The translations under genes and the position numbers were made by a program. A stretch of 64,000 bases of DNA from Fodinibius saliphilus (GTDB lineage Bacteria > Bacteroidota > Rhodothermia > Balneolales > Balneolaceae), in contig NZ_VAWF01000003.1 of the NCBI RefSeq assembly GCF_005869845.1, positions 372,001 to 436,000 on the forward strand, read 5' to 3'. This document shows positions 1 through 64,000 of this stretch, in pieces. The notes below the pieces were generated by a model. That model was not told where the DNA came from. It did no database searches and saw only the letters and a list, made by a program, of their open reading frames with translations. Within the stretch, counting starts at the first letter, position 1. Every line of letters starts with the position of its first letter.

Positions 1-499
1 GGAGGGGGGCGAAGACCCTAACTTCTTATTCCGTCGCATGATTATTCAGTCGTCAGAGGATGTGGGGATGGCAGATCCACATGCGTTGTCAGTGGTAAAT
101 TCGGCCCATGAGGCTTTTACAAAGTGCGGGATGCCCGAAGGTCTTTATTTTTTGGCTCATGCCTGTATATACCTGGCACTGGCTCCTAAGAGTAATAGTA
201 CCGGGGCAGTGTTTTCGGTACGGAGCGAAATTAAAAATAATGGTATTGGTCCTGTGCCTTCGCACCTAAGAGATAAAACAGCAAACTCAAAGCAATCGAG
301 ATACTTGGGAGTTGAAAATGCATCAGATGATTATCATTATCCTCACTCTTATGATCATCACTGGATACCTCAAGACTATTTGCCTGAAGAAGTTAAAGAG
401 AAAGGATGGTATGACCCCGGCAACATAGGACGTGAAAGTAAGCTTTGGAAACGGTTGGAAACAATTAAAGAAGCATATGCCAAATCTGCTAAGGAATAG
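1..499 (+). CDS. rarA: RarA/MgsA family AAA ATPase, C-terminal part (5' end outside the window)
   Basis: This is the C-terminal part of the replication-associated recombination ATPase RarA (MgsA), which acts at stalled replication forks. The reading frame is open from the window edge (first full codon at base 2), so the ATG at 38 is internal and the AAA module lies upstream. Visible family hallmarks are GGEDPNFLFRRMIIQSSEDV, then MADPHAL, GMPEGLYFLAHACIYLALAP and KSN, which form the helical C-terminal tetramerisation region. The tail YPHSYDHHWIPQDYLPEE matches the usual RarA ending (YPHDY...YLPEEL). The gene ends about 70 bp before the next one. The identification rests on recalled family motifs and is strong. 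Confidence 0.92.
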   Translation, partial: EGGEDPNFLFRRMIIQSSEDVGMADPHALSVVNSAHEAFTKCGMPEGLYFLAHACIYLALAPKSNSTGAVFSVRSEIKNNGIGPVPSHLRDKTANSKQSRYLGVENASDDYHYPHSYDHHWIPQDYLPEEVKEKGWYDPGNIGRESKLWKRLETIKEAYAKSAKE

Positions 500-568
500 G
501 CCTCCTGTACTTTATATAAGAAATTGTATCTTTGATCATCAATAATTCAGTTTTTAGTCTACATTTTT

Positions 569-1135
569 ATGCTTGATTTACAAATTATAAGCGGTACCGA
601 CCGCCCGGGATCTAATGCTCTGCGGATATCAAAATATATCCAGAAGAAATATCGCGATGAAGGTGTTGATGCAGGAATTATTGATTTGCAGAATTTTCCT
701 GCCGAGCAGGTTATTGGCGGGCGGTATGGAGAAGATTTGCCTGAGGTTGAGGCTTTTGTAAGCCGGGCTGTTTCAGCAGAAGGTCTCGTTATTGTATGCC
801 CAGAGTATAATGGCGGTTATCCCGGTATCTTAAAGCTGTTTATTGATTACTTTCCTTTTCCAGGTAGTTTAGAAAAGAAACCGATTGCGTTGGTAGGTGA
901 AGCCAGTGGTGCTTTTGGGGCATTGCGGGCCGTAGAACAGTTGCAGCAGGTGCTTGGTTATCGGCATGCCCATATATTTCCAGAACGGGTCTTTATTCCC
1001 CGAGTTACCGAAAATTTTGATGATGAAGGGGGAATTAAAGATGAACTCCAGCAACAACTTCTAATGACACAGATCAGCGGTTTTCCCCAGTTTGTACAGG
1101 ACCTTAATAAAGATTCAGTTATCTCAAAGGGGTAA
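569..1135 (+). CDS. NAD(P)H-dependent FMN reductase family protein
   Basis: This 188-residue flavodoxin-fold protein belongs to the NADPH-dependent FMN reductase / quinone reductase family (Pfam FMN_red type), which reduces flavin or quinones in the cytoplasm. The N-terminal phosphate-binding loop GTDRPGSN follows the first beta strand at residues 9-16. The flavin-contacting segment CPEYNGGYPGILKLFIDYF lies near residues 77-95 and matches the usual PEYNGSxPGxLKNxID motif. Length is normal for the family. It follows rarA on the same strand with a 69-bp gap and converges with the response regulator behind it. The true substrate (flavin, quinone, azo compound or chromate) cannot be told from sequence. 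Confidence 0.85.
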   Translation: MLDLQIISGTDRPGSNALRISKYIQKKYRDEGVDAGIIDLQNFPAEQVIGGRYGEDLPEVEAFVSRAVSAEGLVIVCPEYNGGYPGILKLFIDYFPFPGSLEKKPIALVGEASGAFGALRAVEQLQQVLGYRHAHIFPERVFIPRVTENFDDEGGIKDELQQQLLMTQISGFPQFVQDLNKDSVISKG

Positions 1136-1152
1136 CAGAAAGCAGGGGAGTA

Positions 1153-1857
1153 TTAACTCATTTTCAGCATATATCCTACTCCGTGGAGTGTGACCAGATA
1201 TTTTGGATCATCGGGATGCATTTCAATTTTTGATCGCAGTTTGGAAATGTGGACGTCTACTGTGCGTGTATTTGTGCTAAACTCATATCGCCAAACGTTC
1301 TCGAGCAGAGCATCTCGTGATACCGGTTCATTAGCATGAGCAACCAAGTATCGAATAAGTTCCACTTCACGAGTAGTGAGCTCTAGTTTTCCGTCCTCAG
1401 GATGTTCCGCTACGGCATCTTTGAGATTGATTTTGATAGGATCTAGATCCACCTCATTAATAGGTGTTGCACTGGCATATTCTTCGGAGCGGCGTAATCG
1501 TGCCTGGATACGTGCTAACAGCTCTTTAACTCCAAAGGGCTTGGTCATATAATCATCAGCCCCGATGTTTAACCCCGTGACTTTATCGATTTCTTGGTCA
1601 CGAGCAGTTAAAATTATGATGGGAAAGGTATAGTTCATCCCTCGAACTTTTCGGCATACGTCAAAGCCGCTCATTCCCGGTAGCATAAGGTCAAGAACCA
1701 TCAGGTCAGGATTTTCCTTCTTGACGATATTTACCGCTTTATCTCCCTTGTTGGCTACATATACATCGTAGCCTTCATTCTCCAGGGTATCTTGTAAGGT
1801 AAAAACTAAACTTGGTTCGTCTTCGACGATTACAATCTTTTTAGAATCAGTTGACAT
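1153..1857 (-). CDS. OmpR/PhoB-type DNA-binding response regulator
   Basis: This 234-residue two-domain response regulator has a receiver domain at about residues 7-120, with acidic pocket E12/D13, phospho-acceptor D56 in VLDLMLPG, T84 and K106. A winged-helix OmpR-type domain follows at about 135-232 (LELTTREVELIRYL, then RTVDVHISKLRSKIE and a C-terminal VHGVGYM-like wing). It is the output partner of the histidine kinase directly upstream. The kinase gene ends inside this gene (11-bp overlap, 1847-1857), so translation is probably coupled. Target genes are unknown, and autoregulation would be typical. It converges with the flavin reductase gene, 17 bp apart. Confidence 0.95.
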   Translation of the reverse strand: MSTDSKKIVIVEDEPSLVFTLQDTLENEGYDVYVANKGDKAVNIVKKENPDLMVLDLMLPGMSGFDVCRKVRGMNYTFPIIILTARDQEIDKVTGLNIGADDYMTKPFGVKELLARIQARLRRSEEYASATPINEVDLDPIKINLKDAVAEHPEDGKLELTTREVELIRYLVAHANEPVSRDALLENVWRYEFSTNTRTVDVHISKLRSKIEMHPDDPKYLVTLHGVGYMLKMS

Positions 1858-3550
1858 ATGTTTCAGACTCCTTATTTAATGAATCAGATTCAGAAGAATA
1901 TGATGGGGTGTGTTGTTTGGTAGTATCTTTTTCTTCAAGGATAGCAGGAAAGCTAATGGTAAAAGTTGAGCCTTTACCAGGTTCACTGGAGACGGTAATT
2001 TCACCATCATTCAGCTCAACAAGGTTGTTGACAATAGACAGGCCGAGCCCATGTCCTTTCGTTTTGGCTGTTAACGTATCCTCAGCACGGAAAAACTTTT
2101 CGAAGATTTGAGAGATGACTTTCTGTTTCATCCCTACTCCGTGGTCTTCTATTTGGAATACCAAGTTTTCATTTTTGACTGTTAGTCGAATGTGAATAAA
2201 CTTTTCATCGGTACTATACTTAATCGCGTTTTCTACAAGATTACTGACAATGGTTTCAAAGCTGTTGGGATCGACCATTGCCATGGGTATATCATCTTCA
2301 ATGGTAGTGCGGAGGGTAAAACCTTTCTTCTCAATGTATTCTTCATGTTCATCAATATAAGAGTACAACTTTTCACTCAAATCAATAGGTTCAGGTTCTA
2401 CCAGTGATTGTCCAGCATCTGCTTTGGCAACATCCAGAAGCTTTTCAATCATCTTCCGGAGGCGTATTGCTTCATTAAAAATATGATTCCCATAATTTTT
2501 AAGCCTTGTTTTATCAGTAACACGACCGTCAGCCAGATTTTCTCCAGCAGCTTGCATCACTGCCAAGGGGGTTTTTAGTTCGTGGGTAACATTGGCCAAA
2601 AAACCTGCTTGACGTTCTGCGAGTGCACGTTCTTTTTGGGCGGATCTAAACATAAAGACAAGTGATCCTAGCAATAGAAGCATGGCAGCTGCCAAAACGA
2701 CGATATTTTTGATAAGTGAGGCATTAGAAGCAGCAACAGCAGATTGATCCGTAAATGAGACTTGCAGTTCCCAATAATCAAATAAACTTGGGAAATCCTG
2801 TTCGAAATGTACTTTTTCGTGATCATATTTTACCGTAGTGTCACTGCTGGCAATAATTTCATTATTGACCCAGTCGCGAAGCCAAACATGCATATCTGAT
2901 TGATTCGTCGTTCCGAACTTCTCAACCAGTTTTTGGGGCAAGTATTCGTTGCGTAGATAATCTTGGTTGAATGGCATGGTAAGGTAGCCAAAAATACTTT
3001 TTTCGGAAGGGTCGATGATCGCGATTGTAACACTACGATGCGAGTCAAAAATGACTTTGTTACTATATCGGTATTCATCGATGAGAGTTTTCATCTGTGT
3101 GCGTGTAATGCCCATCCCATCACAGACTACTTCTCTGGGGTAAGTGGATGTTCGGATAAACTTCTCAAGCTGTTCATCATACTTTAGAATTGCTTTGTTG
3201 TTCTTGCAAATTCCGGAACCCGTAGGAATAAAATAAATATCATCATAAATACTATCATGGGCTGCTTCATTGAGTAGCGATACTACTTCTTTTGAAAATT
3301 GTCCTGTTTTTCGGAAAGTAGATTTCAGATGTTTTATATCTGTAGAGCCAAGCCCATAGTATGATTCGAAAAAACGATATCGGATTTTGTCAGAAAATTC
3401 AGCAATCTGCAGCTTTTTATTTTCCCGGTTCGATTCCAGCGTGTTTTCATGAAGGGCATACAGTGAATATACATTCATCCCGGTAAGCCCGATAATAGCG
3501 ACAATACCGGCGGCAAGCAGTATCCATCGAAGTGATCCGTAACGCTTCAT
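1847..3550 (-). CDS. Membrane sensor histidine kinase (HisKA/HATPase)
   Basis: This 567-residue classical sensor kinase is first in a two-gene operon with the OmpR-type regulator. A membrane segment lies near residues 9-32, followed by a large periplasmic sensor region of about 250 residues with no recognised domain and a second membrane segment near 283-305. A HisKA dimerisation domain carries the H-box VTHELKTPLA. A HATPase domain then shows an N-box NLVENAIKYS, a G1 box DHGVGMKQ and a G2 box KGHGLGLSIV, all intact, so the kinase looks active. The C-terminal 35 residues are Ser/Thr/Glu-rich and likely disordered. The signal sensed is unknown. Confidence 0.95.
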   Translation of the reverse strand: MKRYGSLRWILLAAGIVAIIGLTGMNVYSLYALHENTLESNRENKKLQIAEFSDKIRYRFFESYYGLGSTDIKHLKSTFRKTGQFSKEVVSLLNEAAHDSIYDDIYFIPTGSGICKNNKAILKYDEQLEKFIRTSTYPREVVCDGMGITRTQMKTLIDEYRYSNKVIFDSHRSVTIAIIDPSEKSIFGYLTMPFNQDYLRNEYLPQKLVEKFGTTNQSDMHVWLRDWVNNEIIASSDTTVKYDHEKVHFEQDFPSLFDYWELQVSFTDQSAVAASNASLIKNIVVLAAAMLLLLGSLVFMFRSAQKERALAERQAGFLANVTHELKTPLAVMQAAGENLADGRVTDKTRLKNYGNHIFNEAIRLRKMIEKLLDVAKADAGQSLVEPEPIDLSEKLYSYIDEHEEYIEKKGFTLRTTIEDDIPMAMVDPNSFETIVSNLVENAIKYSTDEKFIHIRLTVKNENLVFQIEDHGVGMKQKVISQIFEKFFRAEDTLTAKTKGHGLGLSIVNNLVELNDGEITVSSEPGKGSTFTISFPAILEEKDTTKQHTPSYSSESDSLNKESETYVN

Positions 3551-3728
3551 ATAAAGTTTATTAGTAAATGATAAAACTGTGAGATACCAAGCACCTAAAA
3601 TAAGAAAATTTAAAAGGTAACGAATTCAATAACTCCGATTATTTACGGAATTTAATAACTTTTTTGTCCAAAATAACAAGAGGACACCAGATTCGTTGCC
3701 CTTTTAACTGATATTGGAAGAATTTATG

Positions 3729-5768
3729 CTACTTTTCCCATCGATTATTTCCGCGATTAGTATCTGGGTAAAGTTTTTCAGGATCGATAACAACTTTAGT
3801 GGCTAGGCCCTCAACGGTGATACTAGCTTTTGTTGCTCCTTTGAGCCATTTGTCAACGGGGATTTTGCGCATTACTGTCGATCCGTCTGAAAGAGTGATG
3901 GCAATAATTGCCGGCATCGGTGCTAATCCGTTATCATGGATAGTAATACGACTGCTATTTGCTCGCACTGTCACATCAGCTATTGCATGGTCCAGGGTCC
4001 AGGTTTCGTAATACCAGCTTCTCCAGAACCAATCGAGATCTTGTCCCGACACATCTTCAAAGGTATTAAACATGTCCCAAGGGTACGGATATTTGTAACG
4101 CCATCGTTCAAGGAAGGTGTGGTATGCTTTATTAAATGTTTCTTCTCCCAGTAAATTACGTAAGCTTACGAGCATGGTAGCTGGTTTGGGATATGAAGCT
4201 TTTGAGTAAGCAAAGCTGTTGTAGTGATAGTCAGACCAGCGCATAATGGGGCCTTCAATATCTGTATAGGTGATACGCAAGTAACTTTGCATATCATTAA
4301 TGTCAAAGTTTGGCTTGTCGGGGTAGTACGTTTTTTTGGCCTGATTTTCGTTAAAAGTAGTAGTTCCTTCATCCATCCAGGCGTAGCGACGTTCATTTGT
4401 ACTGATCTGCATGGGTACCCACATATGGGCTAGTTCATGTGCAATAACAGCATATAGAGATTGGGCCCTCCGTCCTTTATAATCTCCAATGATCGTAATC
4501 ATGGGGAACTCCATGCCGCCACCAATAATGCCTCCACCTTCAACAGAAGTCATATGTGGCCAGGGATAGGCTAATCCGGTATAATCTGATAGAAAAGTGA
4601 TTGCATGCCTGGTAAATTTAGCAGCATTTGTCCACAAGGGGGCTGAGCTGCGGTAGATGGCATTAATGCTGGAAAAGTCATCACTTTCATCACCGTCACG
4701 ATCTCCAACACTGGCTCGTGTAGCATCCCAAAGCGATTCTTTAGTAACACTAAAAGCAAAGTCTCGAACCTTTTCGGCCTCAAAGTTCCATGTAATTTTA
4801 CCGTTTTTTGTAGATTTAGTGACAGCCCCAAAGTCATCTTTGGTTACCACATGAACGACACTGTCACTTTGGTGAGCCTTAGTGAGACGTTGATGGATAT
4901 CCTCCTTGAGGATGCTTTTACTGTTCTGGAGTCTTCCGGTAGAGGCAACCATCCATTGTTCGGGTACGGTAATATCTACATTATAGGAGGCGAAATCGTG
5001 ATAAAATTCAGCATTACCGGTAAAAGGATCCGTAAACCAGCCGTTCACATCATCGTAAACGCGCATCTGAGGATACCAATAGGCAATATAATATAGGTTG
5101 TCTTTGCTATATCCCATCCGTCCGTCTGCCCCGGTTTTAGGTACTTTAAAATCCCAATCTATACTAATATTGGTACTGTCACCGGGCGCCAAAGGTTCAT
5201 CGGGGCGAACAACCATTTGAGTTCCATTGACTGAAAATCCGCTGGGAGCACTGCGCATCTGTATTGGTGATAGCTCTTTACTATTGACGGTTACTTTATG
5301 GAGGTTTATTCCCCCTGTTACTTCTTGTTTACTACTGCGTTGTACTCCTTTTTTGTGGAGGTTCTGAGCCAGCTCCATAAACAGATTCCTGAGGGTATCC
5401 GGCGAATTGTTGTAGTAGGTGATTGTGCTACTTCCTTTTAGCAGGGTATCGGCAGGGATTAATTCTGCATCAATGTTATAATGTGCACGTTGTGTCCAAT
5501 AGTCCGGTCCCGGCTTTCCCGACATCGTTCGGGTATCCAGTTCCACAGCATTGAAAAAGGAGGTTGGGATCTCATTGGAAATGGGGTTAGCCACCGACCG
5601 ATTCATTTCAGAAGGTAGTTTGTGAAACTTCTCCTGCTGCCCTTGTTGGGAGGTATCTTCATTTTGTGGGGCATCTGTCGCTTGTTGCATTCCCGTACAG
5701 CCTGAGAAAAATACAAATAACATTATAATAGCAACAGAAATATTGCGAGAAGATACTAGCTGTACCAT
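3729..5768 (-). CDS. Lipoprotein M1-family metallopeptidase (aminopeptidase N-like)
   Basis: This 679-residue zinc metallopeptidase of the gluzincin M1 family is predicted to be anchored as a lipoprotein. The N-terminus has a hydrophobic stretch ending in FFSGC (lipobox-like, Cys near residue 24). The exopeptidase motif appears as GGMEFP instead of the classical GAMEN. The zinc site is H444-E445-L-A-H448, with the third ligand E467 in MDEGTTTF after the normal 18-residue spacing. Family members trim N-terminal residues from peptides, here probably at the periplasm or cell surface. It has no obvious operon partner: 48 bp separate it from the upstream regulator gene on the same strand, and 178 bp follow before the kinase gene. 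Confidence 0.93.
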   Translation of the reverse strand: MVQLVSSRNISVAIIMLFVFFSGCTGMQQATDAPQNEDTSQQGQQEKFHKLPSEMNRSVANPISNEIPTSFFNAVELDTRTMSGKPGPDYWTQRAHYNIDAELIPADTLLKGSSTITYYNNSPDTLRNLFMELAQNLHKKGVQRSSKQEVTGGINLHKVTVNSKELSPIQMRSAPSGFSVNGTQMVVRPDEPLAPGDSTNISIDWDFKVPKTGADGRMGYSKDNLYYIAYWYPQMRVYDDVNGWFTDPFTGNAEFYHDFASYNVDITVPEQWMVASTGRLQNSKSILKEDIHQRLTKAHQSDSVVHVVTKDDFGAVTKSTKNGKITWNFEAEKVRDFAFSVTKESLWDATRASVGDRDGDESDDFSSINAIYRSSAPLWTNAAKFTRHAITFLSDYTGLAYPWPHMTSVEGGGIIGGGMEFPMITIIGDYKGRRAQSLYAVIAHELAHMWVPMQISTNERRYAWMDEGTTTFNENQAKKTYYPDKPNFDINDMQSYLRITYTDIEGPIMRWSDYHYNSFAYSKASYPKPATMLVSLRNLLGEETFNKAYHTFLERWRYKYPYPWDMFNTFEDVSGQDLDWFWRSWYYETWTLDHAIADVTVRANSSRITIHDNGLAPMPAIIAITLSDGSTVMRKIPVDKWLKGATKASITVEGLATKVVIDPEKLYPDTNRGNNRWEK

Positions 5769-5816
5769 AAGGAAAGTAGGTCGTAACTTTTTTAGTTATA
5801 AAAGATATGGAATTTG

Positions 5817-6197
5817 CTATGAATCGAGAGAAAAGTGTTTTGATATGGCCTTCTTAAGATCATCAAACTCAATGGGTTTAGTGAGGTAGTCGAGATAATT
5901 GGTAGCTTCGGCTCGTTCTACGTGGTAGGGGTCAGAATTACCGGTGATATAAATTACGGGAACGTCTGAAAATTTACGAATTTCCAGCATTGCATCAATA
6001 CCGTCAATATCACCTTCCAGAGAGATGTCCATCACAATAAGATCCGGATCAATTTTTTGTGCGGTCTCAATAGCAGTTTTGCCGTAAACCAGTTCCCCTT
6101 CTGTTTGAAAGCCAAGTCGTTCAAGATAACTCTCATACAAGAGATTTAGAATGAGATCGTCTTCAACAATTATGACATTCTTTTCTTTTGTGCCCAT
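5817..6197 (-). CDS. Single-domain response regulator (CheY-like)
   Basis: This 126-residue stand-alone receiver domain has acidic residues E12-D13-D14, phospho-acceptor D57 in IVMDISLEG, T85 (YITGNSD) and K107 in LTKPIE. There is no output domain, so it must work by protein-protein contact or as a phosphate relay. The insertion in LEGDIDGIDAM is typical of receivers paired with HisKA_2/HWE-type kinases, and two such kinase genes lie directly upstream on the same strand (6471-11255), 273 bp away. That pairing is inference from position and type. It could also be the last transcribed gene of a loose kinase-kinase-regulator unit. Confidence 0.93.
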   Translation of the reverse strand: MGTKEKNVIIVEDDLILNLLYESYLERLGFQTEGELVYGKTAIETAQKIDPDLIVMDISLEGDIDGIDAMLEIRKFSDVPVIYITGNSDPYHVERAEATNYLDYLTKPIEFDDLKKAISKHFSLDS

Positions 6198-6470
6198 AAA
6201 AATGTGATCAATTCATGATAACAATTCTAAAAATAGAAAAATCGAGAGATAAGACAATCAATTTTATGTAACCCAACCAAATTGTACACACAGAGTGTAT
6301 AAAATATTCAATATGTAGTACTCAACGGTATGGGTATTTTATTGGAAATACAAAAAAAACTACAGACCTTTTTTATTTAAACCGAGCACGTAAGAAAGGG
6401 AATATACAGGAAAATAACGGTTAATCAGCAAGTATCTGGGTAGACCCTTTCAGGGTTCTTTTCTTGTCAG

Positions 6471-9107
6471 TTAAATTTGTAAGGAGCTGCCTGCCCCTTT
6501 CACATTTTGTTTTTCAAAGCTAATAATGAATTCGGTGCCTTCTTCTGATCGTACTTCTATTTCTGCTTCCAGTTGCTGAGCCAGAGTTTTAATAAGTGAG
6601 AACCCAATAGAATTGCTGTTAGAAAGCGAAAAGTCATTGGGCAGTCCTTTGCTATTATCTTTAATATGAAGGGTTACATCACGTTTATGTTCTTCGAGTA
6701 AAATTTCAATAGTACCTTTGTCATTGGGAAAAGCATTATTATAGGCATTGGTCACTATTTCATTGATGATAAGTCCGCAAGGAATAGCTTGGTTGACGTT
6801 GAGTTGAATATCGCTCACTGATACTTCAAATGTGATATCAGAATGTTTTTGCTGGTAAATACTTTTTATGGACTGAATTGTTTTAGAAACGAAATCACCG
6901 AAGCGGAGATTGTTAAAGTCTTGGGCTTGGTACAGCATTTCATGGACGGTAGCCATTGATTGAATACGAAGTTGGCTGTTGGCTAATATATTTTTTGTGT
7001 TATCATTCTGGGTCTTTAAACATTCAAGCTGTAACAGGCCGGAAATGATCGCCAGATTATTTTTTACACGATGATGGATCTCTGATAATAATACTTTCTT
7101 TTCTTTTAGAGAGACCTCCAGCTGCTGTTCATATTCTTTTAAGTCTGCAATATTTTGCGCTGTACCTATAAAAAAGCTTTGATCTCCGCTTTGGAATGAA
7201 CTGGTACTAAAAAGGTGTGGGATTTTTGTGCCATCCCGTGTTTTTAAATTAGCTTCGCCCATTACTTCGCCCTTTTTAAATACTTTTTGTAGTGCTTTTT
7301 CTACATAGGGTCGATGTTGTTCAGCAATAAATTTTCGCGGGTTCATATATGAGATCTCTTGTTCATTGTAACCCGTTATTTCCCGGATCTGGTCGTTCCA
7401 TCGAATAGGATTTCCACTACTATCGAACATAAAGAACGATATAGGCAGGCTGTTAATGATTTTATCACTTAGTTTTTTTTCTCGTTCGAGTTTGAACTGC
7501 GTTTTCTTTTGTTTGGTAATATCTTGGACCGCACCATTGGCCTCAAGTGGTTTGTTTCCGGGGCCATAAATAGTTTTAATGGAATGGCGCACCCACTTGG
7601 TAGTACCGTCGGGAGTGAGAATACGGTGTTCAAAATCTTTAATGAGATCTCCTTTCATGATATCTGAAAGTAACTTTTTAACCCGCTTGTTATCTTTGGG
7701 ATGTACCCGATCTAGAAGCAATTCTAGGGAAGGTTTCTGTTTGATATCAAAGTCATAGATGTCGTAAGTCTTTTTTGACCACTCCATGCTATTTTTTACT
7801 ACCTCCCATCGCCAGCTACCAACCTCTGCCAGCTCTTGACCAAGGTTAAGGTTAGTAAGCGTTTTTTTGAGCTTATCCTGGGTTTCTCTGCGTTCGGAAA
7901 TGTCACGAAGGATATACAAAAATTGGGCGGGATTACTATCTTTAATGTAGCTTATTTGCAATTCAATGGGAAACTTTGAGCCATCTTTACGTAAGGCAGG
8001 CATCTCAATAAGCGTATCGATGATAGGGCTATTCTTCGTTTCAAGATAGCGCTTTATCCCTTCTTCATGTTCCTTGCGATAAGGAGGAGGGATAAGCGTT
8101 TGAGGCATTGATTTTCCAATAATTTCCTTTTTATTGTATTGAAACGTTTGTTCTGCGGCTGAATTGAACTGGATGATTTCGCCATGCCGGTTAATAGTGA
8201 TGATACAATCAGAGGCCGAGTTTAAAATGGTCTCTTTCTTGATTTGCGACTCTTGCAGTGCGCGGAGGGTCTTTTCTTGGTCACTAATATCTCTGCCCGT
8301 TATGAACCAGCGATCAAAGAACCTGGAAAAGGTAAATTCCAAGTAAACTATTTGCTGGTTTGCTATCTCAACAGGGGCAATAAAGGTTTCTTTCTTTTTC
8401 TGGGATTGTGTTAGAAAATTGATTGCTTTCTTTTTGGCAGGTCCATCAATAAGTTGATCAGCGAAGGATGTGCCAATAAGTTTTTCCTTATCAATATCCA
8501 ACGTATTGAGAGTCTCATCATTACATTCGAGGATCTTTAGAGAAGACGTATCAATAATTGTCTGGAGATCAGAGGAGTTGTCCAGAAATTTATCGGCATT
8601 ATTAAGGCGTTTATTTCGTGCCTCTAACTGAGAGTTCTTCTTTATTAAAGTAAACTGATCAACTACTTCTTTGCCCAACAGTTTAAGACTTTGGACCTGT
8701 TGATCAGTTAGTTGGCGAGGCTTGTTATCGATAACACATATAGTGCCTAAATTGAATCCCTTCTCGGTTTTCAAGGGTACGCCGGCATAAAACCGGATAC
8801 CCTGTTCTACATAGGGGCTGTCTTTGAAACGAAGGTCCATGAGCGTGTCCTCAACGATCATGATGCCTTCACCTTTGATCGCATATTGGCAGAAACTCTC
8901 TTCTTTGGGAATAGCAGGTATGTCAATGCCATTACCCGACTGTGTAATTTGCTGGTGAGAGTCTAACAAGTTTATCAGTGCAAAAGGAGTGTCACAAATT
9001 GCGGAGGCAAGTTTTGTTAATCCATTAAGGGTCTCCTCAATCTCTTTCTCAATAATGTTAAATGATTCTAGTTCTACTAGCCGCTTTTGGGGGGTGTTTG
9101 AACTCAT
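6471..9107 (-). CDS. Soluble GAF-PAS4 sensor histidine kinase, HisKA_2 type
   Basis: This 878-residue kinase has no membrane segment. A GAF domain occupies about residues 20-165 (ICDTPFALINLLD, FCQYAIKGEG). Four PAS-like modules follow at about 170-285, 290-410, 415-535 (PAS_3-like, VGSWRWEV...RVHPKD) and 545-665. The HisKA_2 box EIHHRVKNNLAIISGLLQLE is near 680-700. The HATPase domain near 770-870 keeps the key residues: N-box NEIVTNAYNNAF, G1-type DNSKGLP and G2-type IGFSLIKTL. It should therefore bind ATP. Signals are probably light, redox, oxygen or small ligands through GAF/PAS, with the chemistry unknown. The next gene upstream is a close paralogue lacking these ATPase residues. The small response regulator downstream is a likely target. 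Confidence 0.93.
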   Translation of the reverse strand: MSSNTPQKRLVELESFNIIEKEIEETLNGLTKLASAICDTPFALINLLDSHQQITQSGNGIDIPAIPKEESFCQYAIKGEGIMIVEDTLMDLRFKDSPYVEQGIRFYAGVPLKTEKGFNLGTICVIDNKPRQLTDQQVQSLKLLGKEVVDQFTLIKKNSQLEARNKRLNNADKFLDNSSDLQTIIDTSSLKILECNDETLNTLDIDKEKLIGTSFADQLIDGPAKKKAINFLTQSQKKKETFIAPVEIANQQIVYLEFTFSRFFDRWFITGRDISDQEKTLRALQESQIKKETILNSASDCIITINRHGEIIQFNSAAEQTFQYNKKEIIGKSMPQTLIPPPYRKEHEEGIKRYLETKNSPIIDTLIEMPALRKDGSKFPIELQISYIKDSNPAQFLYILRDISERRETQDKLKKTLTNLNLGQELAEVGSWRWEVVKNSMEWSKKTYDIYDFDIKQKPSLELLLDRVHPKDNKRVKKLLSDIMKGDLIKDFEHRILTPDGTTKWVRHSIKTIYGPGNKPLEANGAVQDITKQKKTQFKLEREKKLSDKIINSLPISFFMFDSSGNPIRWNDQIREITGYNEQEISYMNPRKFIAEQHRPYVEKALQKVFKKGEVMGEANLKTRDGTKIPHLFSTSSFQSGDQSFFIGTAQNIADLKEYEQQLEVSLKEKKVLLSEIHHRVKNNLAIISGLLQLECLKTQNDNTKNILANSQLRIQSMATVHEMLYQAQDFNNLRFGDFVSKTIQSIKSIYQQKHSDITFEVSVSDIQLNVNQAIPCGLIINEIVTNAYNNAFPNDKGTIEILLEEHKRDVTLHIKDNSKGLPNDFSLSNSNSIGFSLIKTLAQQLEAEIEVRSEEGTEFIISFEKQNVKGAGSSLQI

Positions 9108-9377
9108 AATTTCAGTCGTTAAAAATGGTTAGTTCAAAGAAAGCGCTTAGAGATCAGTGTTGATTTTTTCACGCAGGGGCATAATGGTTGATGATAATTC
9201 TAAGCTATACTTTATACTTTATCGTTATCGGTGATGGGAGGAAAATCTTAACCCAAAAAATGTAAATAGTTGTTACATACAGAAGCACTTTTTAAGTGCC
9301 TGTTGTTAAACAAATAGGTGTCTATAAAAGGATGGATGGAATACTGAAGGGCAGTAGGATGTTTGTTCGGAATAAAG

Positions 9378-11255
9378 TTAGAGATCTATAGTACTACTTG
9401 ATCCCTTATTATTATTTTTGGTAAATGTAATAAGAATAGAGGTATCGTTATTTGGCTGAATATCAATGGTAGCGTCTAATTGCTGAATAAGAGTTTGGAT
9501 AAGCGTATAGCTGGTTTCCTGATTTTCTGAAAACGCATTGGACAAAATATTATCGAAAGCATTAACTGCCAATATAACTTTACGATCTTCAATTGTTAGA
9601 GAAATGCCTAGTATTTGTTCTTTCGACCCTTCTTCTGCATTGTCATATGCAATGGTGATAAGTTCACTTATAATAAGTCCACAGGGAATGGCTTGGTTAA
9701 TATTTAGTTTCACCTCACCAATATTTAAATCAAAGGAGATATTGGTCGATGATTCATCATAAATTTTTTGTGTAGAACTTATAATCTTAGAGACAAATCC
9801 TTTAAAAGGGAGAGTGCTAAGATCTTCCGTGTTGTAAAGAATCTCGTGAACAGTAGCCATCGATTGAATCCGAAGCTGACTACTTCTCAATACTTGTTGC
9901 ACCTGTTTATTGCCGGTTGTAAACTCTTCCAGTTGCAACAAGCTTAAAATTACAGCCAGGTTATTTTTTACCCGGTGGTGGATTTCCTTCAATAATACTT
10001 CTTTTTCGCTAAGAGAATTTTTCAATTGTTCTTGATACTCTTTTAGTTCAGAAATATCTAATCCGGTACCTATCATGTACGTGTTTGCATCTCTCGTAAA
10101 GGGTACGGCGCTAAGTAGGAATGGAATTTTATTGTTGTCGGCCGTGAGTAATTCTGTTTCAAGTGTGACTGGTGTACCGCTAAATAACCGTTCTATTTTA
10201 GTCTGTACATACTGCTTATGCTCCTCGGGAAAAAAGTCCAGAGGATCAGAATAAGCGATCTGTTGATCATTAAGCTTGGTGACTTTAGTAACCATATCGT
10301 TCCATCGAAGGGGATTCTGATTTTCATCAAACATAAAAAACATCGTCGGCAGGCTATTGATAATTTCGTTACTCAGCCTTTTTTCATTTTTTAGTTTTTG
10401 TTGCGCTTTTTGACGTTGGGTTATATCACGTGCTGTCATAAACCACTTTCCGTTATGTAAAGAGAAAGTATGTTCAAGGTATAAGATGCTCCCATCTTTG
10501 CGTTTAACGGGAGCCGTAAAAGAACTAGATGTTTTCTCTTTCTGTTTCAAAAAACTTAAAATCTCGGATCGCATCTCTTTGTCTGCAATACGATTTCCGA
10601 ACGGTTTGCCAATAAAATCTTCTTTGTTACCGCCTATTTCATTGAAAGCCTCAGAATTGACTTCCAGGATATGCAAAGTCTCCGAATCTATGATAGCTTG
10701 AATATCGGAAGAGTTTTTGATGAAAATATCTGCTTTTCTAAGCTCTTTATTCTGTTTCTCCAGCTGTTTTTTATTCTTTATAAGCTCAAGCTGTGAGACA
10801 GCTTCTTTAGCTAATAATTTCAACATCCTTTCTTGTTCATCAGATAATGTTCGGGGCCTGTTATCGATTACACAGATAGCCCCCAGGTTATACCCATTCT
10901 CAGTACATAAGGGAACCCCGGCATAAAAACGGATGTTTGGTTCTGTCTTTACATAGGGGCTATTACGAAAACGCTCATCCGTTTTCGCATCCTCAACAAT
11001 CATAAAGTCTGACTCTTCAATAGTGTATTGACAAAAGCTTGATTCTCGTGAGATAGTATCAATATTCCATCCCTGGCTGGATTTTGTAATCTGGTACTTC
11101 GCATCCAATAGGTTGATTAGTGAAATTGGAGTCTCACAAATACATGAAGCCAGTTCAGTAAGGTGGTCTAGTTGATCTTGGATATCTTCGGTAAGAATAT
11201 CATATGAAGCTAATTCTTGAAGTCGCTTTTTTTCGGAAGTGGAAAGTGAACTCAT
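9378..11255 (-). CDS. GAF-PAS2 sensor histidine kinase paralogue with degenerate ATPase domain
   Basis: This is a paralogue of the kinase that follows it. I chose the ATG at 11255 because MSSLSTSEKKRLQELASYDI aligns with the start of the paralogue, while the 42 upstream in-frame residues are hydrophobic and unmatched. Order: GAF, two PAS modules, HisKA_2 box EIHHRVKNNLAVILSLLQLE with an intact phospho-acceptor His, and a HATPase-like tail. Compared with the paralogue the tail has lost its nucleotide-binding residues: N-box TNAY is TIAY, G1 DNSKG is replaced by a stretch with A and I at the Asp and Gly positions, and the G2 Gly is Ser. It may therefore not autophosphorylate and could act as a dimer partner or scaffold. 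The frame is intact, so this is not a decayed pseudogene. Confidence 0.9.
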   Translation of the reverse strand: MSSLSTSEKKRLQELASYDILTEDIQDQLDHLTELASCICETPISLINLLDAKYQITKSSQGWNIDTISRESSFCQYTIEESDFMIVEDAKTDERFRNSPYVKTEPNIRFYAGVPLCTENGYNLGAICVIDNRPRTLSDEQERMLKLLAKEAVSQLELIKNKKQLEKQNKELRKADIFIKNSSDIQAIIDSETLHILEVNSEAFNEIGGNKEDFIGKPFGNRIADKEMRSEILSFLKQKEKTSSSFTAPVKRKDGSILYLEHTFSLHNGKWFMTARDITQRQKAQQKLKNEKRLSNEIINSLPTMFFMFDENQNPLRWNDMVTKVTKLNDQQIAYSDPLDFFPEEHKQYVQTKIERLFSGTPVTLETELLTADNNKIPFLLSAVPFTRDANTYMIGTGLDISELKEYQEQLKNSLSEKEVLLKEIHHRVKNNLAVILSLLQLEEFTTGNKQVQQVLRSSQLRIQSMATVHEILYNTEDLSTLPFKGFVSKIISSTQKIYDESSTNISFDLNIGEVKLNINQAIPCGLIISELITIAYDNAEEGSKEQILGISLTIEDRKVILAVNAFDNILSNAFSENQETSYTLIQTLIQQLDATIDIQPNNDTSILITFTKNNNKGSSSTIDL

Positions 11256-11459
11256 ATCTGTCTGAACTATTTTAGGATACACAGCTTTTGGCACTAAAAA
11301 AGATAGTAAGTAATAGCAGAAGAGATAAGTGCGTGATACAGGGTTAAAAGGCAGTTCGGTACTTATTGACTTACTGTTCAAACAGTATCTGGACTAAGAG
11401 TATAATAATCAATATGACTGTGTTATCATTCAGTAAAACTTTGCCGAATAGTTCTGTTA

Positions 11460-12815
11460 TTATATCGATCGTTCTTTGAAATGAGTATGTCCTTTAACAT
11501 CGTATTGACTCATGCCGTGGTCTACAGTATCTAACCCAAAGCGATTGTTGAGGTAATCCATGGCTTGATGTAGTCGTTGTAGGCGCGGGTTTTCCTGGAA
11601 AAAAAGTTCCATTTGTGTAGTCATGTTCAATTCTGTAGTACCTAGGATAATAGCTCTAAACTTTTTTCCCCGCTTTTTACAATAAAAAAGTATGGGCATC
11701 ACTTTTTGCAGGCAGTTACGGAGGACATAATCATCAAGGTTCGTTAATCCCGGTGCACGAAAAGTGAAAGAAAATCCATCTTTTTGAGGCCCCTGGAAAC
11801 GGACATTACCGAAAAATTTATCAGACTTTTTGCCATACCCGCGCAGGCGGTAGCAGACCTGCTTGGTAGCTTTGGCAAACTCCCCGGCAACCTTCCATGG
11901 GTCATCGGTCCAGGTAGAGAAGGTATGCCCATAGGATACGCGCTCCGGAACGTATTCGCTGTCGTCGCTGACAATGGCACGATCTTTCCCGGCTGCTGTT
12001 CGCCAAAGCATTTTTCCGAAGTATTGTCCAAATAACTTTTGGAAGAGCGGATATCCTTTATCAACAGCATCTCCAATAGTTGATACGCCTCGTGATTTTA
12101 GCTTTTCATATCGCCGACGACCAATACCCCACACCTCATCCAGTGATATGGGCCAGATCCGATTTTCTATCTCATCTTGTTGCGTTATGACGGTAAGGCC
12201 ATCTGGCTTATCGATATCGGAGGCCAGTTTGGAATAGGTTTTTGAAGTAGATATGCCGACGCTGCACTTAAGTTGTGTCTCGTTCAGGATCGCTTCTTTT
12301 ATATTCCAGCCGAATTCCAGTAGCTCATCCCGAGGGTCGTCTTTTTTCCAGGTAATATCCATAAAAAATTCATCCATGCTGTAGGCTTCTACATCCGGCG
12401 AAAAAGTATCAAGTACTTTTTTTATTCGTTTGCTATAAGCTCGATACTTCTCGTAATCTACTTGTTTAAAAATGATATAGGGACAGAGTTTATAGGCTTC
12501 CAGGGCACTCATCGCGGTTTTTACGCCTAATGCACGCGCTTCATACGAGCTTGTTGCGACAATTCCCTTAACAGTGCCATCTTCTTTACGCCAGCCGCCC
12601 ACGGCCACTGGCATACCATAGAGATTGTAACAGAGCTGCTCAACTTGCGCATAGAAGGCGTTCATATCGATATGAACATAAAGCCGCGGCTTATTTCCGG
12701 GATGTTGCATATCAGCTGCTACGGTCTGGTAGCGCGTAATATTATGCACGTTTTTACTTAGCTGGTACTTCCCCGGATCGGGCAGGCTAGGCGGAAGATT
12801 ATTTTGCAGATCCAT
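11460..12815 (-). CDS. Y-family translesion DNA polymerase (DinB/UmuC type)
   Basis: This error-prone Y-family polymerase copies damaged templates. The start chosen is the ATG at 12815 (MDLQNN...). The open frame extends 50 codons further upstream, but that part would run through the palindromic operator. Catalytic signatures are VHIDMNAFYAQVE (first metal-binding Asp), VATSSYEARALGVKTAM and YSMDEFFMDIT (acidic pair of the palm). A helix-hairpin-helix thumb follows (LDEVWGIGRRRYEKL), then the little-finger domain. The start lies 33 bp from an 18-bp palindrome, and a LexA-like repressor is encoded about 0.5 kb away, so SOS control is likely. No UmuD-like gene is adjacent unless the LexA-like protein also serves that role. 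Confidence 0.9.
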   Translation of the reverse strand: MDLQNNLPPSLPDPGKYQLSKNVHNITRYQTVAADMQHPGNKPRLYVHIDMNAFYAQVEQLCYNLYGMPVAVGGWRKEDGTVKGIVATSSYEARALGVKTAMSALEAYKLCPYIIFKQVDYEKYRAYSKRIKKVLDTFSPDVEAYSMDEFFMDITWKKDDPRDELLEFGWNIKEAILNETQLKCSVGISTSKTYSKLASDIDKPDGLTVITQQDEIENRIWPISLDEVWGIGRRRYEKLKSRGVSTIGDAVDKGYPLFQKLFGQYFGKMLWRTAAGKDRAIVSDDSEYVPERVSYGHTFSTWTDDPWKVAGEFAKATKQVCYRLRGYGKKSDKFFGNVRFQGPQKDGFSFTFRAPGLTNLDDYVLRNCLQKVMPILFYCKKRGKKFRAIILGTTELNMTTQMELFFQENPRLQRLHQAMDYLNNRFGLDTVDHGMSQYDVKGHTHFKERSI

Positions 12816-12847
12816 GTTGACAATGAGTCTATCAATGATGTAAATTA

Positions 12848-12865
12848 TATGTACATACGTACATA
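12848..12865. promoter_or_regulatory. Candidate SOS operator (palindrome) between polymerase and the divergent gene
   Basis: The sequence TATGTAC-ATAC-GTACATA forms perfect 7-bp inverted arms. It sits almost midway between two divergent start codons, 32 bp from the polymerase ATG and 36 bp from the ATG at 12902. A related element with TGTAC/GTACA arms and a 5-bp spacer precedes the LexA-like gene (14002-14016). Binding is inferred. Confidence 0.65.
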
Positions 12866-12901
12866 ATATAAATTTAGTCAATAGAATGAAAGGTGTGAGT
12901 A

Positions 12902-13210
12902 ATGGGGGACAGCCCAAAAAAACAAAATGAGCCGGAACCGTTAATCGTGATAACAACGGTAGCATCCTTTGCGGATACGAAGCGAGGCATTAGCCGGCGA
13001 TTGGAGCCGGTCAAGATACTGCGCCAAAATGGGCAGGTGCATAAGGTTCAGAAAATACGAAAGTGCCATGAAGAACCGGTAGGGCATGGACATAAGCAGA
13101 TTCATATTACCCTGCAAACCGATGACGATCGCTATCTGGATATCGTTTTTGATACGCGTAAGGTTGGGTGGTATCTTGTCTATGAAGAGGCGGGTATGCT
13201 GCTCAGGTGA
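12902..13210 (+). CDS. Uncharacterised 102-residue protein, probably SOS-linked
   Basis: I do not recognise a named family. The protein is soluble and mostly beta/alpha in pattern, without signal peptide or membrane segment. It has a strongly basic middle (DTKRGISRRLEPVKILRQNG, then KIRKCHEE) and an acidic, aromatic C-terminal half (DDDRYLDIVFDTRKVGWYLV). The ATG at 12902 is the first in-frame ATG, preceded by a purine-rich AAAGGTGTGAG. It is divergently transcribed from the polymerase gene across a shared palindrome and lies 130 bp from the convergent LexA-like gene. This suggests a DNA-damage role such as a polymerase accessory or nucleic-acid binder. That is inference from position only. 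Confidence 0.72.
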   Translation: MGDSPKKQNEPEPLIVITTVASFADTKRGISRRLEPVKILRQNGQVHKVQKIRKCHEEPVGHGHKQIHITLQTDDDRYLDIVFDTRKVGWYLVYEEAGMLLR

Positions 13211-13340
13211 ACAGTGGCAGTTACCAGTTGATCTAGTGTAAAATATAAAGTACCACCAGATGACGAATAATCGTCGCCCGGGAACCTCTCACATCTAACC
13301 CTAATTCTCCCACATCCTGAGCTCTGTATCCTTTTTGGCT

Positions 13341-13979
13341 TTAATACGGTGACTTAAATATGCCTTGTTCGTTCATATGTCCCACATATTTGCCCAAGAT
13401 CCGTACTTCCTCAGCTTCATCTGGCACTATTATAATGTCATCGTATTCAGGGTTAGCCGGCTCCATCCGCAGGCTATTCTCTTCTTTATGGATGCGTTTG
13501 AGCGTAGTTTCATCATTATAAAGTACGGCTCCGATATCACCATCTCGGATCTCCGTTTGAGAAAGCAGTACAAAATCTCCATCTGTAATATCCAGATCTT
13601 TCATACTCATCCCTTTTACGCGCAGTGCAAAAATGTTTTCGGTATTGGGAAAAAGGTACTTAAAAGTAAGTTGCCCCATATCTGATTCAATCGCCTCTTG
13701 CATAGCCCCAGCCGTGATTTCGCCCAAGATAGGAATAGTTGATGCAGGTTTGTTTCCTGGCCAAATATCAAGGGCAGAGGTAAAAGTATAGTTTTCGGAA
13801 CCGTCTTTTTTGAGGTATCCTTTTTTTACCAGCGCACGATGATATTGTACCGAACTGTTCGCTGATTTAAAGTCATTGAGCTCAGCAGCCTCACGGTGAC
13901 TGGGCAGGCGCAAATGCTTCTGGAAAAAAGAAACCAGGCTTTGATAAAATTGCTGCTGTTTGGATGTCAGATTTTCCAT
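13341..13979 (-). CDS. LexA-like S24 family repressor/protease
   Basis: This 212-residue protein has the LexA plan: an N-terminal winged-helix-like DNA-binding part (residues 5-65, LPSHREAAELNDFKSANSSVQYHRALVK), a cleavage site A90-G91 in EITAGAM and an S24 self-cleaving protease domain. The latter has catalytic S125 in VKGMSM and K161 in TTLKRI. It would repress damage-inducible genes and cleave itself when RecA is activated. The 5' region carries a TGTAC-N5-GTACA element 22 bp before the ATG, suggesting autoregulation. The DNA-binding half is divergent from classical LexA, so an equally good label is a LexA/UmuD-type transcriptional regulator partnered with the nearby polymerase. Confidence 0.88.
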   Translation of the reverse strand: MENLTSKQQQFYQSLVSFFQKHLRLPSHREAAELNDFKSANSSVQYHRALVKKGYLKKDGSENYTFTSALDIWPGNKPASTIPILGEITAGAMQEAIESDMGQLTFKYLFPNTENIFALRVKGMSMKDLDITDGDFVLLSQTEIRDGDIGAVLYNDETTLKRIHKEENSLRMEPANPEYDDIIIVPDEAEEVRILGKYVGHMNEQGIFKSPY

Positions 13980-14001
13980 AGTAAAATGGGGTATGTATGT
14001 T

Positions 14002-14016
14002 TGTACATAATGTACA
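14002..14016. promoter_or_regulatory. Candidate LexA-type operator upstream of the repressor gene
   Basis: TGTAC-ATAAT-GTACA gives inverted 5-bp arms 22 bp upstream of the LexA-like start codon, and GTACATAA/GTACATG can also be read as a direct repeat. It resembles the palindrome at 12848-12865 but has a spacer one base longer. This is the expected place for an autoregulatory operator. Confidence 0.6.
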
Positions 14017-14082
14017 TGTTCGGGATATAAATCGAAAATAGGAGGCTATGAGAAATCCGGCAGGTGGGGGAGATAAATAAAA

Positions 14083-14121
14083 AAGCCTTGCTGCTCAATA
14101 ATTTATAGAGCAGCAAGGCTT
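14083..14121 (-). terminator. Rho-independent terminator after tRNA-Leu
   Basis: Perfect 14-bp inverted repeat (14083-14096 with 14108-14121; arm AAGCCTTGCTGCTC) with an 11-nt loop, followed on the minus strand by a run of T. It starts 7 nt past the 3' end of tRNA-Leu. Confidence 0.9.
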
Positions 14122-14127
14122 TACGAG

Positions 14128-14215
14128 TACCCGAGGCCAGACTCGAACTGGCACTGGCATTTAAATACCAATCGGATTTTAAGTCCGACGCGTCTACCAA
14201 TTCCGCCACTCGGGC
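14128..14215 (-). tRNA. tRNA-Leu (anticodon TAA)
   Basis: On the minus strand the 88-nt sequence folds as a class II tRNA: acceptor GCCCGAG/CTCGGGT (first pair G-U), D-arm TGGCGGAATTGGTAGACGC, anticodon loop CTTAAAA with TAA, a long variable arm, and T-loop GTTCGAGTC. The discriminator is A and CCA is not encoded. It reads UUA codons. A strong terminator follows directly. Confidence 0.95.
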
Positions 14216-14489
14216 ATCACTCTTACGATACAATAAGGCGATCGTTTAAGAGACGCTAAATATAAGGTAATCATTTCTACTTATACAACAGAAATTCTAA
14301 GACTTTTTTGAAGCACTACAATACGCATTGATAAATTGTATGCGAGTAGGGATGGCCTGTAAAGTTAATAAGATATCGGGCTTATATTAACTCAAAGGAA
14401 CATCAAGGATTGATATAAAATGTGGAGTTATCCTTGTATTGTGAATGACAATCCCTTAAATTTAGCGCTCTTTGAGAGTAAGACTATTA

Positions 14490-14562
14490 GGGCCCGTAGC
14501 TCAGCGGTTAGAGCAGTCGACTCATAATCGATTGGCCGGCGGTTCAAATCCGTCCGGGCCCA
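14490..14562 (+). tRNA. tRNA with CAT anticodon, most like tRNA-Ile2 (lysidine-modified)
   Basis: The 73-nt cloverleaf has acceptor GGGCCCG/CGGGCCC, D-arm GCTCAGCGGTTAGAGC, anticodon stem TCGAC/ATCGA with loop TCATA, variable region TTGGCC and T-arm GGTTCAAATCC. CCA is not encoded. A CAT anticodon fits tRNA-Met or tRNA-Ile2. The D-arm, anticodon arm and variable loop resemble E. coli Ile2 (GGTTAGAGCAGGCGACTCATAATCGCTTGGTC as recalled) more than elongator Met, so Ile2, needing TilS to read AUA, is favoured. Confidence 0.85.
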
Positions 14563-15156
14563 CTTTTCTTATCTCTAGAGGACTCTTGTGCTACCCATCT
14601 TTTAATACCTATCGTATTTTGGCCCAAAGTTTTAGTCTAGGTATAGAAAGATCCATTTCGGATAACAATACAGGCAGCGTATGCAATTTTGCTAAATATT
14701 TGCCTCGAGCTAGGAAGTAAAATTAGATTTGATATTGCAATTTAAATAAGGACAAAGTATATAAATTAATATTTTGTGTCTGAATAGTCTGAGTCTTCTG
14801 TTTCTTTCGGAGAAGTTGGTTTGAGGCGCGACCTTTCTTTTTTGATGTTAAGATGATCGGGGTTGACTCTATGATTAGCGCGAGTACCTTTGTCTTAACC
14901 ATTGTTAGCTATAAGGGTTTCCCATATTGAAAAATGAAGGTCTCCTAAATTAGAAAAACGCCTGGTTTATGTATGCGTTAAAGAAATAGGCTAAAAAACT
15001 ACTGCCCGTATCCAACGAGAAGTGTCGAGTTGCCTAAGCCATACCTACTGTATTAAACCATCAAGGAAACAAAGGATGATCAATTAGAAAAATATTTCGA
15101 TATTGAGCGACTGCAATAAAAATTTGTAGTATGCGCATAAGTTAATAGGTTCGGGC
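14563..15156. other. 594-bp gap with a possible gene remnant
   Basis: No convincing complete gene. On the minus strand, 14766-14894 is an open stretch of 42 codons bounded by stops and without a start. Its composition is protein-like (NHRVNPDHLNIKKERSRLKP then an acidic Ser/Thr tail), so it may be the decayed end of a lost gene. The rest is AT-rich and must hold the promoter for the potassium transporter genes. No clear hairpin or RNA motif is seen. Confidence 0.35.
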
Positions 15157-17010
15157 ATGAAATTTCCCTACAATTGGAAGCAAAAGTGGATCAGTTTACT
15201 TCGCCGGTGGCGTAACTTTAAAAAAGACGTCAATTTAAATTTTCATTTTTTGCAAGATGATATTTATGAGATTGACAAGGTAGCACATCCTTACTTGCGG
15301 GCATTCAGTATATTGCTTAGTCTGCTGGTGGTGGTCAGCATACTTATTCCCATTGGTTTTGAACTTACTCCCGAACTGGTATATTTAAATAGTCAGATTG
15401 AGGGATGGATCCTGCTTGGCTTTGTTGCTAACTTTGTTCTGCGGTTGGTTTTGACTAGTGATCGGAAAACCTACCTCAAGAAACGCTGGTTCGAAGGTGT
15501 TGTATCACTATTTTCGGTATTTTTATTAATCGATATCGGGATTTCCTCCATCGGTATCATAGACTATCTGTCTGGGGATGCTCCCAACGCCGAGGGAGTA
15601 TTCCTACAGTTACTGAAAGGCTATCTGCTTTTTGTCGTAGTGGTAAAGTTTTTGCAGTATCTGCCGGAATTGCTGGGCCAACAAAAAAATACCGGTCGGT
15701 TTTTAGTATATAGTTTCTTGTCACTTATTGCTGCTGGCACCTTTCTGCTTATGTTGCCCGGAGCTACGCAGAATGGGCAAGGACTTATCTTTATTGATGC
15801 TCTATTTACTTCCACTAGCGCAGTATGCGTAACGGGACTTATTGTTGTTGATACGGCTACCCACTTTACGTTGTTTGGAGAGCTTATCATCCTCACACTG
15901 ATCCAGCTCGGTGGGATAGGTATAATTACTTTTGCCACTTTCCTTTTTTTATTTATTAGTGGGGGACTGGGAGTTGGCCAGATGAATACGTTAAGGGATG
16001 TAGTGGGGGAGAGCAACACCAGCTTAGTTACAGCTACATTAAAACGAGTAGTGGGATTCACATTTGTTGTCGAGGCTATAGGAGCTATTGGGTATTATGT
16101 TAGCTGGGACGTCTCTTTTCCAAGCCATGGTCAGCGTATATTGTTCTCAATATTTCATGCCATCTCAGCCTTTTGTAACGCAGGCTTTTCACTGTTTACT
16201 AACAGTTTGGCAGATGGTCCGAATGCCACCAGTTGGGCCATTAACATCACCACTATGACTTTAATTGTGCTGGGAGGACTGGGGTTCACCGTTATTTGGG
16301 AGATGATTCGGAGAAGAACAGACCGCTCCCGATGGCGCCGCCGGCTTTCTATTCATACCCGAACGGTGCTTACAACTACGGCCGTACTTATTGTAGCCGG
16401 AACCCTGCTTGTTTTAGCCATGGAGTGGAATCATACGCTGGCCGACTTCGCTTGGGGAAAGAAGATTATGGTTTCGCTGTTTCAAAGCATCACCACGCGA
16501 ACTGCTGGTTTTAATACAATTGATATAGGGGCTATAGGTATAACAGCAACACTGGTTATGCTTACCCTTATGTTTATCGGGGGATCACCGGCGTCGACTG
16601 CAGGTGGGATAAAAACGACAACTTTTGCAGTGGTAATGCGGTCTATTGTGATGACGGTACGTGGATATGATAAAATGGAAATGTTCAGGCGAACGGTGCC
16701 CAATCGCGTAATTTTTCGGGCTATGACCGTGATTTTATTAGCTGCTTCTTGTATTAGCGTAAGTACAGTTTTGTTAACGTTGGTGGAAAATCACTCATTT
16801 ATGGATCTGTTCTTCGAAGAAGTATCAGCCTTTGCCACGGTTGGACTTACCCGGGGAATTACCGGCGATCTCACATCTTGGGGTAAGTTTATTATTGTGG
16901 TTTCTATGTTTTTAGGCAGAGTGGGAATACTCACCTTTATGGCTGCTTTTGCAACCAAAGTGGATACCAATAAATATAAGTATCCAGAAGAAAATATTAT
17001 GGTATCTTAA
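15157..17010 (+). CDS. TrkH/KtrB family potassium uptake channel subunit
   Basis: This 617-residue membrane protein is the pore subunit of a Trk/Ktr potassium uptake system. The four P-loop filters of the family are visible: SAVCVTGL (near 222), SAFCNAGFS (near 337), TTRTAGFN (near 446) and SAFATVGLT (near 556), each with the K+-selective Gly. It is longer than the usual 450-500 residues because of an N-terminal extension of about 130 residues with roughly three extra hydrophobic segments before the TrkH core. The companion regulatory subunit follows 24 bp downstream. Uptake of K+ is the first osmotic response in salt-exposed bacteria, which suits a halophile. The role of the extension is unknown. 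Confidence 0.93.
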   Translation: MKFPYNWKQKWISLLRRWRNFKKDVNLNFHFLQDDIYEIDKVAHPYLRAFSILLSLLVVVSILIPIGFELTPELVYLNSQIEGWILLGFVANFVLRLVLTSDRKTYLKKRWFEGVVSLFSVFLLIDIGISSIGIIDYLSGDAPNAEGVFLQLLKGYLLFVVVVKFLQYLPELLGQQKNTGRFLVYSFLSLIAAGTFLLMLPGATQNGQGLIFIDALFTSTSAVCVTGLIVVDTATHFTLFGELIILTLIQLGGIGIITFATFLFLFISGGLGVGQMNTLRDVVGESNTSLVTATLKRVVGFTFVVEAIGAIGYYVSWDVSFPSHGQRILFSIFHAISAFCNAGFSLFTNSLADGPNATSWAINITTMTLIVLGGLGFTVIWEMIRRRTDRSRWRRRLSIHTRTVLTTTAVLIVAGTLLVLAMEWNHTLADFAWGKKIMVSLFQSITTRTAGFNTIDIGAIGITATLVMLTLMFIGGSPASTAGGIKTTTFAVVMRSIVMTVRGYDKMEMFRRTVPNRVIFRAMTVILLAASCISVSTVLLTLVENHSFMDLFFEEVSAFATVGLTRGITGDLTSWGKFIIVVSMFLGRVGILTFMAAFATKVDTNKYKYPEENIMVS

Positions 17011-17034
17011 TTCAAATGAATAACGATTTTTATC

Positions 17035-17736
17035 ATGAAACGACGAAATGAACTGCATTTTGCAATTATTGGCATTGGGGCTTTTGGCAGTGCGTTGGCC
17101 AAAAAGCTTTCTGAGGAAGGTGCCTATGTCATCGCTATTGACAACATTATGGAGCATATCGACCAAGTTAAAGAATATGTCTCTGATGCCATCTGCTTTG
17201 ATGCGACGGACCCTGAGCTGCTGGAAAGCCACGGTATTACTAACGTTGATGTTGCCATTATTGCCATTGGTGAACGGTTCGAACCTGTGGCACTCATTGC
17301 TATGCACTTGCTCAACTCTGGAGTGGAAGAGGTCTATGGTCGGGCAGGAACCCTGATCCAAGAGCAGATTTTAGAACAGATTGGTATTACTGATGTTATC
17401 CATCCCGAACGTCAGGTTGCTGAGCGCATGGGGGTATCTCTGGTACGCCGGGGCATGTCGGATGTCTTTGATATTGGAGAAGGTCTTGCGATGTTTGAAG
17501 TAGAAGCCCCGGATGCGATGGTTGGATATACCTTGAAAGAGCTTGAAATTCGCAAGCGCTATGAACTCAACTTAATCACAATCAAAAGATCACAAAAGTT
17601 GGAAGGGGAAATTGGACCTGAGGAACAGTATAAACCCATAGGTATCTTGCGCGGGTCCACGAAGATAAAAAAGGGGGATCGGTTTTTACTGGTCGGACGC
17701 AAAGAAGATGTCGATAAGCTGCTTGAAACGAATTAA
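17035..17736 (+). CDS. TrkA/KtrA family potassium uptake regulator (RCK domains)
   Basis: This 233-residue cytoplasmic gating subunit carries an RCK_N Rossmann domain at residues 5-130 with nucleotide loop GIGAFGSALAKKL and an acidic strand end IAID for ribose contact. An RCK_C domain follows at about 145-230 (FEVEAPDAMVGYTLKELEIR, ending GDRFLLVGRKEDVDKL). Such proteins form a ring on the TrkH/KtrB pore and gate it in response to ATP/ADP or NAD(H). A single RCK pair indicates the KtrA-type arrangement rather than the doubled E. coli TrkA. It is co-transcribed with the pore gene and ends 2 bp from the convergent permease gene. Confidence 0.93.
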   Translation: MKRRNELHFAIIGIGAFGSALAKKLSEEGAYVIAIDNIMEHIDQVKEYVSDAICFDATDPELLESHGITNVDVAIIAIGERFEPVALIAMHLLNSGVEEVYGRAGTLIQEQILEQIGITDVIHPERQVAERMGVSLVRRGMSDVFDIGEGLAMFEVEAPDAMVGYTLKELEIRKRYELNLITIKRSQKLEGEIGPEEQYKPIGILRGSTKIKKGDRFLLVGRKEDVDKLLETN

Positions 17737-17738
17737 GC

Positions 17739-19973
17739 TTAGCTGGATAACCTTTCAATAATACCTTCCGTGATGGTGCGTGGACGGTATTCGGGACCAC
17801 GACTAATAATCACAGTTCCTTTAGCATGTTCGCCGATCTCCTCTGGAATAGACCCAAATAACGCCTGCGTAATAGCCGTACTTCTGGTTGCTCCAATACA
17901 GACCGTGTCATAGTTTTCAATTGCTTTCAACAGCGTATTACGGACATTATCGGATACTAATACTTCTGTTTTGAATTGCGCCGAATTCAACCCTACTTCG
18001 TGTGCTATCGAATTAATCAATCCTTTTCCTTCAGTCTGAGGATCCATGTCTGCATCTTCACTCGGTGGTTGCACCGTGAGCAGGGTTAGTGATGCTTCTT
18101 CAATACTGGAAGCCAGATCATACCCCCGTCGTACGGCTAGTGTGGTATTCGGCCCGGGACCGACTAGCACCACAATATTATTTGTGGGCCGATCTCCGGC
18201 TTTGATCAGGGAAATTTCGCAACTGGCTTCATCGACAATCCGATCAATGTTGGATCCCAGTATATGCTGGTACCGCTTGCGTTTTCCGCGCCAGCCTAAC
18301 ACCAGATGTTGTGCTCGTTCCTCTTTAATGACATTTAATACTGCTGAACTTATACTGTGTGAAACAATAGCTCGCGTACGTAGTCCAATCTCGGCTTTCT
18401 CGGCAGTACTTCTAGCATTGTCCAACAGATCTTGCTGTCGTTTTAGCCGTTCATCTTCGTACTGGATGCCTTGTTGCAAAGATGTCTGCTGGGGAACTTG
18501 CAAGACGCTGACCGCTACAATTTCTGCTTCTCCATAGTTACCACCAATGGCTCCGCCAAGCTTAATAAGATGCTGCTCGGTTTGTGGGTTGGCTACAGGC
18601 ACAACAATACGATATCGGTCATTTGGCGTAGGATTGCTATTTCGAGCCGCAATTGCATCTCCAACTAGGCTGGGTTTGATTGCTCGGCTGGCTGCATAGC
18701 TAAAGTACCACAAAATACCCACTACGATAATGCCTCCTCCTATCAGAAGAACAAGGGTCCGCATTTGGGCCAGAATGACCAGGCATGATATTGATCCAAG
18801 CAACGGTATCAAAGGATAGGCCCAAGACGATAGTTTGAAATCTGGATTATAATCTTCCGGTCCTGCTCGTCGCATTACAATCACTGCAATATGTACCAAG
18901 GCATAAGTGAGCAGGTATAAGAAGCTAGCGACATCAGCCAGTGTCTCAATGCCCACCCCAAAACCGATCAACAGCAGGATTACTACTCCTGTTATGAGGA
19001 TAGCTCGGAATGGTGTTCGGAATTTACTGTGAATTTTGTTGAGCCATTCGGTGAGTATTTTATCACGTCCCATAGCAAAGTTTACACGGGCCGCTGAAAG
19101 AATAGAGGCATTTGCACTGGAAACGGTGGCAAGTAACGCACCCACGACCATCATCAACGCCCCAATGGTCCCTAGGTATTCACTGGCCACATCGGCCACC
19201 GGGATATTGGAACTTGCTAGTTCCGCGACGGGGAGAACGCCTGTCGATACTAACATTACCAACACATAAAATATCATTGGTGTAAGCACTGAAGCAATCA
19301 TTGACAGCGGGAGGTTGCGTCCCGGGTTCTTGATCTCTTCGGCACTGGTAGCGATTACCTCAAAACCAATAAAGGAGACATACACAGTAGCAGCTGTAGA
19401 AGCAACAGCTCCCCATCCATTGGGGTTAAAGGGTTTAAATACCACCCAATTAATATTGAATACTCCGAAGGCCAAGAAGACCAGTATGAAACCAATGAGG
19501 AGAATAACAATGAGGTTTTGCAGAGCTCCGGCCTCTTTAACCCCCCGATAATTCACGCCAATTAATAGAGCGGCCATCCCTAGGGCTGACCATGCAACGG
19601 GAATATTGCCATAGAAAAACGTTAGATATTGTCCAAACCCAAGCATATAGAAAGCGGTAGCAAACATCAGCCCGGCCCACATACTCCATCCAACAACGGA
19701 TCCAAAGAAACTTCCCATCGCCCGGTTTACATAGTAATAACTTCCTCCAGCTTTGGGCATACCCGTGGCCAGCTCAGAAAGGGAAAGGGCGGTTAGCAGT
19801 GAGACGATTCCGCCAATAATGAAGGAGATCATTCCGGCCGGACCAGCATTGTTCGCTACAATTCCGGGCAACACAAAAATACCAGCCCCGATCATGGTGC
19901 CAACACCGATAGTATATGCTTCTAAAAAACCGAGATCACGTGCAAGTTCCTGATCACCGGATGGCTCATTCAT
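17739..19973 (-). CDS. APC-family amino acid permease fused to tandem universal stress domains
   Basis: This 744-residue fusion has an APC superfamily transporter at residues 15-430 with about 12 membrane segments and the signature GVGTMIGAGIFVLPG in TM1. Its C-terminal cytoplasmic half (about 460-740) has two universal stress protein (UspA-like) domains, DRYRIVVPVANPQTEQHLIK and NNIVVLVGPGPNTTLAVRRG. The first domain includes an ATP-loop-like GWRGKRKR and the second GATRSTAITQALFGS. The transporter part probably moves amino acids or amines. The Usp tails may sense ATP or AMP and regulate it. The gene converges with the K+ uptake operon with only 2 bp between stops. Substrate cannot be assigned. 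Confidence 0.9.
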   Translation of the reverse strand: MNEPSGDQELARDLGFLEAYTIGVGTMIGAGIFVLPGIVANNAGPAGMISFIIGGIVSLLTALSLSELATGMPKAGGSYYYVNRAMGSFFGSVVGWSMWAGLMFATAFYMLGFGQYLTFFYGNIPVAWSALGMAALLIGVNYRGVKEAGALQNLIVILLIGFILVFLAFGVFNINWVVFKPFNPNGWGAVASTAATVYVSFIGFEVIATSAEEIKNPGRNLPLSMIASVLTPMIFYVLVMLVSTGVLPVAELASSNIPVADVASEYLGTIGALMMVVGALLATVSSANASILSAARVNFAMGRDKILTEWLNKIHSKFRTPFRAILITGVVILLLIGFGVGIETLADVASFLYLLTYALVHIAVIVMRRAGPEDYNPDFKLSSWAYPLIPLLGSISCLVILAQMRTLVLLIGGGIIVVGILWYFSYAASRAIKPSLVGDAIAARNSNPTPNDRYRIVVPVANPQTEQHLIKLGGAIGGNYGEAEIVAVSVLQVPQQTSLQQGIQYEDERLKRQQDLLDNARSTAEKAEIGLRTRAIVSHSISSAVLNVIKEERAQHLVLGWRGKRKRYQHILGSNIDRIVDEASCEISLIKAGDRPTNNIVVLVGPGPNTTLAVRRGYDLASSIEEASLTLLTVQPPSEDADMDPQTEGKGLINSIAHEVGLNSAQFKTEVLVSDNVRNTLLKAIENYDTVCIGATRSTAITQALFGSIPEEIGEHAKGTVIISRGPEYRPRTITEGIIERLSS

Positions 19974-20477
19974 AAAACGTTATTGCTATGCAGTTGGAAA
20001 ACTAATGAGCGTAAATGTACGAATTTCTATCTATTTAACAACCAATATTGAGGTTTGGGATCTTTTAATAACTGTTTTTAGGTTATCATCGATTCTTGGT
20101 TACTTAGTCTGTAATATACAAATACTAAAGATATTACATCTTCGGATAAGTTGCTGGAGGGGTAGTGTCTTTTTCACTCAGTTTATCTGGATATTTATTA
20201 AAAGATCTATCTGAATTTCTTCTTTTATCTCTTTTTATTGCTCTAATTTAACTTCTTTTCGGGAGTGGTTGGTTAAATATGGCCTAAAAACTCGTCCGGT
20301 TGAAAAAGATAAATCCATATTGCTATTCCATATAACATGATTGATTGAGTTACCAGTCACCAAAGTAACTTTAATCAGAAGTATATGTTATTGAATAAAT
20401 TAGGGATGTTTTCCACCCAGCAGTTTGAGGTTTTTCAGGCTCACTTTTCTTTTATAAATAGTTTTATGTAGCCATTA
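19974..20477. other. 504-bp intergenic region, no gene seen
   Basis: AT-rich spacer between the permease start and the end of the amidohydrolase gene. It must contain the permease promoter. I find no coding stretch that looks real. It includes one copy of a 19-bp sequence repeated at 24958-24976. Confidence 0.6.
20230..20248 (+). repeat. 19-bp repeat, copy 1
   Basis: TCTTTTTATTGCTCTAATT occurs exactly here and again at 24958-24976, both in large intergenic regions upstream of minus-strand genes. The flanks are not similar. Confidence 0.5.
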
Positions 20478-21530
20478 TTAGAACCACGGAGCATGGTTTG
20501 TAAAGAGCGTTCGAAGCTCATCATTATTAAGAGGAAGCTGTTTTATAATCTTGTTTTGATAGTCGCGTGGCTGCCATTCCGGCCAGTCGGTACCAAATAG
20601 AATATGTTCCATTCCAATTTTTCGCATTTGTTTAACTAACTGTTTGTAACGGTTCTTAGGATACCATTCGGGAGAATCAGCCTTTGCCTTTTTTCGGGGG
20701 GCACGGATAACAGCAGAAATGTCGAAGTAGATGTTCTCTCCGATCTCGTTATGTGTTATATACCGGGCAAAAGTACCTAGTACAGCATCGGTAACAGGGT
20801 CATATCCACCCCATCCCGCCATATGGGCAATTTGTATAGGTATATCGGGTGCCTGGGATAACACTTCTTGGATAAAGTTTTCAGCATCTTTTTGCCCAAA
20901 ATCATTCTTGGTTGTACGCAGATGGATAATGATTCCAAGATTATGATTATTAGCCTGGTGAAATATGCGGGCTAGTTGCTTAAGGTGTGATGCGTTTTGA
21001 AGATCTACTTTTGAATTAGCCAAATGCAGTTTAATGCCTGAAAACTCTTCTTTATCAGCATTGCGTTTGATTTCAACGCTAGCAGAATCTGAGAGAGGAT
21101 TGATCCCAAAGAATCCCACTAGTTTATTGGGATGTTGAGATACCGCTTTAGCTATCTTATCGTTTTGGCTCTGCATGGTTCTGAAGTCTTCTTCTGTCGA
21201 AGCTCCGGCCTCAGAAAAAAAGTAGGCGTTAGAAAGTACAGCTGCTTTTTTAGTGCTATTCTTTTGTAAGTTTTTTGTTAATTGATTGAGACCGAGTGGT
21301 GGTAATTCATCCAACCCAGTGATAGTATTGACCAGGTGTTTACTTACAGTCGGGGTGAAAATGTGGGTGTGATGATCCACAAGCGGCATATTCTTTAAGC
21401 TGTCTTGTGAAGAAGTATGGATGACAAATTGTTGGGATAGAGGAGGTCCCTCAAAAAGGTTAGCGCTATTGAGGGAGCCAATGAAGATGAATACCCCAAC
21501 TAATAAAAGAGGTATTTCTCGACGATTCAT
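20478..21530 (-). CDS. Exported amidohydrolase-family metal-dependent hydrolase
   Basis: This 350-residue TIM-barrel hydrolase of the amidohydrolase_2 type has an N-terminal hydrophobic segment (residues 7-22) that suggests export or membrane anchoring. Metal ligands are visible in order: H-x-H in LVDHHTHIF, a possible bridging Lys in GIKLHLANSK, His in IIIHLRT, His in PIQIAHMAGWGG and the final Asp in LFGTDWPEW. The substrate is unknown, as relatives include decarboxylases and lactonases. It stands alone, 504 bp after the permease start and about 180 bp from the LVIVD-repeat gene, with a terminator between them. Confidence 0.85.
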   Translation of the reverse strand: MNRREIPLLLVGVFIFIGSLNSANLFEGPPLSQQFVIHTSSQDSLKNMPLVDHHTHIFTPTVSKHLVNTITGLDELPPLGLNQLTKNLQKNSTKKAAVLSNAYFFSEAGASTEEDFRTMQSQNDKIAKAVSQHPNKLVGFFGINPLSDSASVEIKRNADKEEFSGIKLHLANSKVDLQNASHLKQLARIFHQANNHNLGIIIHLRTTKNDFGQKDAENFIQEVLSQAPDIPIQIAHMAGWGGYDPVTDAVLGTFARYITHNEIGENIYFDISAVIRAPRKKAKADSPEWYPKNRYKQLVKQMRKIGMEHILFGTDWPEWQPRDYQNKIIKQLPLNNDELRTLFTNHAPWF

Positions 21531-21616
21531 AAAGGTTACTATAGTTTTTTATCCTAGTGTGATAAACTGCTGGTAAAAAAGGTTTTATTTTTGTTATAAA
21601 TTTGCAGAAAATCAAA

Positions 21617-21665
21617 AATCCCCTTTGGTATCCAGTCAATTAAGATGATTGAGCCAAAGGGGATT
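21617..21665 (-). terminator. Rho-independent terminator after the LVIVD-repeat gene
   Basis: Perfect 12-bp inverted repeat (21617-21628 with 21654-21665; arm AATCCCCTTTGG), a 25-nt loop that can add a TCAAT/ATTGA inner pair, then a T-rich tract on the minus strand. It ends the DUF305/LVIVD unit. Confidence 0.85.
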
Positions 21666-21713
21666 ATATTTCGCTAAAAAAGATATCGGCTGCTAATGCC
21701 GATTGCGATGTAT

Positions 21714-23753
21714 CTATTTTGACGCTAGGCCACGCAGGGTATTTACTAGTTTTCGTACTTTTTCGGATTGGATCGAGCTATTGGCTTGGCCTTCAATATT
21801 ATCAGCAAGTGAGCGTAGAATTTCCTGTTGCTTAGATCCAGAAGCATTCTCGGCTTTGGCAAGATGCTTTCTTGTTGCAGTGACTTCATTTGGAGGCAGC
21901 CCATTTCCTCGTTGCAGTTGATCCAGGTAGGCTTTGGCCAGAACAAAAGTTGTGGGCCAGTCATATTTTGGTTGTCCCTGGGGGTTTAACTGTTCAAAGG
22001 TAACCGTATTGGCAGCGGCAATCTCATTCTCAGTGAGATATGGGTTTGGCTTGAGTTCAAAGATATCGAGTCCGCGAGCGATTTCTGAATTAACAATCAC
22101 ACCATTATACCAGTATACCGACCAGCTTCCGCCCATCTGCATGCGAGTAGAGTCAACGGGTCCGCGGTCGTGAAAAGCAATCTCAACAGGGTTACTTGGA
22201 TCGGTCCAGTCGAAAACAGAGATTCCACCTTGATACCATGATTGTACCATAACATCACGATCGGGAATGGGTATTAACGAACCATTATGTGCTACACAGT
22301 TTTCTTGTTCAGTCTGTGGAGCAGGCATTTTAAAATAGCTTTGGAAGTCCATTTTGTTGTTATCACCGATAGTAAATATGGCGTTAGCTCCCCATTCCAT
22401 TGGGTCCTTTTCGCGACACTTAGGCTGTCCGCCACCGCCCCATTCGTCAGTAAAGAGTACTTTTGAACCCTCATTGTTGAAGGTAGCTGAATGCCAGTAT
22501 GCGAAATTGGAGTCCGCTACGGCATCAACACGCATGGGGCTTGCGGGATCAGTAATATCGAGCAAAAGTCCATACCCTTCACAAGCACCGCCGGCAAGGC
22601 CAATTTCTGGGTAAAGCGTGATATCATGGCACTGATTAGGACCTCGACTTTCTCCCTCTTGTTCGTTGGGGGTTCCAAATCGTTGTGCAATAATATTAGG
22701 TAGTTCTTTTCGAAGTTTTGCACTGTCGGCTGCAGTAGGTTCCCCACTCCCCCCTCGTTTCTTGACTATGCCCTTAAGCATCTGTTTTACAAAACGGTCG
22801 GGAACAATACGACGTTGTCCGAAAACCTCAGCAATAAATGCTCCTTCTTTCTCTGCCTGTTCAAGTTTTGCAACATCAGCAGGGGAGAGGCCGTGGTTTG
22901 GTGCTTTCTTTAGATCTTCAAAAATACGAGGAGAGTTTACAATTTTAGCATCCTTGGGATTATCTAGCGGCACTTTTATAACCTCAATACGATAAAGGGC
23001 GGAGTTGGGGTCTTCGCTTGGTGGGGCATCCGTACATCCGGGAAGTTCTTCTTCTGGGCGTACAGAGGCAGACCCTGATACATAAACGTATACATTCTCA
23101 TTATCTTCCGGATCATCGAGTACGGAGTGAGTATGAGAACCACGGCACGTTTGAACGTTGGAGACATACTCTGGATTTTCGATATCGGAAATGTCGAAAA
23201 TGCGAATGCCTCGCAGTCGTTTATCACTGACTGCTTTCTCTATGCCTTCGGTACCGCAGTCGAGTCGACCACTGAGCCCTTCACCGGATACGAAAAGGAG
23301 GTCTCCATAGACAGAGACATCACTTTGAGAGGCCGGGCACAGAAAATCAACGACCAGTTCCGGAGATGTAGGAGTGGCAATATCCCAAATGATAAAACCA
23401 TTATAGTTCCCTTGAATCGCATAATCTCCTTTAAAGGCAAGGTCAGAGTTGGTAACTCCTACAAAATCTTTAGGAGGACGAGTTTGAGAAAGCATTTTTA
23501 AGTTCCATGAAGCTTCCTCGGCATCAAACAGGCCTGCTTTTAACCCTACGCGAGGGTCAGGACTGGGAGCTGATATTTCTGTTAATGGTTTGGGGGTAAT
23601 ACTCGGTTTAGGTGATGAAGATTCATCAACAACTGAAGAGGGAGTACAGGCATAATTACTGAAAAGTATTATTGTTAATAGTACCCAAAACCAGTGTTTG
23701 CCAATCCCGGTTATTCCCGGAGTTGTGGTATTGTTTTTATAATTGAGGTTCAT
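21714..23753 (-). CDS. LVIVD-repeat lipoprotein, beta-propeller-like
   Basis: This 679-residue exported protein has a signal segment ending in FSNYAC (Cys near 36, lipobox-like), so it is probably a lipoprotein. The body has several LVIVD-type repeats, each with a strand pair ending in a phrase such as GFIIWDIATPTSPELV, LRGIRIFDISDIENPEYV, YGLLLDITDPASPMRV and GISVFDWTDPSNPVEI, the pattern of a seven-bladed-like propeller. The C-terminal 100 residues are helical and polar. It is second in an operon with a DUF305 protein, 69 bp downstream of it. The two families often travel together. A role in handling metals or redox proteins in the envelope is guesswork. Confidence 0.85.
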   Translation of the reverse strand: MNLNYKNNTTTPGITGIGKHWFWVLLTIILFSNYACTPSSVVDESSSPKPSITPKPLTEISAPSPDPRVGLKAGLFDAEEASWNLKMLSQTRPPKDFVGVTNSDLAFKGDYAIQGNYNGFIIWDIATPTSPELVVDFLCPASQSDVSVYGDLLFVSGEGLSGRLDCGTEGIEKAVSDKRLRGIRIFDISDIENPEYVSNVQTCRGSHTHSVLDDPEDNENVYVYVSGSASVRPEEELPGCTDAPPSEDPNSALYRIEVIKVPLDNPKDAKIVNSPRIFEDLKKAPNHGLSPADVAKLEQAEKEGAFIAEVFGQRRIVPDRFVKQMLKGIVKKRGGSGEPTAADSAKLRKELPNIIAQRFGTPNEQEGESRGPNQCHDITLYPEIGLAGGACEGYGLLLDITDPASPMRVDAVADSNFAYWHSATFNNEGSKVLFTDEWGGGGQPKCREKDPMEWGANAIFTIGDNNKMDFQSYFKMPAPQTEQENCVAHNGSLIPIPDRDVMVQSWYQGGISVFDWTDPSNPVEIAFHDRGPVDSTRMQMGGSWSVYWYNGVIVNSEIARGLDIFELKPNPYLTENEIAAANTVTFEQLNPQGQPKYDWPTTFVLAKAYLDQLQRGNGLPPNEVTATRKHLAKAENASGSKQQEILRSLADNIEGQANSSIQSEKVRKLVNTLRGLASK

Positions 23754-23822
23754 AGCTATTCCGTTAAGGTTTAGTAAGCGTTAAATATTAATTAGTCATA
23801 CAAAAAGACTCAATCCACTACG

Positions 23823-24518
23823 CTATTTAGGTAGATTATTAAGCATTTCAAACATACGATTGATTTCTGTTCGCTGATCCACTTGAATATCAGAAGCAAG
23901 GCGGAATGCGGCTTCGTCTTGAGCAGCACCGTCGGTCGCAAAAAGGTTTTCAACCATAGAAACAGCGCCGGCATGATGTTCAATCATATAGGTAAGAAAA
24001 AGTCTGTCGAACTCATCATCTTTGGCTTCTGCCAGCTCTTGGATCTGTTTCTGTGTAAGTACACCTTTCATCTTACGATATTTAGTATATGGTTCACCAT
24101 TTATAGTCACCGTTAGGTCAAGGCTGTCAATTTGTATTTTAGGCACTGGTTGGTTCCGGTCCCGAAGCCATTGTTGCATCGTTTTAATTTCATCCTTTTG
24201 TGCATTGATGATGCGTAAGGTCAGTGTTTCAATTTGTGGGCTGGCACCATTTTGGGGAGCAAGACGTGACATGACAAGAGCCTGAGCGTGATGAGCAATC
24301 ATACCTGTCATAAATTTCACATCGGCGTTGGTAAAGGAATTGCGCGAATCTTCAATACGCTGCCAGTAAAGGTCCTCAAGTTCAGCTTCTGAATTGGGTT
24401 TGTTTGGTTGTTTTGAAGTGGTATCGGTACTCTTGCAGGCAACGGTTCCCATTAGTAACAGTGCGGTAATAAAAAACTTGATAGGGGAAAATAGTTGTTC
24501 GATTTTTTGCTGTCCCAC
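23823..24518 (-). CDS. DUF305 lipoprotein (ferritin-like, His-rich)
   Basis: This 231-residue protein has a signal peptide ending LLMGTVAC (lipobox, Cys near 28). Two helical DUF305 halves follow, each with a paired histidine motif: FMTGMIAHHAQALVMS at about 66-81 and FLTYMIEHHAGAVSMVENL at about 175-193. Family members are four-helix, ferritin-like envelope proteins, often found with copper or silver resistance genes. The paired His and Met residues could bind a metal. It is the first gene of a two-gene unit with the LVIVD-repeat lipoprotein. The 568 bp upstream are noncoding and must include the promoter. The metal, if any, is not identified. Confidence 0.9.
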   Translation of the reverse strand: MGQQKIEQLFSPIKFFITALLLMGTVACKSTDTTSKQPNKPNSEAELEDLYWQRIEDSRNSFTNADVKFMTGMIAHHAQALVMSRLAPQNGASPQIETLTLRIINAQKDEIKTMQQWLRDRNQPVPKIQIDSLDLTVTINGEPYTKYRKMKGVLTQKQIQELAEAKDDEFDRLFLTYMIEHHAGAVSMVENLFATDGAAQDEAAFRLASDIQVDQRTEINRMFEMLNNLPK

Positions 24519-25086
24519 GGTATTAATAAACAGTTAAAACGTTAAGTGATATATAATAAATGCTTTCTCGTTGAGAGTATAAATGCTAAATGTCACAAAA
24601 ACTAATGGTAATAATTAGCCTTTTTTGATAGTAGTAAAAATATGTTAATCTCGGGTAATTTTTTCATTGCTCGGCGGTATGCGTAAAAGGTGTGCCAGAG
24701 TTTCTAAAAAACAGAAAGAGACATAATTTTGAATTTTTATATTTTAATGATTATTGTGTGAGCGCAGAGTAAAGGAAAAGTGCATGCTATACTTTTCCAA
24801 TTGATTAAAATTGATTTATCTAGAGAGTTATGAAAACAGGGGTTAAAAGGCAGTATGTTTTAAAGTTGTAAAAAGTGTTTTATTAGGATTTAGGGAGTAT
24901 GACAATATTAGAATCCTACTCTCCTGTCTAATTTTTGTGTTTTGGTTTTGCCACCTGTCTTTTTATTGCTCTAATTATGTATGGAACTTTATGGTCTAAC
25001 TGAATTATTGGACCAAAAGTAGATCGCTTTAATAAAATAATATTTGTAGTCAAGATTGAATATTGCCGTAATAGGTTAAAATTGCT
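24519..25086. other. 568-bp divergent intergenic region, no gene seen
   Basis: AT-rich region between the divergent DUF305 and 186-aa protein genes, so it must hold both promoters. I see no coding stretch and no stable RNA. It contains the second copy of the 19-bp repeat. Confidence 0.6.
24958..24976 (+). repeat. 19-bp repeat, copy 2
   Basis: Exact second copy of TCTTTTTATTGCTCTAATT (first at 20230-20248), about 110 bp before the 186-aa protein gene. Confidence 0.5.
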
Positions 25087-25647
25087 ATGGGGTTAAATAA
25101 ATTGATACCTAAACTTTTTGGGGTTCTGCTTCTTGGGATAGTAACCGTGGGGATCTATTGGGGGTATAGCATCAACTCAGATTCATCGGAGCAAACAGAG
25201 GATTATTATTTTCGCTATTCTAAAAAGGGCGAAATGGACGAGTATGAAAATGGAGATACCTATGGTTACACAATAGAGGTTTCATTTTCAGCCGATTATA
25301 CACTCTATAAACAGATTTATAGTGAGAGTAATGGTGAGCGAAAGATCAAAGAGACAGAGATTAAGCAAGGGAGTCTTTCTAAAGATACATTTGATGAACT
25401 GTCTGATCTTCTTTCTCAAACACCAGTTTCTGCTTTTCCCAGTACACTACCGGATGTAGATCCAAGAGAGGTTATGATAAATACACCAGCCCCCCGAGTT
25501 GAAGTGTCTGTTCGATTGGAACGTGGAAAAGAGCCGGTAACTGTAAAGGCTAATATGGGAGCAGATCGAGAATATTATCCAGATCAATTTTTAAAGTTAA
25601 CAGAAAAGCTTGGGAAAATATTGAGAAAGGTCCAAGAGACAAGTTAA
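25087..25647 (+). CDS. Uncharacterised membrane-anchored protein, possible protease partner
   Basis: This 186-residue protein has one N-terminal membrane segment or uncleaved signal (residues 9-28, LFGVLLLGIVTVGIYWG) and a soluble, charged remainder predicted to lie outside the cytoplasm. The soluble part alternates strands and one helix: YTIEVSFSADYTLY, then LSKDTFDELSDLLSQTPVSAF, an FPSTLPDVDP loop, a PRVEVSVRLE strand and a final helix. This plan loosely recalls emfourin-type protease inhibitors, but no diagnostic motif proves it. The gene starts an apparent operon, 24 bp upstream of a very large subtilase gene. Function is unknown. Confidence 0.75.
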   Translation: MGLNKLIPKLFGVLLLGIVTVGIYWGYSINSDSSEQTEDYYFRYSKKGEMDEYENGDTYGYTIEVSFSADYTLYKQIYSESNGERKIKETEIKQGSLSKDTFDELSDLLSQTPVSAFPSTLPDVDPREVMINTPAPRVEVSVRLERGKEPVTVKANMGADREYYPDQFLKLTEKLGKILRKVQETS

Positions 25648-25671
25648 AATCATCACTACGAGGAGGTAAAT

Positions 25672-28600
25672 ATGTCAAGATCAAAAAAAGCATTGGGGAT
25701 TGCGTTTGCATTCCTATTCGTTTTCTTTTCGGGAAACCTATTTGCTCAAAACCAGCAACAGGTAAACCGATTACAAGAGATAGCACAAGAAAGTAAATTG
25801 AAATGGGAAGCAGAACACCAAGCTGCTGTCGAGAGAGCACAAAAGGCGGGGATGCCTATCCAGCAAGTGTTGCCAGATGGCAGAGTAATAGAGTTGCAAA
25901 GATTCGAAAATGGGCATCCTATATATTTTACCACCTATAATTTAGGAGCGGCCGAAACAAGTTCGATTGATGAAATTTGGTCAGGTGGATCTACGGGACT
26001 TTCGCTCGATGGTTCTACAGAAACCCTTGGTATTTGGGATGGCGGAGGAGTTTTGACATCCCACCAAGAGTTCGGAAGCCGGGTTACTCAACAAGATTCA
26101 CCGGGAGGTATAAGTAATCATGCCACGCACGTGGGGGGAACAATGATTGCTGCCGGCGTTGATAATAATGCCAAAGGCATGTCATTTCAAGCTGATTTAG
26201 ATGCTTATGATTGGGGTAATGACGAAAGCGAGATGGCCTCTGCAGCTGCTAATGGACTACGGGTTTCAAACCATTCCTATGGAACTATAACAGGGTGGAT
26301 TTATGATTATAAAGGCAATGGAGATTGGTACTGGTTTGGCGCCCCTTCTGTGGATGCATCAGAAGATTACCGATTTGGTTTTTATAGTTCATCATCTGCT
26401 CAATGGGATGACATCGCATATAATGCACCGAATTACCTTATCGTAAAATCTGCAGGGAACGATCGGAATGATGGCCCTTCCAATCAACCTACACAACATT
26501 ATGTTTGGGATCCCAATAGTGGATCCAATGGTGCTTGGGTTACATCAAATGTAACACGAGATCCCGATGGGGGGGCAGATGGATTTGACTCTATCTCATC
26601 TAAAAGTTTGGCCAAAAACGTGTTAACTGTTGGAGCTGTTAATGGCATTTCAGGTGGTTATTCCCAACCGAGTGATGTGCAAATGTCAACATTCAGTGGA
26701 TGGGGGCCTACCGATGATGGGCGAATTAAACCGGATATTGTAGCTAAAGGAGTGAGCGTTTATTCTTCTGTTGGGTCGGGAAATGATCAGTATTCGTCTT
26801 ATAGTGGTACCTCAATGTCTTCACCGGTAGTTAGCGGTACCGTTGGCTTATTACAAGAACACTATAGAAATCAATTTGGTAGTAAAGAACCTCTTTCTTC
26901 TACAATGAAAGCCTTGCTGATACATACCGCAGATGAGGCCGGAAATGATGGTCCAGACTATAAGTTTGGATGGGGATTATTAAATGCTGAAAAAGCTGCA
27001 AACCTTATAACAAAGGATAAGGCAAATGGCGGTGGTGTTAATATCAAAGAATTTTCTCTCGCAGATAGTAAAACGGTTGAGTATAAAGTAAAAAGCGATG
27101 GTCAAGATCCTTTGGTGGCTACACTCGCTTGGACTGATCCTTCAGGATCACCTGTGAGTGCTCAGCTTGATCCTACAACATCGATGTTAGTTAATGATCT
27201 TGATATTAAAATTACGGATGAAAACGGAAATACGTATGAACCATATGTGATGGATCCGTCTAGCCCGAATACTGCAGCTAATACGGGCAATAATGATCGC
27301 GATAATGTGGAGCAAGTAATGATAAAGACCCCTCAGGCCGGTCTTTATACGGTTACTATTTCGCATGAGGGTTCTATAACAGATGGCCCACAAGATGCTT
27401 CACTTATCTTGACAGGGCAAAAACAGTTCTTGGTCGACATTACGGGGCTTGATTTTAGACTAACAGGACTTCCCTTGCCAGCAACTCCTAATTTCGTTGC
27501 TAGTGTTAGTGTTACCGAACAAGGTTCTCCGCCCAATCCGGCGCTGGATCTTTCGGACTTTTCTGTGACGGAAGATGGATTAACAGTTGATAAAAAGAAT
27601 TGTACCCTTACTCCACCTTCCCAAAGTGGGGCGCGATTGGCTGATGTTGTTTTTGTCGTAGATAATAGTGGTAGTATGGGTAGTGAGCAGCAAGAGGTAA
27701 TTGACAATATTATTGCATTTGTTGATACCCTTAAAAATCGAGGTGTCGACTTTGCACTTGGGTTAACCCGTTACGGTCAATCAGGGCAGGGCACGCTGGG
27801 ATTAACTTATGGCGGACCGATATTTGAAGATGGCGGAGCTTTGACCACAGATGCCAGTTATTTCAAAAATGATGTGTTAGGTAGAAATGTAACATCAGGA
27901 TCATCTGAGCCCGGTTTTCTATCGATAGAAAAATCGATATCAAACTTTTCTTTTCGTCCTGGTTCGCAGCGAGTATTCGTAATAATTACAGACGAACGTC
28001 CAAGTCAGTCATCGTTATCTGATGAGACAAGTGCAATTAATGCTGCTGTGGCTGGTGACGTTACGGTACATGCTTCTACTACTACCTCTTTAAATGATGA
28101 GTTTAAAGGAATAACAAGCAATACTGGTGGTCAGATATTTGATATCAGAGAGAACTTCAGCTCTACTGTTGCTGATGCAATTAGTCAGCAGGTATCTAAT
28201 ACTTATATACTCTCTTGTATGTCGCCTAAAGCATTTGACGGTTCAAGTAGGACCTCCGGTAATCGATTGGTAGATATTACTGCAATTGGTAACTCACAGA
28301 CTCAGGATTCTGATACAGAAAAATATGATCCGGCTACAAAACCAATTCAGAATCTTTCTACTAATACACTGGCGAAACGTCAGAAAAGTCAACCGCTTAA
28401 TAAAAGTATTGGCATTGAAACGGAAATAAAATCGTTTGTGAGCTCTACTGTTCAAAAGGTTGAGTTGCTTTATCGAAAGGTAGGGGCAACGGGTTCATTT
28501 AAATCTGTAGAGATGCAAAAGCCTAGCAGTTCTTCAAAAACGAAAAATTCTTTCCGTACTCATACCTTATCTTCTGAATCGTCTTTTTATAAAGGTGAAA

Positions 28601-30420
28601 TTCCGGATACAGAAGTACAGGAACCCGGAATGGAGTTTTATGTGAAGATTACTGATGCCAAGAGTACGCAAACAATACCTAGCAGTGACCCACAAAGTAA
28701 TGCATATAGTATGGCTGTTGGCAGTAATACGCCACCTACTATATCTCATACTGTGCCATCTGCATTTACACCGAGCAGTGATTTAACATTATCAGCTGAA
28801 ATCGAAGATACAACAGGAGGCGTTGGATCAGCTACGCTGTACTATCGAACAGTGGGTAATATTACGTATAAAACGGCAAATATGACGACATCTGGTAATA
28901 ACCAGTACGAGGCTACAATTCCGGGAAGTGAACTGAGTTCACTCGGAATTGAATATTATATTAAAGCAGAAGATGGTTCTGCCGGGGTTGTCAATACGGA
29001 AGGGACTGCTGACTTTCCCTTGATACCGGGTGGAGTTAACTTTGCAGCACCTGAAAACCCAGCAGATATCAGCTTTAATCTTTCGAATGGAGAGGCGGAT
29101 ATTTCTTGGAGTGCAAACTCTGAGAAGGACCTCCATTTCTATAAAGTTTATAAAGGATCGGATCCTGATCAGATGTCTGTAATAGATAGTGTATCCAGAG
29201 GTTCGCAGAGTTATACTTATACCAACGCTGCCACAGGTAACACTCAGTTTTATGGTGTAACAGCGGTAGATAGCTTAGGTAATGAAAGTGGATTTTCAGA
29301 ACTCACCGGAAATTACTCGGGATCTGCCAATTATAGTGACAGCTGGAGTATGATAAGTATACCAACAGGAGCTGAAATAAAACTTCCTGATGAAGTACAG
29401 CTTGTTAGTTATTCAAGTGGGTATCAGGTAGAAGATTCTCTGAAAGGAGGTAAAGGATACTGGATAAAAGGTTCTGCTAAGGGTAGTATGTCGGTGGAAG
29501 GAAGTGTGCTAACGAGTGCCGGTATAAACCTTACAAGAGGGTGGAATATTATTGGTGGACTTACAGATACTTTACAGACAAATACTATCATAGATTCCAG
29601 CAGCGTGCTTACTTCTGTACCGATATATGTTTTTGATGGAAGTACCTATAAAGAAGTTTCCGAAATTACACCATCGGAGGCTTATTGGGTTTATGCTGAC
29701 GATAAAGGTAAGATAGACCTACTTCTTGATTCGCCTGCTACTGTATCATCATCTAAAAAGGCTAAGGATGAAAGCAATCCGGTAGTACGAAACCTGCAAG
29801 AGCTAAGGTTTGAACGCGACGGTATAGAACAATCAATTTATATGATGGGCGGTAAACTTTCGAAAAAAGAGAAACGAAGTTATATGCTGCCACCGGTGGC
29901 ACCGTCGGCACCTTTAGATGTTAGAATAAACGGAAGTTACAAGATTGCTGATAACAGTATGAGCAATTTAGATCTTACTGCCGCTTCTTACCCTGTTAAG
30001 GTAACTAGTGATAAAGCCAATAATAGTCCGATACGGATTGAGGCAATTGATGGAGAAAACGTAATCTATTTTGACTTGCGACCAGGAGAAAGCAGACTCA
30101 TCGATCAAGAATATGATGATATGCGTTTTAAAAGCCTGGAATCTGATGAGATGGTTGTAGAAAATGATCTGCATCCTAATTATCCGAATCCGTTTAATCC
30201 ATCAACGACTATAAGTTATGAACTGGCAAATAAAACAGAGGTGACCTTAAACGTCTTTGATATATTAGGCAGAAAGGTAAAAACTCTTGTTAACGAAGTT
30301 CAGCAATCGGGTACTTATAATGTGAACTTTAATGCCAGCAATCTGGCAAGTGGTGTTTATTTTGTACGGTTGCGCACCGATTCATTTACTAAAATTCAAA
30401 AAATGACTTTGATCAAATAG
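25672..30420 (+). CDS. Giant secreted S8 subtilase with VWA domain and C-terminal sorting domain
   Basis: This 1582-residue exported protein has a signal peptide at residues 1-25 (ending NLFAQ). A subtilase domain spans about 110-450, with catalytic D123 (GIWDGGG), H153 (NHATHVGG), an oxyanion-region SAGNDRND and S381 (GTSMSSP). A beta-sandwich follows to about 600. A von Willebrand A domain at about 660-850 has MIDAS motif DNSGS at D664. Fibronectin-like modules follow, and the final 80 residues are a sorting domain (NYPNPFNPSTTISYEL ... GVYFVRLRT) of the type IX secretion kind. A perfect AGGAGGT ribosome site lies 5 nt before the ATG, suggesting strong translation. Its neighbours are a small anchored protein upstream and a lipoprotein 10 bp downstream. 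Confidence 0.95.
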   Translation: MSRSKKALGIAFAFLFVFFSGNLFAQNQQQVNRLQEIAQESKLKWEAEHQAAVERAQKAGMPIQQVLPDGRVIELQRFENGHPIYFTTYNLGAAETSSIDEIWSGGSTGLSLDGSTETLGIWDGGGVLTSHQEFGSRVTQQDSPGGISNHATHVGGTMIAAGVDNNAKGMSFQADLDAYDWGNDESEMASAAANGLRVSNHSYGTITGWIYDYKGNGDWYWFGAPSVDASEDYRFGFYSSSSAQWDDIAYNAPNYLIVKSAGNDRNDGPSNQPTQHYVWDPNSGSNGAWVTSNVTRDPDGGADGFDSISSKSLAKNVLTVGAVNGISGGYSQPSDVQMSTFSGWGPTDDGRIKPDIVAKGVSVYSSVGSGNDQYSSYSGTSMSSPVVSGTVGLLQEHYRNQFGSKEPLSSTMKALLIHTADEAGNDGPDYKFGWGLLNAEKAANLITKDKANGGGVNIKEFSLADSKTVEYKVKSDGQDPLVATLAWTDPSGSPVSAQLDPTTSMLVNDLDIKITDENGNTYEPYVMDPSSPNTAANTGNNDRDNVEQVMIKTPQAGLYTVTISHEGSITDGPQDASLILTGQKQFLVDITGLDFRLTGLPLPATPNFVASVSVTEQGSPPNPALDLSDFSVTEDGLTVDKKNCTLTPPSQSGARLADVVFVVDNSGSMGSEQQEVIDNIIAFVDTLKNRGVDFALGLTRYGQSGQGTLGLTYGGPIFEDGGALTTDASYFKNDVLGRNVTSGSSEPGFLSIEKSISNFSFRPGSQRVFVIITDERPSQSSLSDETSAINAAVAGDVTVHASTTTSLNDEFKGITSNTGGQIFDIRENFSSTVADAISQQVSNTYILSCMSPKAFDGSSRTSGNRLVDITAIGNSQTQDSDTEKYDPATKPIQNLSTNTLAKRQKSQPLNKSIGIETEIKSFVSSTVQKVELLYRKVGATGSFKSVEMQKPSSSSKTKNSFRTHTLSSESSFYKGEIPDTEVQEPGMEFYVKITDAKSTQTIPSSDPQSNAYSMAVGSNTPPTISHTVPSAFTPSSDLTLSAEIEDTTGGVGSATLYYRTVGNITYKTANMTTSGNNQYEATIPGSELSSLGIEYYIKAEDGSAGVVNTEGTADFPLIPGGVNFAAPENPADISFNLSNGEADISWSANSEKDLHFYKVYKGSDPDQMSVIDSVSRGSQSYTYTNAATGNTQFYGVTAVDSLGNESGFSELTGNYSGSANYSDSWSMISIPTGAEIKLPDEVQLVSYSSGYQVEDSLKGGKGYWIKGSAKGSMSVEGSVLTSAGINLTRGWNIIGGLTDTLQTNTIIDSSSVLTSVPIYVFDGSTYKEVSEITPSEAYWVYADDKGKIDLLLDSPATVSSSKKAKDESNPVVRNLQELRFERDGIEQSIYMMGGKLSKKEKRSYMLPPVAPSAPLDVRINGSYKIADNSMSNLDLTAASYPVKVTSDKANNSPIRIEAIDGENVIYFDLRPGESRLIDQEYDDMRFKSLESDEMVVENDLHPNYPNPFNPSTTISYELANKTEVTLNVFDILGRKVKTLVNEVQQSGTYNVNFNASNLASGVYFVRLRTDSFTKIQKMTLIK

Positions 30421-30430
30421 GGAGAATCCA

Positions 30431-31186
30431 ATGTTTAAATATATTCGTATAATATTTGTCTTAGGATTAGTATCAGTACTCATTAGCTTTTGTGGCGGGT
30501 CTAGCACTGGATCTGGTGATGGGGGTAGCGATCCGGAACCGACAATGTATGACTTAAGTTCCGATGTCTCACCCAGTGATGCAGGTTCGATAAATCCTGA
30601 ATCGGGAACCTATGAGGAAGGAGAAAAGGTTGAAGTTACAGCCGATAATGCAAATTCTGCATGGGGGTTTAATAAATGGACGGGAGATGTGGAATCAACA
30701 GATAACCCACTGACTATAACCATGGATTCGGATACGGAGATTACTGCTAACTTCGATGCCGTGGGGTCTATTTATGAATTTGAACTGGGAATAGTGGACT
30801 CTCTTAATGCAATGAATCTGGTTCTTGGTCAGCTGGAAGGAGCTTCAGAAGGTTTTGACGAAGGGATGGATACTGAAAGTCCACCGGCTCCGCCTCAAAG
30901 CGAAGATGCTATTCATATGTTCGTTAAGGTGAAGGATTTGGAGCTGTTAGAAGACTTCAGAAAAGTTCAGGCTGGTTCTATTACTTGGAATATACAGGTA
31001 GGAACTATGTCTGGAGATTCGTTAACGGTTAACTGGAACTTCAAAGAAACAGTTCTTAATGGTTCCCTAACAATTCAAAAGAATACAGATACCTCAACGC
31101 AGGTAGATATGAGTGCTAAGAATACAGCTATATTTGAAGCTGCTGATTCCGATAGTTTACTCATTAAATACCAATTAACTAATTAA
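30431..31186 (+). CDS. Lipoprotein with a bacterial InlB-type repeat
   Basis: This 251-residue protein has an N-terminal signal ending VLISFCGGS (lipobox, Cys near 21), followed by a Gly/Ser-rich linker. One divergent InlB-B-like bacterial repeat lies at about 38-105 (GSINPESGTYEEGEKVEV ... FNKWTGDVEST ... ITANFDA). The C-terminal part of about 145 residues is unknown, acidic, and ends in alternating strands. It starts 10 bp after the subtilase stop with a GGAG ribosome site and is followed by a strong terminator, so it is the last gene of the three-gene unit. It may be a surface partner of the protease. Function unknown. Confidence 0.82.
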   Translation: MFKYIRIIFVLGLVSVLISFCGGSSTGSGDGGSDPEPTMYDLSSDVSPSDAGSINPESGTYEEGEKVEVTADNANSAWGFNKWTGDVESTDNPLTITMDSDTEITANFDAVGSIYEFELGIVDSLNAMNLVLGQLEGASEGFDEGMDTESPPAPPQSEDAIHMFVKVKDLELLEDFRKVQAGSITWNIQVGTMSGDSLTVNWNFKETVLNGSLTIQKNTDTSTQVDMSAKNTAIFEAADSDSLLIKYQLTN

Positions 31187-31216
31187 CATTTAATATTAAT
31201 ACACTTAAGAGTGTTA

Positions 31217-31250
31217 AAAGAGTCTCCTGGATTATTTCGGGAGACTCTTT
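31217..31250 (+). terminator. Rho-independent terminator after the subtilase operon
   Basis: 11-bp perfect stem (31217-31227 with 31240-31250; arm AAAGAGTCTCC), 12-nt loop, then TTTTT. It lies 30 bp after the lipoprotein stop. Confidence 0.9.
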
Positions 31251-31380
31251 TTTTAAAAAATATTTTTTAGTCTTGTTGAGCTTATTGCATTGGCGTTTCT
31301 GATCATCTTAGTTATTTTAGAATAGAAATTTTTCAGGCCTCATTAGCTAATTTTGCTTTATCGCCAATTAATTATTGTTC

Positions 31381-32502
31381 ATGATCGAAATTAAAGAGTT
31401 AACTAGTTCTGCCCAGCTACAAGAATTTGTGAAGTTCCAGTTTAATCTGCTAGAGGATAATGAATATTGGGTTCCCCCCATAATATCCGATGAACTAGAG
31501 AATTTTGACCCGGATATAAATCCTGTTTTTGAACAAGCTGAAGGTCATTTTTTTATGGCTTACCAAGATGGTAGACCGGTAGGGAGAGTTGCGGCTATTA
31601 TAAATAGGATGGAGATTGAGAATCAAGGAAAGCCTAAAATGCGCTTTGGTTGGTTCGACGTTATTGATGATATCAAGGTTACAGAAGCTCTTATTGAGAA
31701 GGTCCGGGAAATTGGTCAACAGCATGATCTTGAATATATGGAAGGTCCCGTGGGGTTCTCTATCATGGATAAGGCGGGCATGCTGGTTGAAGGATTTGAC
31801 GAACTCAATACCATGATAACATGGTACAGTTTACCCCACTATAAAGAACATCTTGAACAGTTAGGATTTGAAAAAGAAAAAGAATGGGTAGAGTTTGAAA
31901 TTAAAATTCCAGAAGAGGGGCCCACGGATAAGGTTAAACGATTTGCCGGCCTTATCATGGAAAAGTATAATCTGGAAGTTATCCATTATAAGGATAAGGA
32001 AGAGATCTTAGAACATGCCGAAGCAATGTTCGATCTGATCAATAAAACCTACCAGGATCTTAGCACCTTTGTGCCCATTCAACAAGAAGAGATCGACTAT
32101 TACAAGGAAAAATACTTCAGGTATTTGCATCCCGATTTTATTAACTGCATTGCTGATGAGGATGGAAAGCTGGTTGCTTTTGCCATTACGATGCCTTCGT
32201 TCGCAAAAGCGCTGCAGAAGGCTCATGGCAAGCTTCTGCCTTTTGGGTGGGCTCACTTACTAAAGGCCCGCTATTTCCATGATAAGGCCGCATTTTACCT
32301 GATTGGTATCGATCCCAAATATCAGAATAAGGGATTGACCTCCATTATTTTTAAGGAGATGAATGAGATGTTTAACGACCGGGGCATTACCAGGGTAGAA
32401 ACCAACCCTGAGCTTGAGGATAATGAGTCTATTCAAGCGCTGTGGAATAGCTATGAAAATAGAATCCACAAGAGAAGACGTACCTACCGAAAGGCATTAT
32501 AA
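31381..32502 (+). CDS. GNAT-superfamily-like acyltransferase, about 370-residue family
   Basis: This soluble protein of 373 residues matches a family often labelled N-acetyltransferase-like. The N-terminal half has the recurrent phrase NEYWVPPIISDELENFDPDI and then PVGRVAAIIN and MRFGWFDVIDD. It continues with YMEGPVGFSIMDKAGMLVEG, and a C-terminal GNAT-type fold carries LIGIDPKYQNKGLTSIIFKE, the acetyl-CoA pyrophosphate-loop pattern (Q-x-x-G-x). The start is the ATG at 31381. An in-frame TTG two codons upstream is possible but less likely. It is monocistronic. The acceptor substrate is unknown. Confidence 0.8.
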   Translation: MIEIKELTSSAQLQEFVKFQFNLLEDNEYWVPPIISDELENFDPDINPVFEQAEGHFFMAYQDGRPVGRVAAIINRMEIENQGKPKMRFGWFDVIDDIKVTEALIEKVREIGQQHDLEYMEGPVGFSIMDKAGMLVEGFDELNTMITWYSLPHYKEHLEQLGFEKEKEWVEFEIKIPEEGPTDKVKRFAGLIMEKYNLEVIHYKDKEEILEHAEAMFDLINKTYQDLSTFVPIQQEEIDYYKEKYFRYLHPDFINCIADEDGKLVAFAITMPSFAKALQKAHGKLLPFGWAHLLKARYFHDKAAFYLIGIDPKYQNKGLTSIIFKEMNEMFNDRGITRVETNPELEDNESIQALWNSYENRIHKRRRTYRKAL

Positions 32503-32507
32503 AGCTC

Positions 32508-32729
32508 TTATTGGGTAACAAATTGTTCTTCTTCGCAGATCTGCAGGTCAGTATGGAAGGCTACAGGCAGATGATGAGCCCGTAAATCAGTTATAGAAAG
32601 ATGATTTTTCAGTATCCCCTTTACTTCGATAGGGTAGGGTATACCTGATAATTGAGAAAACATTCGGGGAGATAGATCCTCAGTTTCCAGGTATTTTTTA
32701 AAAGGATTCCCGCTTTGATACGCATAGTA
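32508..32729 (-). pseudogene. Possible gene remnant, C-terminal fragment
   Basis: An open stretch of 73 codons on the minus strand ends at TAA 32508-32510 and is bounded upstream by a stop at 32730-32732. It has no start at its 5' end, and the first ATG (32663) would give 51 residues. The translation looks protein-like (for example GNPFKKYLETEDLSP and a polar tail LQICEEEQFVTQ) but I recognise no family. It converges with the GNAT-like gene, 5 bp apart. It may be the decayed 3' end of a lost gene. The rest of the gap up to 32904 shows nothing clear. Confidence 0.3.
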
Positions 32730-32904
32730 TTAATGGTGTTTGTTCTTTATTTAACTACAGGAAAAGGCACCTTATACTGTAGTTGATTCAATCGTAAAGG
32801 GGATGTCATTATACCAATAATCATAGAAGGATTATCAAAAGATTGGGGGGACCGAAACGGGCAGAAATTTTTTAGCCCTATGGACATCTACAATAGGTAA
32901 ATAA

Positions 32905-32936
32905 AAAAGCCCACTCCAAAAAAGAAGTGGGCTTTT
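32905..32936 (-). terminator. Rho-independent terminator after the cold-shock gene
   Basis: 11-bp perfect stem (32905-32915 with 32926-32936; arm AAAAGCCCACT), followed on the minus strand by TTTTTTATTT-like sequence. It lies 22 bp after the cold-shock stop. Confidence 0.88.
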
Positions 32937-32958
32937 AATCAAGAGCAATGCTCATACA

Positions 32959-33177
32959 TTACTTGTAATCAAGGCTACGTACATCAGTAGCACTTAACCC
33001 TTTGTCGGTTTCTTCAACGTTGAATTCAACATTCTCACCGTCTTCGAGACCTTGATTATAATCTAAATTTTCTACGTTATTTCGGTGGACGAATACATCT
33101 TTACTTCCGTCCTCAGGTTCGATAAATCCAAATCCTTTTTCAACATCGAACCATTTAACTTTGCCTTGTTGTGTCAT
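32959..33177 (-). CDS. Cold-shock domain protein (CspA family)
   Basis: This 72-residue single cold-shock domain has RNA-binding motifs KGFGFI (RNP1, near 14-19) and DVFVH (RNP2, near 27-31), and starts with QGKVKWFDVEKGFGFI. It binds single-stranded RNA or DNA and melts RNA structure. The protein is acidic. It is monocistronic, with a strong terminator behind and an upstream noncoding region of nearly 390 bp that could include a long 5' leader, as is usual for csp genes. Cold induction is not shown by the sequence. Confidence 0.95.
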   Translation of the reverse strand: MTQQGKVKWFDVEKGFGFIEPEDGSKDVFVHRNNVENLDYNQGLEDGENVEFNVEETDKGLSATDVRSLDYK

Positions 33178-33563
33178 TTATACTAAGTATTGTTTTATAC
33201 ACCTTAAGCTCATCTGTCAAGAAGAATAGTTATAACCACGTATTCTACATAAGACTTATTGCTAAAGGTGGGAATTAAAAATTGAGTTTAAAGATAGGGG
33301 TCTTAAATCGGAATGTCCATAGCTTTTTCAGTATTTGGAACGCTTCTGCTAAAAATATAAAGACTATAAGCTATATTAGCCGGTTCATAGGTTTTGCCAA
33401 CAATTTACCCCAGATTGACAGGGTTCTCTTTATTTGGTATTTAGCCAATATTAAATAGAATTTAATTGTCTACACCTCGTTAGGTAGTAAAGGCAGAAGC
33501 TGAGTCCCTGCTACAATAAATTTGAATGCTAAAATATAGAAGCTCTCATTGGTAAAAGGTGTA
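33178..33563. other. 386-bp divergent intergenic region
   Basis: Lies between the divergent cold-shock and 160-aa protein genes and must contain both promoters. No coding stretch or strong hairpin is recognised. A long structured csp leader cannot be confirmed by eye. Confidence 0.55.
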
Positions 33564-34046
33564 ATGAAGTTTATAACAATACTTTTGGTGCTAATAGTGG
33601 GAGGGTATTTCTTTGTGACAGAAAAATATAATCATGAACAGAGTGCCCAGTCAACAAATGATTCGACGATGGTATCTCCTGATTCAACTTTTGAAACATC
33701 AAGAGATACTGTGCCAACTCCTCCACGAGCAGGAGAGAAGATAGCCCCCGGGATGGCAGTTGTTATTGTCAAAGTGGATTCGATAAAATATCGAGATGAT
33801 AAAATAACTACGTTGATTGGCAGAGTACAAGAAGTAATCGGATATGGTCCGGCAACCCCTAACATTGTAACCGGTGAAACTTTACGTTTTGATGTTTTAG
33901 GATACATCGAGGCTAACCCCAAGCATTTACAAACAATTAAAACGGGCAGATTGATGAAAGCTCTTATATCTGAGGTAAGGCGGATAGATGGGCTAGATAG
34001 TTTGGATGATTGGTCGAAGTGGAAGCTTAAAAAAGTGATGAAATAG
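33564..34046 (+). CDS. Uncharacterised membrane-anchored or exported protein
   Basis: This 160-residue protein begins with a hydrophobic N-terminal segment (MKFITILLVLIVGGYFFV) that anchors or exports it. A Ser/Thr/Asp-rich linker to about residue 55 follows, and then a compact domain of about 100 residues (PGMAVVIVKVDSIKYRDDKI, IGYGPATPNIVTGETLRFDV, then a helical tail ending WSKWKLKKVMK). I chose the ATG at 33564 because it begins the signal segment, although a TTG five codons upstream is in frame. I recognise no family and the neighbours give no clue. Confidence 0.7.
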   Translation: MKFITILLVLIVGGYFFVTEKYNHEQSAQSTNDSTMVSPDSTFETSRDTVPTPPRAGEKIAPGMAVVIVKVDSIKYRDDKITTLIGRVQEVIGYGPATPNIVTGETLRFDVLGYIEANPKHLQTIKTGRLMKALISEVRRIDGLDSLDDWSKWKLKKVMK

Positions 34047-34308
34047 TTTTTTAAAATATCACCCTTGATAGTTCGTAAATAGCAAAAACGATCCTCCATT
34101 TTAGTTTGTGCCTAGTATACGAGCTGCTGGCAGCTACTAGCTATCTTACTATCATGAGATGAACTTTTTATCCTTTTGGAATGTATCTTAAGTAGAGTTT
34201 GTCAATATTGGAGAAAAGTTGTTTATAAGGTATTTGCATAAATTTATTTACAACCTTACTCTAAGCCTTGCGAATGAAATAAAAAATTACAATCAGATTA
34301 AAATCACT

Positions 34309-34887
34309 ATGAAACTCAAGAAAATACTATTACCATTTGCGTTTTTTGCTATTACATTAAGTTTAGTACCTCAAACAACAAATGCTCAGTGGAGTTTAGG
34401 TGCCTCATATGAAATTCGTGACGCAGAACCCAAGAATGGTTTTGGCGTTCGTATTGAACGAGGTATTTTGAATAAACTCCCTGTAGTAGATCTTGGCATA
34501 CGGGCACACTTCAGTTATTTTAATGAGGATATCTCATACGAAAATAGAACGTATTCTACTGACATTAAGAACTACGACTTTGGTGTGGCAGCCGTTGGGG
34601 GTGTAGGTGTTGGTCCGATAAGTCCTTATGTAGGATTGGGGCTAGGTTCATCTACGTTGGATGTGAGTCGGAGTAACTTGCCACAGGGGTCTCCATTGTC
34701 GGATGAAGCTAATGACAGTGCCATCTATTGGAACGGTTTTGTAGGGGCAAAAGTGAGTATTATTCCTGCTTTAAAACCATTTGTCGAATATCGCTTAGAG
34801 GACGTTTCTAATTATGAAGATGAACTAAAGAATGATATAAGTGAAAGTAACGGACGCTTAATTTTTGGCGTTTCGTTGTCATTCTAA
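34309..34887 (+). CDS. Small outer-membrane beta-barrel protein (porin/OmpA-like fold)
   Basis: This 192-residue exported protein starts at the ATG at 34309, which begins a clear signal peptide (MKLKKILLPFAFFAITLSLV, cleavage after TTNAQ). The 30 in-frame codons upstream are not signal-like. The rest is made of amphipathic strands with Gly/aromatic turns (RIERGILNKLPVVDLGIRAH, AAVGGVGVGPISPYVGLGLG, FVGAKVSIIPALKPFVEYRL) and ends in a typical aromatic barrel C-terminus GRLIFGVSLSF. This is the pattern of an 8-stranded outer-membrane barrel. It is monocistronic with its own terminator. Function unknown. Confidence 0.83.
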   Translation: MKLKKILLPFAFFAITLSLVPQTTNAQWSLGASYEIRDAEPKNGFGVRIERGILNKLPVVDLGIRAHFSYFNEDISYENRTYSTDIKNYDFGVAAVGGVGVGPISPYVGLGLGSSTLDVSRSNLPQGSPLSDEANDSAIYWNGFVGAKVSIIPALKPFVEYRLEDVSNYEDELKNDISESNGRLIFGVSLSF

Positions 34888-34906
34888 TGAACAGACTTTT
34901 TCCCAT

Positions 34907-34934
34907 AGGCGGGCGTTAATTCTAACGTCTGCCT
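34907..34934 (+). terminator. Rho-independent terminator after the barrel gene
   Basis: 11-bp stem with two G-U pairs (34907-34917 with 34924-34934), 6-nt loop AATTCT, then TTTTTATTTT. Confidence 0.85.
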
Positions 34935-35077
34935 TTTTTATTTTAAGTCCTTTAAAGAAAAGGAATACACTGATTGTTAATATGCGGTGAGTTCCTTTAT
35001 TTGAATGCAATAGCTGTTTGCATTGTTTGATACTTTCAGGTCATCAGTGCAAGCTCTTTTTATTATTAAACAGATTT

Positions 35078-37327
35078 ATGGCCGATACAAAAGCGATAGA
35101 AAATATTAACCTGGATAATTACACTCTCGATCCACCTCAACAAAAAGATCTGGATCAGCTGATAAAAGTATGTCGAGAGCATCTTGAAAGTGTAGATGAG
35201 AAAATGGTTTCTCGTGCTTTCAAGCTTTGTTATGTATCTCATGAAGGGGTCAATCGGGCTTCCGGTGAACCCTATTATTATCATCCCGTGACAGTAGCAA
35301 AGATTGTAGCCGAGGAGATAAATATTGATGATGTTTCTGTGGCAGCGGCCTTGTTGCATGATACTGTAGAGGATACAGAGGTTACCTTAGAAGATACTGA
35401 AGAGATGTTTGGTGAAACGGTATCTCATTTAATTGATGGAGTGACAAAGATTTCGGGTGTTTTCAAGAGCCGAAATACCAAGCAAGCGGAAACGTTTATG
35501 AAGCTTCTGCTTTCGATGGCAGAAGATATCCGGGTGGTATTGATAAAATTTGCGGATCGCCTTCATAATATGCGAACGATTCAACACCTGCCGCGTGAAA
35601 AGCAGATGCAGAAGGCTACGGAAACAATGGAGCTTTATGCTCCCTTAGCACACCGTTTCGGGCTTTTTAATATAAAAAGTGAGCTTGAGGACCTCTGTTT
35701 CAAGGTTATTGACCCAAACTCTTATAAGTTTATTTCTCGTAAGCTTCGTGAAAAGCGAGAGTCGCGTGAGGCCTTTATTGAAGAGTTCATGAAGCCCATT
35801 CGCGAGGAACTGGATGAGCAGGGCTTCACCTTTGAAATTAAGGGACGTCCCAAGCATATATATTCCATTTTTAGAAAAATGCAGCGGCAACAAAAGCCCT
35901 TTGAGGAGATATACGACCTTTTTGCTATTCGGATTATTCTTGAAGATCCACATTCTAAAGAGGACTGTTGGCGTGTGTATTCTATTATCACTGATTGGTA
36001 CACGCCTATACCTAAACGTTTTAGGGATTTTATATCCGTTCCCAAAGCAAATGGGTACCAGTCGTTACATACCACGGTTATTACAAAAAAAGGACGGAAG
36101 GTCGAGGTACAGATTCGCACCCGGCAGATGGATGACATCGCGGAGAAAGGCTTGGCAGCACACTGGAAGTATAAAGAGGGATCGGGAGGGTCTGAAACCC
36201 TGGATAAGTTTGTACACTGGGTACGGGAGATTCTCGATAATCCACGGCCTGATGCCGCTACAGAATTTGTTAAAGATTTTCAGCTTAACCTGTATCAGGA
36301 TGAAATTTATGTATTTACCCCCGACGGGGAGCTGCGAACCTTACCCCAAGGGGCCACCCCTATCGATTTTGCCTTTGATATCCATAGTGAGATTGGGGAG
36401 CGGGCTATTGCTTCAAAGATTAATGGCAAGATGGCTCCTCTTCGGCAAAAGCTTGATATCGGAGATCAGGTTGAAATAATAACAGGTAATAAAATAAACC
36501 TAAATCCTGATTGGATTAATGATGTAGTAACACATAAGGCCAAGTCTCGGATTCGTCAGTATATTAAGCAGAAAGAACGCGAGAAAGCTGATGAAGGCCG
36601 TGAAATTTGGGAGAAGCGAGCTAAACGCGGTAACGTCGAGATCTCTGACCAAGACTTGATGCGTATTGCTCATAAGCTCAAATTCGATTCAACGCAAGAT
36701 CTCTTCTATGATATCGGTACAGGCACTTTTGATGTAAATGAACTGTACGATATGGTCAAGCAGTTTACCAGTAAAGGTCGTATAGAGGAGAAGAAAGATG
36801 AAGATGATACCCCGCCACCGGTTACTGAAGAAGAGATTCAAGAGACCTATATTAATGCGGCGCGATCGGTCAGTGATGAAAAGGCGTTGGTTATTAATGG
36901 CGAGGTAACCAATGTTAAATATGATTATGCCAATTGCTGTAATCCCATTCCCGGTGATGATGTTATGGGGTTTATCAGTCGTACAGGAAATGTTAAAATT
37001 CATCGCTCGAACTGTAAAAATATCCACCATCTTATAAAGACTGATGGTGAGCGAATTGTAGATGTTTCTTGGGCTAAAAATATAAATTCGAAATTCCTTG
37101 GCGCTGTTAAAGTTATCGGTGAAGACCGTGTGGGTATGATTAATGACATCACTGATGTGCTCTCCAAATCACTGGAAACAAATATGAAAAGTATCAATGT
37201 TAATAGTGACAGCGGCATGTTTGAAGGTATTCTAACTGTTTATGTAGATGACATTAATCATCTGGGACGGATTATCGAAAAATTGGAAAAGGTGAAAGGT
37301 GTGAAAAGTGTATTTCGTTACGAATAA
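35078..37327 (+). CDS. rel: Bifunctional (p)ppGpp synthetase/hydrolase (RelA/SpoT family)
   Basis: This 749-residue stringent-response enzyme has a start at the ATG at 35078 (MADTKAIEN...). The 20 upstream codons do not fit the family. An HD hydrolase domain at about 35-190 has an intact LLHDTVEDT metal motif. A synthetase domain at about 225-360 has FRDFISVPKANGYQSLHTTV and EVQIRTRQMDDIAEKGLAAHW. A TGS domain near 400-465 (VFTPDGELRTLPQGATPIDF), a helical region and a C-terminal ACT domain from about 670 follow. All catalytic motifs look intact, so it should both make and degrade (p)ppGpp. It lies just upstream of HU, ruvX, def and fmt with a 148-bp gap. Confidence 0.96.
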   Translation: MADTKAIENINLDNYTLDPPQQKDLDQLIKVCREHLESVDEKMVSRAFKLCYVSHEGVNRASGEPYYYHPVTVAKIVAEEINIDDVSVAAALLHDTVEDTEVTLEDTEEMFGETVSHLIDGVTKISGVFKSRNTKQAETFMKLLLSMAEDIRVVLIKFADRLHNMRTIQHLPREKQMQKATETMELYAPLAHRFGLFNIKSELEDLCFKVIDPNSYKFISRKLREKRESREAFIEEFMKPIREELDEQGFTFEIKGRPKHIYSIFRKMQRQQKPFEEIYDLFAIRIILEDPHSKEDCWRVYSIITDWYTPIPKRFRDFISVPKANGYQSLHTTVITKKGRKVEVQIRTRQMDDIAEKGLAAHWKYKEGSGGSETLDKFVHWVREILDNPRPDAATEFVKDFQLNLYQDEIYVFTPDGELRTLPQGATPIDFAFDIHSEIGERAIASKINGKMAPLRQKLDIGDQVEIITGNKINLNPDWINDVVTHKAKSRIRQYIKQKEREKADEGREIWEKRAKRGNVEISDQDLMRIAHKLKFDSTQDLFYDIGTGTFDVNELYDMVKQFTSKGRIEEKKDEDDTPPPVTEEEIQETYINAARSVSDEKALVINGEVTNVKYDYANCCNPIPGDDVMGFISRTGNVKIHRSNCKNIHHLIKTDGERIVDVSWAKNINSKFLGAVKVIGEDRVGMINDITDVLSKSLETNMKSINVNSDSGMFEGILTVYVDDINHLGRIIEKLEKVKGVKSVFRYE

Positions 37328-37475
37328 ACAGGTGATTTCCCTCCACAAATTACTTTCATATTCCTGATAAAAGTAATATCATCAACCAGACTTATTTGAC
37401 GGCTACTATTTGCTTGTTTTTACAGGAGATAGAGTACGTATTGCTTTACAGAATTTAAGATTTTTGCAATAGATT

Positions 37476-37808
37476 ATGATAACATATACCAAACGAGATA
37501 TTGTACGTCATGTAGCAGAGCAGCTGGATGAACCTATGGTACATACTGAACCATGGGTAGAGGCTGTGCTTAATGCTTTACGTGAAACAATGATGAGTGC
37601 AGATCCGGAGTGTCGGATCGAATTGAGAGATTTTGGTGTTTTTGAGGTGAAGAAAACTAAAGCTAAACCACGGGCACGGAATCCCAGAACGAACGAAGAG
37701 ATTTACGTGCCTCCGCATAGAAAAACGCACTTTAAGCCCAGTAAGTTATTAAAACAATTTTTAAAAGAACCTCTTGAAGAAGGGGAATTAGAAGAAATGG
37801 ACGATTAA
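37476..37808 (+). CDS. HU/IHF-family DNA-binding protein
   Basis: This 110-residue nucleoid protein begins MITYTKRDIVRHVAEQLDEP. The bihelical dimerisation part is followed by the beta-arm region with the family signature IELRDFGVFEVKKTKAKPRA, ending in RNPRTNEEIYVPPHRKTHFKPSKLLK. The Pro-containing arm should intercalate in the minor groove and bend DNA. It is about 15-20 residues longer than HU, owing to an acidic tail (EEGELEEMDD). It precedes ruvX with one base between the stop codon and the GTG start, so translation is likely coupled. Confidence 0.92.
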   Translation: MITYTKRDIVRHVAEQLDEPMVHTEPWVEAVLNALRETMMSADPECRIELRDFGVFEVKKTKAKPRARNPRTNEEIYVPPHRKTHFKPSKLLKQFLKEPLEEGELEEMDD

Positions 37809-37809
37809 C

Positions 37810-38265
37810 GTGGCAAAATACGGCAGAATTATAGGTATTGATGTAGGAACTAAGTGGATTGGTATAGCTCGGACTGACCTTCTTAAGACCGTGGCTAATC
37901 CCATTGATACCTATCATACCGAAATTGCTATTGACAAAATTAAAGAGCTTGTAGATGGTGAGCAGGTAGAAAAAATTGTAGTAGGATGGCCGCTGACCCC
38001 CGCCGGCCAGGAAGGTGATGCTATAAAGATGGTTCAACAATTTGTAGCTCGCTTGAGAAAAGCACTGCCGGAGATGGAAATTGACAAGATTGATGAGCGT
38101 TATACCACTAAGGAAGCTGTTCGAGCTATGGTTGAAGCAGGGGTTCCGAAGATGAAACGCCGAGAGTCGGATCGCGTTAACCAAGCTGCTGCCGCTATTA
38201 TTCTTCAAAAATATATTGAATCGAGAAAAACCGATAATGTCCGTATTACCGATCGTTACGTATGA
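37810..38265 (+). CDS. ruvX: RuvX/YqgF family Holliday junction resolvase-like nuclease
   Basis: This 151-residue RNase H-fold protein of the YqgF/RuvX family is implicated in 16S rRNA 5' processing and recombination. Motifs are IIGIDVGTKWIGIA (first catalytic Asp), VVGWPLTPAGQEGD, IDERYTTKEA and the C-terminal ESDRVNQAAAAIILQKYIE with the last acidic residue. It uses a GTG start, one base after the HU-like stop. Its 3' end overlaps the deformylase gene by 29 bp, so the two are tightly linked in an operon. Confidence 0.93.
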   Translation: MAKYGRIIGIDVGTKWIGIARTDLLKTVANPIDTYHTEIAIDKIKELVDGEQVEKIVVGWPLTPAGQEGDAIKMVQQFVARLRKALPEMEIDKIDERYTTKEAVRAMVEAGVPKMKRRESDRVNQAAAAIILQKYIESRKTDNVRITDRYV

Positions 38266-38803
38266 CGACGAGGTTCTTCGCAAAGAAGCGAAACCTGTCG
38301 ACGAAAATAGTAAAGAAATACAAGAGCTTATCGAGGACATGTTTGACACCATGTATAACTCGGATGGTGTTGGGTTAGCTGCTCCTCAAATTGGTAAACT
38401 GTTGCGAATATTTGTGGCAGATGCCGATCCTATGACAGATGATGAGGGTCCTTCTTTTGGCCCCATTGCCATGATTAATCCTAAAATCACTACTAATAGT
38501 GATCAGGAGATCGATATGGATGAGGGATGTCTCAGTATTCCAGGAGTTAATGCTACGGTAAGTCGGCCAGAAAAAATCACGGTTTCCTACTTGGATAAGA
38601 ACTTTCAGCAGCAGGAACTTGAAGTAGATGGATGGTGGTCGCGTGTCATTCAACATGAGGCTGATCACTTGGATGGAATCTTATTTTTGGATCACCTTTC
38701 GCTGTTTAAACGAAAGCTGTTGTCATCAAAGCTTAAAGAGATTGCAAAAGGGGAAAAAGAGATAGATTATCCAATAGTTCCTAAAAAAGCTCAGGCTAAA
38801 TAG
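38237..38803 (+). CDS. def: Peptide deformylase
   Basis: This 188-residue metalloenzyme removes the formyl group from nascent N-terminal methionine. I chose the ATG at 38237 (MSVLPIVTYDDEVLRKEAKP), the usual family start; a TTG seven codons earlier is in frame but not needed. Motif I GVGLAAPQIG, motif II EGCLSIPG (Cys metal ligand) and motif III QHEADHLDG (HExxH) are all intact. It overlaps ruvX and is followed 8 bp later by fmt, the enzyme that adds the formyl group, so the start and end of the formyl-Met cycle are co-transcribed. Confidence 0.96.
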   Translation: MSVLPIVTYDDEVLRKEAKPVDENSKEIQELIEDMFDTMYNSDGVGLAAPQIGKLLRIFVADADPMTDDEGPSFGPIAMINPKITTNSDQEIDMDEGCLSIPGVNATVSRPEKITVSYLDKNFQQQELEVDGWWSRVIQHEADHLDGILFLDHLSLFKRKLLSSKLKEIAKGEKEIDYPIVPKKAQAK

Positions 38804-38811
38804 AGGATTAT

Positions 38812-39726
38812 ATGCGTATTGTATTTATGGGATCTCCTGATTTTGCGATCCCAAGTCTGGAAAAACTTCACAAATCAAAACACGAAATTGTATCGGTAGT
38901 AAGTAATGTGGATAAGCGGCGCGGACGTGGTTCGAAGCCGAGTCCCACGGTGGTGAAAAAGAAGGCGCTTGAGCTAGATCTGCCTGTAATTGAAGTTGAA
39001 GAGCTCGATGCCCCTGACTTTTACCAAGAGCTGAAAGCTTTGGATGCCGACCTCTTTGTGGTCGTTGCATTTCGTATTCTGCCTCCCAAAGTTTTAACGT
39101 TGCCCCAAAAAGGATCTGTAAACTTGCATGCTTCTTTGTTACCTAAATATAGAGGAGCTGCCCCGATCCACTGGGCAATTATTAATGGTGAAGATGAAAC
39201 CGGTTGTACGATCTTCTTTTTGGATGAAAATGTTGATACCGGTGAAATCATTAAACAGGAAAAAACACCTATTGGTCCTAATGAAACGACGGGAGATCTC
39301 TATGGGCGCCTTAAAAAGTTAGGAAGTAATACGCTACTGGAAGCAGTGGAAGAAATTGATAAAGAAACATACGAAACGGTTTCTCAAGAACATTCGGAAG
39401 CAACACCGGCCCCCAAACTTTTTACGGATGATTGTAAAATTGATTTTAATCAGCCGGCCCCAAAAGTTCACAATAAGATTCGAGGACTCAGTCCTTTCCC
39501 TACAGCTTGGGCTAAGATCGATGATCTGAAATTTAATATGTATCGGTCAGAAATAGGTCCGTCTAAGAATCTTGGGAAAGGTGAATTACAGACAGAAGGG
39601 GACGATCTATTGGTGGGTTGTGATGAGGGAACGGTCATTCTGAAAGAAGTTCAGTTGCAGGGAAAGCGCCGAATGAGTGGAAAGGATTTTATAAATGGAT
39701 ATAATGGAAGCGGTTTTCTTCACTAA
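38812..39726 (+). CDS. fmt: Methionyl-tRNA formyltransferase
   Basis: This 304-residue enzyme formylates initiator Met-tRNA with 10-formyl-tetrahydrofolate. It begins MRIVFMGSPDFAIPSLEKL. The catalytic region VNLHASLLPKYRGAAPIHWA contains the family SLLPxYRG signature with the Asn-His pair. An Asp-containing ENVDTGEII loop and a C-terminal OB-fold-like tRNA-binding domain from about 205 follow (VHNKIRGLSPFPTAW). It is the last gene of the HU-ruvX-def-fmt operon, with no clear terminator before the GAPDH gene 152 bp on. Confidence 0.96.
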   Translation: MRIVFMGSPDFAIPSLEKLHKSKHEIVSVVSNVDKRRGRGSKPSPTVVKKKALELDLPVIEVEELDAPDFYQELKALDADLFVVVAFRILPPKVLTLPQKGSVNLHASLLPKYRGAAPIHWAIINGEDETGCTIFFLDENVDTGEIIKQEKTPIGPNETTGDLYGRLKKLGSNTLLEAVEEIDKETYETVSQEHSEATPAPKLFTDDCKIDFNQPAPKVHNKIRGLSPFPTAWAKIDDLKFNMYRSEIGPSKNLGKGELQTEGDDLLVGCDEGTVILKEVQLQGKRRMSGKDFINGYNGSGFLH

Positions 39727-39866
39727 TGATTCATATTAGTGCAAGATTATGATATTATTTGTATTAAATAATTTACAAATGATCGATTAACTATTATTTT
39801 TGAGCGCTTTATATCAACATCAACGTATTTCGTTCTAAGGTTTTAATTTACAACTGAGGCAAATAA

Positions 39867-40883
<1,017 letters not shown>

Positions 40884-40896
40884 TAGTACATTTTTG

Positions 40897-40927
40897 CTGA
40901 TGGAATCGCTCAAAGTGATTCCATCAG
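40897..40927 (+). terminator. Rho-independent terminator after gap
   Basis: 11-bp perfect stem (40897-40907 with 40917-40927; arm CTGATGGAATC), 9-nt loop, then TATTCATTTTTT. Its T-tract ends directly at the first base of tRNA-Pro. Confidence 0.88.
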
Positions 40928-40939
40928 TATTCATTTTTT

Positions 40940-41013
40940 CGGGGAGTGGCGCAGTCCGGTAGCGCATTCGCTTTGGGAGCGAAGGGTCGCAGGTTCAAAT
41001 CCTGTCTCCCCGA
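40940..41013 (+). tRNA. tRNA-Pro (anticodon TGG)
   Basis: 74-nt cloverleaf: acceptor CGGGGAG/CTCCCCG, D-arm GGCGCAGTCCGGTAGCGC, anticodon loop TTTGGGA with TGG, T-arm GCAGGTTCAAATCCTGT, discriminator A, no encoded CCA. It sits between two terminators. Confidence 0.95.
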
Positions 41014-41020
41014 CATCAAT

Positions 41021-41044
41021 AGGTCAGACAGGATCGTCTGGCCT
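41021..41044 (+). terminator. Rho-independent terminator after tRNA-Pro
   Basis: 9-bp stem with one G-U pair (41021-41029 with 41036-41044; arm AGGTCAGAC), 6-nt loop, then TTTTCTTTTTT. It begins 8 nt after the tRNA. Confidence 0.85.
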
Positions 41045-41073
41045 TTTTCTTTTTTAACTTTGGTTTTATCGCT

Positions 41074-41526
41074 ATGATAGATTGGAAACAGGTTAATGAA
41101 TATGCTGGTAAGGAAAACCCCAATCCACCGAAAAGGGTAGAGAAATCCGAAGAAGAATGGAGAGAGGAACTTTCCGATAAAGTGTTTCGGGTCACAAGAA
41201 AACATGGCACTGAGCGGGCTGGTTCCGGTGAGTATTGTGAGGCGCACCAACCGGGTTTGTATGCTTGTGTTTGCTGTGGAACAGAACTGTTTGATTCCTC
41301 AGAGAAATTTGAATCTGGCTCTGGATGGCCCAGCTTTTCTAAACCAGTGCAATACAACGTTATAAAGTATGTAGAGGATTTAAGCCATGGTATGCACCGT
41401 ATTGAGGTACTTTGTAACGTTTGTGATGCCCACCTTGGCCATGTTTTCCCTGACGGCCCCAACCCAACAGGATTACGGTATTGTGTGAACTCTTCTTCTC
41501 TCCAGCTTGTAAAGAAGTCAGATTAA
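41074..41526 (+). CDS. msrB: Peptide methionine (R)-S-oxide reductase MsrB
   Basis: This 150-residue repair enzyme reduces methionine-R-sulfoxide. The segment YACVCCGTELFDSSEKFESG, the matching LCNVCDAHLGHVFPDGP and the catalytic RYCVNSSSLQL are all present, so the zinc-binding Cys pairs and the resolving chemistry Cys look intact. There is no signal peptide, so it is cytoplasmic. The start follows the tRNA-Pro terminator by 29 bp. Its stop codon overlaps the stop codon of the convergent sulfhydrylase gene. Confidence 0.95.
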   Translation: MIDWKQVNEYAGKENPNPPKRVEKSEEEWREELSDKVFRVTRKHGTERAGSGEYCEAHQPGLYACVCCGTELFDSSEKFESGSGWPSFSKPVQYNVIKYVEDLSHGMHRIEVLCNVCDAHLGHVFPDGPNPTGLRYCVNSSSLQLVKKSD

Positions 41527-42689
41527 CGCAAGGCTTGTTCTACATCTGTGATAATATCACCAATAGCCTCTAGCCCTACCGCAATACGAACCATTCCGGG
41601 AGTAATATTAACAGCTTGTCGTTCTTCTTCTGTTAGTTTAGAATGGGTCGTCGAAGCTGGATGGGTAGCAATAGAGCGGGAATCACCTAAATTGGCTGAT
41701 AATGAAATGGTTTTGAGATTATCCAGAAAATTTTTGGCTGCTTTATAACCTCCTTTAATACTAATGGAAACAACCCCGCCCCCTTTCTTCATTTGCTTTT
41801 TGGCTAATCCGTATTGTGGATGACTGGGCAAGAAGGGATATTTTACCCACTCCACATTGGTATTTTCCTGAAGCGTTTCAGCAAGGGTAAGGGCGTTGTC
41901 ACAGTGACGGTCCATACGCATAGGTAGAGTTTCAAGGCTTTTGGAAAACATCCATGCATTAAAGGGAGAAAGTGCAGGACCGGAATGACGACAGAAAAAG
42001 CTTATTTTGTCAATGTAGCGCTCCTTTCCAACAGCAATACCGCCCAAGCCACGTCCTTGTCCATCAATAAATTTTGTAGCAGAATGCAGTACTACATCTG
42101 CGCCATATTTCATTGGCTGTTGCAAATAAGGGGTGGCAAAGCAATTATCAATAATGAGGATCAGGTTATGAGTTTCAGCTAGTTTTCCTGCCCATTTCAA
42201 ATCAATAAGATCCAGACCGGGATTGGAAGGGGTCTCTAAAAATAAGATACGTGTATTATCCTGTATCAGAGACTCCCAGCTTTCAGTATCATCAATACTT
42301 CCATAGCTAAAGTCAATTCCCCACTTAGGTAAAATTCCACTTAGTATTTGGTGCGAAGAACCAAATAGTGATCGGCAAGCCAAGACATGGTCGCCCTGTT
42401 CCAAAAGTCCGGCCAATGTTGAAAATATAGATGACATACCTGATGCGGTAGCAACTCCAGTCTCGGCATCTTCCATACCACACATTTTGTTTACAAATTC
42501 ATCAACATTTGGATTGGAGTACCGGCTGTAAACATTTCCTTCTACTTCTTTTGCAAAAAGGGCTCGTGCATGCTCTGCAGAATCAAAGACAAAGCTTGAT
42601 GTTAGAAATAGTGGGGTTGAGTGTTCTTTTTGGTCAGTACGCTCGGTTTGGTTTCGTATGGCTTTTGTTTCTGGCTGTTGATCCCTCAT
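41523..42689 (-). CDS. metZ: Trans-sulfuration-family PLP enzyme, probably O-succinylhomoserine sulfhydrylase
   Basis: This 388-residue PLP-dependent enzyme of the Cys/Met metabolism family makes homocysteine from an acylated homoserine. The PLP lysine lies in LHSATKFIDGQGRGLGG, with the aromatic and acidic cofactor contacts upstream (FLETPSNPGLDL, LIIDNCFATPYLQ) and the C-terminal GDSRSIATHPASTTH. The combination GQGRGLGG with this length fits MetZ-type direct sulfhydrylases better than cystathionine gamma-synthase, but the two are hard to separate by eye. It follows the OsmC gene by 7 bp, probably as an operon, and overlaps msrB at the stop codons. Confidence 0.88.
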   Translation of the reverse strand: MRDQQPETKAIRNQTERTDQKEHSTPLFLTSSFVFDSAEHARALFAKEVEGNVYSRYSNPNVDEFVNKMCGMEDAETGVATASGMSSIFSTLAGLLEQGDHVLACRSLFGSSHQILSGILPKWGIDFSYGSIDDTESWESLIQDNTRILFLETPSNPGLDLIDLKWAGKLAETHNLILIIDNCFATPYLQQPMKYGADVVLHSATKFIDGQGRGLGGIAVGKERYIDKISFFCRHSGPALSPFNAWMFSKSLETLPMRMDRHCDNALTLAETLQENTNVEWVKYPFLPSHPQYGLAKKQMKKGGGVVSISIKGGYKAAKNFLDNLKTISLSANLGDSRSIATHPASTTHSKLTEEERQAVNITPGMVRIAVGLEAIGDIITDVEQALR

Positions 42690-42696
42690 GATTGTG

Positions 42697-43107
42697 TTAT
42701 TTTATTTCGTAGCTATGTGTGATTTCAGACGTCTTCTCGAGAGTTTTGGAGACGGAACAATACTTATCAAGCGATAGATTAATGGCTCGTTCTACTTTTG
42801 ATTCATCAAGGTCGCCGGCAAAAATGTATTTAATATGGATTTTCGTAAATTCAGAGTATTCATCTACCGATTCCCGTTCTCCTTCCACTTCTACCGACAG
42901 ATCTTCAAGGTCCTGTCGCTGTTTTTTTAAAATGCCAATGATATCAATAGCGCTGCATCCTCCAACCCCGGCAAGCAGTAGTTGCATCGGACTAAAACCA
43001 CCTTCCAGCCCGCCAATACTCGTTGACCCATCCATACGAAGTAAGCCGCCTTCTTCATTTGCTGCTTCCATGTGGGTACTATCGAGTTGGTCAATTGTGA
43101 TCTTCAT
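42697..43107 (-). CDS. OsmC/Ohr-family peroxide-handling protein
   Basis: This 136-residue cytoplasmic protein has the two family cysteines, one in GVGGCSAIDIIGIL (near 51) and one in LDKYCSVSKTLEK (near 117), which form the redox pair that reduces organic hydroperoxides. It begins MKITIDQLDSTHMEAA and shows the alpha/beta OsmC fold. It is first in a unit with the methionine sulfhydrylase 7 bp downstream, and near MsrB, so the local theme is sulfur amino acids and oxidative protection. Confidence 0.92.
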   Translation of the reverse strand: MKITIDQLDSTHMEAANEEGGLLRMDGSTSIGGLEGGFSPMQLLLAGVGGCSAIDIIGILKKQRQDLEDLSVEVEGERESVDEYSEFTKIHIKYIFAGDLDESKVERAINLSLDKYCSVSKTLEKTSEITHSYEIK

Positions 43108-43242
43108 ACCTTTTAATACTTTATGTTAAATGAAATTAGATCGTCAAAGCTAAGAAATGGTGAGGGCTAAGGAAAGGAAGAAAAAGGTTAAAATATTGCA
43201 TTATTTATTAGTTCTGTTAAGTTGAGGAAAAATTAGAATTAA

Positions 43243-45303
43243 ATGTGGGGTTCCTTGAGTAACAATAAAAGAGATTTTATTCCATACGTACAGGCTGATG
43301 ACGATATGCCGCAAATTACTGTTAAAGCCGTTGTATTAGGTATATTATTGTCGGCAATCCTAGCAGGAGCTAATGCTTATTTGGGGTTGAAAGTTGGAAT
43401 GACAGTTTCGGCGTCTATTCCGGCTGCAGTAATATCAATGGCTCTGCTTCGAATGTTTAAACATTCGAATATCCTGGAAAATAATATTGTGCAAACTGCG
43501 GCATCAGCCGGTGAATCACTAGCCGCCGGTGTTATTTTTACCCTCCCTGCCTTAATACTACTTCGATACTGGAGCGATTTTCCATTCCTAGATACTATGG
43601 CTATTGCTATGTTCGGTGGAGTGCTCGGGGTACTATTTACAATTCCATTACGCAGAGCTTTGATTATTGAGAAGAAGCTTAAATTCCCGGAAGGGGTTGC
43701 AACGGGAGAGGTACTTAAAGCCGGAACGGAAGGCGGTAAAGGTATTACACAGATTGCATGGGCGGGGTTAGCCGCAGGGTTGTATAAATTGGGACAAACA
43801 GGCTTAAAGCTATTTTCCGGCTCAGTAAGTGGTTCGGTAACAGCTGGACGTTCAATTTTTGGGATGGGAACCGAGTTATCTGTTGCACTCCTTGGAGTAG
43901 GATATATAGTAGGACTCAATATTGCCGTGTTAGTTTTTGCCGGCGGGTTGATTTCATGGCTGTTTGGTATTCCGCTGTATATGGCATTTGCAAATCCGGG
44001 GGAGGTTGCAGGAGTGGTTGGAAATATGGAGGGTTATGATGCAGCTCTGGAGATATGGAGTCAGAAGATTCGATATATGGGGGTTGGTTCGATGGTCGTG
44101 GGTGGTATCTGGGCGCTCGTTTCATTGGCAAAGCCACTTAAAGATGGAATTGCTTCTTCCTGGGAGGCTGTTAAAGAAGCCAAGTCTGATGATGGCCCAG
44201 AAGTGTTGCGGACCGAAAAAGATATGCCAATCAACTATGTGTTGTGGGGAGTTGTAGCATTGGCAATTCCCATTTTTATTGTATTCACGCAAGTAATTGA
44301 TATTACACATTTGCCGGTGAGCAGTAATCTATATTGGACTACTATGGGAATTGGCGTGCTCTTCTCGTTGGTAGCAGGTTTTCTTTTTGCTTCAGTGGCC
44401 GGCTATATGGCTGGTTTAGTCGGCTCTTCGAATAATCCTATTTCCGGAGTGACAATTGCTACAATTTTAGCGACCTCTTTAATACTGTTGGTACTACTGG
44501 GTTCACAACTAGATTTTTCTGTGGATAGCAGTCGTGCAAAGGCAGCTGCTGCAGCTGCTATTGTAGTTGGAGCGATGGTAGCCTGTGCTGCAGCTATTGC
44601 CGGTGATAATATGCAGGATTTGAAAGCCGGTCAACTGGTCGGAGCTACTCCTTATAAGCAACAAATTATGCAGATTATCGGGGTTGTGTCGGCGGCATTA
44701 GTTATTGCTCCTATTTTAAGTTTGTTATTTAATGCCTATGGGTTAGGCGGGGTGCTTCCCAGAGAAGGGATGAGTACCGAAGAGATGCTCAGTGCGCCGC
44801 AAGCTACGCTCATGCAATCGGTTGCCGAAGGGGTTTTTGCCCAAAATTTAGAATGGAATATGATCTGGATTGGGGCGGTTATTGCAGTGGCTATCATCAT
44901 TCTGGATAAAGTACTGGAAGCCAAAGGTTCTGATTTTAGAACCCCGGTATTAGCAGTGGCAGTTGGCATTTATCTTCCGCTGGAACTTACCGTCCCCATT
45001 TTTATAGGTGGGATGATTGCTTGGGGAGCAGCAAAAGTGGTTGCCAGTCGAGCAAGGAAAAATGATGAAAACCCTAAAAAGGCAAAGGTAGAAGCCGAGC
45101 GAAAAGGATTGCTGTTTTCATCTGGGCTTATTACGGGTGAGGCTTTAATAGGTATTATTTTGGCTATTCCTTTTGCTATACAGGAAAGCACAGATGCACT
45201 TCGTTTGGTACCGCAGTCATTTGCACCTTATGCGGATTGGCTGGGTGCCGCTGCCGCAATCTTTTTCTGCATTTGGTTATATAAAGTGGCCGTAAAAAAA
45301 TAA
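43243..45303 (+). CDS. OPT-family oligopeptide transporter
   Basis: This 686-residue membrane protein of the OPT family has about 14-16 hydrophobic segments. Typical blocks are IPYVQADDDMPQITVKAVVL, then GANAYLGLKVGMTVSASIPA, NIVQTAASAGESLAAGVIFT, RALIIEKKLKFPEGVATGEV and SNNPISGVTIATI. These are the OPT core motifs (NPG-like turns and the Tyr-Leu-Gly-Leu-Lys start). It imports small peptides or metal-peptide complexes. The frameshifted amidase starts 39 bp after it, probably in one transcript, suggesting uptake of a peptide or amide nitrogen source. Confidence 0.93.
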   Translation: MWGSLSNNKRDFIPYVQADDDMPQITVKAVVLGILLSAILAGANAYLGLKVGMTVSASIPAAVISMALLRMFKHSNILENNIVQTAASAGESLAAGVIFTLPALILLRYWSDFPFLDTMAIAMFGGVLGVLFTIPLRRALIIEKKLKFPEGVATGEVLKAGTEGGKGITQIAWAGLAAGLYKLGQTGLKLFSGSVSGSVTAGRSIFGMGTELSVALLGVGYIVGLNIAVLVFAGGLISWLFGIPLYMAFANPGEVAGVVGNMEGYDAALEIWSQKIRYMGVGSMVVGGIWALVSLAKPLKDGIASSWEAVKEAKSDDGPEVLRTEKDMPINYVLWGVVALAIPIFIVFTQVIDITHLPVSSNLYWTTMGIGVLFSLVAGFLFASVAGYMAGLVGSSNNPISGVTIATILATSLILLVLLGSQLDFSVDSSRAKAAAAAAIVVGAMVACAAAIAGDNMQDLKAGQLVGATPYKQQIMQIIGVVSAALVIAPILSLLFNAYGLGGVLPREGMSTEEMLSAPQATLMQSVAEGVFAQNLEWNMIWIGAVIAVAIIILDKVLEAKGSDFRTPVLAVAVGIYLPLELTVPIFIGGMIAWGAAKVVASRARKNDENPKKAKVEAERKGLLFSSGLITGEALIGIILAIPFAIQESTDALRLVPQSFAPYADWLGAAAAIFFCIWLYKVAVKK

Positions 45304-45342
45304 GTGCGATAAATTTAATTCTAAAAACATCAAAGGGATAGT

Positions 45343-46342
45343 ATGAAGTTACCAGGGGTACTTTTTTCGATATTGTTATTAGGAACGCTGGGGATAGGAT
45401 GCAACCAAGAGCAAACCGATACAGGGGCACCAGAGGTCCCAGAAGTAGACTATACGCTAAACCCATAATCGATGGAGCAGTGCCATTGAACCATTGATTA
45501 CAGTGGAATCAGGTTCAGTGATTGAGGTGGCCACAGAGAAAGCCTCTGACAAACAACTTAATCCGGAATCAACAATTGAAGACCTTAAAAATCTCGATTT
45601 TACTCCCATTCACCCATTCACCGGACCAATGTATGTGGAGGGAGCTGAACCGGGAGATCTGTTAAAAGTAAAACTGCATAAAATTGAGTTGGGTCACTGG
45701 GGATGGACAGCTATTATACCGGGATTCGGTTTTCTCGCTGATGATTTTAAAGAGCCCTATTTGAAAACGTTTGAATTCAATAAAGAGAGTCGTGATGTTA
45801 ATTTTTCTGATGATATTTCAGTGCCCTTAAATCCTTTTCCGGGCGTGATGGGGGTGGCACCAGCAACAGATTCTATGCTCTCCACCATCCCACCGAGAGC
45901 CAATGGAGGTAATATGGATGATCCACATATGACAGAGGGAACTACGATTTATTTCCCTGTATTTATGGAAGGAGCTCTTTTTTCAATAGGGGATGTCCAT
46001 GCCACCCAAGGGCTAGGAGAGGTCGGTGGAACAGCAATTGAGGCTCCCATGCGGATAGTCTATGAAATAAAGTTAGTTAAAAATGGTCGATCCATTCAGG
46101 AACCACAATATGAAACCAATGATTATTACGTGGTTACAGGTTTTGGGACTACTATTGATGAGGCCGCAAAAAAAGCAACTCGTTACATGATTGATTATCT
46201 GGTTGAGGAACACAATATGGACCGGAAAGATGCTTATGCACTGTGTTCGCTGGCGGGGGACCTGAAAATTGCCGAGGTAGTCGATGTTCCTCACATGTTG
46301 GTGACCATACATATGCCGAAAGAGGTTCTGGGAATTAAATGA
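45343..46342 (+). pseudogene. Acetamidase/formamidase-family lipoprotein, frameshifted
   Basis: A signal and lipobox (LGTLGIGC, Cys at 20) start at ATG 45343, then QTDTGAPEVPEVDYTLNP and an in-frame stop at 45466-45468. The next frame continues without gap as HNRWSSAIEPLITVESG from about 45464 and carries the rest of the family (HPFTGPMYVEGAEPGD, IPPRANGGNMD, GDVHATQGLGEVGGTAIEAP). The break sits in a CCC run at 45462-45464, and one C less would restore one 333-codon protein. So it is either a recent pseudogene or an assembly/sequencing error. The intact protein would be an exported amide hydrolase. It follows the OPT transporter by 39 bp. Confidence 0.88.
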
Positions 46343-46352
46343 ATTGAGCCTT

Positions 46353-46964
46353 TTATTGATGACGTTCTTTAAGGCGACCAATAATTTTTTTCAGCGGGAT
46401 ACCTTTTTCAGTCAGCAATACCAGTAGGTGATAAATAAGATCCGCTACTTCTCCTACGAATGCACTTTCGTTACTGTTTTTAGATGCAATAACAGTTTCA
46501 ACGGCTTCTTCACCAACCTTTTGGGTGATTTTATCCAGCCCTTCAGTGAATAGGTGGGTAGTGTAGGAGTTCTCGGGCATCTCTTTTTTACGTCCCTGGA
46601 TCAATTGTTCCAGATTGCCAATAAATGAGAGATCCTGATTAGGTTTAAAATCTTTTTCATAAAAACAGGATTGTTCTCCGGTATGACAAGTAGGCCCGTG
46701 AGGGTTGGCTAAGATTAGCAAGGTGTCATTGTCGCAATCTTTTTGAATATCTACCAGATCAAGAAAGTTGCCGGAAGTTTCACCCTTGGTCCACAAACGT
46801 TCTTTACTTCGGCTATAAAAGGTCACGCGTTCTTTTTCGAGAGTAGTTTCAAGGGCTTCTTTATTCATATAGCCCAACATCAATACTTGAAAGTTTTTGG
46901 CATCTTGGATAATTGCCGGGATCAGGCCGTTTCCTTTTTCAAAATCTAAATTTTCAGTTTTCAT
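46353..46964 (-). CDS. hisI: Bifunctional phosphoribosyl-AMP cyclohydrolase / phosphoribosyl-ATP pyrophosphatase
   Basis: This 203-residue fused HisIE enzyme catalyses steps 2 and 3 of histidine synthesis. The HisI half (residues 1-115) has RSKERLWTKGETSGN, the metal-binding DCDNDTLL and HPHGPTCHTG-like NPHGPTCHTGEQSCF. The HisE half (about 118-203) has TTHLFTEGLDKITQKVGEEA and ADLIYHLLVLL. All catalytic residues seen are intact. It is the last of the minus-strand his genes, 62 bp after hisF, and converges with the amidase pseudogene 10 bp away. Confidence 0.97.
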   Translation of the reverse strand: MKTENLDFEKGNGLIPAIIQDAKNFQVLMLGYMNKEALETTLEKERVTFYSRSKERLWTKGETSGNFLDLVDIQKDCDNDTLLILANPHGPTCHTGEQSCFYEKDFKPNQDLSFIGNLEQLIQGRKKEMPENSYTTHLFTEGLDKITQKVGEEAVETVIASKNSNESAFVGEVADLIYHLLVLLTEKGIPLKKIIGRLKERHQ

Positions 46965-47026
46965 CAGAAATTAGTTCTAGAATAATATTTATTTAAAAGA
47001 GATGCTGTAAAAGGAGTGAATATAGG

Positions 47027-47797
47027 TTAATTACTATCTACAGTATGCCGAACTGTAATGCCATCGTTTTCCATATAAATCTTTAATTCATCAATTTCGA
47101 TCTCCTGGAAGTGAAATATACTTGCTGCTAAAACGGCATCGGCTCCTCCTTTCTTGACGGCCTCAACACAATGGTTTTTAGTACCGGCCCCTCCACTGGC
47201 TATTACCGGAATTGACAAAAAGGAATTTACTTTTTTCAGCAACTCCAAATCATAGCCTGACTTAGTACCATCCTTATCCATACTGGTAAGGAGAATTTCG
47301 CCAGCCCCGCGTTTTTCTACTTCCTTAATCCATTGCAGGGCATCTTTTTCAGTATCGATTGAGCCACCGGAAATAAAGACATTCCATTGGTCACCGGTTC
47401 GTTTGGCATCAACAGCAGCAACAATACACTGAGACCCAAATTTTTGGGAAGCTTTATTTATAAGTTCAGGATTCCGAACAATAGCACTGTTTAACGATAT
47501 TTTATCTGCACCAGCATGTAGTAAATCTCCGATTTCTTCGACACTGCTAATACCACCACCTACAGTAAATGGTATGTCAATGTTTAAAGCTATTTTTTTC
47601 ACGAGCTCTACCAGCGTTTTTCGCTTTTCTTTGGTGGCTGTAATATCAAGGAAAACGAGCTCATCAGCTCCTTCATCAGAATAGCGTTTAGCAAGTTCTA
47701 CCGGATCACCGGCATCACGCAACCCTTCAAAGTTAACACCTTTTACCGTTCGGCCATCTTTAATATCAAGGCAGGGTATGATTCGTTTTGCGAGCAT
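47027..47797 (-). CDS. hisF: Imidazole glycerol phosphate synthase, cyclase subunit
   Basis: This 256-residue TIM barrel pairs with HisH and forms IGP and AICAR from PRFAR. It begins [20 protein letters not shown] with catalytic Asp 11, and the second catalytic Asp is in [15 protein letters not shown] (near 130). Phosphate loops are IPFTVGGGI and [10 protein letters not shown]. Its partner hisH lies about 8 kb upstream on the same strand, separated by the ECF/ABC cluster. An 18-bp palindrome lies 41 bp before its start. Confidence 0.97.
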
Positions 47798-47837
47798 CTA
47801 TAAAATTGGTTAACTTATTATATTTACTTGATTTAGG

Positions 47838-47855
47838 CAGAATGGATCCATTCTG
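47838..47855. repeat. Perfect 18-bp palindrome between hisF and the cupin gene
   Basis: CAGAATGGATCCATTCTG reads identically on both strands. It lies between divergent genes, 40 bp from the hisF start and 153 bp from the cupin start, a location fitting an operator or a small hairpin. Function is not shown. Confidence 0.6.
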
Positions 47856-48008
47856 ATGGAGGCAATAATATTACCAAAATTTTCGGTCTAATTGAAGCGA
47901 GGTTTAATATTGTCTATTACCGATAAAAAATAATGATCATAATTTGTATCTTCAGGAATCTTTGATACATGATTAGAGGCTAACAGGATAAAAATTAATT
48001 AGGATATA

Positions 48009-48500
48009 GTGGAAGCAGAACAGAAACTGTTCAAAGAGGTTGAACAAAATATTCAAGAGCAGGATTTTAGTATTATTGATGGAGATCAAGAACGACCGTG
48101 GGGTGGCTTTTTCGTTATTGATGAAGGTGAAGCATCGGCATTTGCTGAGCGTTATTTCAATAATATTGCTGACGAATTAAAAAATTCGGGCAAGCTAAGT
48201 CCCAAGATTTTAGTTGTTCAACCGAATAAACGATTGTCTTGGCAATATCATCATCGCCGTGCCGAGATATGGAAGGTGATAGAGGGGCCGGTAGGCGTTA
48301 TGAAGAGTGATAGTGATGAGCAAAGTGTGGTTCAAGAATATGACGAAGGAGATGTTATCAGAATTAAAAAGGGGGAGCGCCACCGATTAGTGGGGCTGCA
48401 AAATTGGGCTGTCTTAGCAGAGATATGGCAACATACGGATCCTGAAAACCCTTCGGACGAAGACGACATTGTTCGTGTGCAAGATGATTTTGGTCGTTAG
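48009..48500 (+). CDS. Cupin protein, mannose-6-phosphate isomerase type II-like
   Basis: This 163-residue single-cupin protein resembles the isomerase domain of mannose-6-phosphate isomerase / mannose-1-phosphate guanylyltransferase. Visible motifs are ERPWGGFFVIDEG, RLSWQYHHRRAEIWKVIEGP (metal His and Glu), GDVIRIKKGERHRL and the typical tail EDDIVRVQDDFGR. It could interconvert mannose-6-P and fructose-6-P for nucleotide-sugar synthesis, or be a sugar epimerase relative. The start is GTG at 48009, as no ATG precedes the conserved region. It lies on the strand opposite the his genes and interrupts hisA and hisF. Confidence 0.82.
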   Translation: MEAEQKLFKEVEQNIQEQDFSIIDGDQERPWGGFFVIDEGEASAFAERYFNNIADELKNSGKLSPKILVVQPNKRLSWQYHHRRAEIWKVIEGPVGVMKSDSDEQSVVQEYDEGDVIRIKKGERHRLVGLQNWAVLAEIWQHTDPENPSDEDDIVRVQDDFGR

Positions 48501-48541
48501 TCTATTGGCCTAATAGGGAGATGAGCTGGAGCTCTGTTTAA

Positions 48542-49261
48542 TTAGGGAGTATGGTATTTCAGCATGTCATCCAGTGTTAGTTTATTTTCATAATATGCCC
48601 GGCCTACTACAACACCATAAAGTTCTTGTTGTTCTAAAGCTTCAAGGTCTGAAGAATCAGAGACTCCTCCAGAGGCGATAAAGTTTAAATTCGGAAATTG
48701 AGATTTAAGATTTTTATACAATTCCAGATTTGGCCCTTCCAGTGTTCCGTCTTTTGAAATATCCGTACTGAGTACCGTTTGTAAGCCACGGTCAATCATT
48801 GGTTGTAGAAATTCTACTAATGTTTGATCCAGTGTTTCTAACCACCCGCTATATGCTACTTTACCATCTTTTAAATCCATTCCAAGAATGGCTCGACCTC
48901 CATAACTATCAAGTACTGAAAGCCAACTTTCTTTGTTCTTAACAGCCATTGAACTACAGATAATGTTTGAAACTCCTTTTTCAAGAAGCATAGAAGCATC
49001 ATCATAGCTTCGTATACCGCCGCCTGTTTGAACAGAAATTCCCAGCTCTTGAGTGATTATTTTAATGTGCTCCAGATTTATAAATTTTCCTTCTTTGGCA
49101 CCATTTAAATCAACAATGTGAATATGTTCAAAGCCTGCAGCTTTGAACTTTCGAGCTTCATCTAAAGGATTATCGTTGTATATCGTCACTTCTTCATAGT
49201 TACCTTTGTGCAAGCGTACAACTTGTCCATCTAATAAATCAATGGCGGGAATAACTTTCAT
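48542..49261 (-). CDS. hisA: ProFAR isomerase
   Basis: This 239-residue TIM-barrel isomerase catalyses the fourth step of histidine synthesis, opening the ribose of ProFAR to PRFAR. It begins MKVIPAIDLLDGQVVRLHKG with catalytic Asp 8. The second catalytic Asp is in VLSTDISKDGTLEGPN. Phosphate loops are ISVQTGGGIR and FIASGGVSD. It converges with the cupin gene and follows the barrel gene of the ECF cluster by 88 bp on the same strand, so it is no longer attached to hisH. Confidence 0.97.
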   Translation of the reverse strand: MKVIPAIDLLDGQVVRLHKGNYEEVTIYNDNPLDEARKFKAAGFEHIHIVDLNGAKEGKFINLEHIKIITQELGISVQTGGGIRSYDDASMLLEKGVSNIICSSMAVKNKESWLSVLDSYGGRAILGMDLKDGKVAYSGWLETLDQTLVEFLQPMIDRGLQTVLSTDISKDGTLEGPNLELYKNLKSQFPNLNFIASGGVSDSSDLEALEQQELYGVVVGRAYYENKLTLDDMLKYHTP

Positions 49262-49349
49262 TTCAGGAAGTTTTTATTATAGTTTTTTTCAAAAAAGGGA
49301 AAGTACAAATAGCACCAGAGAGTTCACAGTAAATTGTGCTAAAACTTAT

Positions 49350-50522
49350 CTAATACGACCATTTTAGGCGAAAAAAGAAAAGGTTAGGTGCTGCAACTGT
49401 TTGGTTGAAAACGGCGCCCTTTAAAAGTTGTGACAGCAGAAGAAAGTCGAGGTTTTCAGCTACCGATACTGTCACTTGCGGAATAGTAATAAAGATGGAG
49501 CGATCAAAACTGCTTAGAAAACCTATATTTCCGCTTATTAAGGGGTGGAATTGGTAGGAACTGTTGAGGAAAAATCCTGTTTTGGCAATAAACAGGTTGT
49601 CAGCGCTTGGAGGTCGGACTAACGTAGTTAGTGGATTTCTTCGTTGGCTGTATCCGCCGTTGTATAGCATTTCACCCTGTAAATACACCCCATTGGAGAG
49701 CATGTGATCGAGTCCGGTTGTGGCCGTAAAATGGCCTGTTTCCTCAAAAAGGTCGTTTTCGGGGTGGAAGTATGAAATCTCCCCCTTGAATCCTGTATTT
49801 CCCAGGTAGCCGGCCCAACCGGCTCCTATAGTTAGCTGGTTTAGGTAATGTCCGCCGGTAAACTGGATATCGTAATTGCCCCAGTTTGTGCGGACCATCC
49901 CCGCCAGCACGGATTGCTCCCAGCTACCAGCGATGCGGTAACCAACGTCTAAGTTTGAAGCATAGCTCCAATTGTATTGCGCGCTGAAGGCATCCACACC
50001 GGGGCGTTCTTCGTAATCAAAATCCAGAAAAGCATAGTTGTTAAACAGATCATTGGGATTCCAAACAAAGGTGCGTCCCCAGTTTAGGCGCTGCCGGCCT
50101 GCATGTACCTCCCACGGACCGTTAATGTAACTAAGGTGCAGTCGGTCGATATTGGAGTGCATTAGTGAGTAGTTGGTACCAAACCATACCCAAGACCAAT
50201 CAAAATAGTTGGCATCCTGTTCATAGATTTGTTTTAATCCCGGAGTGTTATTGACGGTGTAGCCATTGAGTAACCGTGTTCGTAGATCCGCCCGAAGTTC
50301 AAAGTTCTTGGATAGGTTCCATTCGGTTTCCAGCCGATGATGCAGAATGTTGTCGTAATGGATCTCTGAAAATCCATTATCTACTGATGCTCGTCCCAGT
50401 TCCTTTATGTATCCACTGATATCCAGATCGAGAGAGGATTTCTGAGCGGAGGCAGATTGTAATCTCAAAAGAAGTATGCAAATCCCGAAAAATAAATAAA
50501 TAGCTTTTTTATAATGAGCCAT
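49350..50522 (-). CDS. Outer-membrane beta-barrel protein of the ECF/ABC cluster
   Basis: This 390-residue exported protein starts at ATG 50522, which begins the signal peptide (MAHYKKAIYLFFGICILLL, cleavage near ASAQ). The body consists of alternating amphipathic strands with a recognisable phrase EVHAGRQRLNWGRTFVWNPN near residue 140, which recurs in Bacteroidetes porin/alginate-export-like barrels. It ends in an aromatic C-terminus (LFFFRLKWSY), typical of barrels. It is the last gene of the sigma-led cluster, 19 bp after the ATPase gene, and could be the outer-membrane pore of that export route. The exact substrate is unknown. Confidence 0.8.
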   Translation of the reverse strand: MAHYKKAIYLFFGICILLLRLQSASAQKSSLDLDISGYIKELGRASVDNGFSEIHYDNILHHRLETEWNLSKNFELRADLRTRLLNGYTVNNTPGLKQIYEQDANYFDWSWVWFGTNYSLMHSNIDRLHLSYINGPWEVHAGRQRLNWGRTFVWNPNDLFNNYAFLDFDYEERPGVDAFSAQYNWSYASNLDVGYRIAGSWEQSVLAGMVRTNWGNYDIQFTGGHYLNQLTIGAGWAGYLGNTGFKGEISYFHPENDLFEETGHFTATTGLDHMLSNGVYLQGEMLYNGGYSQRRNPLTTLVRPPSADNLFIAKTGFFLNSSYQFHPLISGNIGFLSSFDRSIFITIPQVTVSVAENLDFLLLSQLLKGAVFNQTVAAPNLFFFRLKWSY

Positions 50523-50541
50523 ATTAGTGTTCAATATTCTG

Positions 50542-51243
50542 TTATTCAGCAGGATGCTTTTTGTGTACCTCATCTTTAGCAATTTTGCCATCTACAAGAG
50601 TAATAACGCGTCGAGCACGATCTATAACCCGTTGGTCGTGAGTAGAAAATACAAAGGTCATATTTTCTTTTTTGTTTAGTTCTGCCATCATATCCAGCAA
50701 GTCCGCAGTAGATACCGAATCTAAGTTTGCCGTGGGTTCATCAGCGAGAACAAAGTCGGGGGTAGAGGAGAGGGCACGTGCAACGGCAACACGCTGCTGT
50801 TGACCGCCCGAAAGTTCAGAAGGACGTTTATTGATTTTATCGGCTAGGCCCACTTCTTCGAGTAATGCCCTGCTTTTTTCGTTGCACTCTTTCTGGGGAC
50901 GTCCCTGCATCTGCATAACAAAAGCTACATTTTCGATAGCAGTGAGTACGGGAATAAGGTTATATGCCTGGAAAACGAAGCCGATATGTTGCAACCTGAA
51001 ATTAATGAGTTCACTGTCGGAGAGTGCACCCAGATCAGTGCCTTTTACGATCGCTTTGCCTTCAGTAGGGCTGTCAAGTCCACCGATGATATTTAAAAGT
51101 GTGGTTTTTCCTGATCCCGATGGACCTACAATAGCAGTAAATTCCCCTATTTCAATTTTTAAATCTACGCCGTTGAGGGCGTGAACCGGAACTTGGTCTT
51201 TGTTATAAACTTTGGTTAAACCGTTGGTTTCTATGACAGGCAT
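50542..51243 (-). CDS. ABC transporter ATP-binding protein (LolD/MacB type)
   Basis: This 233-residue ATPase has its start at ATG 51243 (MPVIETNGLTKVYNKDQVPV). Walker A is GPSGSGKTT, the Q-loop is QAYNLIP, the signature is LSGGQQQRVAVARAL, Walker B is FVLADEPTANLD, and the switch His is in STHD. It groups with the LolD/MacB/FtsE export-type ATPases that use FtsX-like permeases, and two such permease genes lie directly upstream. The system probably works on lipoproteins or other envelope substrates. The ribosome site is weak. Confidence 0.93.
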   Translation of the reverse strand: MPVIETNGLTKVYNKDQVPVHALNGVDLKIEIGEFTAIVGPSGSGKTTLLNIIGGLDSPTEGKAIVKGTDLGALSDSELINFRLQHIGFVFQAYNLIPVLTAIENVAFVMQMQGRPQKECNEKSRALLEEVGLADKINKRPSELSGGQQQRVAVARALSSTPDFVLADEPTANLDSVSTADLLDMMAELNKKENMTFVFSTHDQRVIDRARRVITLVDGKIAKDEVHKKHPAE

Positions 51244-51317
51244 GATTTTCAGCTTTCGTGTTGCGGGATTCAAGGTTCAAGTTACGGGTTGGGGTTTAAT
51301 GTATTACGAGAAATGTC

Positions 51318-52538
51318 TTAAATTTTTCTTATCGCTTCTACGGGTTTTAACTTTAGGGTTTTCCATGCCGGGTATAGGGCCGACAAGATGGCTGCGATTC
51401 CAATAAGCAGGGTGATATTTAGATAATAAACAGCATCTAAATCCGGATAGATAACCGTATCCATTCCATAAGCGTTAAGGCCTTCTGCAAAGGCACTGAG
51501 ATCGATACCGATAGTTCCCAATATTGAAATAGTAATCCAGCTAAACAGTAGGCCCAGCGGGGTTCCGACCATCGTCAGGAAAAAGGTTTCTGAGAGCACC
51601 ATCCCGAATAGCCGGCGTTTGTTCATTCCTACAGCCATAAGCATACCGAGTTCGTGCGTACGTTCCATTACGGCCATCAACATGGTATTGATGATGCTGA
51701 ATACCAATGCAATAATAATAATGACCATAATAACGTACATGGAAACATCTGTCATGCTAAAGACATATTCGAGTTCTGGGGCAATGGTGCCCCAACTGGC
51801 TATTTTAAGATTGGGATAAGAGTTTGCCAGTTTTTCGGCTCGCCGAGGAGCTTTTGTAAAATCATCCAGTTTAAGCGTTAGCTTATGAATGAGATCATTA
51901 TTGCCCAATAAACGGTTTAAGTCGCTTCGTAATACAAATACATTGCCTTTATCATAATTGGCATTAAAGGAATCAAAGATGCCGGCCACGCGAAAAGCAC
52001 CTGCTGTTATATTTCCATCTACATCCTGAAAGCTGAGCACCAGTTTTGATCGCAGATTCAACTTGAGCCGTTCGGCCAATGCTTTGCCAATAAGGATGGG
52101 ATTGCGGTCTATGCTTTGCAAAAAGTCGCCTTCTTTGATGTATTGTATAACAGGCGGGGTGCCAGAGTGTGTGGTATCAATACCATGTATGGTAACGCCA
52201 TAGCTATTGGCAGCACTTTGTGCTAATCCCGTTGATTGACTCTCATACTCGGTTTGTAGGATATACTCTTGTTCCTCTAAGTTATTCAACAGGTGTTTTG
52301 CCTTCTCAATACTGTATTTGGGATTATATTGATCCTCAAAATCTGGATTTGTTATCTGGATATGACCTATTGTGAGATCCAGTTGGTTCTGAAGGTACCC
52401 CTGCGCCATACTGTTAAAAAAGGCGGAGATAAAAATACCGGCCCAAATTCCCAGCATTACAGCAATGATAACGACGCCACTGCGTGTAGGATTTCGCCAA
52501 ATATTCTTCCATCCGAGTGCGATAATTTTTCGAAACAT
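51318..52538 (-). CDS. ABC transporter permease, FtsX/LolE-like (second)
   Basis: This 406-residue permease has four membrane segments: one at the N-terminus (about 18-38, RSGVVIIAVMLGIWAGIFIS), a large periplasmic domain, then three C-terminal segments (about 270-400) in the FtsX fold. The C-terminal block GMLMAVGMNKRRLFGMVLSE is the usual coupling helix region. It overlaps nothing, and one base separates it from the preceding permease gene. The paired permeases with one ATPase resemble LolCDE or MacB-type half-transporters. Confidence 0.92.
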   Translation of the reverse strand: MFRKIIALGWKNIWRNPTRSGVVIIAVMLGIWAGIFISAFFNSMAQGYLQNQLDLTIGHIQITNPDFEDQYNPKYSIEKAKHLLNNLEEQEYILQTEYESQSTGLAQSAANSYGVTIHGIDTTHSGTPPVIQYIKEGDFLQSIDRNPILIGKALAERLKLNLRSKLVLSFQDVDGNITAGAFRVAGIFDSFNANYDKGNVFVLRSDLNRLLGNNDLIHKLTLKLDDFTKAPRRAEKLANSYPNLKIASWGTIAPELEYVFSMTDVSMYVIMVIIIIALVFSIINTMLMAVMERTHELGMLMAVGMNKRRLFGMVLSETFFLTMVGTPLGLLFSWITISILGTIGIDLSAFAEGLNAYGMDTVIYPDLDAVYYLNITLLIGIAAILSALYPAWKTLKLKPVEAIRKI

Positions 52539-52539
52539 A

Positions 52540-53763
52540 TCAAGATCTCATAGCGTCGATAGGGTTTAAGTTTGCGGCTTTAAGAATAGGTATGATGCTA
52601 AACAGCAGAGTGATAAAAAAGACAATCAGAGCTTGGCTGGTAAATATTTCAGGATCCGTAGAGAATTCAAGGATGGGAGCCATATTGTATTGTTCAACAG
52701 CCGAAGCCATGGCCCCTGAAAGGTCAATAGGGTTTACATTGAAGTACCATGCTACAGGAATACTGAAGAGGATGCCGAACCCTGCTCCCATTAGACTCAT
52801 GAGAAGTATTTCAAAAGAAAGGATCTTAGCAATGGTGGTGCGTGGAGTTCCTACCGAGAGCATGACACCAAATTCATAGCTACGCTCTGCAATCATCATT
52901 AGCACGGTGCCTAAAATCCCAAAGCCAACAACCATATAGAGAACAAGCAGAATAATGATTCCCCCTCCTCGATCCACTTCAATAGCTTGTTTCAATTCCG
53001 GCATCATTTTTTGCCATGTTAGCACCTCGTAGTCGTTGGTCGGTAGTCTGCTTTTAAGGTATTTGGCAGTAGCATTAAGTTGGGTAGGGGTCTTCAGTTT
53101 GATAGCAATCGAAGTAAGACGGTCTTGGGCTGAAAACAGATATTGGGCTGTTTTTAACGGAAGGTAGACCAGGCTACTGTTCATTTCGGGATTGGAAAAG
53201 GAAACAGTACCCTTAATAGGATAGAGCCCGGTAGCATTCATACTGTGGTAGCCCTGACCAATAAGAACCAAGCTGTCACCGATTTGAGCGTTCAGGCGCT
53301 GCCTCAGTTTTTCACCGATAATTGCTCCTTTTTCACTGTTAGAGCTAAAGTAATTTCCTTTTTGTAGTTTTGTTTGTGGTTGACTGAGTTCTTGCTCTGC
53401 TTCTACATCGATACCCATAATCATGGCGGGCCGACTTTGCTGGCCAGTAGCTACAAGGGCATATGATTCAATACGCGGGATGATTGACCTTATATTTTTA
53501 TCAGATTTAATAACCTCATAGAGGGAATCATTAATGGCCAGACTATTATTTAAAGTTGGGTTATCTTGGTAGCCTTGTTTATGAATTTGGATATAACCGG
53601 AAAAGGTGCCCACCGTATTCTCGAGCATATTATCATATTGCCCTTCTTGTGAGGAACGGGTAATGGCCGATAAAAAGACGGCAACAACAATGGAGAGCGT
53701 TGTAATAATCGTTCTTCGTTTATTCCGCCAAATATTTCGCCATGCTAATTTTATAGATAGCAT
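52540..53763 (-). CDS. ABC transporter permease, FtsX/LolC-like (first)
   Basis: This 407-residue permease has the same layout: N-terminal membrane segment (TTLSIVVAVFLSAIT), a large extracytoplasmic domain and three C-terminal segments ending with IPILKAANLNPIDAMRS. The coupling region YEFGVMLSVGTPRTTIAKIL matches the FtsX family. It is followed one base later by the second permease. It lies 96 bp after the LolA-like gene, so in the same operon. The partner ATPase is the only one in the cluster. Confidence 0.92.
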   Translation of the reverse strand: MLSIKLAWRNIWRNKRRTIITTLSIVVAVFLSAITRSSQEGQYDNMLENTVGTFSGYIQIHKQGYQDNPTLNNSLAINDSLYEVIKSDKNIRSIIPRIESYALVATGQQSRPAMIMGIDVEAEQELSQPQTKLQKGNYFSSNSEKGAIIGEKLRQRLNAQIGDSLVLIGQGYHSMNATGLYPIKGTVSFSNPEMNSSLVYLPLKTAQYLFSAQDRLTSIAIKLKTPTQLNATAKYLKSRLPTNDYEVLTWQKMMPELKQAIEVDRGGGIIILLVLYMVVGFGILGTVLMMIAERSYEFGVMLSVGTPRTTIAKILSFEILLMSLMGAGFGILFSIPVAWYFNVNPIDLSGAMASAVEQYNMAPILEFSTDPEIFTSQALIVFFITLLFSIIPILKAANLNPIDAMRS

Positions 53764-53858
53764 ATCAAAGTTGTTTAATAGGACACAGGCAATGCAGGCT
53801 AAACAGTCAAGCGCAGATAAAATTCGTGGAAACTTGCATCAGCTGTAAACCCTGCGTT

Positions 53859-54617
53859 TTAATCTAGGTTTTTTAGATTTTGGATGCTGAAGAATCGTTC
53901 AGCTATATCAATATTGAAAGCAATATCCTCATAAAGTAATACCGTCTTCTGGTTTTTTTTATCCATGGGAATCATCTCCATTTTTGTAGGGATGGTTCGT
54001 CCGTTCATGTTTTCAATTTGTGATCCTTCCATGACCTTTATTAATTTCCCATCCTCATTATAAAATTCGGTCCGCAGCTGCAGGTACTCTTGTTTTGATA
54101 TGAAACTAATCAACTTACCCCATACGACCGGAGCTTGGGGCTTGGGTGACATTATGATCCTGTAGCACTCATAATCGCTGAGGGTACTGTCTCCGGCTAT
54201 CGTATGGTTATAATCGGTGACGATAGAGGACTCTTCTACCAGATCATTATTTGAAAAGTCTGATCCCATCCAAGACTGACTCATCATAGAGGGAGGCATT
54301 TTAATCGTCCTATTGATGTTGGGTAGCCAGTTCCAGATCTCATTATCCCGTTTTAAATAGGCGGTTCCTTGATCACGGGCCGGGGCGGTAACAAGGATGA
54401 GACTATATTCAGTGCCCAGACTCCATGCTTTCATTGATACTTCGCGCTGCCAAGTGGGGCGTATGATTTTCATGGTTATCTTTGCCCGCGAGCTTTCCCC
54501 ACGTATCTTTTTATCTGCTTTTTTAACAATATCAGTAGCATTTTGGGCTTGTATTATGAATGTGCAGCTAAACAAGAACAGTATAGTAGCTAAGCAATAT
54601 TTTTTAATAGCCTGCAT
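53859..54617 (-). CDS. LolA-like outer-membrane lipoprotein-sorting carrier
   Basis: This 252-residue exported protein has a signal peptide (residues 1-24, LATILFLFSCTFIIQAQ). The mature part matches the outer-membrane lipoprotein-sorting family (LolA/LolB fold; COG2834-type): long curved strands such as TMKIIRPTWQREVSMKAWSL, the family stretch WNWLPNINRTIKMPPSMMSQ and SWMGSDFSNNDLV. It probably shuttles a hydrophobic cargo in the periplasm. The location between a sigma factor/membrane protein and two LolCE-like permeases supports a dedicated transport route. Cargo is unknown. Confidence 0.88.
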   Translation of the reverse strand: MQAIKKYCLATILFLFSCTFIIQAQNATDIVKKADKKIRGESSRAKITMKIIRPTWQREVSMKAWSLGTEYSLILVTAPARDQGTAYLKRDNEIWNWLPNINRTIKMPPSMMSQSWMGSDFSNNDLVEESSIVTDYNHTIAGDSTLSDYECYRIIMSPKPQAPVVWGKLISFISKQEYLQLRTEFYNEDGKLIKVMEGSQIENMNGRTIPTKMEMIPMDKKNQKTVLLYEDIAFNIDIAERFFSIQNLKNLD

Positions 54618-54635
54618 GATAGCGTAACTAATCGG

Positions 54636-55019
54636 TTATTCATTTGTTACTTTTTCCGTAAGCATAGCAATCTGAAATTCCAGTCTCTTAATTTCTTTAA
54701 GGATAGAATTCTTATCTATTTGCATCCAGTGCCAGAGTTTGATCATAGCGCCAAAAGTCAGTGCGATAAAAAGTACCGTCCCATACCTCAGTATCTCTGT
54801 TATACCCTCTACTATAAAAAGTTTAAATCCGCAGTAGAAGCATATTACAACAATAAATGTATGAAATATTGACATTAAGATAGCAAGCCATCCCAGCTTA
54901 CCGGTATAGAGTTCTCCCCACATACTGAAAATACTTTTTTCCGTAAGATTATTATAGAACTCTGTTTCCTCTTTATCCAGAGATTCAGTAATTAATTTAT
55001 CAATTTCTTCTTCTGTCAT
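54636..55019 (-). CDS. Two-TM membrane protein, probably sigma-linked (DUF6768-like)
   Basis: This 127-residue protein has a cytoplasmic N-terminus (MTEEEIDKLITESLDKEETE), two membrane segments (about 44-66 and 74-92) and a C-terminal amphipathic helix. It resembles the small DUF6768-type proteins that often follow ECF sigma factors. It starts 19 bp after the sigma gene. It may act as an anti-sigma or membrane sensor, but there is no zinc (HxxxCxxC) anti-sigma motif. The name is from memory of the family and is uncertain. Confidence 0.7.
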   Translation of the reverse strand: MTEEEIDKLITESLDKEETEFYNNLTEKSIFSMWGELYTGKLGWLAILMSIFHTFIVVICFYCGFKLFIVEGITEILRYGTVLFIALTFGAMIKLWHWMQIDKNSILKEIKRLEFQIAMLTEKVTNE

Positions 55020-55038
55020 CGGTATAGTTATTTTGTCT

Positions 55039-55587
55039 TTATGAAATAATCTGTTTCAGTTTTTCCCGGGCATAAAACAATCGGGATTTAACTGTTCCGT
55101 TGGATATATTGAGCACACTGCTGATTTCCTGTAAAGTCAAATTATCCAAATAAAAAAGTTCAAGCACGATCCGTTGTGTGCCTGGCAGCTGTTGAATAGC
55201 GTTACGTACTTTCTGCAATTTGCTACTGCTGTTATCAGTGGTAGAACTTTTAGTTGAGGATGCCGAACGGTTTTCAATGAGGGAAGAATTCTTAGCTGAC
55301 TGCTGTTTTTTCCTTATCCAATCTAAGGCTTTTCGGCGGGCGATGCTCAGTGCCCATGCTTTAAAGCTGATTTTTAGTTCCAGCTCTGGAAGTTTCTCAA
55401 TAATGACATACCAACAATCTTGGGCTATGTCTTCAACAGGATTTTGCTGTTGGACTTGATAATAGATAGTCTGCTTCATAAGCGGATGAAACCTTTTAAT
55501 AAGTTTTTTCAACACTTTTTTTTCTCCATTTTGGAAGCGTTGAACCAGTTCTTCATCTGATTGTTGTTTATCCGTAGTATCCATCAC
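55039..55587 (-). CDS. ECF-type RNA polymerase sigma factor
   Basis: This 182-residue sigma-70 family factor with ECF layout has region 2 (DIAQDCWYVIIEKLPEL and FKAWALSIARRKALDWIRKK, for -10 recognition) and region 4 (LPGTQRIVLELFYLDNLTLQ and ISNGTVKSRLFYAREKLKQI, for -35 recognition). The linker is Ser/Thr-rich. It is the first gene of a seven-gene minus-strand unit running to 49350 (sigma, two-TM protein, LolA-like, two permeases, ATPase, barrel) and probably drives that unit. The inducing signal is not known. Confidence 0.93.
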   Translation of the reverse strand: MMDTTDKQQSDEELVQRFQNGEKKVLKKLIKRFHPLMKQTIYYQVQQQNPVEDIAQDCWYVIIEKLPELELKISFKAWALSIARRKALDWIRKKQQSAKNSSLIENRSASSTKSSTTDNSSSKLQKVRNAIQQLPGTQRIVLELFYLDNLTLQEISSVLNISNGTVKSRLFYAREKLKQIIS

Positions 55588-55737
55588 TCATCTATATAGT
55601 CGAATGAAAACTGAAAAGGTTCAAAATTATTTTCATCTCTTGATTGATGAAGTTGTTCTACTCAAATAGTATTTACTGAGCTTCTTAAAAGCAATATTGG
55701 TTATAAAATAGATGGAATGGAAGAAGGAATAGGGGGG

Positions 55738-55784
55738 GATAATACCTTCCCTTTTCGCTGGTTGCAGAAAGGAAAGGTATTATC
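55738..55784. repeat. Long inverted repeat (17-bp arms) between hisH and the sigma gene
   Basis: Arms 55738-55754 and 55768-55784 pair over 17 positions with one mismatch or G-U, with a 13-nt loop. It lies 84 bp after hisH and about 150 bp before the sigma start. There is no T-run directly after it on the minus strand, so it is not a standard terminator, but it could stall or process the hisH transcript. Confidence 0.7.
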
Positions 55785-55868
55785 AAGAGCTTCTGATCAA
55801 TATTTATTTGGGAAGTTGTAGAGGTAAATGGCCGATAGTAGGTAATAGGGTGGTATTAGGTATAAGAG

Positions 55869-56474
55869 TTATTGACCATCTTGATATATAGAATAAAGGA
55901 AATTCTGCAAAAGTAAAGCCCCGGCTTTTCCCGATTTTTCGGGATGGAACTGGGTGCCCATATAATTATCTTTACAAACGACAGCGGTAAAGTCTTTTAT
56001 ATAATGGCAACTAGCTAAGGTATAATCATTGACAGGCGCAAAGTAGCTATGTACAAAGTAGAAATACTCCGATGTGCCAAAGCTACTAACCAAGGAATGG
56101 TTCTTGGCAACTTTAGAAAAAGTATTCCATCCCATATGGGGTACTTTGTCTACCGAAGAATCAAACTTCTTTAATTGACCCGGAATGATTCCAAGTCCCT
56201 GAGAGTCACCCTCTTCCGAGGATTCATATAATAGTTGCATGCCCAGACAGATGCCAAGCACCGGCTTGTCTGTATTTATTAACCACTGGTCCAGGTTGTT
56301 TTTCTGCAGAGATTCCATTGCCGGTTCTGCATGACCAACACCTGGAAAAATAATGCCATCCGAATCATCCAGCTCACCAGTGTTATTAGTAATGATATGG
56401 GGTTCGTTCAGGCGTTTAAGAGCATTGGATACTGATGCTAAGTTGCCGGCTTCATAATTAATAATTGCGATCAT
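55869..56474 (-). CDS. hisH: Imidazole glycerol phosphate synthase, glutamine amidotransferase subunit
   Basis: This 201-residue glutaminase supplies ammonia to HisF. It has the class I triad: Cys in VLGICLGMQLL (near 78), and the His and Glu in TQFHPEKSG near the C-terminus. It begins MIAIINYEAGNLASVSNAL. It starts 2 bp after hisB and closes the hisG-D-C-B-H block. The next gene downstream on this strand is the ECF sigma factor 281 bp away, not hisA. Confidence 0.97.
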   Translation of the reverse strand: MIAIINYEAGNLASVSNALKRLNEPHIITNNTGELDDSDGIIFPGVGHAEPAMESLQKNNLDQWLINTDKPVLGICLGMQLLYESSEEGDSQGLGIIPGQLKKFDSSVDKVPHMGWNTFSKVAKNHSLVSSFGTSEYFYFVHSYFAPVNDYTLASCHYIKDFTAVVCKDNYMGTQFHPEKSGKAGALLLQNFLYSIYQDGQ

Positions 56475-56476
56475 TA

Positions 56477-57367
56477 TCAGAGTAAGTCTTTAGTGCTGGG
56501 TAAAATGTTAGCATTACGTTCATTTCGGCTTATGGCAGCACGCAAGCAGCGTGCAAAAGCTTTAAAACTAGCCTCAATTTTATGATGGTCGTTTTCACCT
56601 TCTACTGAAATATTTAGTGTGGCCTTGAGGTTCATCGCCAGAGAGTAAAAAAAGTGTTCCGTCATTTCAGTTGGGAAATCTCCTACATATTCTCGCTTTA
56701 AGTTTCCTTCAAAGACAAGGTAGGGGCGCCCCGAGAAATCCAGTGCTACCGTCGCCAATGTCTCATCCATAGGCAACGCAAAACCATAGCGCTGGATTCC
56801 CACTTTATTTCCCAATGCTTTACTGATAGCTTCTCCCAGGGTGATTGCTACATCTTCAATTGTATGATGTTCATCAATAGCGAGGTCGCCGTCACAGGAT
56901 ATATCTAGATCTACTAGCCCATGTTTTGCAATCTGTTCCAGCATATGGTCGAAAAAGCCCAGCCCTGTAGAAATATTACTTTTCCCTGTACCATCAAGGT
57001 TTACACTGATGGAGATGTCAGTCTCAGAAGTAGTACGCTCAACGGTTGCTTTTCGCGTTGGGAAACAGATTTTTTTACTCAGAGATATCCAGTTTTCTGC
57101 AGATTCCACTTCATTACCCTCTTCATCAATAGCTTTTAAAAGCTTATCTTCGGTGATAACTTGAAGGGCTATTTCCTCGGAACTGGTTCCTGTAGCAGAT
57201 ATTTTCTCATTTTCTAAGAGATCAAGTTCCAGTTTAGATAGGTTGTCAGTAATAAAAAAGAGTGTATGCCCCAGCTGTTGTAGCCTTTTAAGACCGTATA
57301 AAGCACCGGGCCACAATAACTCAGTTTCAGATCCGGAAAGCGCTTCTGTCGATATTCGAATGTTCAT
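56477..57367 (-). CDS. hisB: Imidazoleglycerol-phosphate dehydratase with vestigial HAD-like N-terminus
   Basis: This 296-residue protein has a complete IGP dehydratase at residues 105-296: FDHMLEQIAKHG, the metal motif DEHHTIEDVAI and the second DHHKIEASFKA. The first 104 residues are unusual. They contain WPGALYGLKRLQQLGHTLFF and ITDN, which align with the middle of the bifunctional enteric HisB phosphatase domain (PGVIPxLxxLQxAGYxLxMxTNQ). The N-terminal nucleophile motif DxDGT and the later Lys/Asp motifs are missing. So the phosphatase half seems truncated and inactive, while the dehydratase looks functional. It overlaps hisC by 4 bp. Confidence 0.93.
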   Translation of the reverse strand: MNIRISTEALSGSETELLWPGALYGLKRLQQLGHTLFFITDNLSKLELDLLENEKISATGTSSEEIALQVITEDKLLKAIDEEGNEVESAENWISLSKKICFPTRKATVERTTSETDISISVNLDGTGKSNISTGLGFFDHMLEQIAKHGLVDLDISCDGDLAIDEHHTIEDVAITLGEAISKALGNKVGIQRYGFALPMDETLATVALDFSGRPYLVFEGNLKREYVGDFPTEMTEHFFYSLAMNLKATLNISVEGENDHHKIEASFKAFARCLRAAISRNERNANILPSTKDLL

Positions 57368-58425
57368 TGTACTATCTCTTTTAAAGCTGAGATTAAACGT
57401 TCATTTTCATCCGGTGTTCCTACGGTAATACGCAGACAGTTATCACAATGCGGTTCATTACCACGGTATCTCACGATAATATTTTTCTTGGCCAGTTGTT
57501 GGTAGATCATGCGAGCCTCATCAATTTTGACTAACAAAAAGTTTGCATCACTGGGAAAAATATGTTTGACAGCACTGAGCTGTTCCAACTTATTGTGTAG
57601 TTGTTTTCGTTCCCTTTTGATCGCTTCAATATGGAATTTTACTGTTTCCCAGTTTTGAAGTCCATTAATAGCCAGTTCGGAGGTAGGTTTATTAATATTA
57701 TATGGTGCTTTTACCTTCATCATATAGTTGATAATATCTTCCTGAGCGTAACTGATTCCAAGTCTGATTCCTGCCAGCCCCAGTGATTTTGATACCGTTT
57801 GTAAAACTACAAGGTTTGGATATTTAGCTATTTTTGAAGTCCAGCTAGGTCCTTCGCTAAAGTCGATATAGGCCTCATCCACCACCACAATACCGGGAAA
57901 CTCTTCCACAAGTTGTTCTACTTTGTCAGTTTTAAAAGTATTGCCTGTTGGATTATTAGGGGAACAAAGAAATAGAATCTTTGTATGCGGCGTTACCGCA
58001 TTTAGGATGGCCTGCACTCGTGGCTGGAAAGTTTCTTCTTCCAGCAATACCTCATCAATTGAAATATCATGGATATTAGCAGATACGGTATACATTCCAT
58101 ATGTAGGAGGGACCGTCAGTATGCGATCTTTTCCGGGAGTGCAGAAAATGCGAAATAATAGGTCGATGCCTTCGTCGCTTCCTACCCCCACAAATACATT
58201 CTCCTTTCGAACACCCCGCCATTCTGCAATGAGTTGTCGCAGTTTTTTTTGGGATGGATCCGGATAGCGATGCAGTTTACTGTCGTCGTTAAACGGTGCT
58301 CCCAAGCTATTTTCATTAGCATCCAGTAGCAAACCTTCTTCATAATCTTCGCGAGCACTGTGGTAGGGTTCAAGTTGTTGAATATTAGGACGCACAAAAT
58401 TTTCAATATTAAATGAACTGCTCAT
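57364..58425 (-). CDS. hisC: Histidinol-phosphate aminotransferase
   Basis: This 353-residue fold-type I PLP enzyme transfers an amino group from glutamate to imidazole-acetol phosphate. Blocks seen are SLGAPFNDDSKLHRYPDPSQ, VFVGVGSDEGIDLLFR, LCSPNNPTGNTF, VVDEAYIDFSEG and the PLP lysine in QTVSKSLGLAGIRLGI, followed by the C-terminal Arg in LRITVGTPDEN. It follows hisD with a 23-bp gap and overlaps hisB by 4 bp. Confidence 0.97.
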   Translation of the reverse strand: MSSSFNIENFVRPNIQQLEPYHSAREDYEEGLLLDANENSLGAPFNDDSKLHRYPDPSQKKLRQLIAEWRGVRKENVFVGVGSDEGIDLLFRIFCTPGKDRILTVPPTYGMYTVSANIHDISIDEVLLEEETFQPRVQAILNAVTPHTKILFLCSPNNPTGNTFKTDKVEQLVEEFPGIVVVDEAYIDFSEGPSWTSKIAKYPNLVVLQTVSKSLGLAGIRLGISYAQEDIINYMMKVKAPYNINKPTSELAINGLQNWETVKFHIEAIKRERKQLHNKLEQLSAVKHIFPSDANFLLVKIDEARMIYQQLAKKNIIVRYRGNEPHCDNCLRITVGTPDENERLISALKEIVQ

Positions 58426-58448
58426 TATCTTAAAAAATATTTGTTGTT

Positions 58449-59738
58449 TTACTTGTTAATATCGGCAAGACGAATAGAAACCGCATTCCTGTGGCCCTGT
58501 AACTTTTCGAGTTCTGCTAACTTTTCAACGGCAGGTCCTACATTTTGCAAGCCTTCCCTAGAGATCTGTTGAACAGTGATCTGCTTGATGAATGAGTCTA
58601 TCGATACTCCACTATACATACGGGCATAGCCGTAAGTTGGCAATGTGTGGTTGGTGCCCGAGGCATAGTCACCGGCACTTTCCGGTGTCCAGGGGCCTAA
58701 GAATATGGATCCGGCATTGGTAATATCCTCAACCAATACTTCTGGTTGGTTGCATTGAATAATCAGGTGTTCGGGGGCATATTTATTGGAGAAAGCTACC
58801 GCATCTTCAAGAGTGCGCGTAACTAAGCTAAAGCTTTGAGTAATAGCTTGTTTAGCCACATATTTGCGCGGAAGTTGATCGAGTTGTTTTTCCAGTTCCT
58901 GTTGGCAGGCTGCCAAGTCAAAACTTTCCGTAGCTACCAGCACCACCTGGCTATCTTCACCATGTTCGGCCTGTGACAATAGATCGGCAGCGACAAAGGC
59001 CGGTTTTGCTGTTTTATCCGCAATAACCAGTACTTCAGACGGCCCGGCCGGCATATCGATAGCTATTTGCGCCTCACTGTTTTGCAGCATCATTTTAGCT
59101 GCCGTAACGTACTGATTGCCGGGACCCAATATTTTGTCCACTTTAGGTACAGATTCTGTACCTAGAGCCATTCCAGCCACTGCTTGTGCCCCACCGGCTT
59201 TAAGCAAGTTCACAGCTCCAATTTTTTGCGCGATATAGATCATTTCGTCAGCTATACTACCATCTTCTTGAGGCGGTGTTGCCACAACAATCGTAGAGCA
59301 ACCGGCCAACATAGCAGGGATCCCCAGCATCATCAAGGTAGAGGGTAAAATAGCCGTGCCTCCGGGCACATATAAACCAACCCGTTCAATAGGGCGTGAT
59401 ATGCGTTTACATTGCACGCCGGGCATGGTTTCTACTTCCAGTTTCGAGGGGAGCTGCGCCTTATGGAATTCATAGATATTATTGAATGCGGTATCTATGG
59501 CCTTTTTAACTCCATCATTTAAATTGATCTGTTGATTATCAGGATTGATAACCAACGGATCAGGGGTAACGTCATCAAACTTAGCTGTAAAATAGTTGAC
59601 TCCTGCGTCACCATCCTCCGTAACACGCTTAATAATAGGCTCAACCTGTTCAAAGATGGCGTTGAAATCCATCTTCGGTCGCTGACAGAGCTTTCGTAGC
59701 TGTTCTTCCGTTAACTTACTGTAGGTATACTGTTTCAT
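58449..59738 (-). CDS. hisD: Histidinol dehydrogenase
   Basis: This 429-residue zinc enzyme makes histidine from histidinol through two NAD-linked oxidations. Signature segments are GLYVPGGTAILPSTLMMLG, GPGNQYVTAAKMMLQ, DMPAGPSEVLVIAD, LSQAEHGEDSQVVLV (catalytic Glu-His region) and YASGTNHTLPTYGYAR. It starts 2 bp after hisG, so they are probably translationally coupled. Confidence 0.97.
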   Translation of the reverse strand: MKQYTYSKLTEEQLRKLCQRPKMDFNAIFEQVEPIIKRVTEDGDAGVNYFTAKFDDVTPDPLVINPDNQQINLNDGVKKAIDTAFNNIYEFHKAQLPSKLEVETMPGVQCKRISRPIERVGLYVPGGTAILPSTLMMLGIPAMLAGCSTIVVATPPQEDGSIADEMIYIAQKIGAVNLLKAGGAQAVAGMALGTESVPKVDKILGPGNQYVTAAKMMLQNSEAQIAIDMPAGPSEVLVIADKTAKPAFVAADLLSQAEHGEDSQVVLVATESFDLAACQQELEKQLDQLPRKYVAKQAITQSFSLVTRTLEDAVAFSNKYAPEHLIIQCNQPEVLVEDITNAGSIFLGPWTPESAGDYASGTNHTLPTYGYARMYSGVSIDSFIKQITVQQISREGLQNVGPAVEKLAELEKLQGHRNAVSIRLADINK

Positions 59739-59740
59739 AG

Positions 59741-60622
59741 TTACAATATCATACTTTCAATAGGAAGGATAACAATACCACTTGCTCCTTCTGCTTTTAA
59801 TTTTTCCATAACAACCCAAAATTCATCAATGGGGATAACGGTATGAATAGCAACCATACCATTATCAGCTAATGGCATTACAGTTGGGCTTTTAAGAGAA
59901 GGAATAATCTCCTTAATCTTGGGTACGGAGTCTTGAGGAGCGTTCATCATAATATAACGACTGCGTTCGGCCTGTTGGTGGCCGTCCATTCGTTGCAGGA
60001 ATTTTTCGATAAGCTTTTTCTTTCCCGGCGATAATTTTTTATTGGTTTGGATGAGTTCTGTTTCTGACTCCAGTATCGTGATCAGTTCTTGCAAACCGTT
60101 GGCTTTAAGCGTGTTGCCGGTTGACACGATATCACAGATAGCATCAGCGACTTCGAGTCGGGGTGCAATTTCAACGGCACCCGATATTGTTACCACATTG
60201 GTGTCTATCCCCTTTTCTTCGAAGAAGTCGCGAGTTAGTTTTGGGTAGCTGGTAGCAATAGTTTTGCCTTCAAAGTCACTTACAGATTGGATATCCCCAT
60301 CTTTGCGGGCAGCTAAAGAAAGGCGACAGACACCATAATCCAATCCTCTAAGTACGGTGACATCCGCACCTTTTTCTTGTGTTTCATTTGCACCTACAAA
60401 TCCGAGGTCACAAACTCCATCTTGAACATATTCGGGAATGTCATCATCTCGAATAAGGAGCAGTTCGACATCAAAATTTCGGCATTTGACCAAGAGATTA
60501 CGTTTGTAATCATCAAATCTGAGTCCAATGCCTTTGAGTAGGTCAATCGTTTTATCGGTTAAACGTCCTGATTTTTGAATAGCAATACGTAGTGAAGTAT
60601 TAGAGTCTGCAGTGCGTTGCAT
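59741..60622 (-). CDS. hisG: ATP phosphoribosyltransferase, long form
   Basis: This 293-residue enzyme catalyses the first, committed step, joining ATP and PRPP. It has the periplasmic-binding-like catalytic domains (LRIAIQKSGRLTDKTIDLL, CDLGFVGANETQEKG) with PRPP loop DAICDIVSTGNTLKANGL. A C-terminal ACT-like regulatory domain follows (about 220-293, PTVMPLADNGMVAIHTVIPI), so histidine feedback control is likely and no HisZ is needed. It is the first structural gene of the operon, 83 bp downstream of the histidine-rich leader ORF. Confidence 0.96.
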   Translation of the reverse strand: MQRTADSNTSLRIAIQKSGRLTDKTIDLLKGIGLRFDDYKRNLLVKCRNFDVELLLIRDDDIPEYVQDGVCDLGFVGANETQEKGADVTVLRGLDYGVCRLSLAARKDGDIQSVSDFEGKTIATSYPKLTRDFFEEKGIDTNVVTISGAVEIAPRLEVADAICDIVSTGNTLKANGLQELITILESETELIQTNKKLSPGKKKLIEKFLQRMDGHQQAERSRYIMMNAPQDSVPKIKEIIPSLKSPTVMPLADNGMVAIHTVIPIDEFWVVMEKLKAEGASGIVILPIESMIL

Positions 60623-60705
60623 AACAATGAGATATAGTAATTTGTTGTTTGGGAAAATACTAAGAATAATAAGAGACGGGGTAGCCTAAGCTACATATAG
60701 AGATG

Positions 60706-60768
60706 CTATCGACGGTGGGAACCGCCGTGATGGAGGTGAGAGTGGATATGGAGTTGTCGTTTTAGCAT
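60706..60768 (-). CDS. hisL: Histidine-rich leader peptide of the his operon
   Basis: A 20-codon ORF, MLKRQLHIHSHLHHGGSHRR, starts at the ATG at 60768 and ends at TAG 60706-60708, 83 bp before hisG on the same strand. Six of 20 residues are His, five of them within eight codons (7, 9, 11, 13, 14). This is what a ribosome-stalling attenuator peptide needs. Around it a 7-bp inverted repeat (60702-60708 with 60763-60769) would pair the start and stop regions. A GGCGGU/ACCGUC hairpin lies in the last codons and a GTAGC/GCTAC hairpin lies at 60681-60694. A clear T-run terminator is not seen, so the mechanism may be translational or Rho-linked. No experimental support is available. Confidence 0.8.
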   Translation of the reverse strand: MLKRQLHIHSHLHHGGSHRR

Positions 60769-60773
60769 CAGGG

Positions 60774-60781
60774 CAAATATA
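60774..60781 (-). promoter_or_regulatory. Possible Bacteroidetes-type -7 box before the his leader
   Basis: TATATTTG on the minus strand fits the TAnnTTTG -7 element, 5 bp before the leader ATG. No good -33 TTG is found at normal spacing. If used, the leader mRNA would be almost leaderless. Confidence 0.35.
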
Positions 60782-60870
60782 CAAAATTTTCTGAACCCAT
60801 CCACAGAAATAATGGTCTTTACATTTATTTAATTTTAAAGTCTGCGATTTGAGTAAGTCGCTTTAAAAAC

Positions 60871-60902
60871 AAAAGGCCCTTGTCTTTCAACAAGAGCCTT
60901 TT
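60871..60902 (-). terminator. Rho-independent terminator after the DUF4382 gene
   Basis: AAAAGGC-C-CTTGT (60871-60883) pairs with ACAAG-A-GCCTTTT (60890-60902), with one internal mismatch, 6-nt loop and T-rich tail on the minus strand. It also isolates the his leader from upstream transcription. Confidence 0.8.
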
Positions 60903-60939
60903 GCGTATATGTTAACCTTGAGGGGTTAAAGGGAAATTA

Positions 60940-61764
60940 TTAATTGGATTTAAGTTCAATGGTACCCAATTCTGTTTCTTCACCGCTCTCTACTTCGATA
61001 CCGGTTTGGGTAGAATCAGTGTACTGGTCGCTACTGGGATCAAAACCTACATCATAAGTTGCTTCTTGCAGGCCAATAATTGTGAAGTTCCCATTGTCAG
61101 CAGTAATAGTTGATGTAACAGTATCTTCACCGCTTATTGCCATTACATTGGTGTTGAAGTCAGAAGGTTGAACAGTACCAGAAATGGATCCTGTTTCCGC
61201 CAGAGAAACAGCACGAAGAACAGGTTTAAGTAGATATCCGCCATTTCCTTTTTTAACTATAGAACGAGCTGCATCGAAATCGACCAAGAGTGTATAATTA
61301 GAACCATCCTCAACTTCGGCATTAACATTGAGTTTTAGTCCTGACTGTTGGGAACTGGGGGTCTGCAGTTCCTGAGTTTTACCATCAACAGTGACGGTAT
61401 TGTCATCGCCCAGAATAAATCGAATCTGTTCATAAGTACCTGCTTCTAATTCTTCGGTACCTAACATAATGGTGTTGCCATTTGTTAACTCAAGAAGGTT
61501 AACCTTCATGGATTGGTCCATAATTGTGACCCATCCATCTTCCTCGGCTTCTTCATCGGATTCTGAACTGTCGGTTTCTGCGGTCTCACCGTTATTAACC
61601 CGTACGCTGTTTATAGTCACATTCACAGAATCGTAATTGGCAGGGGCATCGGTCAATGCTACAGACATAGTACCTGTACCACCATTTTCGCTAGTGGTAT
61701 CGCAAGAAGTGATTCCAAAAATAAGTGCAATTGATAGTGTAATAAGTAGCGTAATATTTTTCAT
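60940..61764 (-). CDS. DUF4382 lipoprotein
   Basis: This 274-residue exported lipoprotein has signal and lipobox IFGITSC (Cys at 21). The DUF4382 domain spans about residues 32-185 and begins GTMSVALTDAPANYDSVNVT. Its middle has an acidic Ser/Glu insert (SSESDEEAEED) and it ends with the typical LLVDFDAARSIVKKGNGGYL. The C-terminal 85 residues form a carboxypeptidase-regulatory-like strand domain (GSISGTVQPSDFN, ATYDVGFDPSS). Function is unknown in the family; it sits in the periplasm or on the outer membrane. It is monocistronic. Confidence 0.87.
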   Translation of the reverse strand: MKNITLLITLSIALIFGITSCDTTSENGGTGTMSVALTDAPANYDSVNVTINSVRVNNGETAETDSSESDEEAEEDGWVTIMDQSMKVNLLELTNGNTIMLGTEELEAGTYEQIRFILGDDNTVTVDGKTQELQTPSSQQSGLKLNVNAEVEDGSNYTLLVDFDAARSIVKKGNGGYLLKPVLRAVSLAETGSISGTVQPSDFNTNVMAISGEDTVTSTITADNGNFTIIGLQEATYDVGFDPSSDQYTDSTQTGIEVESGEETELGTIELKSN

Positions 61765-62209
61765 AATAGTTAGTCAACTTTTTCGTATTCGTATTTCATG
61801 CTTTTTAATTGGCAGTAGGCAAGAAATGTTTCACTTAATTGTAGGGGAATTTGCCTTAGAATGGGGTTGGACAATTAACCTGGTTGATTAATACAGTATT
61901 GTGTTCGTTTATGCATATATGGTTGCTACCATAACGATAAGGAGGAGCGTAAAAAGGGTGAACTGGATGATAGGATTGGAAACAATTTTTTTCTGCATCT
62001 GATTGCTGTTTATTCCAAGTTAGAGCTGTTACTATCACGTAGTTGAACTTGAAAAAAAATAAATTGTTCCGAAATTTTTAGAAATGTAAGGGTATTGCCA
62101 ATTTAAGTAAGCTATATAAGCAAACTATTATCATTTAATGATTGAACTATTACGGTGAAACAATTATTCTTAGACCCAAACAACTGAAACTGATATTGAA
62201 AGCTTTATT
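61765..62209. other. 445-bp divergent intergenic region, no gene seen
   Basis: Lies between the divergent DUF4382 and 93-aa protein genes, so it must hold both promoters. The only sizeable open frame (minus strand, 61856-62038) has no plausible protein character. No strong structure is noticed. Confidence 0.55.
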
Positions 62210-62491
62210 ATGATTACAACTGCTCAATTTACTTATATCCCTCTAAAAGCATCTGACCCCCGTGAAAGTGTAGACTTTTTGTTAGAGTTAGTGGCGCAAC
62301 ATGATGTTGAGGTTGATGTAAACTATATGTCAACAAGTGTGCGCGGTGAGACAGAAGTGGTTTTTGAGCTCATCCATGAGATGTATAATACAATGACGAT
62401 AGAAAAAGAAGAGTTTCGTTTTCACGTAGAACTGTTGAGTCCAGTTGCAGAAGATAAAGATCCGGTTGAGATTCCAACTGAAGATGACTAA
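62210..62491 (+). CDS. Small YkoF/MTH1187-like protein, possibly thiamine-precursor binding
   Basis: This 93-residue soluble ferredoxin-like fold protein has pattern TTAQFTYIPLKASDPRESVD (strand), LLELVAQHDVEVDVNYMSTS, a helix VVFELIHEMYNTMTI, strand FRFHVELLSP and an acidic tail. It resembles YkoF/MTH1187-type thiamine or HMP-binding proteins (UPF0045-like), a resemblance recalled, not searched. No transporter or thiamine gene is adjacent and no TPP-type leader is visible. It is monocistronic with its own terminator. Confidence 0.65.
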   Translation: MITTAQFTYIPLKASDPRESVDFLLELVAQHDVEVDVNYMSTSVRGETEVVFELIHEMYNTMTIEKEEFRFHVELLSPVAEDKDPVEIPTEDD

Positions 62492-62510
62492 CAGCGTGAT
62501 TCTCATTTTT

Positions 62511-62541
62511 AAAGCCCAATACTGTTAAGGTGTTGGGCTTT
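62511..62541 (+). terminator. Rho-independent terminator after the 93-aa protein gene
   Basis: 12-bp stem with one G-U (62511-62522 with 62530-62541; arm AAAGCCCAATAC), 7-nt loop, then TTTTT. It lies 20 bp after the stop. Confidence 0.9.
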
Positions 62542-62657
62542 TTTTATGGAATAAAAGTAGTTTTTACTCGTATGAATATATTGTGCAATACCACTACCAT
62601 TTTTGTATCTTTAGCGTTCTTTTGAGAAAGCCAAAATGCTGTTGACGGCACACCTTT

Positions 62658-64000
62658 ATGACTCAGATACGCAACTTTAGTATTATCGCCCACATCGATC
62701 ACGGTAAATCGACACTCGCAGATCGCCTGCTAGAGCGTACCGGTGCTATCACCGAACGCGAAATGCAGGAGCAGATTCTCGACGATATGGATCTGGAGCG
62801 GGAGCGTGGTATTACCATTAAGAGTCATGCTATTAAGATGGATTACGAGCGCCCAAGCGGCGAGCGTGTGATTTTTAACCTTATCGATACTCCCGGTCAC
62901 GTGGATTTTGCTTATGAGGTATCGCGTGCTTTAAAAGCATGTGAAGGGGCATTACTTGTGGTCGATGCATCACAAGGAATTGAGGCACAGACAATATCAA
63001 CGCTTTATCAAGCCATGGAGCAGGATCTGGAAATTGTGCCCGTACTTAATAAAATTGATCTTCCGGGAGCTGATCCGGAAGGAGTAGGACAGCAGATCGT
63101 AGATCTTATTGGATGTGACCATGATGAGATTTTAGAAGTCTCAGGAAAGACTGGTGAAGGAGTTGATGAACTGCTTGAGGCCATTGTAGAACGCATACCT
63201 CCACCGGGACGAGAAGATGAAAAACCGCTGCGAGCTCTTATCTTTGATTCTATTCACGACAGTTACCGTGGTTCCATTGTGTATGTTCGTGTAATGGAAG
63301 GTGCCTTAAATAAAGGGGACGGCATTCGTTTTATGGCTACCGATAAAGAGTATGAGGCCGAAGAGATTGGGTTTTTAAAGCTTACGAAAGAAAAAACGGA
63401 TAGGTTAGAGGCCGGTGATGTGGGATATATCGTCGGAAGTGTAAAGTCACTGGATGATGCCAGGGTTGGTGATACGGTGACAAGAACTGATAATCCTGCT
63501 GATGAACCTATTCCCGGTTACCAGGAGCCTAAACCAATGGTATTTAGTGGAATCTTCCCTACTCAATCTGATGATTTTGAAGATCTGCGGTCGGCTTTGG
63601 AAAAGTTACAGCTTAATGATGCTTCACTAACCTATCAGCCGGAAACTTCTGAAGCTCTTGGTTTTGGATTTCGTGCTGGTTTTTTGGGAATGCTGCATAT
63701 GGAAATTGTACAAGAACGGCTGGACCGAGAATTTAATATCGATATTATCACTACCGTACCTAATGTTGAATATGAGGTGATGGTGACTAAACGTGGGGAA
63801 CAGGAAAAGGTGCTTGTCGATAATCCCAGTGAGATGCCAGATCCCGGTGATGTTGATGTTGTGTATGAGCCTTATATAAAGGCCAGCATTTTAACGCCAT
63901 CTGATTATATTGGTCCTGTAATGACGTTATGTCAAGAAAAAAGAGGCAAGTACGTTAATCAAATCCATATGCAAAGCCAGCGGGTTGAAATTAAATATGA
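62658..64000 (+). CDS. lepA: Elongation factor 4 (LepA), 3' end outside the window
   Basis: The first 447 codons of the ribosome back-translocation GTPase LepA/EF4 are present. G1 is [10 protein letters not shown]2 lies in [10 protein letters not shown]3 is DTPGHVDF, G4 is NKID and G5 is SGKTGEG. Domain II and the LepA-typical [39 protein letters not shown] and [12 protein letters not shown] regions follow. The start ATG at 62658 is the family position. The gene runs off the window near the C-terminal domain, so about 150 residues are missing. No partner gene is visible. Confidence 0.97.

Follow-up and report, generated by a model that had tools for sequence, protein, structure and literature searches.

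The hisGDCBH operon of Fodinibius saliphilus is preceded by a short open reading frame crowded with histidine codons, which raises the question whether this operon is governed by a leader peptide and, if so, through what output a ribosome on the leader would act on the genes behind it. We studied the locus within a window of 64 kb (the whole stretch of DNA analysed) and gathered hisG upstream regions across the Balneolales, reading them oriented on hisG; family f1, which holds the window genus g1, was taken to be Balneolaceae, and the window genome groups with Fodinibius/Aliifodinibius. In the reading developed below, the leader peptide belongs to an attenuator that senses histidine and controls the his operon, with the terminator lost and Rho probably in use; we would give this reading, taken in this form, an even chance.

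A histidine-rich leader ORF and its promoter box

59741..60622, minus strand: hisG, first gene of the hisGDCBH operon (TIGR00070, 194.8 bits; TIGR03455)
60706..60768, minus strand: leader ORF MLKRQLHIHSHLHHGGSHRR, ATG to TAG, 20 codons, probably leaderless
60774..60781, minus strand: promoter box TATATTTG, matching the Bacteroidetes -7 element TAnnTTTG and ending 5 nt before the leader ATG

The leader ORF has His at codons 7, 9, 11, 13, 14 and 18, so that the earlier note was exact in counting six on the minus strand, five of them between codons 7 and 14. Its stop lies 83 nt before the hisG ATG (60622), and the genes hisG, hisD, hisC, hisB and hisH, all assigned by NCBIfam, come after it on that strand. 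On both strands of the 64 kb only two ORFs of 12-30 aa contain at least six His, where 20 Markov-1 simulations gave 0.1 on average; the second is antisense, inside hisG.

A His-rich short ORF precedes hisG in 75 of 75 Balneolaceae with a canonical hisG and enough upstream sequence, a count that omits two truncated contigs (G074, G077) and two genomes with divergent hisG (G036, G082); the leader start position in G087 is uncertain. The leader also occurs in further Balneolales families (8 of 11 genomes in f2, 4 of 5 in f3 and the single one in f4), and in f5 only in the two genomes of genus g36 (G123 and G124), the other 12 being without it. In several f5 genomes that lack a His leader, a box resembling a promoter lies a few tens of nt upstream of hisG instead. 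Across 87 leaders, His accounts for 740 of the 2197 codons after the start (34%; CAT 540, CAC 200), and for 50 and 42 of 2110 codons (∼2%) when the same leaders are read in the shifted frames. The peptides are mostly 17-37 aa long, His spacing is not fixed between genera, and the lengths of congener leaders differ by whole codons except in G018, which has an early stop. The earlier note had proposed looking for conserved His codons with synonymous variation, and had named loss of the ORF or of its frame in relatives as what would speak against it; both CAT and CAC are used, and the leader is kept family-wide and in frame. Because it is conserved among relatives, we regard the leader as genuine and not a chance occurrence, and its composition indicates that the His codons are under selection. 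What defines leader-peptide attenuators in general is present here, namely a conserved short ORF, rich in codons for the regulated amino acid, before the operon for its biosynthesis, and we consider it very probable that translation of this leader senses histidine.

The box upstream of the leader is equally regular. In 66 of 74 Balneolaceae the leader start follows the end of a TAnnTTTG-type box by 4-5 nt, and the start codons are GTG in 48 and ATG in 26 (n = 74). In B. fragilis this element sits at the -7 region (PMC7366714); transcription would therefore start at or within ∼2 nt of the leader start codon. Such a -7 element immediately before the start codon is the mark of a leaderless ORF, and from its position we think it likely that the Balneolaceae leader mRNA is leaderless. 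Few mRNAs of this group are leaderless (5.5% in F. psychrophilum; in B. thetaiotaomicron 3.7% have 5' UTRs under 10 nt), and other Bacteroidota His leaders are mostly without a box directly before the start.

Hairpins around the leader stop codon

60702..60769, minus strand: 7-bp inverted repeat GATGCTA (60763-60769) / TAGCATC (60702-60708), pairing the start region with the stop region
60710..60727, minus strand: hairpin H1 (CGGCGGT/ACCGTCG), inside the ORF, 3' of the main His codons
60681..60694, minus strand: post-stop hairpin (GTAGC/GCTAC), rough positional equivalent of H2 of other genera

The earlier note described a perfect 7-bp repeat between start and stop regions with two further hairpins following it. 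Both hairpins exist, with the correction that one (60710-60727) lies within the ORF and only the other (60681-60694) after the stop. In the window genus H1 lies just before the stop, and the post-stop hairpin begins ∼11 nt after it. Among congeners 93% of cells are paired in each, with two-sided changes at one pair of H1 and at two pairs of the post-stop hairpin (UA/CG; UA/GC/AU). In genera other than that of the window, the last leader codons tend to pair with the RNA just past the stop, leaving the stop codon in the loop (H2), with arms that vary by genus (GUGC/GCAC, ACGC/GCGU, ACGCA/UGCGU, AUGCGC/GCGCAU and others). Taking the best helix per sequence and ignoring tree relatedness in the statistics, H2 scored 6.62, against which swapping partners among genera gave 5.04 ± 0.25 and shuffling gave 4.62 ± 0.21 (0/200 each), and H1, which lies in the His tract, again in genera other than the window's, scored 8.17 versus 6.44 ± 0.31 swapped and 6.20 ± 0.25 shuffled. 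Of the two control regions, the spacer exceeded its swapped versions slightly at best, and the ORF start did not exceed its own.

The compensatory pairing suggested for checking is thus seen in H1 and in the post-stop hairpin/H2, and not in the start/stop repeat. The latter is exact in the window, but only GATGC/GCATY (4-5 bp) is kept in congeners, one pair is unpaired in 10 of 12, and two-sided changes number zero; we rejected it as a conserved switch, and a function for it appears doubtful. A search for mutually exclusive antiterminator and terminator pairing yielded only H1 and H2 as recurrent helices and no alternative partner in the G-poor spacer, and RNAalifold returned no consensus on a 29-genome set of g11, g13 and g17, probably through alignment failure. 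One switch scheme does not fit every genus, because the post-stop hairpin of the window genus need not be melted by a terminating ribosome.

In genus g19 (L075-L077) a ∼12-bp inverted repeat spans the leader end and the spacer (GGGGATTTGTGC / GCGCAAATCCCC in L077).

Absence of a terminator and candidate outputs

60623..60705, minus strand: spacer rich in C and U, poor in G and lacking an intrinsic terminator; candidate site of Rho loading

When scanned for hairpins with a T-tract behind them, canonical-hisG Balneolaceae leaders showed no strong intrinsic terminator (-13 kcal/mol or below), which upholds the earlier remark that the usual T-run terminator is absent. The same scan detected one in 23 of 40 hisG upstream regions sampled elsewhere in the Bacteroidota, further families within the class among them. 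Terminators within the first 450 nt of hisG were scattered, none being common to the genomes. The trp leaders of the window genus have a strong terminator in 12 of 12 cases (-19.4 to -23.8 kcal/mol): these trpE upstream regions of 12 congeners (L159-L170, L167 being the window genome) all encode a trp leader peptide that contains two or three Trp codons, in most cases as WWW, and have a TATnTTCn-like box ∼7 nt before its start codon. No further leaders were evident in the leuA upstream regions.

Of the suggestion that this is an independent or divergent attenuator, the second half stands, the form being divergent and conserved family-wide, while an independent origin is disfavoured by the wide occurrence of terminator-type His leaders in Bacteroidota and near the Ignavibacteria, where two records (L281, L282) show one by inspection. 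In the simplest history the terminator-type leader is probably the ancestral form, and the Balneolaceae leader would be its terminator-less derivative.

What, then, would stop transcription? The C-rich and G-poor character noticed earlier agrees with the measured composition: G makes up 6.9% and C 26.6% of the leader-to-hisG spacer (C/G 3.85, with no genus below 2), versus a C/G of 0.92 in the stretch from leader stop to terminator of relatives that bear a terminator, and of 1.33 upstream of other window genes. The C-over-G value of the window leader is matched by 2.7% of local 206-nt segments, and is hence extreme but within their range. A rho gene was present in 85 of 85 Balneolales genomes examined. 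Spacer composition and rho presence fit Rho-dependent attenuation in the leader, a fit that is only suggestive, and the low G content could simply keep the hisG start unstructured. That Rho is the terminating agent is in our estimate an evenly balanced proposition.

The window genome has two Rho-type ORFs (L283:311-1504 and L284:464-1936, both on the minus strand), a 490-aa rho and a 397-aa paralogue, and nearly every Balneolales genome searched has one strong and one weak Rho_RNA_bind match.

The proposed mechanism would run as follows. A ribosome would load on the 5' AUG or GUG once the RNA emerges, as the box position implies. With ample histidine it would traverse the His codons and depart, melting H1 on its way and, outside the window genus, the stop-codon hairpin H2 as well; Rho could then load on the naked CAY-rich tract and the C-rich, G-poor spacer, and transcription would end ahead of hisG or in its first part. 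When charged tRNA-His runs short, the ribosome would presumably stall in the His tract and cover it, H2 could form, Rho loading would be hindered and the operon would be transcribed. What the sequences show directly is a leader kept among relatives, a promoter box at a near-constant distance from its start, covariation in two hairpins, the lack of a terminator, a biased base composition and rho in every genome examined. The fully specified version, a leaderless, terminator-free and Rho-dependent His attenuator, conserved in the family, derived by terminator loss and having at the stop codon a hairpin that the leader ribosome reads, is tentative and somewhat short of even odds.

A His-sensing leader might instead be switched off by termination or arrest without Rho, through a non-canonical intrinsic terminator or through H2 as a pause site with NusG/NusA. 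The conserved hairpins H1 and H2 near the stop would suit this, as would the T-run that follows H2 in some genera (for example CTTTTTT in G026). Yet H2 has only ∼4-6 bp, the T-runs are inconsistent between genera, trp in the same genus uses a strong terminator, and H2, which holds the stop codon, would be melted by a ribosome that terminates there, the wrong sign for a terminator; we hold this to be unlikely, at about one chance in several.

The earlier note had left control as either translational or Rho-based. Translational attenuation, in which the position of the leader ribosome exposes or hides the hisG start, is a known alternative wiring of leader peptides (PMC9413887) with which the absence of a terminator is compatible. 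It requires that ribosome position alter access to the downstream start, and this was not what the predictions gave: no conserved pairing of the leader or post-stop region with the hisG start was found (mean z ∼0.2-0.3), and the predicted unpaired probability of the hisG start was 0.62 in all three ribosome states, namely a free leader, a leader occupied at its stop codon and a leader occupied at its first His codon. The translational option is consequently without support and rather improbable, and the Rho-based one is retained as the candidate that fits composition and gene content.

Leader translation could also just shield the transcript from RNase or Rho, stabilising it without any sensing of histidine. 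The leader stands immediately 5' and is translatable, and a short upstream ORF has been reported to protect in a comparable way in Salmonella orf34/speF (PMC6386406), but such shielding leaves unexplained a His density of 34% across families while the remaining peptide varies, and we judge it quite improbable. Least credible by far is a functional metal-binding small protein in place of a sensor: His runs could bind metals, but the ORF stands just before hisG in every case examined, is mostly 17-37 aa long with unfixed His spacing, and family f5, mostly without the leader, still keeps hisG.

Relation to known leaders

Leader-peptide attenuation is usually taught with an intrinsic terminator, and the His codons of the enterobacterial hisL form one block of seven. 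The Balneolaceae leader resembles hisL (RF00514 His_leader) in being a short ORF rich in His codons before the his operon, with the same expected sign (stalling turns the operon on); it differs in having scattered His codons, no terminator/antiterminator pair and probably a leaderless mRNA, and the intrinsic terminator with U-run that the classical hisL type has between leader and first gene is absent. Rfam searches gave no His_leader (RF00514) match in the window, at the gathering cut-off or at E<=10, and none above cut-off in the loci of 15 relatives at E<=5, where one weak match was obtained (L151, 27.4 bits; cut-off 49). The distance between His-rich ORF and hisG is similar in the terminator-type His leaders of other Bacteroidota and of the two near-Ignavibacteria records (for example L151, L157, L158, L281, L282); these have a strong intrinsic terminator, and in most of them the leader start has no promoter box immediately in front of it.

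Leader ORFs linked to Rho, tnaC and mgtL being further systems of this kind, sense arginine/ornithine, antibiotics, Trp or Mg2+, and not histidine for a his biosynthetic operon. In Salmonella orf34/speF (PMC6386406) and E. coli toiL/topAI (PMC12121999) the position of the leader ribosome was shown to control Rho-dependent termination, directly or via translation, as is proposed here. The leaderless trpL of Sinorhizobium meliloti (PMC7298713) likewise has its ORF at the 5' end of the transcript, but is a Trp attenuator in another phylum and with another promoter.

Leader-peptide attenuation had been regarded in a 2010 survey as unknown outside Proteobacteria and Actinobacteria, except for the survey's own case in bacilli (PMC2965389), and a 2022 study listed candidate His attenuators with terminator and antiterminator hairpins in some Firmicutes (PMC9413887). 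Within the same broad phylum as the window, the 2021 transcriptome of Flavobacterium psychrophilum gave strong indications that leader peptides attenuate amino-acid operons (PMC9723704), its main text having neither histidine nor a terminator-free or leaderless form among the candidates. Our literature search, with subscription papers, notably Lopatovskaya 2010 (cited in PMC4833913), and supplements outside it, found no description of his leaders in Bacteroidetes/Balneolales; nor did we find a published description of a His leader that is both leaderless and terminator-free, the general kind, leader-peptide attenuation, being already known.

Here a His leader is kept terminator-free across a whole family of another lineage, with the trp leader of the same genomes retaining its terminator; the earlier note drew attention neither to this contrast nor to the probable leaderless start. 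If confirmed, this would mean that the sensor (codons and ribosome) can be connected to another kind of output, and that terminator loss and a switch to Rho could be tested by comparing close relatives. The locus would also provide a small leaderless system for studying how transcription and translation are coupled in bacteria largely without Shine-Dalgarno sequences.

Some relatives depart from the common arrangement. G036 (L109), a member of the Balneolaceae with a divergent hisG (46% identity) and an HHH leader, is the sole case of a strong terminator before hisG in the family; its hisG and attenuator were possibly transferred horizontally together. In the two g36 genomes of f5 (L080 in G124, L081 in G123) the last His codons form the 5' arm of a terminator-like hairpin (CACCACCC...GGGGTGATG), followed in G124 by a T-run, and a stalled ribosome would therefore block this hairpin directly. 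In L277, L279 and L280 no His leader is found, and an ORF recognised by eye as a TrpR/YerC-like helix-turn-helix protein, recalling the HisR repressor, lies directly upstream of hisG.
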